The translations under genes and the position numbers were made by a program. A stretch of 64,000 nt of DNA from Candidatus Cloacimonetes bacterium HGW-Cloacimonetes-3 (GTDB lineage Bacteria; Cloacimonadota; Cloacimonadia; Cloacimonadales; Cloacimonadaceae): contig PHBO01000002.1 of the NCBI GenBank assembly GCA_002840645.1, positions 124,001 through 188,000 on the forward strand. The letters run 5' to 3'. The notes under the pieces were generated by a model. That model saw nothing but the letters and a program-made list of their open reading frames with translations. It did no database searches and had not been told where the DNA came from. Shown in pieces: positions 1 to 64,000 of the stretch. Every line of letters begins with the position of its first letter. The first letter of the stretch is position 1.

Positions 1-2862
1 TTCGAAATTACCTGTACCTGCATGCATCTGTGATGGGAATTCAAATCTGAACATACCTCCCAGCATGGCATTAGAGTCACTTCTGACAGGTTGCAAGGCT
101 ACAGGCTCGGGTAGGGGAGCATAAGCAACAAGGAATTGACCGGTTTGTGAGATAGAAGCGAAGCAGATAGTGTTGTCCCCCGAGTTTGCCCATGTTGCGG
201 TTCGCAGCAAATACCATTCACCATCAGAGTTCACCGGCCGGTGGAACAGCTTGAAGCATTGCTCTTCTGGCGTGACCGGTTCATCAAAGTTATCATTTAC
301 AGTAAAAATCATATTACCGGTGAACCCGCTATCACCATCACGTTGTAAAACCCAATACTTTGTTCCAAGCACCTCACCTGAAAAGGCTGTAACCTCAGGG
401 TATTGGTTTGGAGGGAAATCCAGCATCGAGACAGTAACATGCGCAGCAGATTGCTGTGTGTAATCAAGCTGAAGGTTGCAATTACCAAAGCTCACGATGC
501 CATCCTGTTCGACTGTGGAATATACAAAACCCGATGAGAAGGGAATTGTAGAGGCAAGCCAGTCATCATCTGTCATATTTACCAAGCTTGCCGTATGACG
601 TCCGGTAAGATCACGAACTGTAGAACCAGCTCCCTCATTGAACTGCCAGCGTGCCTCGAGATCTTCCAGGTACACCCTATAACTCCGATGCACGATCTCG
701 CGTATCTCAGTCTCATTCAGAGCTCTACCCCAGAACTGCAGCTCATCGATTTCACCTTGATAGAGTTGAACGCCATTTGTTCCAGAAGCAACTCTTATTG
801 GATCACTGTTGGTAACAACGTTATAGTCATTCTCAGTAGTGAGTGCGACTTCAACGCCGTTAACATATAGCTTTGTTTCACCAGCGGAACTTCCTGAGCG
901 TGAACAGGCAACATGGTTCCATTCTCCAGGCTGAATCACATTGTCTTCGGACACCGCGACCCAAGTATTTTTACCCGCAACTGCGACCTTGTTCACACCT
1001 CCGTTCCCATATCCAACTTCGAGTTGGATGCCTCCGGGTTGATTGGTGGTACGGGTAGAAAAAACGCCCTGCCTGTTGCTTAAGTTATCCGGACGGATCC
1101 AGGCCGCAATGGTGAATTCATTGTCTATTATCAAGGAGGGCGAATCGATTTCGAGCATATCGTCCACACCGTCAAACTCCAGAGCATATCCCGGCACTTG
1201 GTCGAATTCACAGATCAGATTGTTGCCGGGGGGGTTGTAAAAGTTATCGGGCGTTTCAACCTGATTATTTATATTATCACATATAGTAACGGTGAAGAAC
1301 CCGGCATCAATAACGTTTCCAGGGGGCGCGTCGCTGGACACGTCTGCGCTAAGCCAGAAGTGATTAACACCCGGCTCCAGATATATAGAACCGTAAGCAA
1401 TGAAATCCATATTTTCAGGCGTCGTGAAGTCTTGCCCAAACTGGATATCTGTTGAAAACTCGTCAGAAAGACCAGTATACCACATTCTATAGCAATCGAC
1501 ATCCTCGCCGATATAGTTATATACTGATGCCCAGATCTCTCGAACTGAGATCACTGGAATGCTGTTGACGGTTGTGATATCAAGCCGTATGATAGGCTGG
1601 TTTGTATTACCTGGAAGGACGGGTGAATTCACAAGTGCTGTCTCAATGGATAACAGTTCCATTTCCTGGGCATCTATATGAAAGCTTTGTGTTTCGCCAA
1701 AGCTTGTGCCATACTGATCTATGGCATATGAGCGCACATAGTAGCTTTCATAGGTTGTAAATCCAGATACGTCCAGTTCGAAATGCCCTGATCCCGCACC
1801 AATAACGACAAGGTTATCGTCCATTCCGGGATCAGGCGAAGTGCTCCAGCATACCCCCACTTCGCTGAAGGTAAGGGCATCATTATCAACTACATCCACC
1901 TGAAACGTCACAGTGCCTTCCAGCGCAGTATTCAAGACTTCCCCCGTTGACACTTCTGGAGTTACTTCCCAGCGTTGCACAGGTCCGTAAGTTCCTGTTA
2001 CCAACATATCCATATAACCATCATTATCAAGATCAGCGAAAGCTATATCCCAAGCATACTCGGCATTACAAAAAGATTCGTTTACCAGATCAAACTGGAA
2101 CGATCCCGGCGCGGATTGTTCGTAACGTGTGATCGCTCCATGTGAGATAAACAGGTCCATTAAACCGTCATTATCCCAATCGAAACAGTAAGGCACGGAG
2201 GAAATTGGCAGTTGCATAGACCACACATTGCTAATATCACCATTATGATCATATGCGCGAAAAAAATTACCGAATCCAGTGGGGCTATCGAATTGTTCAA
2301 GGTGAAATGCATTTTCGAAGGAATCAATGATGATTAACTCCATATTGCCATCGTTGTCCAGATCGCAGCTTGTAGGATACCACAAATTATCCGTGTCATA
2401 TTGAAATCCTATGCAGAAATCCTCGTGTTCGGGAAGGCCACTAAAGGCAGACCCTCCTTCAATATCTGCAGACCAATGTTTGGGTAAGGGTTCCAAACCA
2501 TCGTAATCACATATGATAAGATCGGCTATTCCATCATTACCTAAATCCATAAGAGCTAGAGCAGTGTGCCAAACCAAATCCATAGTTTGATAGGAGAATA
2601 ATCCATCTCTTACAGAAAAACTCATACTGCTTACGGCATCTTGTTCCCAGCAAAGAACCTTAGGATTGAAACCAATTGAAGTACTAAGAATGTACTCATA
2701 CTTCCCGTTATTATCCAAATCGCACAATTCGGTGTTGTCACAGTGAGAGGATATTGGAATCCCGATATCTGGCGAAAGCATCTGCATTTCTACAGCCATC
2801 AACAACATTGGACACAAAAGCACTAATAAAATAATAAAAGAAAAAACTGAAGCCGGTTTCAT
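1..2862 (-). CDS. Secreted protein with FG-GAP/VCBS-like repeats and a LamG/concanavalin-like domain (C-terminus beyond window start)
   Basis: Not in the ORF track because it runs off the edge. ATG complement at 2860-2862 with GGAGG just upstream. I checked many lines across the frame and saw no stop. Translation starts MKPASVFSFIILLVLLCPMLLMAVEMQM and contains repeated 'CDLDNNGKYEYIL', 'CDLDNDGNMELIIID', 'FADLDNDGYMDMLVTG' and LamG-like 'FTIAAWIRPDN...GEWNHVACSRS...KLYVNGVEV...GEIDELQFWGRAL'. Confidence 0.88.
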   Translation of the reverse strand, partial: MKPASVFSFIILLVLLCPMLLMAVEMQMLSPDIGIPISSHCDNTELCDLDNNGKYEYILSTSIGFNPKVLCWEQDAVSSMSFSVRDGLFSYQTMDLVWHTALALMDLGNDGIADLIICDYDGLEPLPKHWSADIEGGSAFSGLPEHEDFCIGFQYDTDNLWYPTSCDLDNDGNMELIIIDSFENAFHLEQFDSPTGFGNFFRAYDHNGDISNVWSMQLPISSVPYCFDWDNDGLMDLFISHGAITRYEQSAPGSFQFDLVNESFCNAEYAWDIAFADLDNDGYMDMLVTGTYGPVQRWEVTPEVSTGEVLNTALEGTVTFQVDVVDNDALTFSEVGVCWSTSPDPGMDDNLVVIGAGSGHFELDVSGFTTYESYYVRSYAIDQYGTSFGETQSFHIDAQEMELLSIETALVNSPVLPGNTNQPIIRLDITTVNSIPVISVREIWASVYNYIGEDVDCYRMWYTGLSDEFSTDIQFGQDFTTPENMDFIAYGSIYLEPGVNHFWLSADVSSDAPPGNVIDAGFFTVTICDNINNQVETPDNFYNPPGNNLICEFDQVPGYALEFDGVDDMLEIDSPSLIIDNEFTIAAWIRPDNLSNRQGVFSTRTTNQPGGIQLEVGYGNGGVNKVAVAGKNTWVAVSEDNVIQPGEWNHVACSRSGSSAGETKLYVNGVEVALTTENDYNVVTNSDPIRVASGTNGVQLYQGEIDELQFWGRALNETEIREIVHRSYRVYLEDLEARWQFNEGAGSTVRDLTGRHTASLVNMTDDDWLASTIPFSSGFVYSTVEQDGIVSFGNCNLQLDYTQQSAAHVTVSMLDFPPNQYPEVTAFSGEVLGTKYWVLQRDGDSGFTGNMIFTVNDNFDEPVTPEEQCFKLFHRPVNSDGEWYLLRTATWANSGDNTICFASISQTGQFLVAYAPLPEPVALQPVRSDSNAMLGGMFRFEFPSQMHAGTGNFE

Positions 2863-3701
2863 AAATCCTCCCTGATAATAATAGATACCTTATTCATGTT
2901 TAACCACCTATTTAATCAATTGTTCAATATTTACAACAATCTGCGCCAAGCGTAAGCGATGTAATCAGCGAGCCGGCGGTGCTGTTTCGAGTTTCCAACT
3001 ATGTAAATAATGTAGCATTTTTACATCGCAATATATTCATGGCATTTTAGAACTGCGTTTTGAAAATCAATTTCATTCGATGTGAAAATAAGTGTCAATT
3101 AACAGGTACAATCCATAGATTTGGTCAACATCTCAAATAGTGAACGAGGGAGAGCCACTTCGCTCCAATATCAGCTTCAAAGCTGATTGTATAAGCACTT
3201 CTTGACCTTAGTCACGACGCAATAATATTAATCCACGTGCATTCTGTCAAGAACTTTCTGCGTTTGAGTCCGATTTTTCAAGGGCTTTTAGTATAGAATC
3301 TGTCGCTTTTCTAATTGCCGGTCTGACTATCATTTGTTTATTAAAAACCTCACCGGGAAACGATCCATCAGTCTATGACTTAGGACTCTAAGCACATGAT
3401 CCTTAAGGACGAAATCTAACTTGGGGTTTCAGATGGACAATCAAGAAAATTAAGCATACTAAAGATGATATTGGCAATAAGATATCACAAATCAATACTT
3501 TGATATCGGATTCAGAGAGCAATTGATGTCAGTGTGCTAAATAATGTGACGAAAGTGAAGCGAGTATGTAGCTTCTGCTGAAAGTTAACTATGAAACTAC
3601 TGTAACAGAAATTGTATCTGCCAAATCCCACAATCTGACTCTAATAATACTCGATTTGCCCTTTGTTGCTCCCTTCTCATTTATCTAACAAAGCTCTAAT
3701 A

Positions 3702-3746
3702 ATTCCCTAACAATTCCCTAACGCCATTAGGGAATTGTTAGGGAAT
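3702..3746. repeat. Core of nested palindromic element, copy 1
   Basis: ATTCCCTAACAATTCCCTAA-cgcca-TTAGGGAATTGTTAGGGAAT, 20-bp perfect arms. Outer partial arms TTTGCCCTTTGTTGCT / AGCAAGGGCAAAGG. Confidence 0.9.
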
Positions 3747-3885
3747 CACTATAGAAGCACTAAGGATATTAGCAAGGGCAAAGGGAGGGGGTATTATGGT
3801 TTGGCTTAAAGTGCAGGCACAGGGGAAGTTCGCTTTGATAGGGGTATAGAGAGGGATAAGGCTATTTATCGGGCTTATTTTCTTG

Positions 3886-5739
3886 CTAAATCTTGGCTTC
3901 GATGCTCATGCTGAAGTCTCTTCCGGCTTCAGGAAAGCCGTATTCACCCTGATAATCTGCATCAAATATATTATCCACCCCAAATCTGAAACTAAAAGAT
4001 TGCCAGGGAATCAGAAGGTGGATATCATGCAACCAGTACTCTTTTAGACGGTGATAAACACCCATATCGTCCAGTGAATAGCGCATGCCTCTGAAGGAGG
4101 ATATAGTTGTTAAAACACAATCTGCTGGCAGCTTGAGCTGATGAGAAAGCTCAAGGGAGTGCTTAGGGCTTTCAGTAAGGCGGTAATCGCTGCTCTTCTT
4201 GATTTCTAAAAAGGAATAATCTGCCTTAAACTCGTAGCATGGGATGGGGGAGAGGATGATGCCAAGCTCTGCTCCTTCGGAAATGAACTTATAGATGTTT
4301 TGATACTTGTTGCCCTGTAAATCTATCAAGTTCCGACAGATATTGTAGAATCCGCTACAGGAAATGGTTACAGCATCCAACACCAAGGGTTGCAAGTGGC
4401 TAAGCTCCAGCTTAAGGGAACTTTGGTGCTTCAAATCCGGATTACCCTTATCATAAGAAAACAACTGACGCATAGTGGGTGGAGCTGTGTTTATCCCCAT
4501 GGCAAAGGAGCTTTTGCCTCCCGAGTGCGAAGTATAAATGACACCCAAAGCAGGTTCTGCAAGCAAACCGCTACTAATCCCCAAGCCGCTTGTGAGGCGG
4601 ATATTGTCTTTCACAATTCGTTCATATTGGCAGAATACGCTGTGGCTCTGTAACTTATTGGTTTTCCAAACAGGATATGCACCGGTATCTTTGCGACGGT
4701 TGCTTCGCAATTCATAACGATAACCAAAGTCCCAGATACTGTTGCTATTGCTTTGATAACGAAGGCGGGGAGCAAAGCCCCAGCTTTGGTTATCCATGCG
4801 GGAATCCACGTTTATATACTGAGACTGGGCATCGTTATATTCCAAGTATCTATCCCCACCGCCATCATAGCTTAACAATGAAGTGAGAACTGTGTTGCCG
4901 GAAAGCCTGAATTCACCTGTGAATCCCGCATTATAGCGCATCCAGTCCTTGTACTGCCGATACTTACGTTCATAGATAGAGGAGGGGATATCCTTATGAT
5001 TCATGCCGCTATAGCTGACATCCAAGCCAAGCTTATGAAAGGTAAATACATCTGCGTTAATACTGCTGCTGAAGGTGTATTGCTCTTTGGCACTGAAGTT
5101 ACGAACCCCTCCGTTTTCGGTGAAGGTGGGGCGGAACTTCTTAGATAGCATAAAGCCGTCACTACGCAAACCGGCTATCCCAATCCGGTAATTCCAGGCT
5201 GGGAAGCCGTGAGAAGAACTGATTTGTAATTCCTGCGTGTTGTTGCGCTTGATGGTGCTATTAAGGCTTAGCCAATATTGGGTGGACGGTTCACTTGTGA
5301 TCAGGTTTATCACCCCACCCATGCTTCCTGAACCATATAAAGGGGAAGCAGGCCCCTTAACTACCTGAATTTCTTGTATATCCAGCGTGGAGAGCTTACT
5401 GATATCCACATTGCCAAAGTAGCCGTTGTTGATCGGGCGTCCGTTAATCATGATCTTCAGTTCATGCTTGCGAAAGCCCCTTAGCTTTAAATTGCTTTCG
5501 TCTTTGGTTCCTACACTGGCACTAATACCAACAATATTGCTTAATGCTTCCCTTAAAGAAAGCACATCTTTGCTATCTTGCATGCTTATCTGCTGAAGAG
5601 AGCCAATCGCTTCGGAAGGCTTCCCCACTACAACCCTAATTGTGGGCAGATGGAAGGTTTTCAGGCTGTCCGGATCCGGTTTAGCAAATATGCTCGTGCA
5701 GATTATGCAAGTTATCAGAAAACTGATTAGTTTATGCAT
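3886..5739 (-). CDS. TonB-dependent outer membrane receptor
   Basis: Signal peptide; plug motif 'VVVGKPSEAIGSLQQISMQDSKDVLSLREALSNIVGISASVGTKDESNLKLRGFRKHELKIMINGRPINNGYFGNVDISKLSTLDIQEIQVVKGPASPLYGSGSMGGVINLIT'; C-terminal 'FRFGVDNIFDADY'. Confidence 0.95.
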   Translation of the reverse strand: MHKLISFLITCIICTSIFAKPDPDSLKTFHLPTIRVVVGKPSEAIGSLQQISMQDSKDVLSLREALSNIVGISASVGTKDESNLKLRGFRKHELKIMINGRPINNGYFGNVDISKLSTLDIQEIQVVKGPASPLYGSGSMGGVINLITSEPSTQYWLSLNSTIKRNNTQELQISSSHGFPAWNYRIGIAGLRSDGFMLSKKFRPTFTENGGVRNFSAKEQYTFSSSINADVFTFHKLGLDVSYSGMNHKDIPSSIYERKYRQYKDWMRYNAGFTGEFRLSGNTVLTSLLSYDGGGDRYLEYNDAQSQYINVDSRMDNQSWGFAPRLRYQSNSNSIWDFGYRYELRSNRRKDTGAYPVWKTNKLQSHSVFCQYERIVKDNIRLTSGLGISSGLLAEPALGVIYTSHSGGKSSFAMGINTAPPTMRQLFSYDKGNPDLKHQSSLKLELSHLQPLVLDAVTISCSGFYNICRNLIDLQGNKYQNIYKFISEGAELGIILSPIPCYEFKADYSFLEIKKSSDYRLTESPKHSLELSHQLKLPADCVLTTISSFRGMRYSLDDMGVYHRLKEYWLHDIHLLIPWQSFSFRFGVDNIFDADYQGEYGFPEAGRDFSMSIEAKI

Positions 5740-5747
5740 ATTGCAGT

Positions 5748-6569
5748 CTAATAGTCGGTCATCACAGTCCGTGTGTAGCTGCTCAAATCGGTGGGCACCG
5801 GGAATGTGATGTTTACTGTAGCGTGGTCGGCAACTGTGAAATTGTGACTCTGCACCTCAAGAGTAGTAATTTCCAGCCTTGCAAGTCGTTTAAACTTCTT
5901 TTGGCTTCCGGTCATACTACCGTTAAAACTTGGGAAAGTGGTGGTTTCGGTATTAAGAAAGTAATAAGCATCTTGGATTTGCTCCGGAGTATAATCCACG
6001 GCGTAGCCATCACCTGCGACCAGTTTAACGGAAGTGTAGTTTGTAATCCCTTGCAGCAAATCAGAAAGCTTTATTGCATCTTCAGCATAGGAAGCCCAAT
6101 TAGTCATGTTGTGTTTTGGTAAGCTATGCAGCTCAGCCAGTTTTGTGCTACCTCCTGCCACTATATCCACTTTGCGGTATAAACGAAATGTACCGGTGTT
6201 CCGCACCTTGAAGGCACCCGGTAGGGAAGCATCGGCAAACCAAGTCTTTTTGTTGTCGCTGGGGATAAAGAAGCCATCTTTGAAGCTTTCCCATGATAGG
6301 TCATAACCGGCATTCACGCTTTGGCGGGGGCTCCAAGCATCTTCATCTGCACTTACAATCTCATAGGCAAACAGGCTACGGTAATCTGTTACATCCTCTG
6401 CATCGCTGGTGATAAGATCGTGCACGGCAGCTTGGGATATGAACTGATCCAGTTTGTAGCCATAGATGTTTAGATCAGTGGGGTTGTTGTTTGTGTTGTT
6501 GTCCTTTTCGCTGCAAGAGCTAAGTACAACAGCCACAAGTATAAACAAGACATAAAGAAGCTTTTTCAT
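5748..6569 (-). CDS. Lipoprotein of unknown function, likely co-transcribed with the downstream TonB receptor
   Basis: Track ORF starts at 6812, but MKKLLYVLFILVAVVLSSCSEK preceded by GGAGG-N7-ATG supports a start at 6569; lipobox LSSC. Confidence 0.85.
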   Translation of the reverse strand: MKKLLYVLFILVAVVLSSCSEKDNNTNNNPTDLNIYGYKLDQFISQAAVHDLITSDAEDVTDYRSLFAYEIVSADEDAWSPRQSVNAGYDLSWESFKDGFFIPSDNKKTWFADASLPGAFKVRNTGTFRLYRKVDIVAGGSTKLAELHSLPKHNMTNWASYAEDAIKLSDLLQGITNYTSVKLVAGDGYAVDYTPEQIQDAYYFLNTETTTFPSFNGSMTGSQKKFKRLARLEITTLEVQSHNFTVADHATVNITFPVPTDLSSYTRTVMTDY

Positions 6570-6745
6570 TTTTTTACCTCCATGAAAAGCAGGAGGCTTA
6601 CAGGGCTGATATTTCCACTGTAGCCTTTCCAAAGGGAGGCATGACCGTTTCCCGTCATACCCTATCGGTGGCAGTCCATGCAACAAATGTTTAGGATCAG
6701 CCACTCGGCTGAGTACGAAATGCAAATATGCCCTGTTTCTGTCAA
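6570..6745 (-). ncRNA. Candidate structured 5' leader (riboswitch-like) of the lipoprotein/TonB receptor operon
   Basis: On the minus strand: TTGACA box, then closing helix ACAGGGC/GCCCTGT, hairpin TCAGCC-gagt-GGCTGA, hairpin ATGAC-gggaaacg-GTCAT, hairpin GCCTcccuuuggaaAGGC, and CCTCC-N10-GGAGG masking the Shine-Dalgarno. Confidence 0.55.
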
Positions 6746-6817
6746 GTGAAGTTGCCGGTTGACAAAATGTATTACCTACAGGATTAAGAAACAAAACCAA
6801 CAGGAGTAACAAAATAT

Positions 6818-7705
6818 ATGCGGAATATCATAATTATCTTATGCATTGCACTGATATGTGTGAGTGGAACTGCAATACAGATAACAGACAGCAAACAAAA
6901 ACAGATAGAGTTTAGCTATGATAAGCTCTGCAAAGAGGAATTAACAGAGTTTAGCACCAGCCGCAATAAAAATGCCAAGGATATATCAGAAACATGGCGT
7001 GGAATAGCTTTACTACCTTGGTTGGATAAGCTGGGATACAGCAATTGGCATACCTTGAGATGCGTAAGCTCCGATGCATACGAAGTGAAACTACACCGCA
7101 CAGAATTGGATGCAATGCCCGCTTATATTGCCCTGGTTCACGAGACTGAATTTCTGGCAGAAAGCGATTTACGGGTAGTTTTTCCGCAAACAAGAGATAA
7201 CTTGTGGCTGAGGGGCATATCCAAGCTGTATCTTGAACCCTTTGAGGGCGTAGCCCATCCACGACAATTGTTTATTTGGGAGGATAACCAGTCCGGTTTG
7301 GCTTGGGAAAACAGCTTACTTACGCTGGAAAAACTAATGCACCAAGCATTTCGCCAGAACAGTGGAACAGTTACTTTTTTAGATTCCAAGATGCACACTA
7401 TATCTTTGGAATACCCCGCTCAATTAGGCAAGGCAAGTATATCCACCGAATTAAACGGAACACTTAGCTTATATGGTATAACCTTGATTGGCTATATGCA
7501 GATTGAGGATATAATCTATTTACAGTGCGGTCCCTACGCATACGTGAAAAGAGCGTATCTCCCTTCCTTGCAGAGTATAGGAACTGCTTTGCTATGGGAC
7601 TGGGCTACCATAAACCGCTACGAAATAACAGGGATAGAGCGCACAAGCTTCTCCACCAGCCCCAAACAGGATTATCGTGATACAAAGTGGATTGAATTGG
7701 AATAA
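6818..7705 (+). CDS. Secreted protein of unknown function
   Basis: 295 aa ORF with N-terminal hydrophobic segment MRNIIIILCIALICVSGTA; GGAG upstream; TTGACA at about 6759. Confidence 0.75.
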   Translation: MRNIIIILCIALICVSGTAIQITDSKQKQIEFSYDKLCKEELTEFSTSRNKNAKDISETWRGIALLPWLDKLGYSNWHTLRCVSSDAYEVKLHRTELDAMPAYIALVHETEFLAESDLRVVFPQTRDNLWLRGISKLYLEPFEGVAHPRQLFIWEDNQSGLAWENSLLTLEKLMHQAFRQNSGTVTFLDSKMHTISLEYPAQLGKASISTELNGTLSLYGITLIGYMQIEDIIYLQCGPYAYVKRAYLPSLQSIGTALLWDWATINRYEITGIERTSFSTSPKQDYRDTKWIELE

Positions 7706-7720
7706 TTAGGCTATGTTTAT

Positions 7721-8188
7721 TTAATACCAGTAATCCCAATAGTCATCAAAGTCAGTGTATTCGATAATCAGGGTTTCACTTTCATCACCAGTAGGATAAA
7801 CATATATGGCTTTCTCGTTTTCAAGTTCCCACACATCTTCTTCGTAGTAATCGTCATAGTATGATTCCACTTTGTGTAGGGCGGTTAAATCTGCCATATA
7901 CTTGTCGATAATGGTTTGGTCTCCATTAACTGTAAATCTGATTGTCCAGCCGCTAACCGTGCCATTCTTGTCTAAATCACGAACAGAAAGAGACGCTAAT
8001 CGGGGGATTTTAGTGCTTTTATACAGGGTGGAAGTATCCGTCTTTTCGCTTACGGTAAAGCCCTTTGCGAGCAAAGCCTTGTTTACATCACTGATATCCT
8101 GACCAAAGCTGATATCAAACATACCTTTCTGGGCAAACAAGCCCAGTACTAACGCAATAAACAAACAAATAAGTAGAGTTCTTTTCAT
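7721..8188 (-). CDS. Small secreted protein of unknown function
   Basis: Internal start MKRTLLICLFIALVLGLFAQ gives a clean signal peptide; track start 8227 is probably upstream extension. Confidence 0.72.
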   Translation of the reverse strand: MKRTLLICLFIALVLGLFAQKGMFDISFGQDISDVNKALLAKGFTVSEKTDTSTLYKSTKIPRLASLSVRDLDKNGTVSGWTIRFTVNGDQTIIDKYMADLTALHKVESYYDDYYEEDVWELENEKAIYVYPTGDESETLIIEYTDFDDYWDYWY

Positions 8189-8367
8189 CTTTGTATACCT
8201 CTTAGACTCTAAAATAATGCATTGCATTGTATTGTCAAGCAGATTGTTTTGAAGATGTGTTAAAGGATATCAGATGTTGATTTAGCTTGACAAATATCTT
8301 CTTCAGGTTGTATTGAAGACAAATCTACACACAGTACAGAGCGAAGGCTAAAGATGAGGAAAACCAT

Positions 8368-9108
8368 ATGACACTCCAACAGGATTTTGAAATATCGGGA
8401 CAATGGCTGTTTAGATGGAGGAGTTATCTTCCCCTATTCCTGTTTATTATTTACGTATATTCTCTAAAGGATTTCCGCTATTTAGGCGGCTCAGAAAAAT
8501 TGGATCATCTCTGGGAAATATTCTGCTTGATGGTAAGCTTTTTCGGGATGCTAATCAGAGCATTAACCGTTGGACACACGCCCAAAAATACTTCCGGGCG
8601 GAACACCACAAAGCAGATTGCCGATAAGCTAAACACTACAGGGATATATTCTGTAATCAGGCATCCCTTGTATTTGGGTAATTTTTTCATGATGTTGGGT
8701 ATCACTCTGTTTGTTCATCAGGTGTGGCCTACGCTGGTATTTATCTTGTTGTTTTCTCTGTATTACGAAAGAATTATGTACACAGAGGAAGCTTTTTTGA
8801 AAGACAAATACAAAGACGAGTTTCAGGCTTGGGCGAATAAAACCCCTGCGATTATTCCCAGTTTCAAAAAATATATAGCACCGGAACTGCCATTTTCGCT
8901 AAAGAATGTGCTTCGCCGTGAATACAGCGGTTTCCTTGGAGTTATTCTATCTATGTTTGTGTTGGAAGAACTAAGCGACTGGGTTTTGAATGAGCAATTA
9001 GAAGTAGATTTACTGTGGATTGTTATTGTCCTAAGCGGGTTTGTGGTATGGTTTGTGCTCCGAAATTTAAAGAAAAAAACCCATGTACTTGACGTGCAAG
9101 GACGCTAA
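8368..9108 (+). CDS. Isoprenylcysteine carboxyl methyltransferase/phospholipid methyltransferase family membrane protein
   Basis: Motif 'GIYSVIRHPLYLGNFFMMLG...YYERIMYTEEAFLKDKYKDEFQAW', several TM segments. Confidence 0.8.
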   Translation: MTLQQDFEISGQWLFRWRSYLPLFLFIIYVYSLKDFRYLGGSEKLDHLWEIFCLMVSFFGMLIRALTVGHTPKNTSGRNTTKQIADKLNTTGIYSVIRHPLYLGNFFMMLGITLFVHQVWPTLVFILLFSLYYERIMYTEEAFLKDKYKDEFQAWANKTPAIIPSFKKYIAPELPFSLKNVLRREYSGFLGVILSMFVLEELSDWVLNEQLEVDLLWIVIVLSGFVVWFVLRNLKKKTHVLDVQGR

Positions 9109-9241
9109 AGTACAGGCAAACAGTAAGTATTTCATAAGCAATTGGAAGGTTATTCTGCCTGATTCTTTATAATGCGCTTGACATATTCTCTTATCGCTCA
9201 TGCTTTGTACGTTAGGTTAATATCACTCTTTGGGAGATGCA

Positions 9242-10513
9242 ATGCGATATCGTTATCTGATGATTCTGCTGTTACTGTCAGCTATGCTTTTCAATGGCTG
9301 TTCGCAGAACGGCAGGTACTACCGTAAAGCAAAAAAGAACTATGAACGGGGCAATATAGAAGCAGCCGTCTCGGAAGCATGCAGATCGCTTAGAATCAAG
9401 CCGGATAACGCCAAGGCTCAGGCTTTGCTGGTTCTGGTGTGGAAGCAGGCAGTTAAGAGCCATGATTTAAGAGTGGCAGAGTTAGAGCGCAATAATGACA
9501 CAACATCCTGGGAACAAATCCTATTCGAACACACCAGCCTGAAAGAGCTTGCCAATCAGGTGCAGAGCTTGCCACGGCTTGTGAATCCTGATACAGGCTA
9601 TGGTGTTATTCTCACCATACCGGATTTATCCGATGCTATCAAAACCAGCCGCGAAAATGCCGCCGAAGCTCATTATCAGGCAGGCTTACGCTATAACAAA
9701 ATGTCGCGCTCGGTGGATGTTCAACGCAAAGCAGCCCAGGAGTTTAAGGCTGCCATGGTTTTTATTCCCGATTACAAAGACTCTATGTTTAAGTATGATC
9801 AATCCCGTAAGCTTGCCGTAAGGCGGATAGCTATTGCACCCTTCACCGACAAAGCAAACACCCGTAACCGTTATGGAGCAATATCAGAGCTGATGTCGGA
9901 CTATATCATCAGTCGTGTTATGGATGGCGGCTATATTGACGAGTTCACCGAGATTATTGCCCGCAGTCAGATGGATGCGGTGTTTGCCGAGCAACAGCTT
10001 AGCGCTTCCGGTTTGGTGGATGAAGCAAGTACTGTAAATCTTGGTCAGCTCTTAGGTGCTCACGAAGTTCTTTCCGGTAGCATCTTACAGATAGATTCCG
10101 GTTATCCGCGCACCTCTTCAGTGGAACAGACAGTAAAAGCCAATATCGTGGTAGGTAAGGAAGAGTACGTGGATGAGAATGGTAAAACAAAGGAACGTGA
10201 TATTCGCAAAGATGTTAGCTGTACCTTTAGAACATATACGAAAGTTATGTCTGTAACGGTGAATGGTTCGTTTAGTGTGGTAGAAGTGGAGACAGGCAAG
10301 ATTCTGATGCAAGAGAGCTTGGAAAGCAAAATCCCCTGGCAGGATAGCTGGAGCCGGTATATCCGTGGGGATGAACGTGCCCTGCCTCAATCAATTAGAA
10401 ATCAGATGAAGAAAGCCGAGTCCTTTCCTCCAGAAGAAGGCGAAATGGTTGTTACCGCGCTTCGCAGGATGGGGGATAATGTGGTTACGAAATTGAGGAG
10501 CTACCTGAAATAG
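9242..10513 (+). CDS. CsgG-family lipoprotein with TPR-like N-terminus
   Basis: Lipobox (MLFNGCSQ); 'RIAIAPFTDKANTRNRYGAISELMSDYIISRVMDGGYIDEFTEIIARSQMDAVFAEQQLSASGLVDEASTVNLGQLLGAHEVLSGSI'. Confidence 0.82.
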   Translation: MRYRYLMILLLLSAMLFNGCSQNGRYYRKAKKNYERGNIEAAVSEACRSLRIKPDNAKAQALLVLVWKQAVKSHDLRVAELERNNDTTSWEQILFEHTSLKELANQVQSLPRLVNPDTGYGVILTIPDLSDAIKTSRENAAEAHYQAGLRYNKMSRSVDVQRKAAQEFKAAMVFIPDYKDSMFKYDQSRKLAVRRIAIAPFTDKANTRNRYGAISELMSDYIISRVMDGGYIDEFTEIIARSQMDAVFAEQQLSASGLVDEASTVNLGQLLGAHEVLSGSILQIDSGYPRTSSVEQTVKANIVVGKEEYVDENGKTKERDIRKDVSCTFRTYTKVMSVTVNGSFSVVEVETGKILMQESLESKIPWQDSWSRYIRGDERALPQSIRNQMKKAESFPPEEGEMVVTALRRMGDNVVTKLRSYLK

Positions 10514-10514
10514 C

Positions 10515-11855
10515 ATGAAGAGTGCAAGCTATATTATTATATTACTGTTGCTTGGCGCATGTAGCATGGCAACCAAAGAACCTGTATGGATTACTCAGCG
10601 TCCTGCGAATACTGCATACTATTCAGCGGTGGTTCGCTTTTCCAAGAAAGCTCCTAACTATGTGGATTCGGCAAGAGATAATGCCCTGCGCGAGATTTCC
10701 ACGCAGATTAGTGTTCAGATCGATTCCGATATCTATCTGAAAGAAACCGAAGCCAATGGCGTTCCCACCGAGGAACTAATCAGCCAGATTCGCAGTTCCA
10801 GCCGTAACAAGCTTAATGATATTGAGTTAGCAGGGAGCTACGAAACCGATAAGGATTACTGGGCATACTATCGCCTTTCCAAAAGTGCTTATCGTGCCTG
10901 GCGGATTGGGCAGAGGGATATCGCTGTTAGTAGCGCAAAGAATCTCTTGGCAGAGTACGATTCCGTCACAAATGATGCCGTTTCCGGTATCACCTCGCTG
11001 TTAAAAGCCATGGAATTAATCGTGGATTTCACGGATTTGGATTTGGCGGTTATGTACCAGGGAAAGGAAGTGAATCTCTACAACGAGCTTTTTAACCGTT
11101 TACACCGCCTTCCCGAACGCCTCCAGCCCTATATGGAAGAGACCAATCTGGCTGTTGTGGCAAAGCTGCAAAGGGTTTATACTGTTCCCGCGGGGATTAC
11201 TTTCGAAAGTGAAACTGGCAAGTATCCATGCAGGGCTTTCCCGCTGGTGTTCAGTTTCAGCCGGGGAAAGGGTGATCTTGTAAGCAATGCCCAAACCGGT
11301 GGCGATGGTAAAACAGAGATGATCCTCAAAAGAGTGGAGCAATTCACTACTCCCCAACAGATTATCCTTAGTCCGGACAAAAACTACTGGCTTCAGAGCC
11401 TAGAAAATCCTGTTGTGAAGCGTTTGTTCAGCTCGCTAAAGTTCCCTGTTGCCACTCTCTATTTGCAGGTTAGCCGCCCCAAGGCATATATTGACTACTC
11501 CTTCAACGATAAGCCTGGCACAGCCTACAAGGAGATGTTAACAAACAAGTTACAGGATTTGGATATGGATGTGGTGCCAGATGCCTCAGCCAGCGATTTC
11601 ACTTTTAAGGTGATGATAAACAGCCATGAAGGGGATTATGTTCCCAGGCTGAAGCTTTACTCCGCCACGGCTGACGCCTATGTGGAGCTGATTGCTACTA
11701 AGCAGGCAAAGAGCATCTACAACACCAATGTTACAGGTATCAAGTGTACCGGCTCTACCCGCGAAAATGCCCTTAGAAACTGCGAGTTAAACGGAGTAGC
11801 GGAGATTTCGGACATGCTGCTGTTTATGCTTGTAGAACAGTATATCATGAATTAG
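10515..11855 (+). CDS. LPP20-family-like lipoprotein
   Basis: Lipobox LLGACS; 'EPVWITQRPANTAYYSAVVRFSKKAPNYVDSARDNALREISTQISVQIDSDI'. Adjacent to the CsgG-like gene. Confidence 0.75.
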   Translation: MKSASYIIILLLLGACSMATKEPVWITQRPANTAYYSAVVRFSKKAPNYVDSARDNALREISTQISVQIDSDIYLKETEANGVPTEELISQIRSSSRNKLNDIELAGSYETDKDYWAYYRLSKSAYRAWRIGQRDIAVSSAKNLLAEYDSVTNDAVSGITSLLKAMELIVDFTDLDLAVMYQGKEVNLYNELFNRLHRLPERLQPYMEETNLAVVAKLQRVYTVPAGITFESETGKYPCRAFPLVFSFSRGKGDLVSNAQTGGDGKTEMILKRVEQFTTPQQIILSPDKNYWLQSLENPVVKRLFSSLKFPVATLYLQVSRPKAYIDYSFNDKPGTAYKEMLTNKLQDLDMDVVPDASASDFTFKVMINSHEGDYVPRLKLYSATADAYVELIATKQAKSIYNTNVTGIKCTGSTRENALRNCELNGVAEISDMLLFMLVEQYIMN

Positions 11856-11914
11856 TTTAGTCTCACTTCAAATTTGGCTATCCAGCCTTTCATAGCCTGC
11901 CACCACGAAGCAAA

Positions 11915-12115
11915 GTTTGACTTTAAAAGTGTCGCTTACGCCTTCTTTCGCCTATCCGCCAACTTCACCGCGACAATTTTTGAGTTAAACTGCTGAACCT
12001 TACAACGAATCCACCTTATGCTACGTTCACAGCCTTAGTTTAACTCTCACCTGAAGCCGCTTAAGATACAGCTAAAGGCAAAGCTCTCTGATGGCTTCAG
12101 GTGAAAGTCAAACCA
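11915..12115. repeat. Two-hairpin composite palindromic element, copy 1 (full length)
   Basis: Outer 10-bp inverted repeat GTTTGACTTT...AAAGTCAAAC; inner GAGTTAAAC (11982-11990) and GTTTAACTC (12038-12046). Hairpin B is 12038-12113. Confidence 0.85.
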
Positions 12116-12273
12116 GAGGGACATGTGCACGAAAATATCATTGACAGAATTTTGCCAATCAATAATCATAGATTTAGATGTGTAAACTGGTAATGACGGC
12201 ACTGATAAACCTCACCCTGTAATGAAACCGAGCATATATACAACATTAAATAAAGACATATAAGGAGTACGCC

Positions 12274-13932
12274 ATGAAAAAGGCAATGTTTCTATTAGTG
12301 TTTTGTCTTACAGCCTTGTGGCTGGCAGCACAAAGCCCCGAGTGGCTCTGGGCAAAGCAAGCTGGTGGACCAGGTGGCGAGTATGCCTATGATATTGCCA
12401 TGGACAGTCAGGGCAACCAATATGTGACCGGGTATTTTTATGGAACCGCCACTTTCGGGTCCTACACGCTCACTTCCAGCGGTGAGTTTGGTATCTTTAT
12501 CGCCAAAATGAATGGATATGGTCACTGGTTATGGGCTGTGAGCGCTGGAGGGTCATTTTATGAGTATGGGAAAGACATAGCTGTAGATGGATCTGGAAAC
12601 ACCTACCTCACAGGTTATTTTTGGGGAGCCGCCATTTTCGGTCCTTACACCCTCACATCCAGCGGACCAGGTGATATCTTTGCCGCAAAACTGGATTCCG
12701 AAGGCAACTTCCTTTGGGCAGTAAAAGCAGGAGGGACAGGCATTGACGAAGGTAGCGGCATTGCAGTGGATGGGAATGGCAATACCTTGCTGACAGGATG
12801 GTTTCAAAACACAGCAAGCTTCGGCACTTACACCCTCACCTCAGGCGGAAGTGATGATATCTTCGCCGCAAAACTGGACTCAACCGGAAACTGGCTTTGG
12901 GCGGTGAGAGCGGGTGGGACAAGCGGAGCCCGTGGGATTGGCATCGCCGTGGATGGGGATGGCAATGCCTTGATGTCCGGTGCATTTTGGGGCACAGCCA
13001 GCTTCGGCACGCAAACCCTCACCTCAAGCGGAGGTTCTGATATCTTTGCCGCCAAACTTGGTACCAGCGGAAACTGGCTCTGGGCAGTCAAAGCGGGAGG
13101 AGATGGAAGTGACTTTGGGCGGGGTATTGCCGTGGATGGGTATGGCAACGCCTTCCTCACCGGGCACTTCAGCTCCTTAGCCACCTTCGGTTATTCTACC
13201 CTCCACTCAAGCGTAAATCAGGAAATCTTCGTCGCCATGTTGGACGGATCCGGCTTTTGGGTTGGGGCTTTGAGCGCGGGAGGGACATTAGTTGATTATG
13301 GGTCAGGCATCGCCGTGGATGGATCTGGCAATGTCTACCTGACCGGCGAATTTGAAGGTACTGCCAGCTTCGGTGACAACACACTCACTTCAAGCGGAGG
13401 TTTTGATATCTTCGCCGCCAAGCTGGATCCCGGTTTCAGCTGGCTCTGGGCTGTTCAAGCTGGAGGGACACAGAATGACCGTGGGTACAGCATCGCGGTG
13501 AATGAGTCTGGCAATGCTTGTCTGACGGGGGATTTTGAAAGCACATCCAGCTTTGGTACTCTCACCCTCACCTCAAACGGGTATGTTGATATCTTCATTG
13601 CCAAGCTTAGTAACTCAACCTTGGTGTCAGATGAATACGGAGTGCCCCAAGCTCACTTTTCACTGGGGCAGAATCACCCGAATCCGTTCACTAATTCTAC
13701 CAGCATTGAACTTGAAGTGAGTGATGCCAAATCTATATATGAAGTATCCGTATATGACCTGCGGGGAAGGCACATCTGCACTCTGCACCGGGGTATATTG
13801 CCAGCGGGAAAGCATGCCTTTACCTGGAACGGAAAGGATGCCTCAGAAAAAGAGCTTTCCAGTGGAGTGTACTTTTACCGGGTATCAAATGGCATTTCCT
13901 CTCAAGTAAAAAAGATGATTTATGTAAGGTAA
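12274..13932 (+). CDS. SBBP-type beta-propeller repeat secreted protein with FlgD/Por-type C-terminal sorting domain
   Basis: Seven or more repeats of 'GxGIAVDGxGNxxLTGxFxGTASFGxxTLTSSGGxDIFAAKLxxxGNWLWAVxAGG'; C-term 'NHPNPFTNSTSIELEV...SGVYFYRVSNG...KKMIYVR'. Confidence 0.9.
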   Translation: MKKAMFLLVFCLTALWLAAQSPEWLWAKQAGGPGGEYAYDIAMDSQGNQYVTGYFYGTATFGSYTLTSSGEFGIFIAKMNGYGHWLWAVSAGGSFYEYGKDIAVDGSGNTYLTGYFWGAAIFGPYTLTSSGPGDIFAAKLDSEGNFLWAVKAGGTGIDEGSGIAVDGNGNTLLTGWFQNTASFGTYTLTSGGSDDIFAAKLDSTGNWLWAVRAGGTSGARGIGIAVDGDGNALMSGAFWGTASFGTQTLTSSGGSDIFAAKLGTSGNWLWAVKAGGDGSDFGRGIAVDGYGNAFLTGHFSSLATFGYSTLHSSVNQEIFVAMLDGSGFWVGALSAGGTLVDYGSGIAVDGSGNVYLTGEFEGTASFGDNTLTSSGGFDIFAAKLDPGFSWLWAVQAGGTQNDRGYSIAVNESGNACLTGDFESTSSFGTLTLTSNGYVDIFIAKLSNSTLVSDEYGVPQAHFSLGQNHPNPFTNSTSIELEVSDAKSIYEVSVYDLRGRHICTLHRGILPAGKHAFTWNGKDASEKELSSGVYFYRVSNGISSQVKKMIYVR

Positions 13933-14087
13933 TCCAATATCACCTTTTTAAAGAACCCAGCCTTCGCAGGAAAGACAATAGTCATCTTGCAGATGTAAGC
14001 CCTCGTGCTTACCTCTAAAAAATAGCTCACTTTAAAACTTGGTGGGCGGCTTTTACAATTTCAGTACCTGCTTGCAAATCATGTATT

Positions 14088-14129
14088 TCCGGTAACCCTC
14101 CCGTATCGCGATACGGGAGGGTTACCGGA
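14088..14129. repeat. 42-bp perfect palindrome
   Basis: TCCGGTAACCCTCCCGTATCGCGATACGGGAGGGTTACCGGA. Confidence 0.95.
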
Positions 14130-14259
14130 GGATCAACGGCTGCATATAGGCTAATTCTATGTAGCCCAATTGCTTTACCCTAATGTCCGGCTGGATGCAA
14201 TATCCCCAAGGGAGAGATAGATCATTGATCCACTCGATTTGAGAGTGAGCAATAAAAAA

Positions 14260-14282
14260 GGGCAGACACAGGGATCTGCCCC
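14260..14282. repeat. Short dyad GGGCAGA-cacaggga-TCTGCCC
   Basis: GGGCAGACACAGGGATCTGCCCC followed by TACA in the intergenic region. Confidence 0.7.
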
Positions 14283-14333
14283 TACAAAGATACAGGACAT
14301 ATTTCAGGGCGGACGCTATCCACCCCAAGGTAA

Positions 14334-16115
14334 TTATTGGTTTAGTAATTTATCTATGGCGCGTGCGCTGCGGTGTCCGTCGGCAATCGCGGTGATGGCA
14401 TCGGCAGTGCGGTTGAACATATCTCCGCCGATGAATATCTTCTGGTCGCTACTGCGTCCCCAGCGGTCAGCATCGATGTTCCACTTGCCAAATTTGATAT
14501 TGGCAAAGGCTTCGCCATCCATCCACGCGAAGTTCATGCCTTGCCCGATGGCGGCGATAATGGTATCTGCCACAAGGGTTTCGCGGCTTCCTTCGATAAG
14601 CACGGGCTGAGGGCGTTTTGCGCCTTCTTCAAAGTGCATTTCGGCTTTTCCCCAGATGAATTCCAGTCTGTTATCAGCCAGCTTGTTTATTTCCAAGGGG
14701 ATAGCCTGTGTGATGAAGGTTACATTTTCTTCGTATGCTTCATCAATTTCTTCGCGGTCGGCGGGCATGTCTTCATCGCGGCGACGGTAGAGGATAGTTA
14801 CCTCGCTACCCAGTCTGCGCGCGGTTCTTGCGGCGTCCATCGCTACATTTCCGCCTCCCACCACCACCACGTGCTTACCAAGGCTAACTTCTTTGCCTTC
14901 AGTTACATCGCTTAGCAGTTTCAGACCGCTGATCACGCCTTCGTTGTCTTCGCCTTTGATACCGATGAAGTATGGCTCGAACAAGCCGGTACTGATGAAC
15001 ACGGCATCATAGCGTTTGTAGATGTCGTCGAAGCTTATATCCTTGCCAACGCAGGTGTTATAGTGAATTTTAACGCCCAAAGAGGTGATGAAATCTATGT
15101 CTTTATCAATTTTATCGTAGGGAAGGCGGTATTCGGGGATGCCATAACGGAGCATCCCACCGGCAGCAGCGGTTTTTTCGAAGATATCCACCTCGTAGCC
15201 CATGTTGGCGAGGTAGTAAGCAGCGCTTAAGCCGCCGGGTCCGCTACCGATGATACCCACCTTTTTGCCCAGGGGCTTAATCTCGGTTTTCAGAATATCC
15301 TTGTAGTCCTCCGCTTCCACGCAGTCTGTTAAATAGCGTTTCAGCCAGCGGATAGAGATGGCATCGCCACGATGGGAGAGGGCACATACATCCTCACAAA
15401 GGCGTGTGCATATTCTGCCACACACGCCGGGCAGGGGATTGGTGTCGTATAAAATCTGCAAGCCTGCTGCGATGTTATCCTCGCGAATGGCTTTTATGTA
15501 GGCGGGAATGTTCATGTGCGCAGGGCAGGTAGCGGTGCAAATACCGCACTGAATACAGCGGTCTGCTTCGCGTATGGCAAGCTCGCGGGAATAGCCCTTA
15601 ACCAGCTCTACAAAAGAACTTAACCGCTCCTCAGGGCTTAAATGTGGCATAGGAATTCTATCCAAAAGAAGCAGTTCATAGCCATCGGGCTTTTTATAGC
15701 CGAGGGGTTCATTGTCCCATGGTTTGGAATCCACACCGGGCGTGTAACAAAAAGTATCGCGCACATCTTTATCCAACCCTTCTTCCACCCAAGTGTATGC
15801 ATTGGACATAGTTAGCGAACCGCTGGGGCATATATCCACACACAGGGCACACCAACAACAGCGTCCGTAATCTATCTTGGGGCGCAAACCGCTGTCGCCG
15901 TCTTTAGCTGTGGCAACGGGAACCATTTCGATAGATACATTCTGGCAAATCTCGGCGCAGGTGCCACAGCCGATGCATTTGCTTACATCGTTCTTGTGAA
16001 ACCCACGATAAGCAGGAGCACCGGGACGAGGAGCACTGAGCGTGTTTATGGAATATGGCTTTTCAAAAGCACGTTTCCACACGAAGAAGGGGGAAAGTAT
16101 ATCTCTTAAATTCAT
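14334..16115 (-). CDS. NuoI-like 2x[4Fe-4S] subunit fused to a GltD-type NAD(P)/FAD oxidoreductase
   Basis: N-term CIGCGTCAEICQNVS and CCWCALCVDICPSG; then 'CIQCGICTATCPAHMNIPAYIKAI...GVCGRICTRLCEDVC', 'VGIIGSGPGGLSAAYYLANMGYEVDIFEKTAAAGGMLRYGIPEYRLP', 'VVVVGGGNVAMDAARTARRLGSEVTILYRR'. Confidence 0.93.
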   Translation of the reverse strand: MNLRDILSPFFVWKRAFEKPYSINTLSAPRPGAPAYRGFHKNDVSKCIGCGTCAEICQNVSIEMVPVATAKDGDSGLRPKIDYGRCCWCALCVDICPSGSLTMSNAYTWVEEGLDKDVRDTFCYTPGVDSKPWDNEPLGYKKPDGYELLLLDRIPMPHLSPEERLSSFVELVKGYSRELAIREADRCIQCGICTATCPAHMNIPAYIKAIREDNIAAGLQILYDTNPLPGVCGRICTRLCEDVCALSHRGDAISIRWLKRYLTDCVEAEDYKDILKTEIKPLGKKVGIIGSGPGGLSAAYYLANMGYEVDIFEKTAAAGGMLRYGIPEYRLPYDKIDKDIDFITSLGVKIHYNTCVGKDISFDDIYKRYDAVFISTGLFEPYFIGIKGEDNEGVISGLKLLSDVTEGKEVSLGKHVVVVGGGNVAMDAARTARRLGSEVTILYRRRDEDMPADREEIDEAYEENVTFITQAIPLEINKLADNRLEFIWGKAEMHFEEGAKRPQPVLIEGSRETLVADTIIAAIGQGMNFAWMDGEAFANIKFGKWNIDADRWGRSSDQKIFIGGDMFNRTADAITAIADGHRSARAIDKLLNQ

Positions 16116-16117
16116 TG

Positions 16118-17275
16118 TTACCTCTCAATTTCCGGCGGATAAGTGTGAAGCGAAACCATCAGCCCGGGCAGGTCGGCAATGTTCACGCCCACCGCCAAAT
16201 CTTCGAGCAAAGCCATGGCATGAGTGTATGAAGGCCCGCGCACCGTAACTTTACGGGGGAAGGCACTGCCATCGGAAACCATGAAATAGCCATACTCGCC
16301 ACGGGTGGATTCGGCGCGAAGGTAGGTTTGCCCCTTGGGGATTTTCAGATGAAGCACATTGGGCAAGGTGGCATGAAGCGCACCGCTACGAGGCATCTTA
16401 GCCAGTATCTGGCGAATAAGCGCTATAGACTGATACATTTCCTTCCAGCGCACCACCGTTCGGGAATAGGCATCACCGGCGGTTTCGGTCTCGATGATAA
16501 AATCTAACTGGTCATATATCAGATAGGGCTGGTCTTTACGGATATCCCTCTGAAGCCCGCAACAACGGGCATTGGGACCCACCACGCCATAGGCATCCAC
16601 CATTTCGGGAGTGATTACCCCCAAACCGACGGCGCGCTGTTTAAAAATGGCGTTGTTAAGCATTACATAGTTAATTTCATCCAACAGCTTGTGCACCGCA
16701 GCGATGGTTTTCTCGGCGCGTTTGTCCCAGCCTTCGGGCAAATCACCGCGCACTCCGCCGGGAATGGTGTACATGTGGTAGATGCGTGCGCCTGTCCATT
16801 CTTCGAACAGGTCTAACACAAAATCACGATGCGCCATTGTCCACTGCGCCACCGTGCCCATGCCAAAAGCACCGCTCTGCCCGCCAATCCACATCAGGAA
16901 GCTTGCAAGACGCGACAGCTCCAGATTAAGGGTGCGCAACCACTTGGCGCGCTCAGGGATTTCTATGCCCATCAGGTCTTCCATGGCAGCGGCAAAGAGA
17001 TATTCGTTGGTATCAGGCTCGGGCACGCAGATACGGCAAACGATGGGGAAGCAATTTATGTAGCGACGGCGTTCCATCAGCTTTTCAAAGCCACGGTGGA
17101 GATAGCCTACATGGGTGTTGCATTTAATCACCTGATCACCGCAGATATCAAGCTCCAGGCTCATGTTTCCCGTAACACCGGGATGTTGAGGTCCGTGCCA
17201 CATTTTAAGGTATTTCTGGCTGTTCAGGTCGTAAACTGATTTTCCATCAACGATGGGCGGATATAAGTTTTCCAT
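16118..17275 (-). CDS. NuoD/group 4 [NiFe]-hydrogenase large-subunit-like protein (Mbx/MBS type)
   Basis: 'MWHGPQHPGVTGNMSLELDICGDQVIKCNTHVGYLHRGFEKLMERRRY', 'YTIPGGVRGDLPEGW', 'PRSGALHATLPNVLHLKIPKG'. Confidence 0.92.
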   Translation of the reverse strand: MENLYPPIVDGKSVYDLNSQKYLKMWHGPQHPGVTGNMSLELDICGDQVIKCNTHVGYLHRGFEKLMERRRYINCFPIVCRICVPEPDTNEYLFAAAMEDLMGIEIPERAKWLRTLNLELSRLASFLMWIGGQSGAFGMGTVAQWTMAHRDFVLDLFEEWTGARIYHMYTIPGGVRGDLPEGWDKRAEKTIAAVHKLLDEINYVMLNNAIFKQRAVGLGVITPEMVDAYGVVGPNARCCGLQRDIRKDQPYLIYDQLDFIIETETAGDAYSRTVVRWKEMYQSIALIRQILAKMPRSGALHATLPNVLHLKIPKGQTYLRAESTRGEYGYFMVSDGSAFPRKVTVRGPSYTHAMALLEDLAVGVNIADLPGLMVSLHTYPPEIER

Positions 17276-17276
17276 T

Positions 17277-17813
17277 TCAATCCTCGGAGTAAAGCTGTTC
17301 TTTCATGTGTTGTTCAGGTTCGTTTTGCACGCGTGGGCGGTGGCTGTAGGTCTCATCGCTGTATGCCTTGGTATCAAAATCACGGCGCATGGGGGGCGGT
17401 CCTTGCCAGCCTTCTAAAATCATTGGCTCTTCCACACCGGGGCTACCGGGGAAATCTATGCCAAACATCTCGTGCAATTCACGCTGGTAAACCCTGCCCT
17501 GTTTCCACAAATGATGGAGGGAATCCATCACGGGATGGTCGCGATCGATAAACACCAAAATGCCCAGATCGGTCTTTGTGGCGTAGTTATGAAGCAGGTA
17601 AGTAAGCTGGAATTGCTTATCTTCCAACCAATCCACACAAGTTAGCATCACCAAATGAGTGTAGCCGTGAATGTCGCGCAGATGGGTTAACAGGCTGATC
17701 GCCTGAGACGCTTTCACTTTGCAAAAAGCCAGATCAGAGCGCTTGCTTTCAAAATCTGCAAGCTCGAACTGAAGGCTTAAAATGTCGTATAATTTCTTCA
17801 TCATTCCTACCAA
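17277..17813 (-). CDS. NuoC-like (30 kDa) subunit
   Basis: 'HLVMLTCVDWLEDKQFQLTYLLHNY', 'REVHEMFGIDFPGSPG'-type motif (VYQRELHEMFGIDFPGSP). Confidence 0.9.
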   Translation of the reverse strand: MVGMMKKLYDILSLQFELADFESKRSDLAFCKVKASQAISLLTHLRDIHGYTHLVMLTCVDWLEDKQFQLTYLLHNYATKTDLGILVFIDRDHPVMDSLHHLWKQGRVYQRELHEMFGIDFPGSPGVEEPMILEGWQGPPPMRRDFDTKAYSDETYSHRPRVQNEPEQHMKEQLYSED

Positions 17814-18481
17814 TTGTAATCCGGCATGTTCCAGTCTTTAATCACGCGTTTCTGGTTCTCTTTATACCAATCGAATTTCTCGGCGTAGAGGTTCTGTCCC
17901 TCGGCTTTGCCCCCCTTGATAAGCTCTTTCAGCTTGGAAAAACCAGCCAATACAGCTTCGGGACGGGGCATACAGCCTGTTACATACACATCCACAGGGA
18001 TGTATTCATCAATGCGCTTCACCGTGTTATACGAATCCCAATACATACCGCCATTGATGGCACAGGAACAAACCGCCACCACAAACTTCGGTCCTTGCAT
18101 TTGCTCGTAACTGCGCACGATGCGCTTTAGGGTTTTGATGGACACATATCCACCAATCATGAATACCGATGCCTGACGCGGAGTGGGGCGGGGCTGCATA
18201 CCCAGCCTGCTTATATCGTAACGGGCTGTTATCAGGGGGCGAAGCTCGATAGCGCCGCAACCTGTACCGAAGGCAAGTATCCACAAGCTGTTGGAGCGCG
18301 CCCAGTTAAGGAAGTTCTCCATCACCTGCCAGCTTTTCTTGGCGGGCTGGGGGCGGGCATCGCAGAACCAATCTTGCTCTTCTTCGGATAAACCTGCGTT
18401 GGTAAGCGTTTTTGCGTCCTTGCGCCAATCGGGGTATTCGGGAACAGGCTCGGGGATAATGGTATCGTTTATATCATTCAT
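17807..18481 (-). CDS. NuoB-like [4Fe-4S] subunit
   Basis: 'FGTGCGAIELRP', 'VVAVCSCAINGGMYWDSYN', 'VYVTGCMPRPEAVLAGFSKLKELI'. Confidence 0.92.
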   Translation of the reverse strand: MNDINDTIIPEPVPEYPDWRKDAKTLTNAGLSEEEQDWFCDARPQPAKKSWQVMENFLNWARSNSLWILAFGTGCGAIELRPLITARYDISRLGMQPRPTPRQASVFMIGGYVSIKTLKRIVRSYEQMQGPKFVVAVCSCAINGGMYWDSYNTVKRIDEYIPVDVYVTGCMPRPEAVLAGFSKLKELIKGGKAEGQNLYAEKFDWYKENQKRVIKDWNMPDYNW

Positions 18482-18488
18482 ATATTCC

Positions 18489-19397
18489 TCACAGGGTGAA
18501 AAGTAAAATAGAGATGATGCCTATCGCAGTGGGATATTTTAGGAAAAAGCGGATGGAATCCTCGGTGCGAAAACGAGGATAGGCAGCCCCCACAAATACG
18601 CTGAACATGTATATCCAGAAGGTCTTTAGCATCAGGCTGAACAGGTTTGTAGCTCCACCAAAAAACAGGTTCATAAACAGAATTAGCTTGGCACCGGCAA
18701 AGATACCACGGTTTGTGGCAAGCATGCCTAAAAATGAACTGTGATACTCTGTGGGCGGACCGATGGGTATTTCCTGCGGAGCAATAACCACCGAGAAGGG
18801 GTTGTACATATTCATGCCAAGCATAGAAATCATGGCAGCTATCACCGCCAGGGGATTGGTAAACAGCGTCCATTGTAAGAATCCACCTTGTTGGGCTGCG
18901 ATTATCTCGGTGATATTCAGTGTTCCATACTGAGCAACAAGGCTGATGACAGACAGCGCAAAGGGCACTTCAAAAGCGGTCATTTGAGCCAGTCCGCGGC
19001 TAACCGCCACCGCTGAATAGGGATGCCCGCCTTCACCTGCGCCCAGCGCCATGCCCAGCTGTCCGAAGAAGATGAAATACATCACTAACAACACATCTCC
19101 GCTCATGGAGAAGTTCGAGAAATATACCGAGCCGAAGATAACCGGAATGAACATGTAGGTGCCTATTCCACCTGCGATACGGAACACCGGACCAAGATAG
19201 AACATGATGCCATGGGTGATGGCAGTGCGCTTGGCATTGTTTTTGATGATATCTATAAACGGCTGCCAAACGGGAGGTCCCAATCTGCCTTGCACACGGG
19301 CAAATATCTTTTGGACGATTCCGTTAAGGGTAAGCCCCCAAACAGTCACCACGCCAAGGGAGATGAACGCCCAGATCAGTTTTAAGGTAATACTCAT
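18489..19397 (-). CDS. NuoH-like membrane subunit
   Basis: 'KIFARVQGRLGPPVWQPFIDIIKNNAKR', 'SRGLAQMTAFEVPFALSVI', multiple TM. Confidence 0.92.
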   Translation of the reverse strand: MSITLKLIWAFISLGVVTVWGLTLNGIVQKIFARVQGRLGPPVWQPFIDIIKNNAKRTAITHGIMFYLGPVFRIAGGIGTYMFIPVIFGSVYFSNFSMSGDVLLVMYFIFFGQLGMALGAGEGGHPYSAVAVSRGLAQMTAFEVPFALSVISLVAQYGTLNITEIIAAQQGGFLQWTLFTNPLAVIAAMISMLGMNMYNPFSVVIAPQEIPIGPPTEYHSSFLGMLATNRGIFAGAKLILFMNLFFGGATNLFSLMLKTFWIYMFSVFVGAAYPRFRTEDSIRFFLKYPTAIGIISILLFTL

Positions 19398-22300
19398 TAT
19401 CTAACTCCCAACAACAAATACAGCGTTATCATATACAGAAAGATGTGTAATATATAGGTTTGCCCGTTACCGGTGTAGATTCTGGCAAGGGTGGCGGAGA
19501 TGGAATGCGTCCACTCTGATACGCCCTGATAGAAAGCAGTGGCACGAGGCTCTACCCAGAAACCCAGCGCTTTGAAGTAGTGCGCAAACATGTTGTAGGC
19601 ATAGTGGGTAGTCTCAGGTTTATAGGGACGCTCAGCAGCAAATACAATGTTGAATTGCTTCACTTTCTGGGTTTTGGCATTCACCAATAGCAACCAAAGC
19701 AGGGGGATAATAAACACACCCATGGTTACATACATCACCAGATTGCCGTTCCAGTTGCCATGTAAGGCAGGTGAATTTAGCACGATGTTATAGCCATCCC
19801 AGCTAAGCCAATCCGGCTTGGCGATATAGTTGCCAACTGCCTGGGAAAGTGGCTTGGTGATGAGATTTGGGAACATGGAGATAGCCATAATCGCCATGAT
19901 AAATATCCCCTGAGGGATGATAAGCCAGATAGGTGCTTCCTTCACATGGCTTTGATTTGGCTTTGCCTGACCAAGGAACACTGTGTGGATAAGCTTATAC
20001 AGATATAGGAAAGCTATGGCACTGGAAAAGAACACTAAGCCTGCTTGCAGATAGCGTCCTTGCTCCAACAGCGAAGTATAGATGAACCATTTTGAGCCGA
20101 AACCGCTTAAGGGGGGGACGCCGGAAACGGCAATAATGCCCATTAACACACTGATAAAGGCAATCGGCATCTTTTTTATCAAGCCACCCATTTCGTACAT
20201 ATTACGGGTTCCGGTACGCAGGAACACACTTGCCATCGCCATGAAGATAAGGGCTTTGAAGAACAGATGATTAACTGCCATATACAAGGCAGAAACCCAG
20301 CCCAGATGCGACATCAGCGATAAGCCGACCACTATGTAGCCAAGCTGACTCATACTGGAATAAGCCAACAGCAGTTTGGCATCTTCCTGTCTGGCAGCCA
20401 TAAGCGCACCGATGAAGGCAGTAAACACTCCCAGCCAGCCTAAGGCAATCATGCTTAAGCTATTAGATTTCACATATGATGAGATCATCATCAGGATTAG
20501 CAGCAAGCCAAACACACCTGCTTTGGAAAGCACGGAAGAAAGAATACTGGTGGTTTCGTCATCTGCTTCGGCGTAGGCAGAAGGAAGCCAGTAATGAACT
20601 CCCAGCGCACCCATTTTGATTAGGAATCCACCGGTCGCAAAGAGGGCGGCTACCCAGCCAATGGAGAGGAATCCTGCTTGCAGTATCAACGGATAACCGG
20701 GATAGGTGCTTGGCATCAGGCTAAGCCCAAAGAGCAACAGATAAGCTCCAAAGGTGGAAAAGACGATGTATAACAGGGCGGCATCTTTAGCCTTTTTCCC
20801 TCTTAGGATTAGCATGTATGAGGCAAGGGTCATCAGTTCCCAGGCGATGAACAGCTCCATCGTGGTAGAAGCTGTGATAAGGCTGCCAAAGGAAAATACA
20901 AGCATGGTTAGAAAAGGGAAAAAGCCTTCGGCTGCGCCATTGTAACGCATAAAGGCGAATAGCTGGGCAATGCTACCTCCCACCAGAATTACAGCAAAAA
21001 CTTGTCCCATCAGGGGAAGCGAGGGTAGCAGCATAAACCAAGCCCAATAGCTAAGCACTCCGATGGCTATAGCTCCCTTAAGCTTGGCGGGTGCATAATC
21101 TACCAGCCCAAACAACAGCAACGCCATAAGAGGATACACATTGAAAGCCCCCAAACCGGGATAGAGCTTGATTAGGAAGAAAGACGCAGTGGTTAAAAAT
21201 ATGGCAGAAATCATCGGAGCTAACATCTTACTGAAGGATTTGCTTAGTTCGCCGGGGTGCTCTTGCTTTACCGCAAAGCCAAGCCATCGCATCAGATACC
21301 CTACTTCCAACAGCGAACCGAGGAGCAAGCCTGCCAGCCATATCCATGCTTTGGTGGCGGTGAATATATGCACCAAATGCCACTTGGCAAAGAAGGCAGG
21401 GAAGGGGGGGAAGCCCATCAGGCCGATTACGAATACGCCGAATATAATAAGCAGTCCGCTATCCTTTTTCAATACACCCCAGGCACTTAAGTTGTCCTGT
21501 TTCACAATACCGGCAAGCCAAAACAAACCTGCTTTGGCGAAGAAATTGGTGAAGAACAGCCCCAGGGCGATTACCAGAATAATAGTATCTGGGAGTTTCA
21601 GCAGATACAAAGCCGCTATCACGAACACGAGCAAGCCGGATTGAGCTGTGGAAGAATAAGCTAACAGCCGTTTGGCATCTTTCTGCCTCAGGGCGATGAG
21701 ATTTGCAAACACAAAGCTCACCAAGCCTGCTCCGGCAAAGATGTTTAACATTTCAGGGATAAACAGTGGCAACAGCTTGTAGAACAAAAAAAGCATGGCA
21801 CCGGTTTGCACAGACGCAATAATAGCAGCCAGACCGCTATCCGCAGATTGGTAAAGATCGAGTGCCCATCCATTGGCAGGGAAGGGCTTAAGCTCTATAA
21901 ATACCCCTATAGCAACCATAAACAGTGCAACAAGGTATGCCGCTGAGGGAATATTCCCCATGGCTATCCATGTGTCTATATTCAGAGTGCCTGTGAAGCG
22001 GTAAACAAAGATTACACCAATTAAAAACAGTGCGCTTGCCAGTCCACCGGCGAGCATATACTTTATCCCCGCAATAAGCGAGTTCTTGGTTTGCTTCAAG
22101 CCGATTAGCGCATATGATGAGATAGATAGTATCTCCATAAATACGAAGGAATTAAAGATATCTCTTGTTAGTACCAGTCCGTTGGCACCGAGCAACATGG
22201 CAAGGTAAAGCGCAATGGCACCGGCTCCATGCTCCTTGAAGCGTTTAAACAGATAAACCCCGCCTAAAAGCCCAAACAGGTTCATCAAAGTGATGAGGAA

Positions 22301-22543
22301 GGCTTCCACGACTCCAAATCTTAATGCTATGGACAGTGGGGCAGGAAATCCTGCGCTATACACCATGGTTTGAGCATCAGGCATACTTTGGAGAAAATAA
22401 AGCTGCCAAGCTCCCAGTCCTGCGGCAAGGGCAAACACCACATACATGGTTCCAATGGCGAGCATACGGCTTAGCTTATCTATCAAAGCTGTAGCAAAGG
22501 CTGCCAACAGGAACATTGCCAAAATAATCATGGGATTTACCAT
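19397..22543 (-). CDS. Fused double NuoL/M/N-MrpD-type proton-antiporter subunit (1048 aa)
   Basis: Two antiporter modules: 'FMEILSISSYALIGLKQTKNSLIAGIKYMLAGGLASALFLIG...' and 'AWELMTLASYMLILRGKKAKDAALLYIVFSTFGAYLLLFGL...LAYSSMSQLGYIVVGL...GVPPLSGFGSKW'. Confidence 0.93.
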   Translation of the reverse strand: MVNPMIILAMFLLAAFATALIDKLSRMLAIGTMYVVFALAAGLGAWQLYFLQSMPDAQTMVYSAGFPAPLSIALRFGVVEAFLITLMNLFGLLGGVYLFKRFKEHGAGAIALYLAMLLGANGLVLTRDIFNSFVFMEILSISSYALIGLKQTKNSLIAGIKYMLAGGLASALFLIGVIFVYRFTGTLNIDTWIAMGNIPSAAYLVALFMVAIGVFIELKPFPANGWALDLYQSADSGLAAIIASVQTGAMLFLFYKLLPLFIPEMLNIFAGAGLVSFVFANLIALRQKDAKRLLAYSSTAQSGLLVFVIAALYLLKLPDTIILVIALGLFFTNFFAKAGLFWLAGIVKQDNLSAWGVLKKDSGLLIIFGVFVIGLMGFPPFPAFFAKWHLVHIFTATKAWIWLAGLLLGSLLEVGYLMRWLGFAVKQEHPGELSKSFSKMLAPMISAIFLTTASFFLIKLYPGLGAFNVYPLMALLLFGLVDYAPAKLKGAIAIGVLSYWAWFMLLPSLPLMGQVFAVILVGGSIAQLFAFMRYNGAAEGFFPFLTMLVFSFGSLITASTTMELFIAWELMTLASYMLILRGKKAKDAALLYIVFSTFGAYLLLFGLSLMPSTYPGYPLILQAGFLSIGWVAALFATGGFLIKMGALGVHYWLPSAYAEADDETTSILSSVLSKAGVFGLLLILMMISSYVKSNSLSMIALGWLGVFTAFIGALMAARQEDAKLLLAYSSMSQLGYIVVGLSLMSHLGWVSALYMAVNHLFFKALIFMAMASVFLRTGTRNMYEMGGLIKKMPIAFISVLMGIIAVSGVPPLSGFGSKWFIYTSLLEQGRYLQAGLVFFSSAIAFLYLYKLIHTVFLGQAKPNQSHVKEAPIWLIIPQGIFIMAIMAISMFPNLITKPLSQAVGNYIAKPDWLSWDGYNIVLNSPALHGNWNGNLVMYVTMGVFIIPLLWLLLVNAKTQKVKQFNIVFAAERPYKPETTHYAYNMFAHYFKALGFWVEPRATAFYQGVSEWTHSISATLARIYTGNGQTYILHIFLYMITLYLLLGVR

Positions 22544-22908
22544 TTAAGCTCCTCATAATCATCTATATTCAGGCTGCCACTTACCTTGTAGAGCCTGATC
22601 GCAAAGCTTAAAAGCAACGCTGTTACAGCCAGCCCGATAACTATGGCGGTAAGCACCAAAGCAGAAGGTACGGGATCAACGATAAGGGAGTTTACATGCA
22701 CGGCACCGCTGATGTCCGAGCTTGTATTTACTGCGCTGTCTATGATAGGCGCAGTGGCATTTTTTATATATCCAATGGCAACGATTATCATGTGTACTCC
22801 GGTATCCACAATAGAAAAGCCGATAATAATCCTGATTATGTTTTTGCGGGTTAGCATTGCCCAAATACCAATAATAATCAGCAGAACACCACTTATTAAC
22901 ACCAACAT
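22537..22908 (-). CDS. MnhC/MrpC (NuoK-like) subunit
   Basis: 'GIWAMLTRKNIIRIIIGFSIVDTGVHMIIVAIGY...DPVPSALVLTAIVIGLAVTALLLSFAIRLY'. Confidence 0.9.
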   Translation of the reverse strand: MLVLISGVLLIIIGIWAMLTRKNIIRIIIGFSIVDTGVHMIIVAIGYIKNATAPIIDSAVNTSSDISGAVHVNSLIVDPVPSALVLTAIVIGLAVTALLLSFAIRLYKVSGSLNIDDYEELKW

Positions 22909-23603
22909 TATTTCTCTCCTCCTGTCTGCATAGAATCTATAACGCTTGAAAGCTCAGAGCCAACTTTCAAACCAATAAGGCTGTAGATAATGGGCACTGC
23001 TCCCGATGAGAACAAGCTAAGCCACTCTCCCTTAGGTAAAAACCGCGGGTCTAAGAATGAATCGAAGCCAATTAGCAACAAGCCTGTCAAAGCCATTAAC
23101 ACATAACCGACACCGGACAATGACTCCACGAAATGGATCAGGTTGTGCGAGAAACTGAACTCCTTGCATGCCAATACCATTAACAATATTCCGGATGCCA
23201 TCACCACACCTCCCTGAAAACCTCCGCCGGGGCTAAGGTGTCCATGAGTGAAGATATACACGCCAAACACAATTATCAGGGGCGCAAGAAATGAAGCACC
23301 AATACGCAGAATTTCAGAGCCTTGCCGCCTGAAGATAGCTTCATGATTTCTCTTTCTTAACAGGAATCCTACTCCGGCAGTAGCCAGAAACAGCACGGTA
23401 ACTTCGCCCAGAGTATCCAGCCCACGATAGGAAACCACAATTGCAGTAACCACATTCGGCATATTCAAGTCGTTTACAGAGCTTGAAACATAGGCTTCCG
23501 CAAGGGGGTTAAGCCGGGTGGGAGTACTGAATTCCATAACTAAAGGAAAAAACATGTAGCCTATCCCAAGAAGTGCCAAGAACGTAAGCAGGTATTTAAT
23601 CAT
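22908..23603 (-). CDS. MnhB-domain protein (MbhE/F-like)
   Basis: 'VTAIVVSYRGLDTLGEVTVLFLATAGVGFLL' plus 'APLIIVFGVYIFTHGHLSPGGGFQGGVVMASGILLM'. Confidence 0.9.
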   Translation of the reverse strand: MIKYLLTFLALLGIGYMFFPLVMEFSTPTRLNPLAEAYVSSSVNDLNMPNVVTAIVVSYRGLDTLGEVTVLFLATAGVGFLLRKRNHEAIFRRQGSEILRIGASFLAPLIIVFGVYIFTHGHLSPGGGFQGGVVMASGILLMVLACKEFSFSHNLIHFVESLSGVGYVLMALTGLLLIGFDSFLDPRFLPKGEWLSLFSSGAVPIIYSLIGLKVGSELSSVIDSMQTGGEK

Positions 23604-23865
23604 CTTCGCCTCCCTTCACATGCTTCAAAGCATATAAGAACACCACAGTGGTAAGACCTGCTCCAATGGTTGCTTCGGTCATAGCCACATCCGGAGCTGC
23701 TAAGATGAGATAGATGATGGAGGCGGAAAGGCTAATAATCCCCGATGCGATAACGGCGTTCAGGGTTTTCTTTGTTAGCACCGCATATATCGCAGCCAAA
23801 ATGCTAAGCACAGCTAACAGGATTAATGCAAATAAATTAGGCATCATGCTTCTCCTCTGTTTCAT
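23596..23865 (-). CDS. MbhD/DUF4040-like subunit
   Basis: 'LAAIYAVLTKKTLNAVIASGIISLSASIIYLILAAPDVAMTEATIGAGLTTVVFLYALKH'. Start may be the second Met (MMPNLF). Confidence 0.88.
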   Translation of the reverse strand: MKQRRSMMPNLFALILLAVLSILAAIYAVLTKKTLNAVIASGIISLSASIIYLILAAPDVAMTEATIGAGLTTVVFLYALKHVKGGEDD

Positions 23866-24175
23866 CGTCCTTCAAATTGTCTCGTAAGGAGATATCTGTC
23901 AGCTTAATCCCTGCGAAATGCGCAGCCCTGGCAAGAGCATGGGAACTGATAGGATTGGTAAACAAGATAAACAGAATCAATATGATAAGTTTGGGTAACC
24001 ATTCCGGTGTGGCAATCCCAACACCGATTAAGGATAGCATAGAGCCCATGGTGGTGGCTTTAGTACCTGCCTGCATACGGTTGTAAACATCAGGCATCCT
24101 AAGCACACCCATTGAACCCAGGAACAGAAACAGAGCACCAAGCAAGGTTATAAGGGAGGCAATAAGCATAATCAT
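23837..24175 (-). CDS. mnhG: Monovalent cation/proton antiporter subunit MnhG/PhaG
   Basis: 'GALFLFLGSMGVLRMPDVYNRMQAGTKATTMGSMLSLIGVGI'. Confidence 0.92.
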   Translation of the reverse strand: MIMLIASLITLLGALFLFLGSMGVLRMPDVYNRMQAGTKATTMGSMLSLIGVGIATPEWLPKLIILILFILFTNPISSHALARAAHFAGIKLTDISLRDNLKDDETEEKHDA

Positions 24176-24441
24176 AGCCCACCCTCCAAGTATCTGGCGA
24201 TGGCAAGTACGCCCAGAAAGCTTAATAAACCATATACCATAGCAACATCCAAATAGATAATTCTGCCCATCTTCAGAGCAATAAAGATGATTAGCACAAT
24301 CCCGCAGATTGTCATGGCATCCAATGCCACTACTCTGTCTGCCGGGCTGGGTCCCATCAAAAAGCGGATGAAGCTCAAAATTATAGATATCAGGGTGATA
24401 TAGAATGCGGCGTTAAAAAAGATGAGGCTCAGGTTATCCAA
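24172..24441 (-). CDS. mnhF: MnhF-type antiporter subunit
   Basis: 'FIRFLMGPSPADRVVALDAMTICGIVLIIFIALKMGRIIYLDVAMVYGLLSFLGVLAIARYLE'. Confidence 0.92.
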   Translation of the reverse strand: MDNLSLIFFNAAFYITLISIILSFIRFLMGPSPADRVVALDAMTICGIVLIIFIALKMGRIIYLDVAMVYGLLSFLGVLAIARYLEGGL

Positions 24442-24928
24442 AAATCACCTCCAAGTGCCTTTCAAACTTGCTTACGATTGCCTCGGTGGCAGTATCAATG
24501 TCGTCAGTTTTAATATCTATCCAGTGGATATAGAGGAATTCATCTCTGATTTCCACCGTCATCGTTCCGGGTGTAAGGGTGATAGAATTAGCCAAAATAG
24601 TTCTGCCTATACCGCTTTTTAGCTTGGTGCGAACCTTCACGATACCGGGGTTTATGGGCAAGGTAGGTGACAGCACTCTGCCGGCAACATCTATCGAACT
24701 TTTTATCAGTTCTATCAAGAAAACGAAAATGTAGCGCACACTGCAATAAAGACTCTTGGGATTTATTCTAAAATCTCCAAGTATCACTAACTTGTTAGAG
24801 AAAACCAGGCTAACCAGAATTGCAGTGACAGAGCCAACAATCAATTCGTCATAATAAAACCCGGTTAAAATCAGCCATAATCCCATTAAGATCAAGTAGC
24901 TAATTATAAACGCTTTAACTCTGCGCAT
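24434..24928 (-). CDS. mnhE: MnhE-type Na+/H+ antiporter subunit
   Basis: 'RTILANSITLTPGTMTVEIRDEFLYIHWID'. Start MRRVKAF at 24928 has GGAGG-TTTA-ATG; track start 25123 probably too long. Confidence 0.88.
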   Translation of the reverse strand: MRRVKAFIISYLILMGLWLILTGFYYDELIVGSVTAILVSLVFSNKLVILGDFRINPKSLYCSVRYIFVFLIELIKSSIDVAGRVLSPTLPINPGIVKVRTKLKSGIGRTILANSITLTPGTMTVEIRDEFLYIHWIDIKTDDIDTATEAIVSKFERHLEVIFG

Positions 24929-25222
24929 TAAACCTCCAGGCAATGTGTTATAATATAATAGTAACTCATCTGAAGGAGGAAGCAAAATAAATAATACAGT
25001 TAACGTTAATATCCATCCACGGTAAACCATTTTGGGTATCAAAGGATGCTTCTTAACGTAATTGTATATGTGATTCCTCCTTCCTTGCTTTTCAATGAGA
25101 GTATAAAACCGGCACACTTTCAAGTTATAAGGACAGAAAATTCAACACCTATCTTAGGATAAAGCATCCCGCCTGTAACCATGGGTATTGTGTGCTTACT
25201 ACTTTCACTGCCCTTGCTTGTA

Positions 25223-25307
25223 TCTCTTATACTTCCATAACAATCCTCTAATACATCCCTAATGGCGTTAGGGAATCGTTAGGGAATTGTTATGGAAGTA
25301 TAAGAGA
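25223..25307. repeat. Nested palindromic element, copy 2 (inverted relative to 3702 copy)
   Basis: Perfect 22-bp outer arms TCTCTTATACTTCCATAACAAT / ATTGTTATGGAAGTATAAGAGA around TCCCTAATGGCGTTAGGGA. Confidence 0.92.
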
Positions 25308-25381
25308 AAATAGCAAGGACAAGGTAGGGAAAGCGAAAGTTATTGACAGAAATCCCCCTCGCAAGTTTTTGGGTGCATCTG

Positions 25382-25459
<78 letters not shown>

Positions 25460-25478
25460 GTATAATGTTTTACAGTGT

Positions 25479-25554
25479 GGGCGCTTAGCTCAGCTGGGAG
25501 AGCGCTTGCTTTACACGCAAGTGGTCGGGGGTTCGAGTCCCTTAGCGCCCACCA
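25479..25554 (+). tRNA. tRNA-Val(TAC), CCA encoded
   Basis: Acceptor GGGCGCT/AGCGCCC, anticodon arm CTTGC-TTTACAC-GCAAG, T-loop GGTTCGAGTCC, 3' ACCA. Confidence 0.95.
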
Positions 25555-25617
25555 CACTTTAGAAAACAAGTAATCGGGTTAGAATATGCTCCCTGCAAAA
25601 GCAACAAATGGGGATGG

Positions 25618-26589
25618 ATGAAGATAGCAATCACCGGTGCCAATGGCTTTGTAGGCAGCAACCTTGTAAGTGCTCTCCAAGCAGAAGGTCATGAAGTTCT
25701 TGCCTTGGTTCGCTCCGTGGCATCATCTCAATTATTAGATAATCTTGTAAAAACTGTTGTGGTCAATTATGAAGATATGGCAAATCTTTATTCTGCCTTA
25801 CTTGATTGCGATGTAGTAATTCATAATGCAGGGAAAACCAAAGCCCTTTATCCAGAAGAAATGATGGCTACTAACGTGGGAATCACGGAGAATATAATAA
25901 TTGCCATTAATTCTATTGATAAGCCTGTTCAGCTTATTTACATCAGTTCCCAGGCGGCTTCCCGTCCCAGCTATGGAAATGTTCCCGTGAAGGAAAGTGA
26001 TAAACCCTCTCCCCTCACCAGTTATGGGAGGAGTAAGCTTGCCGCAGAAGTGCTGATTCGCAGAACTTGCAACAAGCCTTTCACCATTATCCGCCCTTGC
26101 GCAGTATATGGTTTTGGTGATAAGGACTTTCTTTCCTTGTTCAAGATGGTTCGTTTGGGTTTCAGTATCAGCATTGGTAGGGAAGACAGGATGATGAATA
26201 TGATCTATGTAAATGAATTGGCATCCTTTATCATCCTATGCTTGCAAAACCCTGCTGCTTTTGGCGAAACTTTTTTTGCCACGGACGGGCAGACTTACCG
26301 TCAGAGCGATGTTCTTGCCTATATTGCTTTGGCATTACACAAAAAACCTGTTAAACTGGTGATTCCCAATCTTATTGCAAAGCTCCTCTTCTACAGCGTG
26401 GGTGCTTTTGGTAAGATTTTTAGCGTGCCGATGCTGATGAATAAAGACAAGATGAAAGAAGTTTTAGCTGAAGGCTGGCTGGCAGATTCAAGCAAAGCCA
26501 AAGAGATACTGGGATGGAATCCCCAACCAGACCTGAAACTACACATATTGGAGACGGCAAAATGCTACAAAAAACTTGGCTGGCTATAG
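25618..26589 (+). CDS. NAD-dependent epimerase/dehydratase (extended SDR)
   Basis: 'MKIAITGANGFVGSNLVSALQAEGHEV', 'YISSQAASRPSYG...PLTSYGRSKLAAE', 'FTIIRPCAVYGFGD'. Confidence 0.92.
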   Translation: MKIAITGANGFVGSNLVSALQAEGHEVLALVRSVASSQLLDNLVKTVVVNYEDMANLYSALLDCDVVIHNAGKTKALYPEEMMATNVGITENIIIAINSIDKPVQLIYISSQAASRPSYGNVPVKESDKPSPLTSYGRSKLAAEVLIRRTCNKPFTIIRPCAVYGFGDKDFLSLFKMVRLGFSISIGREDRMMNMIYVNELASFIILCLQNPAAFGETFFATDGQTYRQSDVLAYIALALHKKPVKLVIPNLIAKLLFYSVGAFGKIFSVPMLMNKDKMKEVLAEGWLADSSKAKEILGWNPQPDLKLHILETAKCYKKLGWL

Positions 26590-28247
26590 CTTTACTAATT
26601 ATCAGCAGTGCCTTGTTTGCGCAGGTGGATAGCCTTAGTGTGGAAGCCGTAGCAGATACGCTTGCGTTCAGAGCAGCCCGAGCCGGCAAAGGCGAAATAG
26701 AAGCATGGTTAGATTTGTATCGTGGCAATCCAACTGCGGCGGTATTCAGTTCGGCTGCTATGGAATCAGATTTTGGAGATATCCATCATTCCGGGTACTT
26801 ATTTATCGGCAGACCGGGCTTGCCTATGCCCTTTCGGCATGGTATCGAGCAGCTTGGCAGTGCTTTTTCAGCATCCATGTATTATGGCATGTACAGCAGT
26901 TTTTACACTCCCATGGATGTGTTTGGCAGCATAGATTATGGGGTGAGGGACTATCCTTATGCTCCAGCTCTTTCAGTTATTCATGGTGGGATTGGGGATT
27001 ATGAGCACAGATTTGCGAAAGCGAGCTTAAAAAAGGGTGAACTATTAGGCTTTCCCGGGGCAAGTTATCAGGGTGATCTGCTGGTTCAGAATGGCACCTG
27101 GACAGATATCCTGGCTGCTGAAACCTCTATGAAGCAATATCTGAAGGCAGATGCCGGCTTGTTCACTCTGGAAGCGGAGATTGCATCTTGGGAAAAGGAT
27201 ATTGCTATGAACGAGCTGCTGCCGGTTTATTGGCAAACTACGAATTTTAAGATTATTCAGGATGTTAGCCAGCTCTATGCAGCAGTAAAACACCCGCTTG
27301 GGGAACTGAAAGTGCTGAAGAGCAAAGAAAAAGCAGACTATACAGGCTTTGCCAAGAGCCTGGAGAATAATACAACTCAGCTTAGCTTAGCCCATCAGCG
27401 AAATGCCGGGATATACAAGTATCAGCTTGCATACGAGCGCACTTGGCAGGAAAGAAACTATGAGGCTACCGGCAGTTTCGACCAGGAGAATTACCGGGAA
27501 AAGCTGTCTATAGCCTGGGACAGCTATGTGAAAGCCGGCGTTAGCCTGAAAGCAGACTGGCTGGATTGGAAGCGGGGAAGAGTGTTTTCTGACCTCTGCT
27601 TACCCGCATGGGATTCTTATCTTGGTGTGTATGCCAAAGCCCTACTGGGACACGACGAACCAACTGCTAAAGCGCAGGATATCTACAATCTGAATGCAGA
27701 ATTAGACTATCTGGATATGTCCACCCGCCATGAAGCCGCAGCATATCTGCGCTACGAATGGCTGGGAGTTTCCACCCTACTGGCAGTGGGGACGAAGAAC
27801 ATCCAGCAGAAGGCTTCTACAGCACTGCTAACCAATGCGGATGAACAGCTTTTTATCAGATTGGCATTGGATGTTAAACAGAACTGGCGCAATTGGGAAT
27901 TGCTTGCCCAGCCCTATTGGGTGTGGACAAATGCGGATGACAATATGTGCGAAAGCCCGGAATTCCGCTTTCAAAGCATGCAAAACCTGCTTTACCATTT
28001 GCCCTATAATAACTCTCTGGTGGCAGGCTTCGGTGTAAGCGGACACTCCGGCTATTATGCCGCAAATGCCGTAAACCCCATTCTTCTTGAAGCTTCCACA
28101 GCTCTGGACTTCTGGGGAGGCTTTAATATAGACAGGTATTTCGAGTTCAGAGTTGGGCTGCAAAATGCCCTATCAAGCACTATCTATGGTGCTTTCCCTG
28201 CACCCCTGTCTCTGCACGTTAATATGCGATGGCTATATCTAAATTAA
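26562..28247 (+). CDS. Putative outer membrane protein of unknown function
   Basis: Start MLQKTWLAIALLIISSALFAQ (signal peptide) overlaps the epimerase end by 28 bp; beta-rich, aromatic-rich sequence. Confidence 0.75.
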   Translation: MLQKTWLAIALLIISSALFAQVDSLSVEAVADTLAFRAARAGKGEIEAWLDLYRGNPTAAVFSSAAMESDFGDIHHSGYLFIGRPGLPMPFRHGIEQLGSAFSASMYYGMYSSFYTPMDVFGSIDYGVRDYPYAPALSVIHGGIGDYEHRFAKASLKKGELLGFPGASYQGDLLVQNGTWTDILAAETSMKQYLKADAGLFTLEAEIASWEKDIAMNELLPVYWQTTNFKIIQDVSQLYAAVKHPLGELKVLKSKEKADYTGFAKSLENNTTQLSLAHQRNAGIYKYQLAYERTWQERNYEATGSFDQENYREKLSIAWDSYVKAGVSLKADWLDWKRGRVFSDLCLPAWDSYLGVYAKALLGHDEPTAKAQDIYNLNAELDYLDMSTRHEAAAYLRYEWLGVSTLLAVGTKNIQQKASTALLTNADEQLFIRLALDVKQNWRNWELLAQPYWVWTNADDNMCESPEFRFQSMQNLLYHLPYNNSLVAGFGVSGHSGYYAANAVNPILLEASTALDFWGGFNIDRYFEFRVGLQNALSSTIYGAFPAPLSLHVNMRWLYLN

Positions 28248-28272
28248 CTTAACTGTTTAGCAGGCTAAGGGC

Positions 28273-30030
28273 TTAGCTTTGCTTCAGGTGCTCGTGCAGG
28301 AAATCATGATATTCGGGATTGCCAAACACCAGCTCTTCATGCGTACCTTTGTGGCTCTTGCCATGCGAATCTAAGAACAGAACGCTATTCACATAACGCA
28401 GTGTTGATAACCTGTGAGATATTACAATAGCAGATATCCCGGGGTAGTTAGCATCAATACTCAGCCATAGCTTTTCTTCGTTCTCGGCATCCAAGCTGGC
28501 AGTAATATCATCCAGAATAAGCAGTTCAGGTCTTTTTATCAAGGCACGGGCTATGGTTAAGCGTTGCTTCTGCCCACCTGAAACACCCAGCCCACGGTTG
28601 CCTACCAGAGTTTGGTGCTTATCCGGGAAATTGGCAATCTCGCTTTCCAGCTGGGAAGTTTTAACCGCAATGTTATACTCAATTTCACTTGCTTCACCCA
28701 CTGCAAATAGTATGTTGTCCTTCACTGTACCACCAAAGAGCAATGGCTCTTGCGGTACATAGGCTACTACATCTCGCAGGGATTTGATATCCAGATTGGC
28801 TATGTTCACCCCATTCACTTTAATCTCGCCTTTTGTGGGTAACAACAGCCCTAAAACCAGGTTGGCAATAGTGCTTTTTCCGCTTCCTGTGCCACCCAGA
28901 ATAAGCATCCGCTCGCCCTGGGCAAGCTCAAAACTGCAATCTGTGATAACCGGATCCGGCTTATCGAGATAATGGCAACAGACATCTTCGAAGCAAAGCG
29001 AAGAAAAGCTGCTAATATGCTCACCCTTACCAAAGCTATCGTTAAAGGTGGGATAGTTCTTGATATCTTCCAGACGGTCTATATTCACAAAGGCTTGCTT
29101 GCCGGATACGAAAAGCTGTGGCAGGTCTATAAGGGGGTAGATCATCATGGAAAGATAGGTGTAGAACAGGAAGAAGGTTCCCACCGTTATCTGTCCCTTC
29201 ACCGCCATGTAACCGCCAAACAGGATAACGCCAATCTGGGCAAAGTAATCAATGTATTGCCAGATGAGGGAGAGGACGGCATTCAGCTTCACCATGCTCA
29301 TTTCGGTCTTAAAACGCTGCGCCAAAGCGGTATCGAAGAAGCGGTTATACTTCTCTTCGCTCACAAAGCTCTTAACAATACGTATCCCAGAGAAGCTCAT
29401 TTCCAACTGGTTGTTAATCGCAGAAATGGCTTGCTGGTTACGGTTAAAGTTCGCATACAGCTTGTCCGAAGTAAAGTAAAACACCACCATCATCAGCGGT
29501 AACGGCGCTATGGAAAGAAAGGTTAGCTTCACATTGATGCTGAACATCACAATAAGGGAAAAGACGATCATAGAGAATGAGTTAAAGGCACGGAATATAC
29601 CTGAACAAAGGAACCAGCTTATCTTCGGGAAATCGGACAGATCGTCCGTAAGCCTGGTTACTATGTCACCGGTTCTATACTTCTGGAAAAAGCTGAAGTC
29701 CTTGCGGGCAATAAACTTGAAGTAGAACACCCGTAAGCTATGCTCAAAGCGGATATTAACCCAACCCCGGAGGGCAGGATAGAAGCCTGTAAACAGCTGT
29801 GCTATACCGATAGCCAGGAAAAGTATAATAATGCGATTCACTTCCTTTAGGGGGGTGGGATACTTTTCCGGGCTTAGCAGGATGTCTTTCAGCAAGTCTA
29901 TCAGCAGCTTGAACGCCCAGGGATAGGCAATGGACACTGCCGAAGAAGCAAGCGTAAACACCACCATGATAATCACAAACAGCTTTTGCTTTTTCCACTG
30001 AGTGATAATCCAGCTTACATTACGGTTCAT
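28273..30030 (-). CDS. ABC transporter ATP-binding/permease protein (exporter half)
   Basis: Walker A GGTGSGKST, signature LGVSGGQKQRL, Walker B LLILDDITASLD; N-terminal TM domain. Confidence 0.95.
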   Translation of the reverse strand: MNRNVSWIITQWKKQKLFVIIMVVFTLASSAVSIAYPWAFKLLIDLLKDILLSPEKYPTPLKEVNRIIILFLAIGIAQLFTGFYPALRGWVNIRFEHSLRVFYFKFIARKDFSFFQKYRTGDIVTRLTDDLSDFPKISWFLCSGIFRAFNSFSMIVFSLIVMFSINVKLTFLSIAPLPLMMVVFYFTSDKLYANFNRNQQAISAINNQLEMSFSGIRIVKSFVSEEKYNRFFDTALAQRFKTEMSMVKLNAVLSLIWQYIDYFAQIGVILFGGYMAVKGQITVGTFFLFYTYLSMMIYPLIDLPQLFVSGKQAFVNIDRLEDIKNYPTFNDSFGKGEHISSFSSLCFEDVCCHYLDKPDPVITDCSFELAQGERMLILGGTGSGKSTIANLVLGLLLPTKGEIKVNGVNIANLDIKSLRDVVAYVPQEPLLFGGTVKDNILFAVGEASEIEYNIAVKTSQLESEIANFPDKHQTLVGNRGLGVSGGQKQRLTIARALIKRPELLILDDITASLDAENEEKLWLSIDANYPGISAIVISHRLSTLRYVNSVLFLDSHGKSHKGTHEELVFGNPEYHDFLHEHLKQS

Positions 30031-31784
30031 GCTTTCTCCTGCTTTAGCAGTTGCAATTCCACCAGCTTGCGGTAGTCATCAGAGCTTTTCATCAGTTCGC
30101 TGTGGCTTCCGCGTGCTACAATTTCTCCCGCACTGAAGAACAGTATCTCATCCGCATCCAGCACGGAGGTAAGCCTGTGCGCCACCACCACGGCGGTCTT
30201 ATGGGCAAACACTTTTTGCATGGTGCGTTGAATCTTAGCTTCAGTCTGCGGGTCTATGGAGGCGGTTGCTTCGTCCATCACGATTATCTCGGAGTTAAAG
30301 GCTAAGGCACGGGCAAAGCTGATAAGCTGCTTCTCGCCCTGAGAGATGTTCTGCCCGCGTTCGGCAAGTTCGGAATCCAAGCCCATAGGCAATGCTTCGA
30401 TAAAATCGTCCAATTGCACGATAGACACGGCTTCCTTCACCTGCTCTATGCTTACGTTATCGTTGTAAACACGTACGTTTTCCAATATACTACCGGGGAA
30501 AAGGAATATATCCTGCAGTATCAGACCTATCTTGGTTCGCCAGGCACGGAACTCCAGCTCAGTTAGCGGAATGCCATCCACGGTTATCTTACCCTTCTGC
30601 ACTGGATAGAAGCCGCATAAGAGGCTAACGGAGGTTGTCTTCCCGCTGCCTGATGCACCCACCAAAGCAATGGTCTTGCCTTTGGGAATACTAAAACTAA
30701 CGTCCTTCAGCACCCATTCTTCGTCCTTGTAGGCAAACCACACGTTCTCGAAGCGTATCTCATGCTGGAACACAGGCATGGTCGTTCCCCTGAACTCGTC
30801 CTCTTCGGTAGGCAATCCGGTAAGCTCCAGAATGCGTTTCAGCGACACAAAGGAACGCTGTATCTGCATCACATTCTCGGATATATGCATCAAAGGCCAA
30901 ATCATCTGGTAAATATACTGGATAAACACGATCAAAGTACCAATCGTTACCGCTCCGGCAATTACTTTCGGAGCCGATATCTTGATGATAACGATTACAA
31001 ACAACACGTTCGTGATAAACATAAAGATGCTTTGCGAGCCATACTCTATAAAGGAAGTGCGGGTTTCCAATATCCGTTTGGAGAGTGATGCTGCTTCCAC
31101 CTCGGCAATAACTTTCTCTTGCTTATTTAGCGCTTGTATCACCTGCATGCCCTGCACAAAATCTGTAATCTTTGCCGTTACATTGGCATAGCGTTCGCGT
31201 ATCTGCCGGTAAAACTTGGATAGATAGCGGATCAGGAAGCTGTAACCCACTATGGACACCACTACCAGCGGCATAATATAGATGGTTATCTGCCAATTGC
31301 GCACAAACAGCACGGCAAAAACCCCAAAGAAGAACAGCACATTGCCAATAATGGTGATGGATAGATCAGAAAACAGTGCTTTCACCCGCTCGCTATCGCT
31401 TTCCACACGGGCAATCAGCTCGCCTACGGGTTGCTTGTTAAACCAGGGGATGGGCAGCTTCAACAAGTGACGGAATACTTCACCCTTAAACTTGGTGATA
31501 ATCTTTATCCCCAAACGGGAGAGAAGCACAATCTGCAAATAGGAAAGCAGACCCGAAAGCAGCACAACTGCCACAAAGAACAGGCCGTACTTGTACATCT
31601 CAGGCATGTTTTTGTCCGGAATACTGCGGTCAATAATGCGTGCCAGAATAAGGGGATGGAGCAGCCTGAGCCCAGAGGTGATCAGCATGGCAAACAAACC
31701 AAAAAACAGCAATCCCAAGTCCTTTTTAACGAATGGATAAAGGAGCTTCAGGTAATACGTAAACTTCTGTTTTGGTTCTGCCAT
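30027..31784 (-). CDS. ABC transporter ATP-binding/permease protein (exporter half)
   Basis: Walker A GASGSGKTT, signature NISQGEKQLISFARAL, Walker B IIVMDEATASID; overlaps the partner by 4 bp. Confidence 0.95.
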   Translation of the reverse strand: MAEPKQKFTYYLKLLYPFVKKDLGLLFFGLFAMLITSGLRLLHPLILARIIDRSIPDKNMPEMYKYGLFFVAVVLLSGLLSYLQIVLLSRLGIKIITKFKGEVFRHLLKLPIPWFNKQPVGELIARVESDSERVKALFSDLSITIIGNVLFFFGVFAVLFVRNWQITIYIMPLVVVSIVGYSFLIRYLSKFYRQIRERYANVTAKITDFVQGMQVIQALNKQEKVIAEVEAASLSKRILETRTSFIEYGSQSIFMFITNVLFVIVIIKISAPKVIAGAVTIGTLIVFIQYIYQMIWPLMHISENVMQIQRSFVSLKRILELTGLPTEEDEFRGTTMPVFQHEIRFENVWFAYKDEEWVLKDVSFSIPKGKTIALVGASGSGKTTSVSLLCGFYPVQKGKITVDGIPLTELEFRAWRTKIGLILQDIFLFPGSILENVRVYNDNVSIEQVKEAVSIVQLDDFIEALPMGLDSELAERGQNISQGEKQLISFARALAFNSEIIVMDEATASIDPQTEAKIQRTMQKVFAHKTAVVVAHRLTSVLDADEILFFSAGEIVARGSHSELMKSSDDYRKLVELQLLKQEKA

Positions 31785-31830
31785 GATATACTACACCTAT
31801 CTGGTTAAGGGATTGAGGTTAATAAAGAAC

Positions 31831-31907
31831 TGGTCGGGATGAGAGGATTTGAACCTCCGGCCTCTCGGTCCCGAACCGAGCGCGCTACCGGACTGCGCTA
31901 CATCCCG
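31831..31907 (-). tRNA. tRNA-Pro(CGG), CCA encoded
   Basis: Reverse strand CGGGATG...CATCCCG-ACCA, anticodon arm CTCGG-TTCGGGA-CCGAG. Confidence 0.95.
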
Positions 31908-32113
31908 ACCGCTTAGATGGTCAAAGTCCGATAGGCAGGATTTCTGTCAAGTATCTTTTTTGGCTCTATAGTGCGTATCATAAGCATCAACATCAGGCTA
32001 ACGACATGTTTATTGTAGGAGTAGTCAAATCAAGTATTCTTGTTTAATTACAGCTTTAAACAATGTAAAACGTGAAGATCACAATAAAAGTAGGGAAGAT
32101 GTTTAGAGGCGAT

Positions 32114-32455
32114 CTACAGAGCAAGCAACAAGGCTTTCAGCCCCTGAGATACGGCAATTTCCACAAGCTTCTTTGCTATTTTGCCTAAGAGCTTCTTTGT
32201 GTTTTCTTTAGATATATGCTTCTCAGCGGAAGCCATTGCCTCGAAGGCATTCCTATTTAGGTGAAACACTTTTTCTGCTTGCTCATCATTCATTTTACCG
32301 CTAATTATACTATCATCAATCCACTGCATTCTCTCCATGAAGAAAACTGTGTTATCGTGCACTAACTTCTTGCTTTCTTCGTTGGAGCTTGTTATAAATT
32401 CACTTAGGCTTTTAGAGATTTCCCTCTTTGCCGCTTCAAATGCTTTCTTATCCAT
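32114..32455 (-). CDS. Small helical protein of unknown function
   Basis: 113 aa ORF, charged helical sequence; adjacent to the next accessory ORF in the same orientation. Confidence 0.65.
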   Translation of the reverse strand: MDKKAFEAAKREISKSLSEFITSSNEESKKLVHDNTVFFMERMQWIDDSIISGKMNDEQAEKVFHLNRNAFEAMASAEKHISKENTKKLLGKIAKKLVEIAVSQGLKALLLAL

Positions 32456-32465
32456 TATGCTCTTC

Positions 32466-32897
32466 CTATTTATTATCCAAGAATACTTTTAGATTCACAT
32501 TGGTTTGCTTAAGGTAACTGGAAAAGAATAGGTAGTGCTTCTCTGGAATAGAGCTCACACCATTTTTATACTCACCAAACATCATATCAATATCGGCTAT
32601 CTCATTGTTAATTATTTTAAGCATATCCTTATCATAGCCTTTCTGCTTTTGCATCTCATCGCGGATGGAAATTAGCTTCTGCTGTTGAGAAAATAATTCA
32701 TCCACTTCACCTGTTACCATCTCATGCTCTACTGAATTCTGCTTTTCGCAATAGGCGATCATGTTGTTATAAACAGATATTGTCGTTGAAACAAAATTAT
32801 TGTTGTATGCATGAACCGTTTTTTGAGCGCATGCTGATAGCGATATTATTACGATTGCCAATATGCTAATCACAATATAGAGATTACGCTCTTTCAT
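32466..32897 (-). CDS. Small lipoprotein of unknown function
   Basis: Start MKERNLYIVISILAIVIISLSACAQKT with lipobox LSAC; SD-like GGAG upstream. Confidence 0.68.
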   Translation of the reverse strand: MKERNLYIVISILAIVIISLSACAQKTVHAYNNNFVSTTISVYNNMIAYCEKQNSVEHEMVTGEVDELFSQQQKLISIRDEMQKQKGYDKDMLKIINNEIADIDMMFGEYKNGVSSIPEKHYLFFSSYLKQTNVNLKVFLDNK

Positions 32898-33165
32898 TGT
32901 TAACTCCTTTTGAACCATGTGAACTTAAGCTTTGGGCACAATCATGTGTACAATAAAGAAAGTACTATTATTGTTATCGCTCATTTAGTCACTCCTATCT
33001 GTACTGTTTGGCTAAGGCATCTTCTCAAAGACACAGTTATGGTTTCGTTTATATATTGTAATTTGCTGTATTGCCACGGGTGTCACAAGCTTTTCAAAGA
33101 ATGCAAGTTATGCTATCTATCTAATTCTTGCGATCAGAAACAAACAATAGGGTAGAGGACTCTAA

Positions 33166-34836
33166 TCATAATACCTTTCTAAAGCATATTTGCAAGTCCA
33201 CATTTAAAAAACCGTTGATATGCTTGTATGCATTGACCAATTCATACTTCGCCATGAATGGCAGATTCTCTTTGTTCAGTTGATTGCCTTCATATAGAAC
33301 ACATAGCATAACACAATAATCCTTACGAACAATCTCACTAACTTCTTTAGGAATCAGATCTAAAAAGTAGTTTGCATTAGGTGTGGTAAGGATAAACTCT
33401 CTTATGCTATTTCTGCATGGACGGTCACTAATAAATGCACTAGTATAAAAACGACATTGTACAAATAAATGGCTTATTGATGCTGAGCCTTGGGCGTATC
33501 TTTTTACATGAATGAATATCTTATCATGATGGAACATGTCACAGATTTCATAATATTTTTGCCCTGCAATGACCATTTTTTGCTTATCAAAGAGAAGTAA
33601 ATCTGAGCACCTTTCTACAGCCTTCTCATTATAGATGGCTTCTGTTTTTTTACCACTTGCTACATCATCGATAGCAATGCTTTCTGGCAAGAAAGTGGGG
33701 GTAACTGTTTGAATATCGTCAAGATTGTTGTTTATCTCTTCGACAAATTCGTGAGACACACACTTCCAATCACCACCGCTAAGTACATACAAATCACCTT
33801 CATACTCTATTTCGGCAACAATGCAATCATATGCATTATATGGCTTTTCAAAAATACTCGTGTCACTATTATAAGGATGAATTCTCCACTTCTTTATAGT
33901 GTCTATAGATGATCTTGCGTTAAATCTTGAGTTACTGTTGACTAACTCAATGAATGATATGTTATTAGTTAAGTCTTCTGTGCGTCTGCAGTAGGAAAAA
34001 TCGTATACTTCATAATTGATTAAATCAGGCGGAGCGAGATGGATTTTATCAAATCTGTTATTTTTTATATCTTCAAACATAGCTGTATTTAGGTTCTCAA
34101 TAATTACTTTATCAGAAACGAGTTTGTATTTATCATACCATGGAAAGAGAGATTGATAAGTGTTATCATTGTATTTCCCTCCAAGCTCAATTATGATATT
34201 AATGAGCCACAATAAATCAACTTCTTCGGTATGTTTGATTTTGATCGTAATGCTTTCTTTACCACTGAAAGAATTTATATAATCAAAGGAAGGCATTGCT
34301 GATCCTGATAACGCTCTCAAGAAGTCTTTATCTCCATCTAGGAAAAATCCAGTCATATCTGTATCTGAACTTGCTTGTTGTTCAGCTTGCATAGTGACAG
34401 TATCATGTGTTTTTTTTCGGATGCTTCTTAATTTAACTGGGTCGCAAATATTCATAGCAACCTTTAATCCAAAATCTGTAACAATGCGGCCTTCCTGGAG
34501 AAAGCTTTCGCTTGCAATCCCAAACGTTATCGCATAATACTCGTATGAGCCAAGTATTGATATCTTAAAGACCATTATTGCGGAAGGATATTTGTTGGTT
34601 GTATTGAACTTATAATCTGCTTCATCAAACTCGCGATTTACGAATCTTAACCATGGGATATCATCTTGTTTCTTTTTAATGTTACCCCTAATCTTATAAT
34701 TAACCTTGATCTCAACATCAGTACCTTCATTACAATCAGTAATTGATTTATTTACATAGGTTCCTGCAACAAGTATCTGGTCGAAATCGTTATATTCGCT
34801 TTTAATCTTGTATAATTTGATTTTCTCTAAGTCCAT
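33166..34836 (-). CDS. DUF6119/TIGR04141-like sporadically distributed protein
   Basis: Recognisable blocks: 'YYAITFGIASE', 'TDFGLKVAMNICDPVKLRSIRKKT', 'KIHLAPPDLINYEVYDFSY', 'YDCIVAEIEYEGDLYVLSGGDWKCVSHEFVEEINNNLDDI', 'YNEKAVERCSDLLLFDKQKM', 'EICDMFHHDKIFIHVKRYAQGSASISHLFVQC'. Confidence 0.8.
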   Translation of the reverse strand: MDLEKIKLYKIKSEYNDFDQILVAGTYVNKSITDCNEGTDVEIKVNYKIRGNIKKKQDDIPWLRFVNREFDEADYKFNTTNKYPSAIMVFKISILGSYEYYAITFGIASESFLQEGRIVTDFGLKVAMNICDPVKLRSIRKKTHDTVTMQAEQQASSDTDMTGFFLDGDKDFLRALSGSAMPSFDYINSFSGKESITIKIKHTEEVDLLWLINIIIELGGKYNDNTYQSLFPWYDKYKLVSDKVIIENLNTAMFEDIKNNRFDKIHLAPPDLINYEVYDFSYCRRTEDLTNNISFIELVNSNSRFNARSSIDTIKKWRIHPYNSDTSIFEKPYNAYDCIVAEIEYEGDLYVLSGGDWKCVSHEFVEEINNNLDDIQTVTPTFLPESIAIDDVASGKKTEAIYNEKAVERCSDLLLFDKQKMVIAGQKYYEICDMFHHDKIFIHVKRYAQGSASISHLFVQCRFYTSAFISDRPCRNSIREFILTTPNANYFLDLIPKEVSEIVRKDYCVMLCVLYEGNQLNKENLPFMAKYELVNAYKHINGFLNVDLQICFRKVL

Positions 34837-35290
34837 CGTATAATCTCCACATTATTGTTTATATACATTTTGACGGTTTTCATTCCACGAGAAATGAGTT
34901 AACCCCTCTATTAGGTTATGAACACTCTTTGAAAGCATGTAACAGTAACCCACTCACGTTGATCTTTCTACCCTTCGTCAGCACAAGTGTTAGCTCGGAA
35001 TTCCTTTCCAAAGTCCATTAGCGGGATATGATAACCTGTACCGATAAAGCCTTTAGCAGGGCTACATTGATATTCCATTTCCGATAATCTACGATCAATA
35101 ATGCAAGAATCTTGATAGGATTATTTATGTCAAGTTTAAATTAAGGGTAATTCCTGCAAGATTAACCACCGCTTTCTACGCCTGCATTTAGGGTTATTAC
35201 CTAATTCACACATAATTTGGCAGCATACCACTCCAGAATGTAGTTTGTAACATTTGGCAAATAAAGGACAACCGTACATGCCCGTGTAGG

Positions 35291-35483
35291 GCATAAAATG
35301 TAAAGTCCACAGTGTAGGCGTAGCCGTAACTGTGGGTTAATGTGATTAACCCAAACAAGCCCCTCGGGGGCGTTACAATTGCATTTTGTACTACACACAT
35401 GAATTACCCACGAGGGGTTTGCATTATGGCGTTGTTACCCACAGTTCCGGCTGCGCCTTCACTGTGGGCTTTGCATCTTATGC
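35291..35483. repeat. ~190-nt foldback with 50-nt arms (42/50 complementary) and internal subhairpins
   Basis: Left 35291-35340 GCATAAAATGTAAAGTCCACAGTGTAGGCGTAGCCGTAACTGTGGGTTAA versus reverse complement of right 35434-35483 GCATAAGATGCAAAGCCCACAGTGAAGGCGCAGCCGGAACTGTGGGTAAC. Confidence 0.9.
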
Positions 35484-35570
35484 TCCCAAGGGGCTTTCGT
35501 TTATCGTTTTATTGTATTGCATTTTGCGTTAATCATACCTGTACTGTACCTGCAATCCATCCATATCGTT

Positions 35571-35609
35571 CCCGTAACCCTCCCGTATCCGATACGGGAG
35601 GGTTACGGG
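35571..35609. repeat. 39-bp perfect palindrome, related to 14088-14129
   Basis: CCCGTAACCCTCCCGTATC-C-GATACGGGAGGGTTACGGG. Confidence 0.95.
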
Positions 35610-35895
35610 TGGCTTATCGCCGGAATACCCCTTGCGGGCAGGTGCAAAGCCCTCTTTATACCCCTACCGATAAACCAAATCTTAGCTCATGCCAAACTGA
35701 AGAGAAACCAAATTACCCATAGCACAAAAATAAATACGGTAAAACCGTTTGACGATGATCATTGCGTATCATATACAAATGCTCCTATAGTAAATGTTTA
35801 GTGCAGATTATAGTAGAAACATGGGGAGAAGTGTGTTTAAGATATTTCTTGACAAAGCAGCAGAGTGATACAAATATATCTCAAGGAGTATAGCG

Positions 35896-36561
35896 ATGAA
35901 ATGTTTCTATCTAACTATATGTTTTATAATTGCGATCGTAGGTCTTTGTGAAGCCCAAGAAGAGCCTGTAACCATTGGCTACACATGGGATAAGCATAGC
36001 ATAGACTATGAGCTTAGCTCAGGACTTGGGATTTACAGGGATTGCAGCTCGAAGGATTTCTGGAAGGCTGGTTCTTGTGCAGGAGTTGGTGCGAATTACA
36101 CATACACCCCCGCTAAACACATCCGCATGCGAGCTGGGATAAGTGAACAGTTTTATTCTTCCAGCAGGATGGTGGAGCATCCCTATCCTTATGTGATGGA
36201 TATGAAGCTAAAGCTAAGCACAATCTCCACACGCTTAATCGCCGGCAGTGAATGGGTGTTTCCCAAAACGCAAGAGTATCAAACCACCTTTGTGGGGCTT
36301 GGGTTGTATGGCGACGTTATCCACTATGCCAAAGCAAGCGCATGGCCTAACTACATATCACATACCGGGTTAGAAACAATGAACTTGAAAGATTCATTTA
36401 GCTTCATCACACCTGGAATTATGTTCAATGTGGGGATTCAAGGCTCTTTAGGCAGGCTCGATTTGCGCTATATGGTAGATATCACCAGATTCGATATACC
36501 GGGTGTCCCGATTGGCAAGCAGAGACGTGCATTTATTGGGCTGAACTTTGCCTTTCAATAG
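35896..36561 (+). CDS. Putative outer membrane beta-barrel protein
   Basis: Signal peptide MKCFYLTICFIIAIVGLCEAQ; aromatic C-terminus 'RRAFIGLNFAFQ'; upstream TTGACA...TACAAA and AAGGAG. Confidence 0.72.
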   Translation: MKCFYLTICFIIAIVGLCEAQEEPVTIGYTWDKHSIDYELSSGLGIYRDCSSKDFWKAGSCAGVGANYTYTPAKHIRMRAGISEQFYSSSRMVEHPYPYVMDMKLKLSTISTRLIAGSEWVFPKTQEYQTTFVGLGLYGDVIHYAKASAWPNYISHTGLETMNLKDSFSFITPGIMFNVGIQGSLGRLDLRYMVDITRFDIPGVPIGKQRRAFIGLNFAFQ

Positions 36562-36674
36562 GATAAGCCTCGCAGTATGCCCACATAACATAGCTAAGAG
36601 CAGGTGTTTGCATCGAATCCGGTAAACAGCCTGAACTTCCTTAGCGGCAAGCTGCATATTGCATGCTACTTGCT

Positions 36675-37790
36675 CTACCTTGGGGCAGTGAATGACTTGT
36701 TGTTTTCTATCTTTAGCCTGGATCTTTCCCAGGCATTGAGGTGGATCATCTGACCGTCGTCACGGGGGATTATCTCTGTTACAGCATAGGAATAGAAATC
36801 CTTTATATAATATCCATCCCAAATCATGGTAGAAGTCCGGGTAGCCAAATCCATCTGCATCAGGTCTGCCATACCATATTTCAAGTGTGAATACAAGAGG
36901 ATATCTCCATCCGGCACAAAGGCATAACAGAAGCTATCCGGGATCTCGATGTACTGTCCGGTAATTCTGTCGTAAATCTTCAGCCTGGAAACAGAACGTG
37001 TCCATTCTGGACCGAACATAAATCCCACATCCCGAGGTTCAATCACAAACTGCATGGCAAAGTATCTGCCGCTTTCACTTACCTGTGCCTTTAAGGTTTC
37101 ATCGAATCCGGATGAGTCCATATCGTATTCCGACAAAAACACGGTAGAAACCTGCGTGTTGGGATCAAATCTTGATAGCCCCACCCGATTATCTGCATAG
37201 AGCTGCGGAAAGTGTCTGAAATAGTAGTAATAGGCATCTTCATCACTGGCATAAACGGCGTAAAGTGCTATATCCGGCTCCGGCAGATCAATCCAAGCCA
37301 TAGTATTGATGTCCATGCGTGAGATATGCCTGTCACGGATGGCTGTGAGGTATTGTCCGCAGGTAGAGAGTGCCGGAGCACAATAGTTCCCATTGCCATC
37401 AGGGCTTAGCTTGGTGAGACCCTGACCGTTGAAACCGATACGATAGATGGCATAATCAGCGGAGAAATACAGCAACTGATTTTGCCTGTCGATAGCCAGA
37501 TAGCTTTTATCTGTAATTACAAATGCCATGGGCAAGAGCTGGGTAATCTCCAAGGTATTCAAGTTATGCTTCACTAACCGATCTCCAAGATGAAATACCA
37601 GGTCGTCCGAAATATAGAATGCTTTGCCCAAAGCTGAAACATTTAAGCTATTGTCTGGCTTAGCTAACTGACTCCCGTCCGCAGGTAAACTGCAAAATAG
37701 CTGAAAAGGTGGTGGATATTCATCTCCACATCCAAACAACATCAGCAGCATCACAACTGCCGACAGCATAATTGTTAGCTTTCTACGCAT
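36675..37790 (-). CDS. Lipoprotein with TolB/beta-propeller-like repeats
   Basis: Lipobox LLMLFGCG; repeats such as 'LSPDGNGNYCAPALSTCGQYLTAIRDRHISRMDI'. Confidence 0.65.
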   Translation of the reverse strand: MRRKLTIMLSAVVMLLMLFGCGDEYPPPFQLFCSLPADGSQLAKPDNSLNVSALGKAFYISDDLVFHLGDRLVKHNLNTLEITQLLPMAFVITDKSYLAIDRQNQLLYFSADYAIYRIGFNGQGLTKLSPDGNGNYCAPALSTCGQYLTAIRDRHISRMDINTMAWIDLPEPDIALYAVYASDEDAYYYYFRHFPQLYADNRVGLSRFDPNTQVSTVFLSEYDMDSSGFDETLKAQVSESGRYFAMQFVIEPRDVGFMFGPEWTRSVSRLKIYDRITGQYIEIPDSFCYAFVPDGDILLYSHLKYGMADLMQMDLATRTSTMIWDGYYIKDFYSYAVTEIIPRDDGQMIHLNAWERSRLKIENNKSFTAPR

Positions 37791-37926
37791 AATTTACCCC
37801 TTTGGATCACGTGATGTAATAGTAAAAACACTCTTTGTACTGTCAAGATTATTTCTATCGGTGCTTACCATACCTAAACGCACCCGTCTCGTGTGGGTCT
37901 GCACCATATCGGTTCTTAGTCTGCCG

Positions 37927-39555
37927 CTACGTAAGCTTTTTGTCTTTAAGGGAGTAGGTAAGGTTAACATAGCGTCTGTGCCATTTCAGCATATGGAGAG
38001 CAGATTGGAAATCGGACATATCAATCTGGAGGAAGGAGTAGTCCTGCTCATCGTCGCTATCCATGGATACATCCTTTGCTTCCAGGGCTTTTCTTAAGCG
38101 CACCATTGCAGCTTCTTTCACCAGAAAGGTGATTTCCGCAGCAGAATACCCCGAAACACTTTCTGCAAAGGCAAAGAGATCTACATCTTCCGCAATAGGC
38201 ATACCGCGGGTGGCAATTTCCAACACTCTTTTACAGCCTGGCAAGCTTGGTTTCCTTATCTCCAGTTTATAATCGAAGCGTCCCGGTCTCAGCAGTGCTG
38301 CATCAAGCAAATCAGGTCTGTTTGTGGAAGCCAGCACGGTTACATTACCAAAGTCGCTGATTCCATCCATAAGGGCGAGAAGCTGGTTCACCAGTGTAGA
38401 ATACCATTTGCCGGATTCCCCGGAGTAACGGGTCTGGGCGATGGAATCTATCTCATCGATAAAGATCACGGAGGGCTGATACTTTCGGGCTTCTTCAAAG
38501 ATATCGCGCAGATTATGCTCGGATTGTCCAAATTGTTTATCCAGAATATCCGGTCCCGATACGGGGATAAAATGCGCATTCACTTCATGGGCTATAGCTT
38601 TGGCGATAAGGGTTTTTCCATTACCGGGATCACCCCATAACAGTATGCCGCGGAAGGCTTTCACTCCCAATTGTTCGAACAGCTTAGGCTTTTTCAAGGG
38701 AAGCTCAATCATGATCCTGATGTTTTTGATTATCTCATCCACTCCGCCAATATCCGCAAAGGTGGTAACAGGCACTTTTCTCAGGTACTTGGCATCGGAG
38801 GAGGTCTCATCCTTTACTCTCGAGGCGGCTAAACCGTCCCTTGTCCATTCTGCTTCGTCACCCTGTTCGGACGAAGCTGTCACATGCTTTATATGTAGGG
38901 ATTCCCAACCCTTGGAATTAACCTGAGTATCGGTTCGGTACACTATTTCCCAGTTACGCGGGTCTGGTAAATGTACCATAAGCGGCAGTGCCGAGATGTA
39001 TCTGCGGAAGAAAGTATATTCAAAAATGGGGCAGAACTCTATACTCTTGGTTCTAACCACGCCTTCAACCGCTCTGCTAAGCTCTTCACGATTGATATGC
39101 CAGGTTTTGTTATCGGTAAATGCGCCGAATTGATACCAATACTTGGCATTTTGGGAAAAGGGAGCTTTGTCGTGGTGCAAAACAATGCCTTTCAGCATGC
39201 GGCAACCCCAACACGAGGGACTTTTGTCGTCGCAATAACTTTCTTTTGCCTCGGATTCCAAATACCTGTGATAACAGCCTGCAATCTCCTGCTTTTCAGG
39301 GAGGAGGAAATCTTCCGGCATCATCTCTACCCCGTCATGAATAAAACGCATGGAACTCCAGTGGCGGATTATTTCTATCAGCTTTGTGAAGACTGCATAC
39401 TTAGCCAACACCTCACGATTATCGGTTTCGATCACATGAAAAGCTGCTCCTTCCTTAGCGGGAAGATACATCCTGAACTTTGAGGCATAAACCAATACTG
39501 TGTGATACTCCGGGCATGCTTGCTTACCAAAGCGGATTGAAAACTTATAATCCAT
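37927..39555 (-). CDS. AAA+ ATPase (CDC48/PAN-like single AAA domain) with Cys-containing N-terminal domain
   Basis: 'LLWGDPGNGKTLIAKAIAHEVNAHFIPVSGPDILDKQFGQSEHNLRDIFEEARKYQPSVIFIDEIDSIA', 'VLASTNRPDLLDAALLRPGRFDYKLEI'. Confidence 0.9.
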   Translation of the reverse strand: MDYKFSIRFGKQACPEYHTVLVYASKFRMYLPAKEGAAFHVIETDNREVLAKYAVFTKLIEIIRHWSSMRFIHDGVEMMPEDFLLPEKQEIAGCYHRYLESEAKESYCDDKSPSCWGCRMLKGIVLHHDKAPFSQNAKYWYQFGAFTDNKTWHINREELSRAVEGVVRTKSIEFCPIFEYTFFRRYISALPLMVHLPDPRNWEIVYRTDTQVNSKGWESLHIKHVTASSEQGDEAEWTRDGLAASRVKDETSSDAKYLRKVPVTTFADIGGVDEIIKNIRIMIELPLKKPKLFEQLGVKAFRGILLWGDPGNGKTLIAKAIAHEVNAHFIPVSGPDILDKQFGQSEHNLRDIFEEARKYQPSVIFIDEIDSIAQTRYSGESGKWYSTLVNQLLALMDGISDFGNVTVLASTNRPDLLDAALLRPGRFDYKLEIRKPSLPGCKRVLEIATRGMPIAEDVDLFAFAESVSGYSAAEITFLVKEAAMVRLRKALEAKDVSMDSDDEQDYSFLQIDMSDFQSALHMLKWHRRYVNLTYSLKDKKLT

Positions 39556-39939
39556 TATTTTCCGTCCCTGTGCTTAATAAATTCACTGAAGATACTAAGG
39601 AAATTATGTCAAGAAATTTATGCTGTGCGAAGTTCACATATCTCCATTTATTAACACAAGGAATCATGAGTAATACCTAAGATCCCCTTGTGATATCTTA
39701 GTGTATTCCAGTGTGACGGCTGTGTGATTCCCGTGTGACTCCTGTGTCGCCACACAGGATGTATATGCAAATTATACACTTTACACGCATTATCATCTAA
39801 AGGGATGAGAGAGGGAAGGGTAAGAGGAGTTGAGAGTGTGTTAAGTTTTCTACAGATATATCTAAATAATGTGAAGAAAACGCTTGACACAAACTAAAGA
39901 ATGTTTAGGTTGACATCAACATTGTTAAGGAGGTTTAAG

Positions 39940-40299
39940 TTGAATTTATCATCCTGTCCCATTTGTAAGCACGAACTGAAGATCAGGGAAGTAAGCTGCG
40001 AGCGGTGCAAGATCACTTACAAAGGTGATTTTGACACCAGTTGGCTTGCAGCATTCAGTGACAGTCAGCTCGAGTTCATTAAACTATTTCTGTTAGTGCA
40101 GGGCAATCTGAAAGAACTACAGAATCAGCTTGGAATCTCGTATCCTACTATCAAAAGTCGGTTGGCGGACATAATCCGCTTAATCACCGAGAAGGAACCC
40201 ACCAAAGACAAAGTTGCAGATGTGCTCGCAGATCTGGAAGAAGGGTTCATCAACGTGGAAGAAGCAATAAATATGATAAACACAAGGAGACAAAAATGA
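39940..40299 (+). CDS. DUF2089-like zinc-ribbon/HTH protein
   Basis: 'SCPICKHELKIREVSCERCKITYKGDF...SDSQLEFIKLFLLVQGNLKELQNQLGISYPTIKSRLADII'. TTG start at 39940 follows AAGGAGG; track start 39901 lacks an SD. Confidence 0.82.
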   Translation: MNLSSCPICKHELKIREVSCERCKITYKGDFDTSWLAAFSDSQLEFIKLFLLVQGNLKELQNQLGISYPTIKSRLADIIRLITEKEPTKDKVADVLADLEEGFINVEEAINMINTRRQK

Positions 40300-41702
40300 G
40301 TAAAATGAAACTACAACAGATTCTTGCTTACGATGTGATAACCAAGATAAGCATTGAAAACAACCTTGCCCCGTTAAGCATCGAGGCATCACCCCACGGC
40401 AAAGTAGAGCTGATATGCGAGCTTGATTTGACAGAGCCATATGAAGAGTTTAACCTTGAAGATTGCATTAACACTTCATGTAAAGACGGTAATATGGAAA
40501 TTGTACTGGACGAAGTGGATGGCTTGGACAAACACTTTTTCTCTCCCAACCGCTCTTTTGTGAAAATTCTGGTTCCGGTAGATGCGACCCTGGAAGTGGG
40601 GGTGGAAAACCTTCCCGCATCCTTTTCCGGCATCCACAATACCTTGCTGGTGAGCAGCGAGAATGCTCCTATTCGCATTCAGGATTGTAACGGAAATAAG
40701 ACCCTTACAAACGAGAACGGTCCCATCAGCATTAGTAATTGCGAAGGGGATTTAAGCGTGGAACTGGAAAATGGACCTATGGCAGCAGAGATGATCAGCG
40801 GTGCTACCCTAAGCATTAAAACGGAGAATGGTCCGCTGAAGATACGCGAAGCTTGCTTCCCTAAGGTGGATATCGAAAGCGAAAACGGCGTTATTATGTA
40901 CGAAACGCTGTTTGTGGAAGATGCCGTCATTAACCTGAAGACCGAGAATGGCGTGGTGCATTTTGTGCTGCCGGATGAGATGGATTTCGAGCTGCGGGCA
41001 CGTACGGAGCAGGGAAAGATTAAGAGTCGTTTATCGCACCCCGTTACTCAGGAAGAAGATGACTACGTGGTTAAAAACGGCGAAGGCAAAACTAAAATAA
41101 ATATCTTCACCGAGAATGGCATGATTAAGCTGGGCGAAAAGGATAAAATAAACTTGGAATTCCTGAAGGCTAAGATAGAATTGCTGAAAGAAAGCCTGAA
41201 AAACGTGAACGACGGCGAAGATATGGAAAAAGTACACAAGCTGTATGCCAACGTTAGTGAATATGTAACCGCACGGGTTGCCAACGCCAAAGAAGCTATA
41301 GTAAAAGATAATATAAAAGAGCAGCTTGATAAACTGCATAAGCTGATAGAGGATTTTGACTATCAGGGTGCCAAGGAAAAGACCATCGCCGGCGTGGATG
41401 AGCTTACCGGAAAGATTCACGATGAGCTGAGCAAACATATGGGCAAGCTGGGGACTAAGATTACTGAAACCATCCATGTTCACACCGGAAAGCATGCTTT
41501 TAATATGAACAACTTGAACGAATATATCAGTAAAGTAGTTAATTCCTCACTGATTAAACCATATCTGGGCGGAGAAATGAAAGCCAAAGAAAAAGACGAA
41601 GTGGCTGACCGCAGCAGATTGAAAATACTGGATATGCTGGAAGCAGGCAAAATTACCGCAGAAGAGGCAGAAAAACTACTGAAGGCTATCGGCAAAGAAT
41701 AA
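40296..41702 (+). CDS. DUF4097-like beta-strand repeat protein with C-terminal SHOCT-like helix
   Basis: Repeated '(S/T)ENGxI' motifs (NENGPISI, LENGPM, TENGPLKI, SENGVIMY, TENGVVHF, TENGMIKL); C-term 'ILDMLEAGKITAEEAEKLLKAI'; 4-bp overlap with upstream gene. Confidence 0.82.
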   Translation: MSKMKLQQILAYDVITKISIENNLAPLSIEASPHGKVELICELDLTEPYEEFNLEDCINTSCKDGNMEIVLDEVDGLDKHFFSPNRSFVKILVPVDATLEVGVENLPASFSGIHNTLLVSSENAPIRIQDCNGNKTLTNENGPISISNCEGDLSVELENGPMAAEMISGATLSIKTENGPLKIREACFPKVDIESENGVIMYETLFVEDAVINLKTENGVVHFVLPDEMDFELRARTEQGKIKSRLSHPVTQEEDDYVVKNGEGKTKINIFTENGMIKLGEKDKINLEFLKAKIELLKESLKNVNDGEDMEKVHKLYANVSEYVTARVANAKEAIVKDNIKEQLDKLHKLIEDFDYQGAKEKTIAGVDELTGKIHDELSKHMGKLGTKITETIHVHTGKHAFNMNNLNEYISKVVNSSLIKPYLGGEMKAKEKDEVADRSRLKILDMLEAGKITAEEAEKLLKAIGKE

Positions 41703-42039
41703 TACCGAATTCCTGATCAATTACATGAAGTGGAAGTGCGGATGCTAACTCTGCACTCTCCACTTTTTCTTTTTGGAGTTAGCAATGGCTATTGCCTGTG
41801 CGACAGATATTTGCTTCATAGGAAACCGGCGTACCTGCTCATCGTCATGATAGCCGTAAAGCGATAGGTGGCAACTATTTGAGCAGTGAATTGCAGTGGC
41901 TGGATACGGGGGAGCATGATGTTATCGCTATTGCATAGTTTTTGGGGGGTAATATTTGGGGATGTGAAAGAAATCATTTGACAGCAGACTGCGGATATTG
42001 ACAATTGACATCAGTGTAATAATTACAAAGGAGAATACC

Positions 42040-43896
42040 ATGAACAAACTTACATACTTACTCTTACTTGCGGTTGTTTGCCTGTGTGCCAACCTTGGTG
42101 CAGTGGACAGAAGCATCTGGGTGAATGAAGATTTTTCCGGGACATTCCCACCCCAAGGCTGGACGATTAGCGCTAATGCAGCAAACTGGAGCGCATTCAC
42201 AGGTGCATCAGCGGGTGGAACTGCTCCCGAAGCACGCTTTAGCTGGGAACCACAGTTCAACGGCAGCTCATATTTAATCTCTCCCACCTATGATACTACA
42301 GGAGAGACCACAGTTTATTTAGATTTTGACCACTTTGTGGATTGGTATGCAAACCCCTTTACTATTGGTGTTGCAACTCGTTCTGCCGGTGGCGCATGGA
42401 CTGTGGCATTTAGCCAAAATCCCACAGCTAATGTTGGTCCAATGCGTAAATCCGTAGCAATTACAAATGCAGATGTTGGTTCCGATACCTTTCAGTTTGC
42501 ACTGTATTTCAGCGGTAATTCTTATAACATAGATTACTGGTATATAGACAATGTGAAGCTCTACACTCCTTTCCCAAACGATCTTGCGATCTTGAGTGTT
42601 GCCGGAGCTGAACATGTGGAAGCCGGAGTTCCTATTGTACCGAGCTGCGGAATTAAAAATGTGGGGACAGAGTCTCTTACCGCTGTGGTTTCCTTAGATA
42701 TTTACCAGCATGAAACCATGGTGCAGTCCTATCCTGATTATTTCACCCAGTTGTTGGCGATGAATGCCACTGCAACTGTAAGCTTCCCTTCCTTCAATCC
42801 CGAAGTATTAAACGATTTATACCGTTTTGTATTCACCATTCACTCTCTGGAAGATGTGGTTGATGAAGACCTTAGCAATAACAGCATGACTAAGAATATG
42901 AATACATGGACCGGGGCAAAACAAAACGTACTCTTAGAGATCGGAACAGGTGGCTGGTGTCCCTATTGCCCGGGTGCTGCTATGGCTGCGGATCATTTTG
43001 TAGAAGAAGGGTATAATGTTGCTGTAATCGAGAATCATAACGGCGATCCCTATGCCACTGATACCTCCAATGGCAGAAACTCTTATTATGGTATCAGCGG
43101 ATTTCCTACCGGTGTGTTCGATGGTTTACTGGACTATGTTGGCGGCAGCAATACCGTAAGTCTGTTCCCTGCTTATCAGCCATTATACAACCAGAGAGTG
43201 GATGTAAAGACTCCCGTTTCTATAGAGCTCTTTGGAACCAATAGCGGGCTGGTATATACAGTGGAAGCCAAGATTAACAAGCTTGCAAATTTAGCTTATG
43301 AGAATCTTGTGTTCCATCTTGCTATCACTCAGAGCCATATTGCCTATAGCTGGCAGGGTCAGACAGAGTTTAACTTTGTGAATATGATGATGGTTCCCGA
43401 TAGATTTGGCACCACTGTGGATTTGATGAACGCACCTATAGGCTTGTTATCTGTTCCGCTTACGTTTACTGTTGGTTCGGGATGGAACCTTGCTAATTGC
43501 GAATTTGTAGCATTTGTGCAGAACCTGGATACCAAAGAAGTGTTGCAGGCGTACAAAGTGATGGTGAATGATCTGCCTATAGGACCGGTGGCGAATGAGG
43601 ATGCCCTTAGCCCCTTGCTGAGTAACTCTTTGCACAGCAACTATCCTAACCCCTTTAATCCTGAAACAACCATCAGATATAGCGTGAAAGGCGATGCGCC
43701 TGTAGCTATCGAGATATACAATATTAAGGGTCAGCTTGTGAAGACCCTGGTGAACGGTGTTCAGGCTGCCGGCGACCACAGTGTGGTTTGGAATGGCACC
43801 GATATGAATAACAAATCCGTTGGTAACGGTGTTTATTATTTCAAAATGAACTCCGGGAAATATAGCCGTACCAGAAAGATGATCTTAATGAAGTAA
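42040..43896 (+). CDS. Omp28/thioredoxin-fold secreted protein with C-terminal sorting domain
   Basis: 'EIGTGGWCPYCPGAAMAADHF...VIENHNGDPYATDTSNGRNSYYGISGFPTGVFDG'; C-term 'NYPNPFNPETTIRYSV...GNGVYYFKMNSGKYSRTRKMILMK'. ATG 42040 follows GGAG. Confidence 0.9.
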   Translation: MNKLTYLLLLAVVCLCANLGAVDRSIWVNEDFSGTFPPQGWTISANAANWSAFTGASAGGTAPEARFSWEPQFNGSSYLISPTYDTTGETTVYLDFDHFVDWYANPFTIGVATRSAGGAWTVAFSQNPTANVGPMRKSVAITNADVGSDTFQFALYFSGNSYNIDYWYIDNVKLYTPFPNDLAILSVAGAEHVEAGVPIVPSCGIKNVGTESLTAVVSLDIYQHETMVQSYPDYFTQLLAMNATATVSFPSFNPEVLNDLYRFVFTIHSLEDVVDEDLSNNSMTKNMNTWTGAKQNVLLEIGTGGWCPYCPGAAMAADHFVEEGYNVAVIENHNGDPYATDTSNGRNSYYGISGFPTGVFDGLLDYVGGSNTVSLFPAYQPLYNQRVDVKTPVSIELFGTNSGLVYTVEAKINKLANLAYENLVFHLAITQSHIAYSWQGQTEFNFVNMMMVPDRFGTTVDLMNAPIGLLSVPLTFTVGSGWNLANCEFVAFVQNLDTKEVLQAYKVMVNDLPIGPVANEDALSPLLSNSLHSNYPNPFNPETTIRYSVKGDAPVAIEIYNIKGQLVKTLVNGVQAAGDHSVVWNGTDMNNKSVGNGVYYFKMNSGKYSRTRKMILMK

Positions 43897-43917
43897 TCAT
43901 CTGTTATGCAGTGTATT

Positions 43918-43949
43918 CAGGTGCAGAAGCAATTCTGCACCTGTTTTCT
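43918..43949 (+). terminator. Intrinsic terminator
   Basis: CAGGTGCAGAA-gcaa-TTCTGCACCTG followed by TTTTCTT, 22 bp after the stop at 43896. Confidence 0.88.
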
Positions 43950-44190
43950 TATGTGGGGAGATGGGAAAAAACTGCTTGACAGGAAAATGGATAAGCGCAT
44001 CTATGCAGGCATAGGTGTTTAGGGTGATTTCTGTAAAAGATATACCCGATGTTGGATAAGTTTGGATTGGGGATGTTTAAGCGGTTAGAATCATCTCTGA
44101 TGCCGTTAAGTGTATAGAGCAAGTGTAAAGAATGCTTGTACTTAGTTAGTACGAGTCTGTATTTGTGGGTTTACTTTTTAAGGAGCTGTC

Positions 44191-45048
44191 ATGTATAAAA
44201 GAGTTATTCTGCTGTCTTTGAGCTTGGTTGCAATCGTAGGATTGTTTTCGGTTGAATACAATTGGGGTGTGAAATATGGTGTGGGTTTATCATCAATTTA
44301 TGGCAGCGATGCAGCATATAACTTGCACTATGATATCCGCAGCATAGGTGCCACAGAAACCAGCGTTGGATACCTGAATCTGGAATCTGATGATGCAGAT
44401 AATGGGATATCACATAGCTTCGGAGCATATTTTACCAGCATGCTTTCCAAGAAGCAAGATTCCATTTGGCTACAATCCGAGCTAATCTGGCAAAGATACA
44501 ATTACACCTACAAATTCCAAGGCAGAATGCTGCAAACCGATAACTTGATGCTTGCCAACACCTTTGCAGATACCTTGAACGGAAAGATAAAGCAAACCAT
44601 GGATTACATCACAATTCCCCTGCTGTTAAAGCTGAAACAGGATTCTCATGCTAATGTTTTAGATGGGCATTTTGATGGTGCTTACATCTATTTCGGTCCA
44701 TCTTTATCCGTGCTTGTAAACAACAAGAGCGAAAAACACAGAGGCGTGAAAGCCCTGGAAGATGATATTGCAGATTTTGTGGCAGACAGCTATAATGACG
44801 CTGATGCAACGCAAGCTTATGCCAGCAGCAGACAAGAAAGTGCAGGCGATAAAGTTTTGTTCCACAAGACGGATTTGGTGTTTGGCATGGGCTTTAACAT
44901 CAAAAACATCTTCAATATGGGCATTGGCAAAGATGAGTTTAATATTGATTTCAGGTTCAATACCGGCATGTATCCTGTGGGAGATGCAAGCACAAACACA
45001 GAGTTTAAGCTGTATTCTGCAATGCTGTCTATAGGTGTTAAACTGTAA
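44191..45048 (+). CDS. Putative outer membrane beta-barrel protein
   Basis: Signal peptide-like start MYKRVILLSLSLVAIVGLFSVEY; alternating beta pattern; C-term 'KLYSAMLSIGVKL'; AAGGAGC upstream. Confidence 0.72.
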   Translation: MYKRVILLSLSLVAIVGLFSVEYNWGVKYGVGLSSIYGSDAAYNLHYDIRSIGATETSVGYLNLESDDADNGISHSFGAYFTSMLSKKQDSIWLQSELIWQRYNYTYKFQGRMLQTDNLMLANTFADTLNGKIKQTMDYITIPLLLKLKQDSHANVLDGHFDGAYIYFGPSLSVLVNNKSEKHRGVKALEDDIADFVADSYNDADATQAYASSRQESAGDKVLFHKTDLVFGMGFNIKNIFNMGIGKDEFNIDFRFNTGMYPVGDASTNTEFKLYSAMLSIGVKL

Positions 45049-45107
45049 TGGTTGTGGCTTTTAGCTACTATAGTCTGCTATTGTGCAGATAAATCCGGGA
45101 GGATGAA

Positions 45108-46682
45108 GTGAAGATTATCGTAAAAGCTATTATGTTATGTTTGTTGGGGCTGATCTTGATGTCCTGCGGAACGAAATCCACCAGTGCCGAAGATGAACAA
45201 GTGGCAACACCTGCCTTTTCCACCGGGGGCGGTACATTCGATAATGCGGTGGATGTGTTGATTTCCTGCACCACTGCCTATGCCACAATTCGCTATACTC
45301 TGGACAATACAGAACCAAATGCTTCTTCAACAGAATATACGGAGGTTTTGCATATTGCCACTAATACTACTTTGAAGGCAAAAGCGTTCAAATCCGGGTG
45401 GGTATCCAGTTCTACCAGATCAGCAACATATGCGTTTACTGCCGTAGCAGCACCGCTTATCTTGCCTCCCGGAGGAACGTATAATGCTGCCCAGCTTGTA
45501 AGCATAAGCTGTGCAACCCCCGAGGCAGTAATTTATTACACTACGGACGGCACCGTGCCGACTGAGGCATCAAGCCTGTATACCAGCCCGATAAATATAT
45601 CTTCTGCAATTATCCTGAAAGCCAGAGCTTTTGTGGAAGGCAAAACACCAAGCCCGGTTATTACCCAAGTATATAATCTGCAAATAACTGCGTTGGATTT
45701 TAACCCCGTGGGTGGGGTATATTCCGTGGCGCAGATAGTGAATATCACATGCAATATAGCCAATGTCCAGATAAGATATACTCTGGATGGAACAGACCCC
45801 AGCGAATCCTCCACCTTATATACTCACCCGCTTAGTATTGCTTTTAACACCATAGTTAAAGCAAGAGCATACAAAAGTGGCTGGAATTCAAGCGATGTAA
45901 CTGCAGCTGCATATCAGATAAATGTCCCTGATCAAATGGTTTATGTGCCGGGAGCTACTTTTAATAATGGCTTCTCCAACGTATCATTATCGCCATTTTA
46001 TATGTCCAAATACGAGGTGAACCAATTTGACTGGTTTATGATTATGTTGACAGATCCTTCCCTATATCCTTTAACTCCTCCGGGCATTTATGCCGATTTA
46101 CCGGTGGAAAGCATCACCTGGTACGATGCCATAGAGTATTGCAATAAGCGCAGTATCAGTGAGGGCTACGCGGCTTGCTACAGCTATACCGGATTTGGCA
46201 CTGATCCCTCATACTGGCCTGCAGGCTGGAATACAGATAACAATAATCATGCTAATATAGTGTGTGATTGGGCTGCAAACGGCTATCGCTTGCCTACAGA
46301 AATGGAATGGATGTTTGCTGCAAAAGGTGGTAATTACTCTCAAGGCTACCTCTACAGTGGATCTGATGATTTGGATGCTGTTGCCTGGTATAGCGGCAAT
46401 TCTGAAGAGATGACCAGCTTAGTTGGCACAAAAGCAGCTAATGAACTGGGTTTGTATGACATGAGCGGTAATGTTTGGGAGTACTGTTGGGATATTTTCG
46501 GTAATCTCCCCGTTACTGATGTAGCAAATCCTCATGGCGCAGCATCAGGAATAGCAAGAGCAATAAGGGGAGGCAGTTGCCTCCAGGATGCAAGCAACTG
46601 CACGGTTGCGAGACGCTTTAACATACTACCGCTTATATCCACAAATGTTGTTGGGCTAAGAGTGGTTCGGAAAGCTCAATAA
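45108..46682 (+). CDS. Formylglycine-generating-enzyme-like (SUMF1) lipoprotein with three chitobiase C-terminal-like repeats
   Basis: GTG start after GGAGG; lipobox LMSCG; repeats 'ATIRYTLDNTEPNASSTEYT', 'AVIYYTTDGTVPTEASSLYT', 'VQIRYTLDGTDPSESSTLYT'; 'PVESITWYDAIEYCNKRSISEG...YRLPTEMEWMFAAKGG...GLYDMSGNVWEYCWD...IRGGSCLQDASNCTVARRF'. Confidence 0.88.
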   Translation: MKIIVKAIMLCLLGLILMSCGTKSTSAEDEQVATPAFSTGGGTFDNAVDVLISCTTAYATIRYTLDNTEPNASSTEYTEVLHIATNTTLKAKAFKSGWVSSSTRSATYAFTAVAAPLILPPGGTYNAAQLVSISCATPEAVIYYTTDGTVPTEASSLYTSPINISSAIILKARAFVEGKTPSPVITQVYNLQITALDFNPVGGVYSVAQIVNITCNIANVQIRYTLDGTDPSESSTLYTHPLSIAFNTIVKARAYKSGWNSSDVTAAAYQINVPDQMVYVPGATFNNGFSNVSLSPFYMSKYEVNQFDWFMIMLTDPSLYPLTPPGIYADLPVESITWYDAIEYCNKRSISEGYAACYSYTGFGTDPSYWPAGWNTDNNNHANIVCDWAANGYRLPTEMEWMFAAKGGNYSQGYLYSGSDDLDAVAWYSGNSEEMTSLVGTKAANELGLYDMSGNVWEYCWDIFGNLPVTDVANPHGAASGIARAIRGGSCLQDASNCTVARRFNILPLISTNVVGLRVVRKAQ

Positions 46683-46863
46683 CAACATTACATGGTTAGC
46701 CTGGCTTCAGGCATAGCAATCAATAATGCTCCGTTTAAAGCAAGCAGAGTAGGAAATACAATTATTGTAGTCAGCATTGTGGCTGAACTACGTAAGAAAT
46801 CACTTGACTCTATGTAGGGCGATAATAAATAAGCAACAATTGCATACTAATAATGGAGGTAGG

Positions 46864-49800
46864 ATGGAACAAGTAAGCTTTGTAGATTATCATATTCAAT
46901 ACGCTAAAGCATTGGCAGAGATGTGGAATCGCAGCGCCAGTGGTTGGATGGGCAGAGCTTTTAACAGCAGTGAAGAAAAGGTGCTGGATGAAGAAGGCAG
47001 GGGGAGTTATCTGAATCTCTACCTGGCAGTAAAGGGTAACAAAGTTTTAGGATATGCTAAACTGACCAAGTATTCTGAGGAGAAGGATGTAGCATACATA
47101 GAGCTTATTTCTGTCGATCCCGAACATCATGGGACAGGTATTGGCAAGATACTGATGCAGAAATGCGTGCTTAGGGCGGCGGAACTTGGCTACCAGCGCA
47201 TCGATCTTTTCACTTGGGCAGGCAATACCAAGGCAGTGCCACTCTACAAGAAATGCGGGTTCTTTTGGGAGAAGATGGAATCCCAAGCAACACACTTGAT
47301 GAACTTCATTCCCGGCTTGCTTAATAACGAACTGCTGAAACCATACTTCGAGTTCTTCCATTGGTACGACGACAACAAGAGACCCCTGCTAACAGAACCT
47401 GACGGCAGAAAGGTAAACGGCTTCGATTTATACGATTACATCTGGGAGAAAGATGGTAAAAGGCTGCATATATGCTTTGAACGATGCGGCAGAGGCATTG
47501 TTGCAATAAACACTTCGGATTTTGATATCCAGATTGAGATTGCAGATGCCAAACCTGTGTTTGGTGATAGCTACTCTGCCAATTACCAACTAACCAATCA
47601 CACTTGCGAACCGGTTGAGATTATGCTTAAAGGTGCGGATGATGATGTAGTTAGGAATGAATTTCATATCTCTGAGACGGTAACGGGCAGTATCGAAAGG
47701 GAATCAGAGTTCTTTATTGCTCCTGTCAACCGCACTTTAACGGAGTGGGAAAGCTGTCCGGGGCTAAAAACAATAGTATCCTGGGCGGGCAAAGAGATAG
47801 TGATGAAGACAGGGCTGCATATTCAGTATCCGCTGTCAGTGAATCTGCGGATGCAAAGTAGCTTGGTGATTCCGGGTAGGCAGGATATCATGTATCTGAA
47901 TGTGCATAATCACTTCCCAACGGCTTGTTCTTACCACATAGAGCTCCCCGGGGAGGCACCTCTCACATTACTGCAAAACAACTTTGAGATCAGTTTACAG
48001 GCAGACGAGAAAGCCTTTATTCCGGTTGATTACATTTCCCAAGGTTCCCTGGTCTACAATCCCCAGATTAAAGTTATGGCATTTCCGGATAGCGGTAATA
48101 AACTTGAGTTTGAAGTGGAGTGCTTTACTACCATGTCAGCTCTAAATTCGATGTCTGCTAAGAATATGCAGGAAAGGATATCCCTGCTTAACGGGCAATA
48201 CTCGGTGTATATCTTAAAAACATCCAACAAAAACTGGGGTGGCTTTCACTCCATTTTTGGTTCACGTTTCGATTTCTGTGCCCCACAGATAGGCTTGCCC
48301 TATAGTGAAGAATTCGATACCGAGCTTCCCTACGATATACAAATCGAAGAACACGGCTCTATGCTGCAACTCACCTTGAAGTATCTCTCCAAAGACAATG
48401 CAGGTGTGGATTTCGGATACATATACAGCTTATATCCCACCGGTCTGATGGAGCTTCGTTTGAAGATTTACGCCATCCCTGAACCCCAAAACAAATACTT
48501 TGCCTATCTTAAGCTTGGCATAAATGAGAAAAATATAAGCTTCGAACAGAATGGGAGTTTAGTGCAGGTGGAAGAGGACTTTCCCGAGACTTATTTGAAC
48601 AGTTTTGCAAAAGACAGCTTAAGCGGAAACTGGATGTATTCCCAGATAGATGATGCCACCAGTGCGGTTATCTGGAATCCCGAATTCATGCCTAAACTTG
48701 GGAATTATTGGCTGTGTTGGGAATTGGATCTGAATAAAATCCAAAGCATGGAACATCAGGAATTGCTGGTTGCAAGTATGTATCTGGATATATTCCGCAA
48801 TTGCTATCAAACCCGAAATGCAGCGTTAGGTTACCGTAAGCCTGTAGAGATTATTCAGCCTACTCTGGAACTCGTCGTGAACGAAGGGAATCCCATTTTA
48901 ACTAAGCCATATCAGGTGAAGCTTATCCAGCATCTGGATAGGGGACTTCGTGGGAAATTCAAGCTGGATACTGAGGATGGGCTTTCTCTTGCACCACAGG
49001 TTACTGCAAGCGAAGCTGATAACATCAGGGAAGTCCGGTGGGATGTGGAAAATCTACCGGAGCAAGCACTTGAATTGGTTACATGTGATGCTGCTCTATC
49101 CAGTGTAAGCGTAAAGCGGTCTCAACTTTGCTTAATGGGTAGGGGAGAGGTAAATGTGTTTAACCGGGACAAGCTCCTTATTGCCGAAAACGGCTGTTTA
49201 AGCATAACCTCCGCCAAGGATGCAAGGCTTCCGGGGCTAATCTCACTGAAATACAATGGAGCTGAATACCTGGATGCCGGTTATCCGGACTATGCGCCGA
49301 AAAGCTACCACAACCCCTATCAGGGAGGATTGAGTATAATCCCTAATCAGCTTAGAGCATCCGTGCTTATCCACGAAACACACGATACAAGCAGCATAAA
49401 AGTACAAGACCAGTTTGGGAACTTGTGGACCGGCTTGGCTATAACCACTACCATAAGCAATTTCGAGCCGATGAAAGGGCTGATATTCCGTCAGTGTTTT
49501 GTGATGCACCCGTCTGTTCCGGTCCTGGTGCTGCTTACAGAATTAGTTCGCAACAACGGTTGGGCGCAGTTTGTTGGCTTTAACTGCTCTACATCCTATA
49601 AGCACGAAGAGAACATCCGGGATTTACAGCTCATGTTCCCCAAAACAGATAAACAGTGGCTTACTCTATTCCCCGGGAAAGAGCAGATGGGATTGCAGGA
49701 TTACTACTACAACATGGCTGCAAAAGGTATGGACACAGACGCTTATATGCAAGTGTTTCACCTCAGTAGGTGTTCTCATTATGTCCACATGGATAGTGCG

Positions 49801-49947
49801 ATGGTGCGGGAAACCTTTACGTTTTATAACCAAATATCGGATTTGGGCAGGAGCTGGCTGCAACCTCATTTCATTCTTTTCTCGGAGTATCTGTATGAAC
49901 ACGAAAGTCTCTCTGCCTTGCTAAGCTTAAAGTTTACCGAGGTTTAA
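46864..49947 (+). CDS. GNAT N-acetyltransferase domain fused to a ~850-aa beta-rich region of unknown function
   Basis: ATG 46864 after GGAGG; GNAT motif 'VAYIELISVDPEHHGTGIGKILMQKCVLRAAELGYQRIDLFTWAGNTKAVPLYKKCGF'. Confidence 0.85.
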   Translation: MEQVSFVDYHIQYAKALAEMWNRSASGWMGRAFNSSEEKVLDEEGRGSYLNLYLAVKGNKVLGYAKLTKYSEEKDVAYIELISVDPEHHGTGIGKILMQKCVLRAAELGYQRIDLFTWAGNTKAVPLYKKCGFFWEKMESQATHLMNFIPGLLNNELLKPYFEFFHWYDDNKRPLLTEPDGRKVNGFDLYDYIWEKDGKRLHICFERCGRGIVAINTSDFDIQIEIADAKPVFGDSYSANYQLTNHTCEPVEIMLKGADDDVVRNEFHISETVTGSIERESEFFIAPVNRTLTEWESCPGLKTIVSWAGKEIVMKTGLHIQYPLSVNLRMQSSLVIPGRQDIMYLNVHNHFPTACSYHIELPGEAPLTLLQNNFEISLQADEKAFIPVDYISQGSLVYNPQIKVMAFPDSGNKLEFEVECFTTMSALNSMSAKNMQERISLLNGQYSVYILKTSNKNWGGFHSIFGSRFDFCAPQIGLPYSEEFDTELPYDIQIEEHGSMLQLTLKYLSKDNAGVDFGYIYSLYPTGLMELRLKIYAIPEPQNKYFAYLKLGINEKNISFEQNGSLVQVEEDFPETYLNSFAKDSLSGNWMYSQIDDATSAVIWNPEFMPKLGNYWLCWELDLNKIQSMEHQELLVASMYLDIFRNCYQTRNAALGYRKPVEIIQPTLELVVNEGNPILTKPYQVKLIQHLDRGLRGKFKLDTEDGLSLAPQVTASEADNIREVRWDVENLPEQALELVTCDAALSSVSVKRSQLCLMGRGEVNVFNRDKLLIAENGCLSITSAKDARLPGLISLKYNGAEYLDAGYPDYAPKSYHNPYQGGLSIIPNQLRASVLIHETHDTSSIKVQDQFGNLWTGLAITTTISNFEPMKGLIFRQCFVMHPSVPVLVLLTELVRNNGWAQFVGFNCSTSYKHEENIRDLQLMFPKTDKQWLTLFPGKEQMGLQDYYYNMAAKGMDTDAYMQVFHLSRCSHYVHMDSAMVRETFTFYNQISDLGRSWLQPHFILFSEYLYEHESLSALLSLKFTEV

Positions 49948-49950
49948 GAT

Positions 49951-50203
49951 GGAGTTCAAACGGCTGCACCGTCCTAGCAACAAGATGGAGTTCAAATGGC
50001 TTTTCCCAACTTATACCATAGCAATAGGTTCAGCAGCCGTTTGGACTTCATCGGGCGTTGCCCATAAGCAAGCTAAACTATCTAAGTAGAACTTGGCTGA
50101 ACCTTGTTAATCTCCCAAACCTGAAATCCCGGCTTGAAGTCCATGAGGCTAATTAATGGGTAACACGCATATAGCAACGTAAGCCTCATGAACTCCAACC
50201 CGG
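49951..50203. repeat. Two-hairpin foldback cluster
   Basis: Hairpin A GGAGTTCAAACGGCTGC (49951) / GCAGCCGTTTGGACTTC (ends 50049); hairpin B CCGGCTTGAAGTCCATGAGGCT (50129) / AGCCTCATGAACTCCAACCCGG (ends 50203). Confidence 0.82.
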
Positions 50204-50281
50204 TTTTTCATGTTAACACCGATACCTGCTTTTCATGTACCCAGCTTTCCTCCACCTTGCTCTCCGCACCCGCACAGAACC

Positions 50282-50335
50282 GGGGTTCATCGGGGGTTAA
50301 ACGGGCAAAAGCCCGATGAACCCCCGATGAACCCC
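50282..50335. repeat. 54-bp near-perfect palindrome with internal direct repeat
   Basis: GGGGTTCATCGGGGGTTAAACGGGC-aaaa-GCCCGATGAACCCCCGATGAACCCC, 22/25 complementary. Confidence 0.92.
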
Positions 50336-50436
50336 ACTTCGATTCGCTTTCAGCCAGCAAGGAAGGTAGCGCAGCATTTTAATGCTGCGAAAACCGAGAA
50401 CAAAGAGCTGTAACCATAGTTCACGGCAGGCAAGTT

Positions 50437-50653
50437 GTTTGGCTTAAATAGTGTCGCAAAGATAATTACGCCTATGACTTATCTACACTGCGACACTTTT
50501 TGAGTTAAACAACTGGGTTACTCAACAAACAGCAGACTCGCCCCACCGAAACCACCCACTCCTTCCAGATGCTTAGTTTAACTCTCACTTGAAGCCGCTT
50601 GAGATATTGGTGTTTGTATAGCTGGCGGATGGCTTCAAGTGAAAGTCAAACCA
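50437..50653. repeat. Two-hairpin composite palindromic element, copy 2 (full length)
   Basis: GTTTGGCTTAAATAGTGTCGCA...TGCGACACTTTTTGAGTTAAAC (50437-50510) and GTTTAACTCTCACTTGAAGCC...GGCTTCAAGTGAAAGTCAAAC (50576-50651). Confidence 0.88.
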
Positions 50654-50748
50654 GCCGTATGTAAACTAAAAGCTTGACCTTAAACAAGGGTCTTATTTAT
50701 TATGTACATGTGGGATATGTCAGTATTGGTGGTTACCTGGGAGGTAAA

Positions 50749-51489
50749 ATGAAAAAAAGCACTGTATCGATCATGATGCTTATTGGCTTAACAATAAACC
50801 TTGCTGCAGTTACGACATTACGAGTCCATGATACTGCACCAAAATACCGTATCACTTATGAAGTGATAAATCCAAAATTTGTTCCGGACAATTTTTCGTG
50901 TAATACATATGAGGAATTACAGAATCATCATTTTCAAATTCCGGATACACTATTGAAGGAGCTTACAAACGAAGAACTGGTAAAATACATTCTTAGCACA
51001 ACCGAGTATTCTTTAAGCCCTGATTTTTCAGTATGGAACAATGATTTTTCTGGTTTTAACGGGTATAATGAGTTAATTCGCAGGTCAGTCTGGGCAGATG
51101 ACATCATTAACCTCTCAGGAAAGTACCTGGATGAAAGAAACGGTGTTATGTTCTTTCAATCTGTTCGTTTTTCCACGATGCACGATGTTTATACAAAAAT
51201 GACGTTTCAACAACAGCAACAAATCCTAATGAATCTAAAAGGATTCTTATCCTTTCAAGAATCATCTCCTGAATATGTATTTGTAAGTCTGATTGGGGAT
51301 GACCTCTGTTATTGGGCTGGTGCGATTATTGAAAGCTATTATGCATCCGATATAGGCAGTTTAATAACAATAATGCGTCCATACTTTGAAAATTGGGTGA
51401 AAGATCCAGTTAGCTTAGTCCGCTCAGAGTTACAAAAGGCAATAGATTCAGGTATGCATATCGAGGTCGGCTATGAAAACAAGAATTAA
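50749..51489 (+). CDS. Secreted protein of unknown function
   Basis: ATG 50749 after GGGAGG; MKKSTVSIMMLIGLTINLAA signal peptide. Confidence 0.7.
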   Translation: MKKSTVSIMMLIGLTINLAAVTTLRVHDTAPKYRITYEVINPKFVPDNFSCNTYEELQNHHFQIPDTLLKELTNEELVKYILSTTEYSLSPDFSVWNNDFSGFNGYNELIRRSVWADDIINLSGKYLDERNGVMFFQSVRFSTMHDVYTKMTFQQQQQILMNLKGFLSFQESSPEYVFVSLIGDDLCYWAGAIIESYYASDIGSLITIMRPYFENWVKDPVSLVRSELQKAIDSGMHIEVGYENKN

Positions 51490-51516
51490 AGTTCAGTTAC
51501 TAATTCTGTTTGATTG

Positions 51517-51687
51517 AAGTCTGGAGTCGATCAGGCTTAAATAACTATGGCATGATAAGAAGCAATTTAGCCTGATAGACTACAGCGATGCCGGGGTATT
51601 GTATAGCCGGAGGTCGCTGTAGTCCATATCGCTGCATAGCTGGTTATTATCCTCAAAGTTTATTTAAGCGATATCGACTCCAGACTT
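51517..51687. repeat. Cloverleaf-like foldback element
   Basis: Outer perfect 15-bp AAGTCTGGAGTCGAT / ATCGACTCCAGACTT enclosing three smaller dyads, including GACTACAGCGA / TCGCTGTAGTC (51578-51624). Confidence 0.88.
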
Positions 51688-51873
51688 GTATGGGTGGATA
51701 ACTTCTTAATAACCAGCTTATTACCTTTTTCTCTCTTTGCCTCTTTTTTAATCCCCCCTCTGCTTTTCTCAGCTTTTCTCTGCTTTCCCTCTGTGTTAAA
51801 AAAGAAACCCAAACTAGTTCTCCTTGTTTTACAAAAACCACGACATCTGTCCCTATAACTACCCACAACCCCA

Positions 51874-51962
51874 CAGATGCTTAGTTTAACTCTCACATGA
51901 AGCCGCTTGAGAGATCGGTAAATGCAAGGTTCTTGGATGACTCCAAGTGAAAGTCAAACCAG
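51874..51962. repeat. Composite palindromic element, copy 3 (right hairpin only)
   Basis: CAGATGCTTAGTTTAACTCTCACATGAAGCCGCTTGAGA...TGACTCCAAGTGAAAGTCAAACCAG, aligned with copies 1 and 2. Confidence 0.9.
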
Positions 51963-52056
51963 CATCGTGCTAACGATAAATCCGTTATCGCTTGACAAAT
52001 ATCGGCTTGCTATGTGTTGTGCCTGCACACAAAAAAAGCAGAACAGGAAGAACAAA

Positions 52057-53259
52057 ATGGCTTTTGAACATGAACTGAAGATCATCAGCCGGGGCGTGGA
52101 AGAGATCATCCCCCTGGCGGAGCTGAAAGATAAATTTGCATCCTCTGCCAAGCTTGGCAGACCACTCAGGATAAAATACGGGATAGATCCCACCGGTTAC
52201 GACGTACACATCGGGCATTTGGTGCCGATTCGCAAGATGCGTGAGTTTCAGGATTTGGGGCACACCGGGGTTATCATCATTGGTGATTTCACGGCGCAGA
52301 TAGGTGATCCCACCGGAAGAGATGAATCCCGCCCACCCTTGACTTTCGACCAGATAAAGTATAACAGCGAAAAATACATGGAACAGCTATACACGGTGCT
52401 GAAGCCCGAACAAACCGAAGTGCGCTATCAGAGCGAGTGGTTCGGCAAGATGAGCATGAGCGATGTATTGAAGATGATGGGTAAGTTTACCCTGGCGCAG
52501 TTTATGGCGCATGACACCTTCCGTAACCGCTACGAGCAAGGCTTGTCGCTTGGTATGCACGAGATAATGTATCCCATTCTGCAAGGTTATGATTCCGTTG
52601 CCATTGCCAGCGATGTGGAGCTTGGTGCTACGGAGCAGAAGTTCAACATCCTTTGTGGACGCGATATGCAGCGGTACTTTGGCATGGAGCAGCAGATTGC
52701 CGTGCTGTCACCCATCCTGCTTGGCACGGATGGCGTGAATAAGATGGGGAAATCGCTGAATAACTATATTGCTGTGTTTGATCCGCCTAACGAGAAGTTT
52801 GGCAAGGTGATGAGCATCCCCGATAGCCTGATCATGAACTATTTTTGCTATGCCACTACCACTGCTGCGGAGGATTTGGAAACAATCAAAGCAGAGCTGG
52901 CAAGCGGGACGAATCCCATGATACTAAAGAAGCGTTTGGCAAGAGACATAGTTAGCTTGTATCACGGAAATCAGGCAGCGGTGGAAGCGCAGGAAGCGTT
53001 TGAGAAGCTGTTTTCTAATAAAGAAATACCGGAAGATATCCCTGAGTTTAGCACTTCAGAAAGCAGCTACAAGCTGGTGAAGCTGCTAACCGATAGCGGG
53101 CTTTGTGCCGGCAGCGGAGAAGCCAAACGCCTGATTCAGGGCGGCGGAGTATCTATTGATGGCGAGAAAGTTACCTCCATTGATGCTATGCTGGAATTGG
53201 CAGACGGCTCTGTGCTGCGTGCCGGAAAGCGGAAGTTTATTAAAATCAGGAAGATATGA
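52057..53259 (+). CDS. tyrS: Tyrosyl-tRNA synthetase
   Basis: 'RIKYGIDPTGYDVHIGHLVPIRKMREFQDLGHTGVIIIGDFTAQIGDPTGR' (HIGH region), 'KMGKSLNN' (KMSKS-like), C-terminal S4 domain 'SGEAKRLIQGGGVSIDGEKV'. Start MAFEHEL at 52057. Confidence 0.95.
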   Translation: MAFEHELKIISRGVEEIIPLAELKDKFASSAKLGRPLRIKYGIDPTGYDVHIGHLVPIRKMREFQDLGHTGVIIIGDFTAQIGDPTGRDESRPPLTFDQIKYNSEKYMEQLYTVLKPEQTEVRYQSEWFGKMSMSDVLKMMGKFTLAQFMAHDTFRNRYEQGLSLGMHEIMYPILQGYDSVAIASDVELGATEQKFNILCGRDMQRYFGMEQQIAVLSPILLGTDGVNKMGKSLNNYIAVFDPPNEKFGKVMSIPDSLIMNYFCYATTTAAEDLETIKAELASGTNPMILKKRLARDIVSLYHGNQAAVEAQEAFEKLFSNKEIPEDIPEFSTSESSYKLVKLLTDSGLCAGSGEAKRLIQGGGVSIDGEKVTSIDAMLELADGSVLRAGKRKFIKIRKI

Positions 53260-53900
53260 TTACTGCATCACTATTCAAATTGCTTACCAATACAGCTATT
53301 ATTGTGCTGGTGTTCTATAGCATAATAATTCATGAATTTTGTCATGCCCTGGCGGCATACTGGTTGGGAGATGACTCTGCCAAGCGGGCGGGAAGGCTTA
53401 GCCTGAACCCCTTGAAGCATATAGATTGGTTTGGCACTGTGTTACTGCCCCTGTTTCTGTTCTTTACGGCAGGATTTATTTATGGCTATGCCAAGCCGGT
53501 GCCCTTTAACCCCTATAACTTTAAGAACCTGAAACGTGATTCCGGGCTTACTGCTTTGGCGGGACCTGTATCGAACATCCTGATTGCCATTGCCTTCGCC
53601 ATTGTATATCATTTGGCTGGTTTTATACCTATTGTGCAGCATATTGCCTTCTATGTGATATTCCTGAACTTGCTGTTGGCGTTTTTTAACCTGATTCCCG
53701 TACCGCCCCTTGATGGCTCTAAGGTTATTGGCATGGCTTTGACGGATAACGCATATTACAAATGGACGATGCAGGAACGCAAAGGGATGATATATTTGTT
53801 TGCCATAATTATCGGCTCAAGGCTGCTGGGTTTGAATCTGATCGGCACGATAGTAATGCCTCCCGTGCAGTTTGTGATGCATTTGCTGGGTGTAGGCTAA
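53256..53900 (+). CDS. Site-2 protease family (M50) membrane metalloprotease
   Basis: 'IIIHEFCHALAAYWLGDDSAKRAGRLSLNPLKHIDWFGT' (HExxH-like HEFCH) and 'NLIPVPPLDGSKV'. Confidence 0.92.
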   Translation: MITASLFKLLTNTAIIVLVFYSIIIHEFCHALAAYWLGDDSAKRAGRLSLNPLKHIDWFGTVLLPLFLFFTAGFIYGYAKPVPFNPYNFKNLKRDSGLTALAGPVSNILIAIAFAIVYHLAGFIPIVQHIAFYVIFLNLLLAFFNLIPVPPLDGSKVIGMALTDNAYYKWTMQERKGMIYLFAIIIGSRLLGLNLIGTIVMPPVQFVMHLLGVG

Positions 53901-53947
53901 CACACCTTTTACTTTAACTATAAAAGAAAGATATACAGGAGAACAAC

Positions 53948-55369
53948 ATGGATCAGCACTCTTTACTACAGATGATCACCGATAACGAAGTGAAAGCTAT
54001 AGACCTAAAATATTGCGGTCTGGATGGCAAATGGTATCACATAACCTTTCCGGCGCGGAGAATACTGAATGTGCTGGAGCGGGGGATACCTTTTGACGGC
54101 TCTTCCATCCCCGGTATGAGGGCGGTGGAAAGCGGTGACATGGTGCTAATGCCCGATATTGAAACTGCACATATAGACCAGTTTTTCGAGACACCAACCC
54201 TTAGGATGATTTGCTCCATCTGCGATGCAGATACCCGCATCGGGGTGAAGAAAGACCCACGCAGCGTAGCCTTAAGGGCTCAGGAATACTTGCTGTCTAC
54301 AGGGATTGCAGACTCTTCGGTATGGATACCGGAGCTTGAGTTTCATCTGTTTGATACCACACAGTTTAATTCTGATTCATTCAGTTCCGGCTATACGATT
54401 ACGTCCTGCCAAACAAAGGATTCACTACCTGAAGATTGGGAAGATGTGGATGCCTTAAGCCTGGATGGTGTGAAGGGTTATCACATGGATACTCCTTTTG
54501 ACCAGTTCTATGAAGTGCGGCAAGAGATTGTGGATTTGATTGAAGATCAGGATATAAAAGTTCGCTATCATCATCACGAAGTGGGGCTTTCCGCTCAGCA
54601 GGAAATTGAGACTGAATTGCTGGCATTCCCACGGATATGTGATGATGTGATGATTATGAAGGACATTATCCGCCGTGCAGCCCTGGGACATGGACTTACC
54701 GCCACCTTTATGCCGAAGCCAATATACAATCATGCCGGCAATGGAATGCACTTCCATATCATGCTGCACAAGAAAGGTAAGAATGTGTTTTACAAGAAAG
54801 GCGGATATGCCGATTTATCCAAGGAAGCAATCTGGTTCATAGGTGGAATCCTGAAACACGGGCGTGCATTGGTAGCCTTCACCAATCCATCAACTAATAG
54901 TTTTAAGAGGCTGTTACCCGGATTTGAAGCACCGGTTAAGCTGTTCTACGGCCTTGCTAACCGCAGTGCTGCCATCCGCATTCCCCGCTATGCCAATACT
55001 CCAGAAAGCAAGCGTTTTGAATTCCGTACCGGTGACGGGACATGTAACCCCTATTTCGCCATGAGCGCAATTTTGATGGCAGGGCTGGATGGAATTAAAA
55101 ACAAGATAGACCCTGCTAAATACAACTTGGGACCTTTTGATGATAACGTGTATAGCTGGAGCGAGGAAAAGAAGGCGACCTTGCTTTCTATTCCTGCTGA
55201 TCTGGCAGAGGCAATGCAGGCTTTGAAAGATGATCACGAATTCCTGCTGCAAGGCGGTGTTTTTAACGAAGAACTGATTGAAAGCCATATTGCTATGAAA
55301 ATGAAAGAGCATGAGGCGGTTAACAGCCGACCACACCCCCATGAAATGATGCTATATTATAATCTTTGA
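53948..55369 (+). CDS. glnA: Glutamine synthetase (type I)
   Basis: 'GIPFDGSSIPGMRAVESGDMVLMPD', 'HHEVGLSAQQEIE', 'ATFMPKPIYNHAGNGMHFH', 'NPSTNSFKRLLPGFEAPVKLFYGLANRSAAIRIPR'. Confidence 0.96.
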   Translation: MDQHSLLQMITDNEVKAIDLKYCGLDGKWYHITFPARRILNVLERGIPFDGSSIPGMRAVESGDMVLMPDIETAHIDQFFETPTLRMICSICDADTRIGVKKDPRSVALRAQEYLLSTGIADSSVWIPELEFHLFDTTQFNSDSFSSGYTITSCQTKDSLPEDWEDVDALSLDGVKGYHMDTPFDQFYEVRQEIVDLIEDQDIKVRYHHHEVGLSAQQEIETELLAFPRICDDVMIMKDIIRRAALGHGLTATFMPKPIYNHAGNGMHFHIMLHKKGKNVFYKKGGYADLSKEAIWFIGGILKHGRALVAFTNPSTNSFKRLLPGFEAPVKLFYGLANRSAAIRIPRYANTPESKRFEFRTGDGTCNPYFAMSAILMAGLDGIKNKIDPAKYNLGPFDDNVYSWSEEKKATLLSIPADLAEAMQALKDDHEFLLQGGVFNEELIESHIAMKMKEHEAVNSRPHPHEMMLYYNL

Positions 55370-55432
55370 TAGACTTGGAATGAGTCTTGCTGTATTATTC
55401 AGCCAGAAGTATAATAACTTGAGGAAGTATCC

Positions 55433-58400
55433 ATGAAAATTATCACGCTTGTACTGCTCGTATGCCTTACTGCGGGGCTTGCCTTCGGATTAAATGCCGA
55501 ACAAGCAATGAAATCATACAACTCAGCATTTAGTATCGGAGCTAAAAGCTCTTCCTGGATGCAGCTGAGTTTTACGTTACCTGAATATTCTGTTACTGAT
55601 GAGAATGCGGGAAGCACTAATTACAAAAAGATAGTGATTCCGGATGCAGGAACTTTGCTTGAAAGCGGTATGCCTGAGTTTCCTACTATCTCCACTTCTA
55701 TTGCTATCCCCATTCATGGGAATGTAAGTATAGATGTGATTTCTTCACAGCAGCATACTATAGCTGCTTTCTTGCCCTATCCGGTTCAGCAGGGTGCTGC
55801 CATGGACAGCCCTAAGAGTTTCCTTGTTAACAGTGATTATTACCGTACTGGCGGGAACTATCCGGAAGCAGCCATACAATATAGCGATCCGATGATACTA
55901 AGAGACTTCCGAATCGTAACCGTTCAGGTGAATCCTTTCGCTTACAATGCCCAGACCGGAGAACTGACAGTGCATGAGAATATCCAGTTCAGGCTAAATT
56001 TCAGTAATGGGTCTGGTCTGAATGAGTTGCTGGCAGAACCTGAGGCAATCTCATCCAGTTTTGCCAATATCTATGAATCGATTATCCTTAATTTCAATGA
56101 TTACCGCAATCGTCTGGTACCTAATTCCCCTCCAAAAATCCTAATGATTTATGGTAACAATACCAGTGCGGACTATTTGAACGCTATCAATGGCTTTGCT
56201 CATTGGAAAAGACAAAAAGGGGCAGATGTTATGATGGCAAGCACTGCTGCAACAGAAGCTGGCAGTTCTACAGATTCTATCCGAAACTACATTCTTTCCA
56301 AATATAACAATCTTGCCACACGTCCCGATTTTGTTGTCCTTATTGGAGACGTTTCAGGAACATATTCCATACCAGCCTATACTGTTAGTGGTGGTGGGGG
56401 AGATTACCCCTATACACATCTGGCAGGTAATGATCTTTTGGGAGATTGCATAATTGGGCGCATCTCGGCAGAAAACTTGTCTGAACTCACCACAATCTTC
56501 ACTAAGATATACCTTTATGAAAAAGACATCAACCTTGCTACTGCCGGTTGGCTAAACAAGATGTTATTAGTTGGGGACTGGGATCCTTCTGGAATCTCCA
56601 CAGTATACATCAGCAAGTATATAAAAGAGCTTAGCTTGCTCACAAACCCGAATTATACATATACGGAAATTTATGGGTCTGCGCCTGCTGCTGCGAATTT
56701 AAACACTGCTCTATCACAGGGAGTTGGGTTCTTTAGCTTTCGTGGGTATTTAGGTATGAGCGGGTGGTCACCTTCTGCTTCATCATTGAGCAATAGTTAC
56801 CGGCTTCCTCATGCGGTAATTATTACATGTGGAACTGGCAATTATGCCACAGGAACGGGTACGACTGAAGCATTTATAAGGCTTGGTACTAGCGGAGATC
56901 CCAAAGGTGCGGTTACTGCAATCGGCATGAGTACTTCCAGCACGCATACTACATTCAACAACGTGTTACATGGTGGCATATTCGACGGTGTATTTGTGCA
57001 CAATATGCGCACCATGGGTGAAGCCAACCTGCACGGTAGGCTGTACATGCACCAGATATTTGGTGTATCGTCCCCGAGTAATGTCCAGTCTTTCACACAT
57101 TGGTGCAACCTGATGGGTGATCCTACCATGGAAGTGTTTACCGGTAACCCTAACTTCTTTAATGTTACAACAGAAACCTCAATATCATTAGGTTTAAGCC
57201 TATTTGATGTAGTTGTCCGTGATAGTGCTAATATTCCTGTGGCAGGTGTAGCCGTAACCCTTAGCAACGGAACTACTATATTTTCCCGTGGTTTTACTGG
57301 GGAAGATGGAAGCGTAATATTAATCCTGCCAGGTGACATGGTAGCCGGAGATGCCGTGCTAACTGTGAGCAATCATAACTTCAAACCCAAGCAGATTACC
57401 ATTCCCATAATTGATGTCCCCACTCTTGTTCCCGCCACCATTGTTATCGATGATGACAACAGTGGCGCATCGGTAGGTAATGGAAACGGTTTAGCCGGAA
57501 ACGGTGAGACGATAGAGATACTCTTTGGTTTACGCAACACCGGTACAAGCACTTTTAACGGAATCTCCGGGACAATCAGTTCCGAAAGCCCATATGTTAC
57601 TATCTTAAATTCTGCTATCAGTTATCCTGCGATAGTAAGTGGAGAATTTGCTTTTAACACCGATCCTACGGTCATTCAAATAGCTCCCAATACTCCTCAT
57701 GAAACCATGCTTCGCATCCACCTTAGTCTTACGGATGCTAATTCTAACTCGTATGAAGTATCTGAATTTATCCCTGTTGAAGCGCCCAAGATGAAATACA
57801 TATCGAACATAGTTATAGACAATAACAACCAAGTTCTTGATCCGGGAGAAGTAGCGGAATTCAGCGTTACTGTGAAGAACAACGGCGCAGGTTCAATATC
57901 GGATGTAAATGCTACCCTATACACATTAAATGATATGCTGTCTATCAGCGATAATGAGGCTTTTTTTGGTGAGATACCTGCCGGTACTGAGGTAACCTGC
58001 GGAATTGATAGGTTCATGCTAAATGCCCGCCCTGAGGCTTTACCTGGGATGATAATGCCCTTGCAAATGAAACTGTACAATGCTTCCGGTTTTGAGCAGT
58101 ATATAGATTTCTCGATAACCTTGGGAGAAGTGACTATTCACGATCCCCTGGGTCCTGATTCCTATGGCTATGTTATCTACGATTGGCTTGATATTGGTTA
58201 TGCTGACGTTCCTGTTTACGATTGGCACGAGATTGCTCCGGCATTAGGTGGTTTGGGAACTGCATTAACGATTAATGATGGATATGCCAGTAATGATGAA
58301 GGTGATCAAGTTGGGGCAGTATCGCTTGCAGTAGTTAGCTTGCCCTTCCCCTTCCAGTTCTATGGCAGGCTATACGAACAGATCACAGTATGTTCCAATG

Positions 58401-60895
58401 GCTTCATAGCCATGGGCGAAACTGCCAATGCAGAGTTTCGTAACTTCCGTCTTCCGGGAGCTATGGGACCCAGCCCCATGATTGCAGCTTTCTGGGATGA
58501 TCTCGCCACTGTAAGTGGCAGTGGCATCTACACCTATTATAACATTAATAACCAAACCTTCACCATAGAATGGTACAATATGCGTAATGGTGGAGGAAAT
58601 GGAACCTCACCTGAGACTTTCCAAATTATCCTACACAACCAAACCGCCTACCCCACCAGTTTTGGGGACGGGCCTATAAAGATTCAATATCACACATTTA
58701 ACAATATCGATTCACAATCCGGTAATGAGCACGGCAACTATTGCACCATTGGTATTGAGGATCACACCGGCAGAGTAGGTTTGGAGTATTCATTCAATAA
58801 TGTTTATCCCACTGCTGCTGCCCCGCTTAGCAACCGCAAAGCAATCTACATTACTAATGCTCCCACATATCATCTTGCCTCACATTTGATAATAGACGGT
58901 ACTTTCCTGGATGATGATAACAATAATGGCGTGTGCGAACCGGGTGAACAAGTTGACTTGGGTGTAAGCATTCATAATTCGGGTAACTTGATAACTGATG
59001 AAGTGATTGCGCAGCTTTCCACCTTAAGTCCTTATGTTACCCTCAGCAACTCTACTTCCTTGTATTATCCTGTATTACCGGCAGAAAGTGCAGTGAACCG
59101 CAGTCCCTTCAGCTTCCTTGTTTCTCCCACATGCCCAGATGGCGAAGTGCTGAACTTTACCTTAAATTTAAGTGCTGGAGAAAACCATTGGACAAGGTTC
59201 TTTAGTTTCCAGGTAGAAGCATCTCATCTTAGGTATCATTCTTACATGGTGGATGATCAAGCTACCAATTTCAATGGTGTTATAGAGACTGGAGAAATTG
59301 CTAACCTCATTGTAAACTTGCAGAACCAATCTGAAGTAGCTGCTTCTGATATCTCCGTATCGCTTAGCTCTACAAACACTCAGGTTCAGATACTTAATCC
59401 CCTGCTTACCTTGGAGAGTATTTCTCCTAACAATATCCTCCAGCTTGGTTTCGGGATTGATGTTACCAATGTATCGGCTTCAGTAACCGTGCTTCCTTTC
59501 CATATCACTGCAAGCGGAGCTAATGGAACCCTTCTTACTGCCGATTTTCAGGTACCTTTCAACAATCCTGATATAAACCTGGATTTTGATCTTAATAACG
59601 GGAGTTTCGTGCCAGAGACAGGTTGGTCTTGGGGAACGCCTACCCAGTACACACCTCATTCCGGGCAAAAGCTTTGGGCAACCAATCTTAGTGGTAATTA
59701 TCCCAATCTGGTACAATACAACCTTTATACGCCACAGTATTTGCTAAGTACCGGCAGCGTTTTGAGCTTCTATCATCGTTATGCTTTCGAGAGTAACTTT
59801 GATGGAGCTAATGTGTCTATCTCCACCGATGGCGGCGAATCCTGGACAATCATCGCTCCTCTTGGCGGATACAATGGCACTAACCTCAATGGCTTGAATG
59901 GAGAAGTGGGCTGGACTGGAACCGTTTCAGGCTGGCTTAATCCCAGCTTCAATCTTAGCCAATATGAGGGGCAGGCAGTGATGTTCCGTTTCCGTTTTGG
60001 CTCTGATGCTGGCACGTCAAACACCGGCTGGTTTGTGGATGATTTTATGCTTAGCGGCGTGAACAATAAGCAAGGCTACCTGCATGGTATCGTGTTTCCC
60101 ACCTCCGGAATCAGCCCCACAAAATCCCGAGTTAGCTCCAACCAACGCTACACAGCCATACCGGATGCCGAAGGAAACTTCAAGCTATTCCTGCCTAATG
60201 GAACCCACAGCGTGGTAGCCAGCATAGCTCACCACCAATCTTCCATGCTAAATAACCTGATAATCAATCCTGCTAATCCGGTGCATTACACCGAGTTTAC
60301 TCTTATTGATCTGCCCAAACCGCTGAACCCCAGCTACAATGTTAACAACGAAAGCGGATTACTGAACATATCGTGGGCAGTGCCGCTCGAACCCGTATTA
60401 CCTGTGATTGGTTATAATGTATATCGCAGGTTTGATTCCGGTCCTTATGTTAAATTAAGCACCGTGGAAGGCACTACATACACTGAAACCCTGGAGCAGA
60501 TTGGCGCATACAAATTCTACATTTGTGTGCAATATCAGAATGTGGAAGGAAGCCCAAGTGATGTACTTGCATTCAACTTCCCCAATAGTTCCAACCCACA
60601 GGATAACAGCCCCGTAGTGGTAACAAAACTTGATGGAAACTATCCCAATCCATTTAACCCTACCACCACCTTATCCTTCTCCCTCGCGAAAGCAGGTAGA
60701 GCTACCATTGCCATCTATAACCTCAAAGGACAGCTTGTTAAGCGCCTTGTGGATGGTGAGTTTAACAGTGGAGACCATAGAGTGGTATGGAACGGTTTGG
60801 ATGAAAACAACCGCAGTGTTTCTTCTGGAATGTACTTCTACCGCATGGAAAGCGGTAGTTACAAAGCAGTTAAGAAGATGCTGTTGATGAAATAA
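55433..60895 (+). CDS. Gingipain-like C25-family secreted protein (1820 aa) with FlgD/Por-type C-terminal domain
   Basis: 'RPDFVVLIGDVSGTYSIPAYTVSGGGGDYPYTHLAGNDLLGDCIIGRISAENLSELTTIFTKIYLYEKD', 'HAVIITCGTGNYATGTGTTEAFIRLGTSGDPKGAVTAIG', 'HWCNLMGDPTMEVFTG'; tail 'NYPNPFNPTTTLSFSL...SGMYFYRMESGSYKAVKKMLLMK'. Confidence 0.92.
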   Translation: MKIITLVLLVCLTAGLAFGLNAEQAMKSYNSAFSIGAKSSSWMQLSFTLPEYSVTDENAGSTNYKKIVIPDAGTLLESGMPEFPTISTSIAIPIHGNVSIDVISSQQHTIAAFLPYPVQQGAAMDSPKSFLVNSDYYRTGGNYPEAAIQYSDPMILRDFRIVTVQVNPFAYNAQTGELTVHENIQFRLNFSNGSGLNELLAEPEAISSSFANIYESIILNFNDYRNRLVPNSPPKILMIYGNNTSADYLNAINGFAHWKRQKGADVMMASTAATEAGSSTDSIRNYILSKYNNLATRPDFVVLIGDVSGTYSIPAYTVSGGGGDYPYTHLAGNDLLGDCIIGRISAENLSELTTIFTKIYLYEKDINLATAGWLNKMLLVGDWDPSGISTVYISKYIKELSLLTNPNYTYTEIYGSAPAAANLNTALSQGVGFFSFRGYLGMSGWSPSASSLSNSYRLPHAVIITCGTGNYATGTGTTEAFIRLGTSGDPKGAVTAIGMSTSSTHTTFNNVLHGGIFDGVFVHNMRTMGEANLHGRLYMHQIFGVSSPSNVQSFTHWCNLMGDPTMEVFTGNPNFFNVTTETSISLGLSLFDVVVRDSANIPVAGVAVTLSNGTTIFSRGFTGEDGSVILILPGDMVAGDAVLTVSNHNFKPKQITIPIIDVPTLVPATIVIDDDNSGASVGNGNGLAGNGETIEILFGLRNTGTSTFNGISGTISSESPYVTILNSAISYPAIVSGEFAFNTDPTVIQIAPNTPHETMLRIHLSLTDANSNSYEVSEFIPVEAPKMKYISNIVIDNNNQVLDPGEVAEFSVTVKNNGAGSISDVNATLYTLNDMLSISDNEAFFGEIPAGTEVTCGIDRFMLNARPEALPGMIMPLQMKLYNASGFEQYIDFSITLGEVTIHDPLGPDSYGYVIYDWLDIGYADVPVYDWHEIAPALGGLGTALTINDGYASNDEGDQVGAVSLAVVSLPFPFQFYGRLYEQITVCSNGFIAMGETANAEFRNFRLPGAMGPSPMIAAFWDDLATVSGSGIYTYYNINNQTFTIEWYNMRNGGGNGTSPETFQIILHNQTAYPTSFGDGPIKIQYHTFNNIDSQSGNEHGNYCTIGIEDHTGRVGLEYSFNNVYPTAAAPLSNRKAIYITNAPTYHLASHLIIDGTFLDDDNNNGVCEPGEQVDLGVSIHNSGNLITDEVIAQLSTLSPYVTLSNSTSLYYPVLPAESAVNRSPFSFLVSPTCPDGEVLNFTLNLSAGENHWTRFFSFQVEASHLRYHSYMVDDQATNFNGVIETGEIANLIVNLQNQSEVAASDISVSLSSTNTQVQILNPLLTLESISPNNILQLGFGIDVTNVSASVTVLPFHITASGANGTLLTADFQVPFNNPDINLDFDLNNGSFVPETGWSWGTPTQYTPHSGQKLWATNLSGNYPNLVQYNLYTPQYLLSTGSVLSFYHRYAFESNFDGANVSISTDGGESWTIIAPLGGYNGTNLNGLNGEVGWTGTVSGWLNPSFNLSQYEGQAVMFRFRFGSDAGTSNTGWFVDDFMLSGVNNKQGYLHGIVFPTSGISPTKSRVSSNQRYTAIPDAEGNFKLFLPNGTHSVVASIAHHQSSMLNNLIINPANPVHYTEFTLIDLPKPLNPSYNVNNESGLLNISWAVPLEPVLPVIGYNVYRRFDSGPYVKLSTVEGTTYTETLEQIGAYKFYICVQYQNVEGSPSDVLAFNFPNSSNPQDNSPVVVTKLDGNYPNPFNPTTTLSFSLAKAGRATIAIYNLKGQLVKRLVDGEFNSGDHRVVWNGLDENNRSVSSGMYFYRMESGSYKAVKKMLLMK

Positions 60896-60915
60896 CAACA
60901 ATAAACTAACATAAT

Positions 60916-60940
60916 AAGGGCGGGGATTTTCCCCGCCCTT
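60916..60940. terminator. Hairpin terminator between convergent genes
   Basis: AAGGGCGGGG-attt-tCCCCGCCCTT. Confidence 0.85.
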
Positions 60941-60957
60941 AATTGTATTGCTAAAAA

Positions 60958-60984
60958 AAGGTGAAGCTCTAAGCTCCACCTTTG
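60958..60984. terminator. Second hairpin terminator (argF side)
   Basis: AAAGGTGaAGCTctaAGCTcCACCTTT with A/T tracts on the flanks. Confidence 0.75.
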
Positions 60985-61011
60985 TATTATCTTACTTATC
61001 TTACTATTTGT

Positions 61012-62013
61012 CTATGCGCCTAAAGTAGCCACCATAACTGCTTTGATGGTGTGCATACGGTTCTCCGCTTCGTCAAAGACCACACTATTTGGTCCTTCGA
61101 AAACATCATCACTCACTTCCATGGATTTTAAGCCGAATTTCTCATTTATCTGTTTTCCAACCACTGTTTTAAGATCGTGGAAAGCAGGCAGGCAATGCAT
61201 AAACAGCGTAGTTGATTTTCCTGTTTTCTTCATCATCTCCGCATTCACCTGATACGGTTTCAGCAGTTTAATGCGGCTTTCCCACACGGAATCAGGCTCG
61301 CCCATGCTTACCCAAACGTCCGTATAGATCACGTCTGCGCCTTTCACGCCTTTGGCGATATCGTCGGTAATGGTAATCTTGGCACCGGTTTCTTTGGCAA
61401 CAGCCTGACATTTCGCCAACAGTTTCTTTTCCGGGAACAGGCTTTTCGGGGCAACGATCCTGAAATCCATCCCTGTCTTGCAAGCGCCTATCATCAGGGC
61501 GTTGGCAACGTTATTACGTCCATCACCGGCATACACGAAGGTCATTTCTTCCGTGGGCTTGTTCAGGTGCTCCATAGCAGTCATGAAATCCGCCAAAACC
61601 TGCGTGGGGTGGTCTTCTGTGGTAAGTCCGTTCCACACGGGCACGCCTGCGTATTTCGCCAGTTCTTCCACGATTTCCTGTCCGTAACCGCGGTATTCGA
61701 TGCCATCATACATTCTGCCTAAAACTCTTGCAGTGTCTGCAATGGATTCCTTTTTCCCCATCTGGCTGCCGGTTGGTCCCAGATAGGTTACGTGTGCGCC
61801 CTGATCCAGCGCGGCAACTTCGAAGGCACAGCGCGTACGGGTGCTGTCCTTTTCGAAGATGAGGGCAATATTCTTTCCTTTCAGCTTCTGCTGTTCGGTA
61901 CCGGCGTACTTTGCCTTTTTAAGATCAAGGGACAGATCAAGCAAAAACTTAATCTCCTTGGGACTAAAATCCATCAGGGTAAGAAAGTGTCTGTTTCTAA
62001 GGTTAAAAGCCAT
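61012..62013 (-). CDS. argF: Ornithine carbamoyltransferase
   Basis: '[57 protein letters not shown]', '[20 protein letters not shown]', '[10 protein letters not shown]'. Start [13 protein letters not shown] at 62013. Confidence 0.96.
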
Positions 62014-62269
62014 GGTTATCTCCTTTGTTATTATGTGTTTATTAAGTAAAGCCAGTTTAATTAATCCTTGTTTTTGGGCAAGAAGTATTTTCCTTTTTCT
62101 CTGCTGCCACATCCCTATCATTACCCACCCACACCTCACAAAGAAAGGTTAAAGTAAGGTTTGCCAAGGCTTTTTATCCTTGGAATAATGCAATTACAGG
62201 ATAATTCACTACTCTTCCATTACACATATCTTTAAGACACCCTAAAGAACCACCACACTCTTGCCGGCA

Positions 62270-62316
62270 GATTCCCGGAGGATTCCCGGACTAAGTGCGG
62301 GAATCCTCCGGGAATC
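62270..62316. repeat. 47-bp palindrome with internal direct repeat, inside a larger nested foldback
   Basis: GATTCCCGGAGGATTCCCG-gactaagtg-CGGGAATCCTCCGGGAATC, 19/19 arms. Confidence 0.95.
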
Positions 62317-62647
62317 GCCACGCAGTTCACCGGTGGTTTTTAAGGATATAACAATGGTATAACAGGGCAATATATTGGTACACTATAGTTTAACAAGTAA
62401 TCATCAGGAAATATGCAAAATCCTGCATAGGAGCCTTCTATATTATTAACCAATGCACCCATCAGGTAAGAATCCTGAATATTTATCTTGCCCAAATATA
62501 GCACTTACAGATATTGGTATAAAATCACCTTGAGTTACGCTGTATTTATTTTGCAGGTTTCTCAGTTCTGGGGAGTATAATAAGCAGCCACCACAGTGGA
62601 GACTGGCGAAGTTTTACATATTTAGAAATTAGATGAATAGAGGGAAC

Positions 62648-63892
62648 ATGAAACGCTTAGCAATCCTAATCTTGATGCTTCCGGTGTTATTAGCAGCCGG
62701 AGAGTACAGCCTGGATGACATGATCCAATACGGGCTGAAGAACAGCTATACCATTCAGAAGAATGAGCTTAGTGCCTATTCTTCTGCCAGCAGCTTGAGA
62801 TCGGCAAAGTGGAATCTGTTGCCGGAGGCTGCTGTAAGTGCGAATGTGGATAAAGATTTTGATCCTGTGGTGCCGGGTAATGACCTTAGCAGTTCCGCAG
62901 GCTTCTCGGTATCTAAAACTATCAGTCTGAACGATGCAGCCTACTTCAACTACCGCTTTGCCTCACTTGATAATCAAAGTGCGCTGTTAAGACTGAATGA
63001 GGGCTACAGAAGTTATGCCTTTGCGGTGTTCAATGCATATATGGAAGCACTTGCTTCCGGAAAACGCCTAAGCTCACTGGAAGAAAATCTGGCGATACAG
63101 ACCAGGGTGTGGGAGCAGAGCAAAGTGATGCTCCAGCTTGGCAAGACGACACCCTTTGAGGTGAAGCAAAGCGAGATTGCGGTGATGAACAGCCGTATCA
63201 GCATTATCCAACTGCAAAACTCCATTTCCACGGCACGCAGCAGACTGTTTGCTCTGGTGCAAATGCCGGATGAGGGTTTTCCTCTTGCGGATGTGGAGGT
63301 AAATATCGATAAGGAATTACCGGAATTCACCACCGCAGAGATAAGTGAACTACAACTGCTTCAGCAAGATATCAAACGTAACGACCTCAGTATGAAGCAG
63401 GGCTTTCTGGATAAATTCCCGCAGGTTTCTGTGGGTTACAACTACAATCGCAGAGTGGGCGGGGCAGATTTTGATTTTGACACCTACAGCGGTAGCCATG
63501 GGGTGAATCTTTCCTTATCATACTCGCTTTGGAATCACTTCCGCAATGGTGAATCGGCAACCCGCACCAAGATAAGCAGACAACTATCTCAAATTGCTTA
63601 CGACGATAAGTCCGATCAATTGAAACGGGATTATGACAATATGACCCAAGAACTGCAATACCTTGTGCGGCTGGATGAGCTGTACAACGAAAAGTTAACC
63701 CAATCCAGAGAACAGATTAAGCAAGCGGAAGAACGTTATCGCTTGGGCTTGATTCAGCTTCTGGAACTGGATAAAACACGTACGGACTATATTGATGCGG
63801 ATATAGCGTATTATGCCAACCGATATCAGATAATCCAAAAGCAAGAAGCTATGAATCAGCTTCTGTCTAAGCAAATACTTGGGAAATGGTAA
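62648..63892 (+). CDS. TolC-family outer membrane efflux protein
   Basis: 'YSLDDMIQYGLKNSYTIQKNELSAYSSASSLRSAKWNLLPEAAVSANVDKD', 'LGKTTPFEVKQSEIAVMNSRISIIQLQNSISTARSRL', 'AEERYRLGLIQLLELDKTRTDYIDADIAY'. Confidence 0.92.
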   Translation: MKRLAILILMLPVLLAAGEYSLDDMIQYGLKNSYTIQKNELSAYSSASSLRSAKWNLLPEAAVSANVDKDFDPVVPGNDLSSSAGFSVSKTISLNDAAYFNYRFASLDNQSALLRLNEGYRSYAFAVFNAYMEALASGKRLSSLEENLAIQTRVWEQSKVMLQLGKTTPFEVKQSEIAVMNSRISIIQLQNSISTARSRLFALVQMPDEGFPLADVEVNIDKELPEFTTAEISELQLLQQDIKRNDLSMKQGFLDKFPQVSVGYNYNRRVGGADFDFDTYSGSHGVNLSLSYSLWNHFRNGESATRTKISRQLSQIAYDDKSDQLKRDYDNMTQELQYLVRLDELYNEKLTQSREQIKQAEERYRLGLIQLLELDKTRTDYIDADIAYYANRYQIIQKQEAMNQLLSKQILGKW

Positions 63893-63902
63893 GTAAGACA
63901 AA

Positions 63903-64000
63903 ATGAAGAAATATATAAAATACATCGTAATCGTCCTCGTGATAGTGGCTGCAATTGTTATGTGGAGTCGCTTTAGCAAGCAAAAGAATCAGCCTGAATG
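63903..64000 (+). CDS. Probable membrane fusion protein (HlyD-type) N-terminus, truncated by window end
   Basis: MKKYIKYIVIVLVIVAAIVMWSRFSKQKNQPE, single TM start directly after the TolC-like gene. Confidence 0.55.
   Translation, partial: MKKYIKYIVIVLVIVAAIVMWSRFSKQKNQPE

Follow-up and report, generated by a model that had tools for sequence, protein, structure and literature searches.

What kind of element is made of two long hairpins set side by side in intergenic DNA, and how could it have reached several sites of the same genome? The question arises from the 64,000-nt stretch of a Cloacimonadota genome analysed here (the window), in which a sequence-only reading had described a composite of two hairpins, A and B, in three copies, the last of them reduced to hairpin B, and had proposed a structured non-autonomous mobile element, a transcriptional insulator or terminator, or a small RNA. 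All the sequence features stated in that reading were found in the window: hairpin B is exactly 76 nt long in its three copies (Table 1), and both the compensatory change from C:G to T:A and the A/A mismatch of copy 3 had been reported correctly.

One hairpin element in two orientations

Hairpins A and B, formerly taken for separate parts, turned out to be variants of a single element placed in opposite orientations; indeed, the five hairpins of the window are all one element when read on the strand that carries the G.T wobbles. The base of its 21-bp stem has GTTTGACTT in the 5' arm and (A/G)AGTTAAAC in the 3' arm; above this base, a free upper stem of 12 bp encloses a loop of ~33 nt. The short boxes X and X', which had been placed at the flanks of the hairpins, instead form the base of each 21-bp stem, where G.T wobbles join them on one strand and A.C mismatches arise on the opposite strand.

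Table 1. Hairpins of the family and spacers in the window, and hairpin pairs beside the RAYT gene on contig C28 (CM, covariance model).
Feature	Location	Coordinates	Strand	Details
Hairpin A, copy 1	Window	11915-11990	+	76 nt; 21-position stem; GTTTGACTT...GAGTTAAAC; CM match 68 bits
Spacer between inverted hairpins, copy 1	Window	11991-12037		47 bp
Hairpin B, copy 1	Window	12038-12113	-	Functional orientation is the minus strand; CM match 86.7 bits
Hairpin A, copy 2	Window	50437-50510	+	74 nt; GTTTGGCTT...GAGTTAAAC; CM match 72.5 bits
Spacer, copy 2	Window	50511-50575		65 bp
Hairpin B, copy 2	Window	50576-50651	-	CM match 84.2 bits
Lone hairpin B, copy 3	Window	51884-51959	-	Upstream of tyrS; stem partly decayed; CM match 76.5 bits; DNA-parameter fold z = -1.5
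Hairpin pair upstream of RAYT	Contig C28	217037-217111, 217154-217228	+, -	
Hairpin pair downstream of RAYT	Contig C28	217866-217940, 217970-218044	+, -	

Copy number and arrangement in the genome

The 2.68-Mb genome was searched with a covariance model of 16 hairpins, and 24 distinct family members were detected at a cut-off of E<=2.1e-4. The search over the genome and its relatives, which the sequence-only reading had recommended as a check, did retrieve further copies, and the three copies counted before become at least 24 good hairpins genome-wide. Two weak matches (C15:137250 and C28:76165), which are members of a second hairpin family, were left out of this count, and exact-pattern controls read backwards gave 0 matches. 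With mechanical ORFs disregarded, nearly every copy falls between genes, and the orientation of the surrounding genes is mixed. All eight strong pairs (8/8) are ordered plus then minus, that is, head-to-head. The usual unit is two long hairpins in head-to-head inversion, dispersed in intergenic DNA.

Stem structure, covariation and element edges

In the 16-sequence alignment, 96.7% of the cells pair, compared with 74.5% in shuffles, and double changes occur at 12 of the 21 pairs. Covariation in a larger alignment, another check called for earlier, was assessed on a set of 47 distinct hairpins drawn from three genomes: pairing in the upper stem amounts to 88%, versus 55% after arm shuffling (at most 64.5% among 2000 shuffles). 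At the base, 46/47 hairpins have G.T at position 5 and 42/47 have T.G at position 9. With so little variation at the base, which is conserved in sequence, the support from covariation is for the upper stem, and the near-invariant wobbles of the lower stem alone do not prove pairing there. Judged by DNA parameters, stability favours the wobble strand in only 36 of the 47 hairpins, with a mean difference of only 1.45 kcal/mol.

The outer 5' flank is uninformative, no position exceeding 0.12 bits, and a weak conserved tail, RAGG (0.4-0.6 bits), is found on the inner 3' side, which suggests that the edge of the element is the outer base of the hairpins. A GT[AG]G foot was present within 8 nt of only 3/47 hairpins, as occurs by chance, and the canonical GTAG mark is thus missing from this family.

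A RAYT gene flanked by hairpin pairs

The same hairpin pairs lie on both flanks of an open reading frame on contig C28 of the same genome (G000) that encodes a REP-associated tyrosine transposase (RAYT; a TnpA_REP-like HUH/Y1 transposase), which is the layout of a REPtron (Table 1). The protein carries the HUH motif NHFH and the tyrosine motif YIHANP, matches Y1_Tnp above cut-off, and hits the NCBIfam model NF047646 (REP_Tyr_transpos) with E=1.6e-15, below that model's cut-off; furthermore, the RAYT-family alignment profile retrieves E. coli TnpArep (4er8) with E=9.6e-10. The residues W94, Q95, E100, H101 and R104, through which E. coli TnpA_REP contacts GTAG (PMC6006769), are absent, their positions being occupied by F, R, N, K and M in an alignment read by eye.

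A transposase gene bordered by hairpins could also mean that a complete IS200/IS605-type insertion sequence moves as a unit and that the hairpins are its ends or MITEs derived from it by deletion. The presence of hairpin pairs on both sides of a gene of the same HUH/Y1 superfamily would agree with it, as would the one IS200-type protein that the genome also encodes. However, the hairpins are numerous, yet the RAYT gene occurs once and its paralogues are all of low identity; each flank bears an inverted hairpin pair, as in REPtrons, instead of the single subterminal hairpins of insertion sequences; and both the profile and the motif (Y---NP) fit TnpA_REP and not IS200. We consider this origin very unlikely.

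Hairpins and RAYTs in relatives

Among 98 relatives, strong covariance-model matches were limited to two genomes of the same genus, weaker variant hairpins appeared in other members of the family, and no matches were obtained outside the family. Orthologues of the RAYT (51-60% identity) were found in the Cloacimonadota genomes G001, G008, G015 and G017, and in every case hairpin variants TTTTGAC...GTTAAAA adjoin the gene. The single-contig genome G008 (2,246,820 bp) contains 55 exact-pattern hairpins versus 0 in the backwards control, in arrays clustered at its RAYT, where 33 of 35 neighbours are opposite in orientation and each opposite-orientation pair joins two different stem types. On a broader scale, hairpins occur on both sides in 29 of the 91 RAYT relatives with usable flanks, compared with 0 for shuffled flanks. 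In Cyanobacteria/Ignavibacteria, RAYT relatives of ~31-36% identity (loci L148, L156, L182, L192 and L200) were also seen to be flanked by uniform long-stem hairpins, and at L156 the hairpin AGGGGACAGGTTCCT...AGGAACCTGTCCCCT is present in five copies.

The coupling of RAYT and hairpin is imperfect across genomes: hairpins are present and the orthologous RAYT is absent in G005 and G006 (assemblies ~80% complete), and G016 (99% complete) has ~18 hairpins and only one Y1 gene, unrelated at 1e-10. Loss of the RAYT gene is known for REP systems (PMC6006769).

Orthologous positions were compared as well. The copy 3 hairpin is absent in G005, G007, G008, G004 and G002, where the tyrS promoter region is conserved, and in seven genomes no hairpin lies behind the orthologue of the gene preceding copy 1. 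Because gene identity reaches only ~75-80% even in the closest relatives, intergenic DNA can be aligned only through the tyrS promoter and is too diverged for a clean empty site. As far as these comparisons reach, the pattern of presence and absence would fit dispersal by the RAYT. They also bear on the TTGAC boxes that the sequence-only reading had linked to each copy: the boxes do exist (12141, 50674 and ~51992), but promoter-like matches are about as numerous as in shuffled sequence, and the tyrS box is independent of the element, being conserved in relatives that lack the hairpin.

RNA element or integron site?

A transcribed RNA element, either a hairpin at the 3' end of a transcript (terminator or mRNA stabiliser) or a small RNA, would account for the strong covariation and the conserved G.U-type pairs as consequences of RNA structure. 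The intergenic location is also compatible with it, and some copies lie shortly 3' of a stop codon, copy 1 beginning 59 bp past the one at 11855. Nevertheless, the copies are mostly head-to-head pairs, and therefore one hairpin of each pair is always in the "wrong" sense, with both orientations occurring together whatever the direction of the mixed surrounding genes. Terminator-like sites are at shuffle level and never coincide with hairpins: none was detected in the copy 1 region, the two in 49940-52080 equal the shuffle expectation and lie off the hairpins, and no hairpin shows a GC-rich stem followed by a T run, as in an intrinsic terminator. A scan of the window against Rfam gave no family at the hairpins, which, furthermore, flank a transposase gene and form arrays. 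The insulator/terminator and small RNA proposals are not supported on these grounds, and we regard an RNA element of any such type as improbable.

Integron attC sites have RYYYAAC/GTTRRRY boxes and are active as folded single strands. That the hairpins are attC-like sites folded for a tyrosine recombinase has a negligible chance of being correct: GTTTAAC and GTTAAAC do fit those boxes, but the only two tyrosine recombinases in the genome best match XerD and XerC and fall far below the integron-integrase cut-off, no integron integrase was found in the genome, and the sites are inverted pairs beside RAYT genes instead of a same-direction cassette array. The element is neither a riboswitch, a terminator, a small RNA nor an integron attC.

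A probable REP/REPIN-like repeat and its putative mode of dispersal

Dispersed multi-copy intergenic stem-loops, inverted pairs or alternating arrays, and hairpins flanking a RAYT, the traits by which REP/REPIN systems are recognised, are all found here. The element is in all probability a REP/REPIN-like non-autonomous repeat of this Cloacimonadota bacterium, most likely dispersed by a RAYT acting on a folded single strand. Of the proposals made earlier, the structured non-autonomous mobile element is the one supported, in view of the dispersed intergenic copies, their mostly head-to-head pairing, their lack at orthologous positions and their location around the RAYT gene.

For TnpA_REP, recognition is limited to one strand of the single-stranded REP (PMC8266576), and by analogy the pair was most likely dispersed through a RAYT that recognises the folded hairpin in a strand-specific way. 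On DNA in single-stranded form, as at a replication fork, the RAYT would bind one strand of the hairpin, discriminating it through the conserved lower stem TTTGACTT/(A/G)AGTTAAA, which offers two G.T wobbles versus A.C mismatches on the complement. Nicking and rejoining at the hairpin might then copy or move the pair to new sites. In the upper stem only pairing would be needed, so its sequence could drift by compensatory change while the hairpin as a whole remains close to 75 nt long. An influence on the expression of neighbouring genes is putative and would be secondary.

Relation to known systems

The Cloacimonadota element resembles the REP/BIME/REPIN repeats and REPtrons of E. coli, Pseudomonas and Stenotrophomonas (Quentin 2018, PMC6006769; Corneloup 2021, PMC8266576; Bertels and Rainey 2011, PMC3116915) in its intergenic hairpins, inverted pairs and alternating arrays, in its two stem subtypes paired as heterodimers, in its imperfect, strand-distinguishing stems, and in the association of each hairpin family with one RAYT, whose gene lies between hairpins of that family. 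In contrast to canonical REPs, which are 20-50 nt long and carry a GT[AG]G foot, it lacks that foot, spans 74-77 nt (up to ~112 nt in relatives), has a large loop and a base that is conserved and paired, with two G.T wobbles, and reaches only tens of copies; the GTAG-reading residues are likewise replaced in its RAYT.

A second point of comparison is provided by the TIRtrons, whose TIRYT genes (Di Nocera 2013, PMC3733652; subclass 2.1 in PMC6006769) are RAYT-like, lack GTAG repeats and are flanked by inverted or partly self-complementary repeats, some of which are dispersed families in dimers, as in Cloacimonadota. TIRtron repeats mostly share GGGGWSAS, whereas the hairpins described here are uniform, with covarying stems. 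When motifs alone are compared, the C28 RAYT (NHFH, FR, YIHANP) resembles subclass 2.1/TIRYT proteins (NH[YF]H, W[EQ]/FQ, Y[IV]HLNP), sharing NH[YF]H, F for W, and YIH-NP with them. REP-like hairpins have been reported absent from TnpA_Y1 subclass 2.1 (PMC6006769). Subclass 2.6 and class 3 (PMC6006769) are alike in that their Y1 genes are flanked by non-GTAG secondary structures recurring elsewhere in the genome; however, these structures are described as weak or atypical, subclass 2.6 is from Bacteroidetes, and class 3 has a CnGA foot and a Y----Q motif, unlike the Y---NP of the C28 RAYT.

Because RAYT-like genes with non-GTAG, partly self-complementary flanking repeats were already described (Di Nocera 2013, PMC3733652), this is not a new kind of system; what is unusual about it is a presumed recognition base that is paired and free of GTAG. 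The sequence-only reading had stated that assignment to a catalogued MITE/REP family would speak against its proposal: the kind of element, REP, is indeed catalogued, but no described family was found, and the open-access literature searched yielded no paper on these repeats of Cloacimonadota. It is conceivable, though somewhat short of probable, that these elements form a GTAG-independent REP/RAYT class, in which RAYTs of a supposedly REP-less subclass carry cognate hairpins read via a paired base in which a GACT/AGTC core is conserved and two G.T wobbles, four pairs apart, mark the strand; such a rule would be common across Cloacimonadota, the families diverging with their RAYT.

REP elements have been studied mostly in Proteobacteria, with a GTAG tag, and the present family has a different, fully paired base as its presumed recognition site. 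Naturally diverged RAYT/hairpin pairs in a deep-branching, largely uncultured phylum offer a ready set for testing single-strand recognition by domesticated transposases, as well as transposase-repeat co-evolution. In addition, palindromic intergenic repeats of Cloacimonadota genomes gain an annotation.

A second hairpin family and other structured repeats

Two paralogous RAYTs, encoded on contigs C12 and C26 and 38-39% identical to the C28 protein, are flanked by a family of their own, GGAGTTC...GGACTTC, with 26 exact-pattern copies in the genome of the window and 0 in the backwards control. Since these paralogues carry a separate family, each RAYT goes with its own hairpin; thus, different RAYT lineages correspond to different hairpins, and a similar lower-stem pattern is retained. 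One head-to-head pair of this second family is located in the window, directly 3' of a gene ending at 49947 (49948-50052, plus strand; 50118-50214, minus strand; TGGAGTTC...GGACTTCA).

Several other structured sequences were observed in the window. A complex inverted repeat at 51517-51687, with outer arms CTGGAGTCGAT / ATCGACTCCAG and an inner hairpin ACTACAGCGA / TCGCTGTAGT, is possibly a third repeat family. A long imperfect inverted repeat with 58-nt arms spans 35280-35494 and includes, inside the arms, shorter self-complementary blocks around CCACAGTG / CACTGTGG. Two related hairpins of TTAGGGAATTGTTAGGGAAT-like repeats are found at 3694-3754 and 25209-25321, and two perfect, almost loop-free hairpins with 21- and 19-nt arms, at 14088-14129 and 35571-35609, have GTAACCCTCCCGTATC / GATACGGGAGGGTTAC in common. 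Finally, a Molybdenum/tungsten cofactor riboswitch (RF01055, 62.7 bits) lies on the minus strand at 6606-6722.
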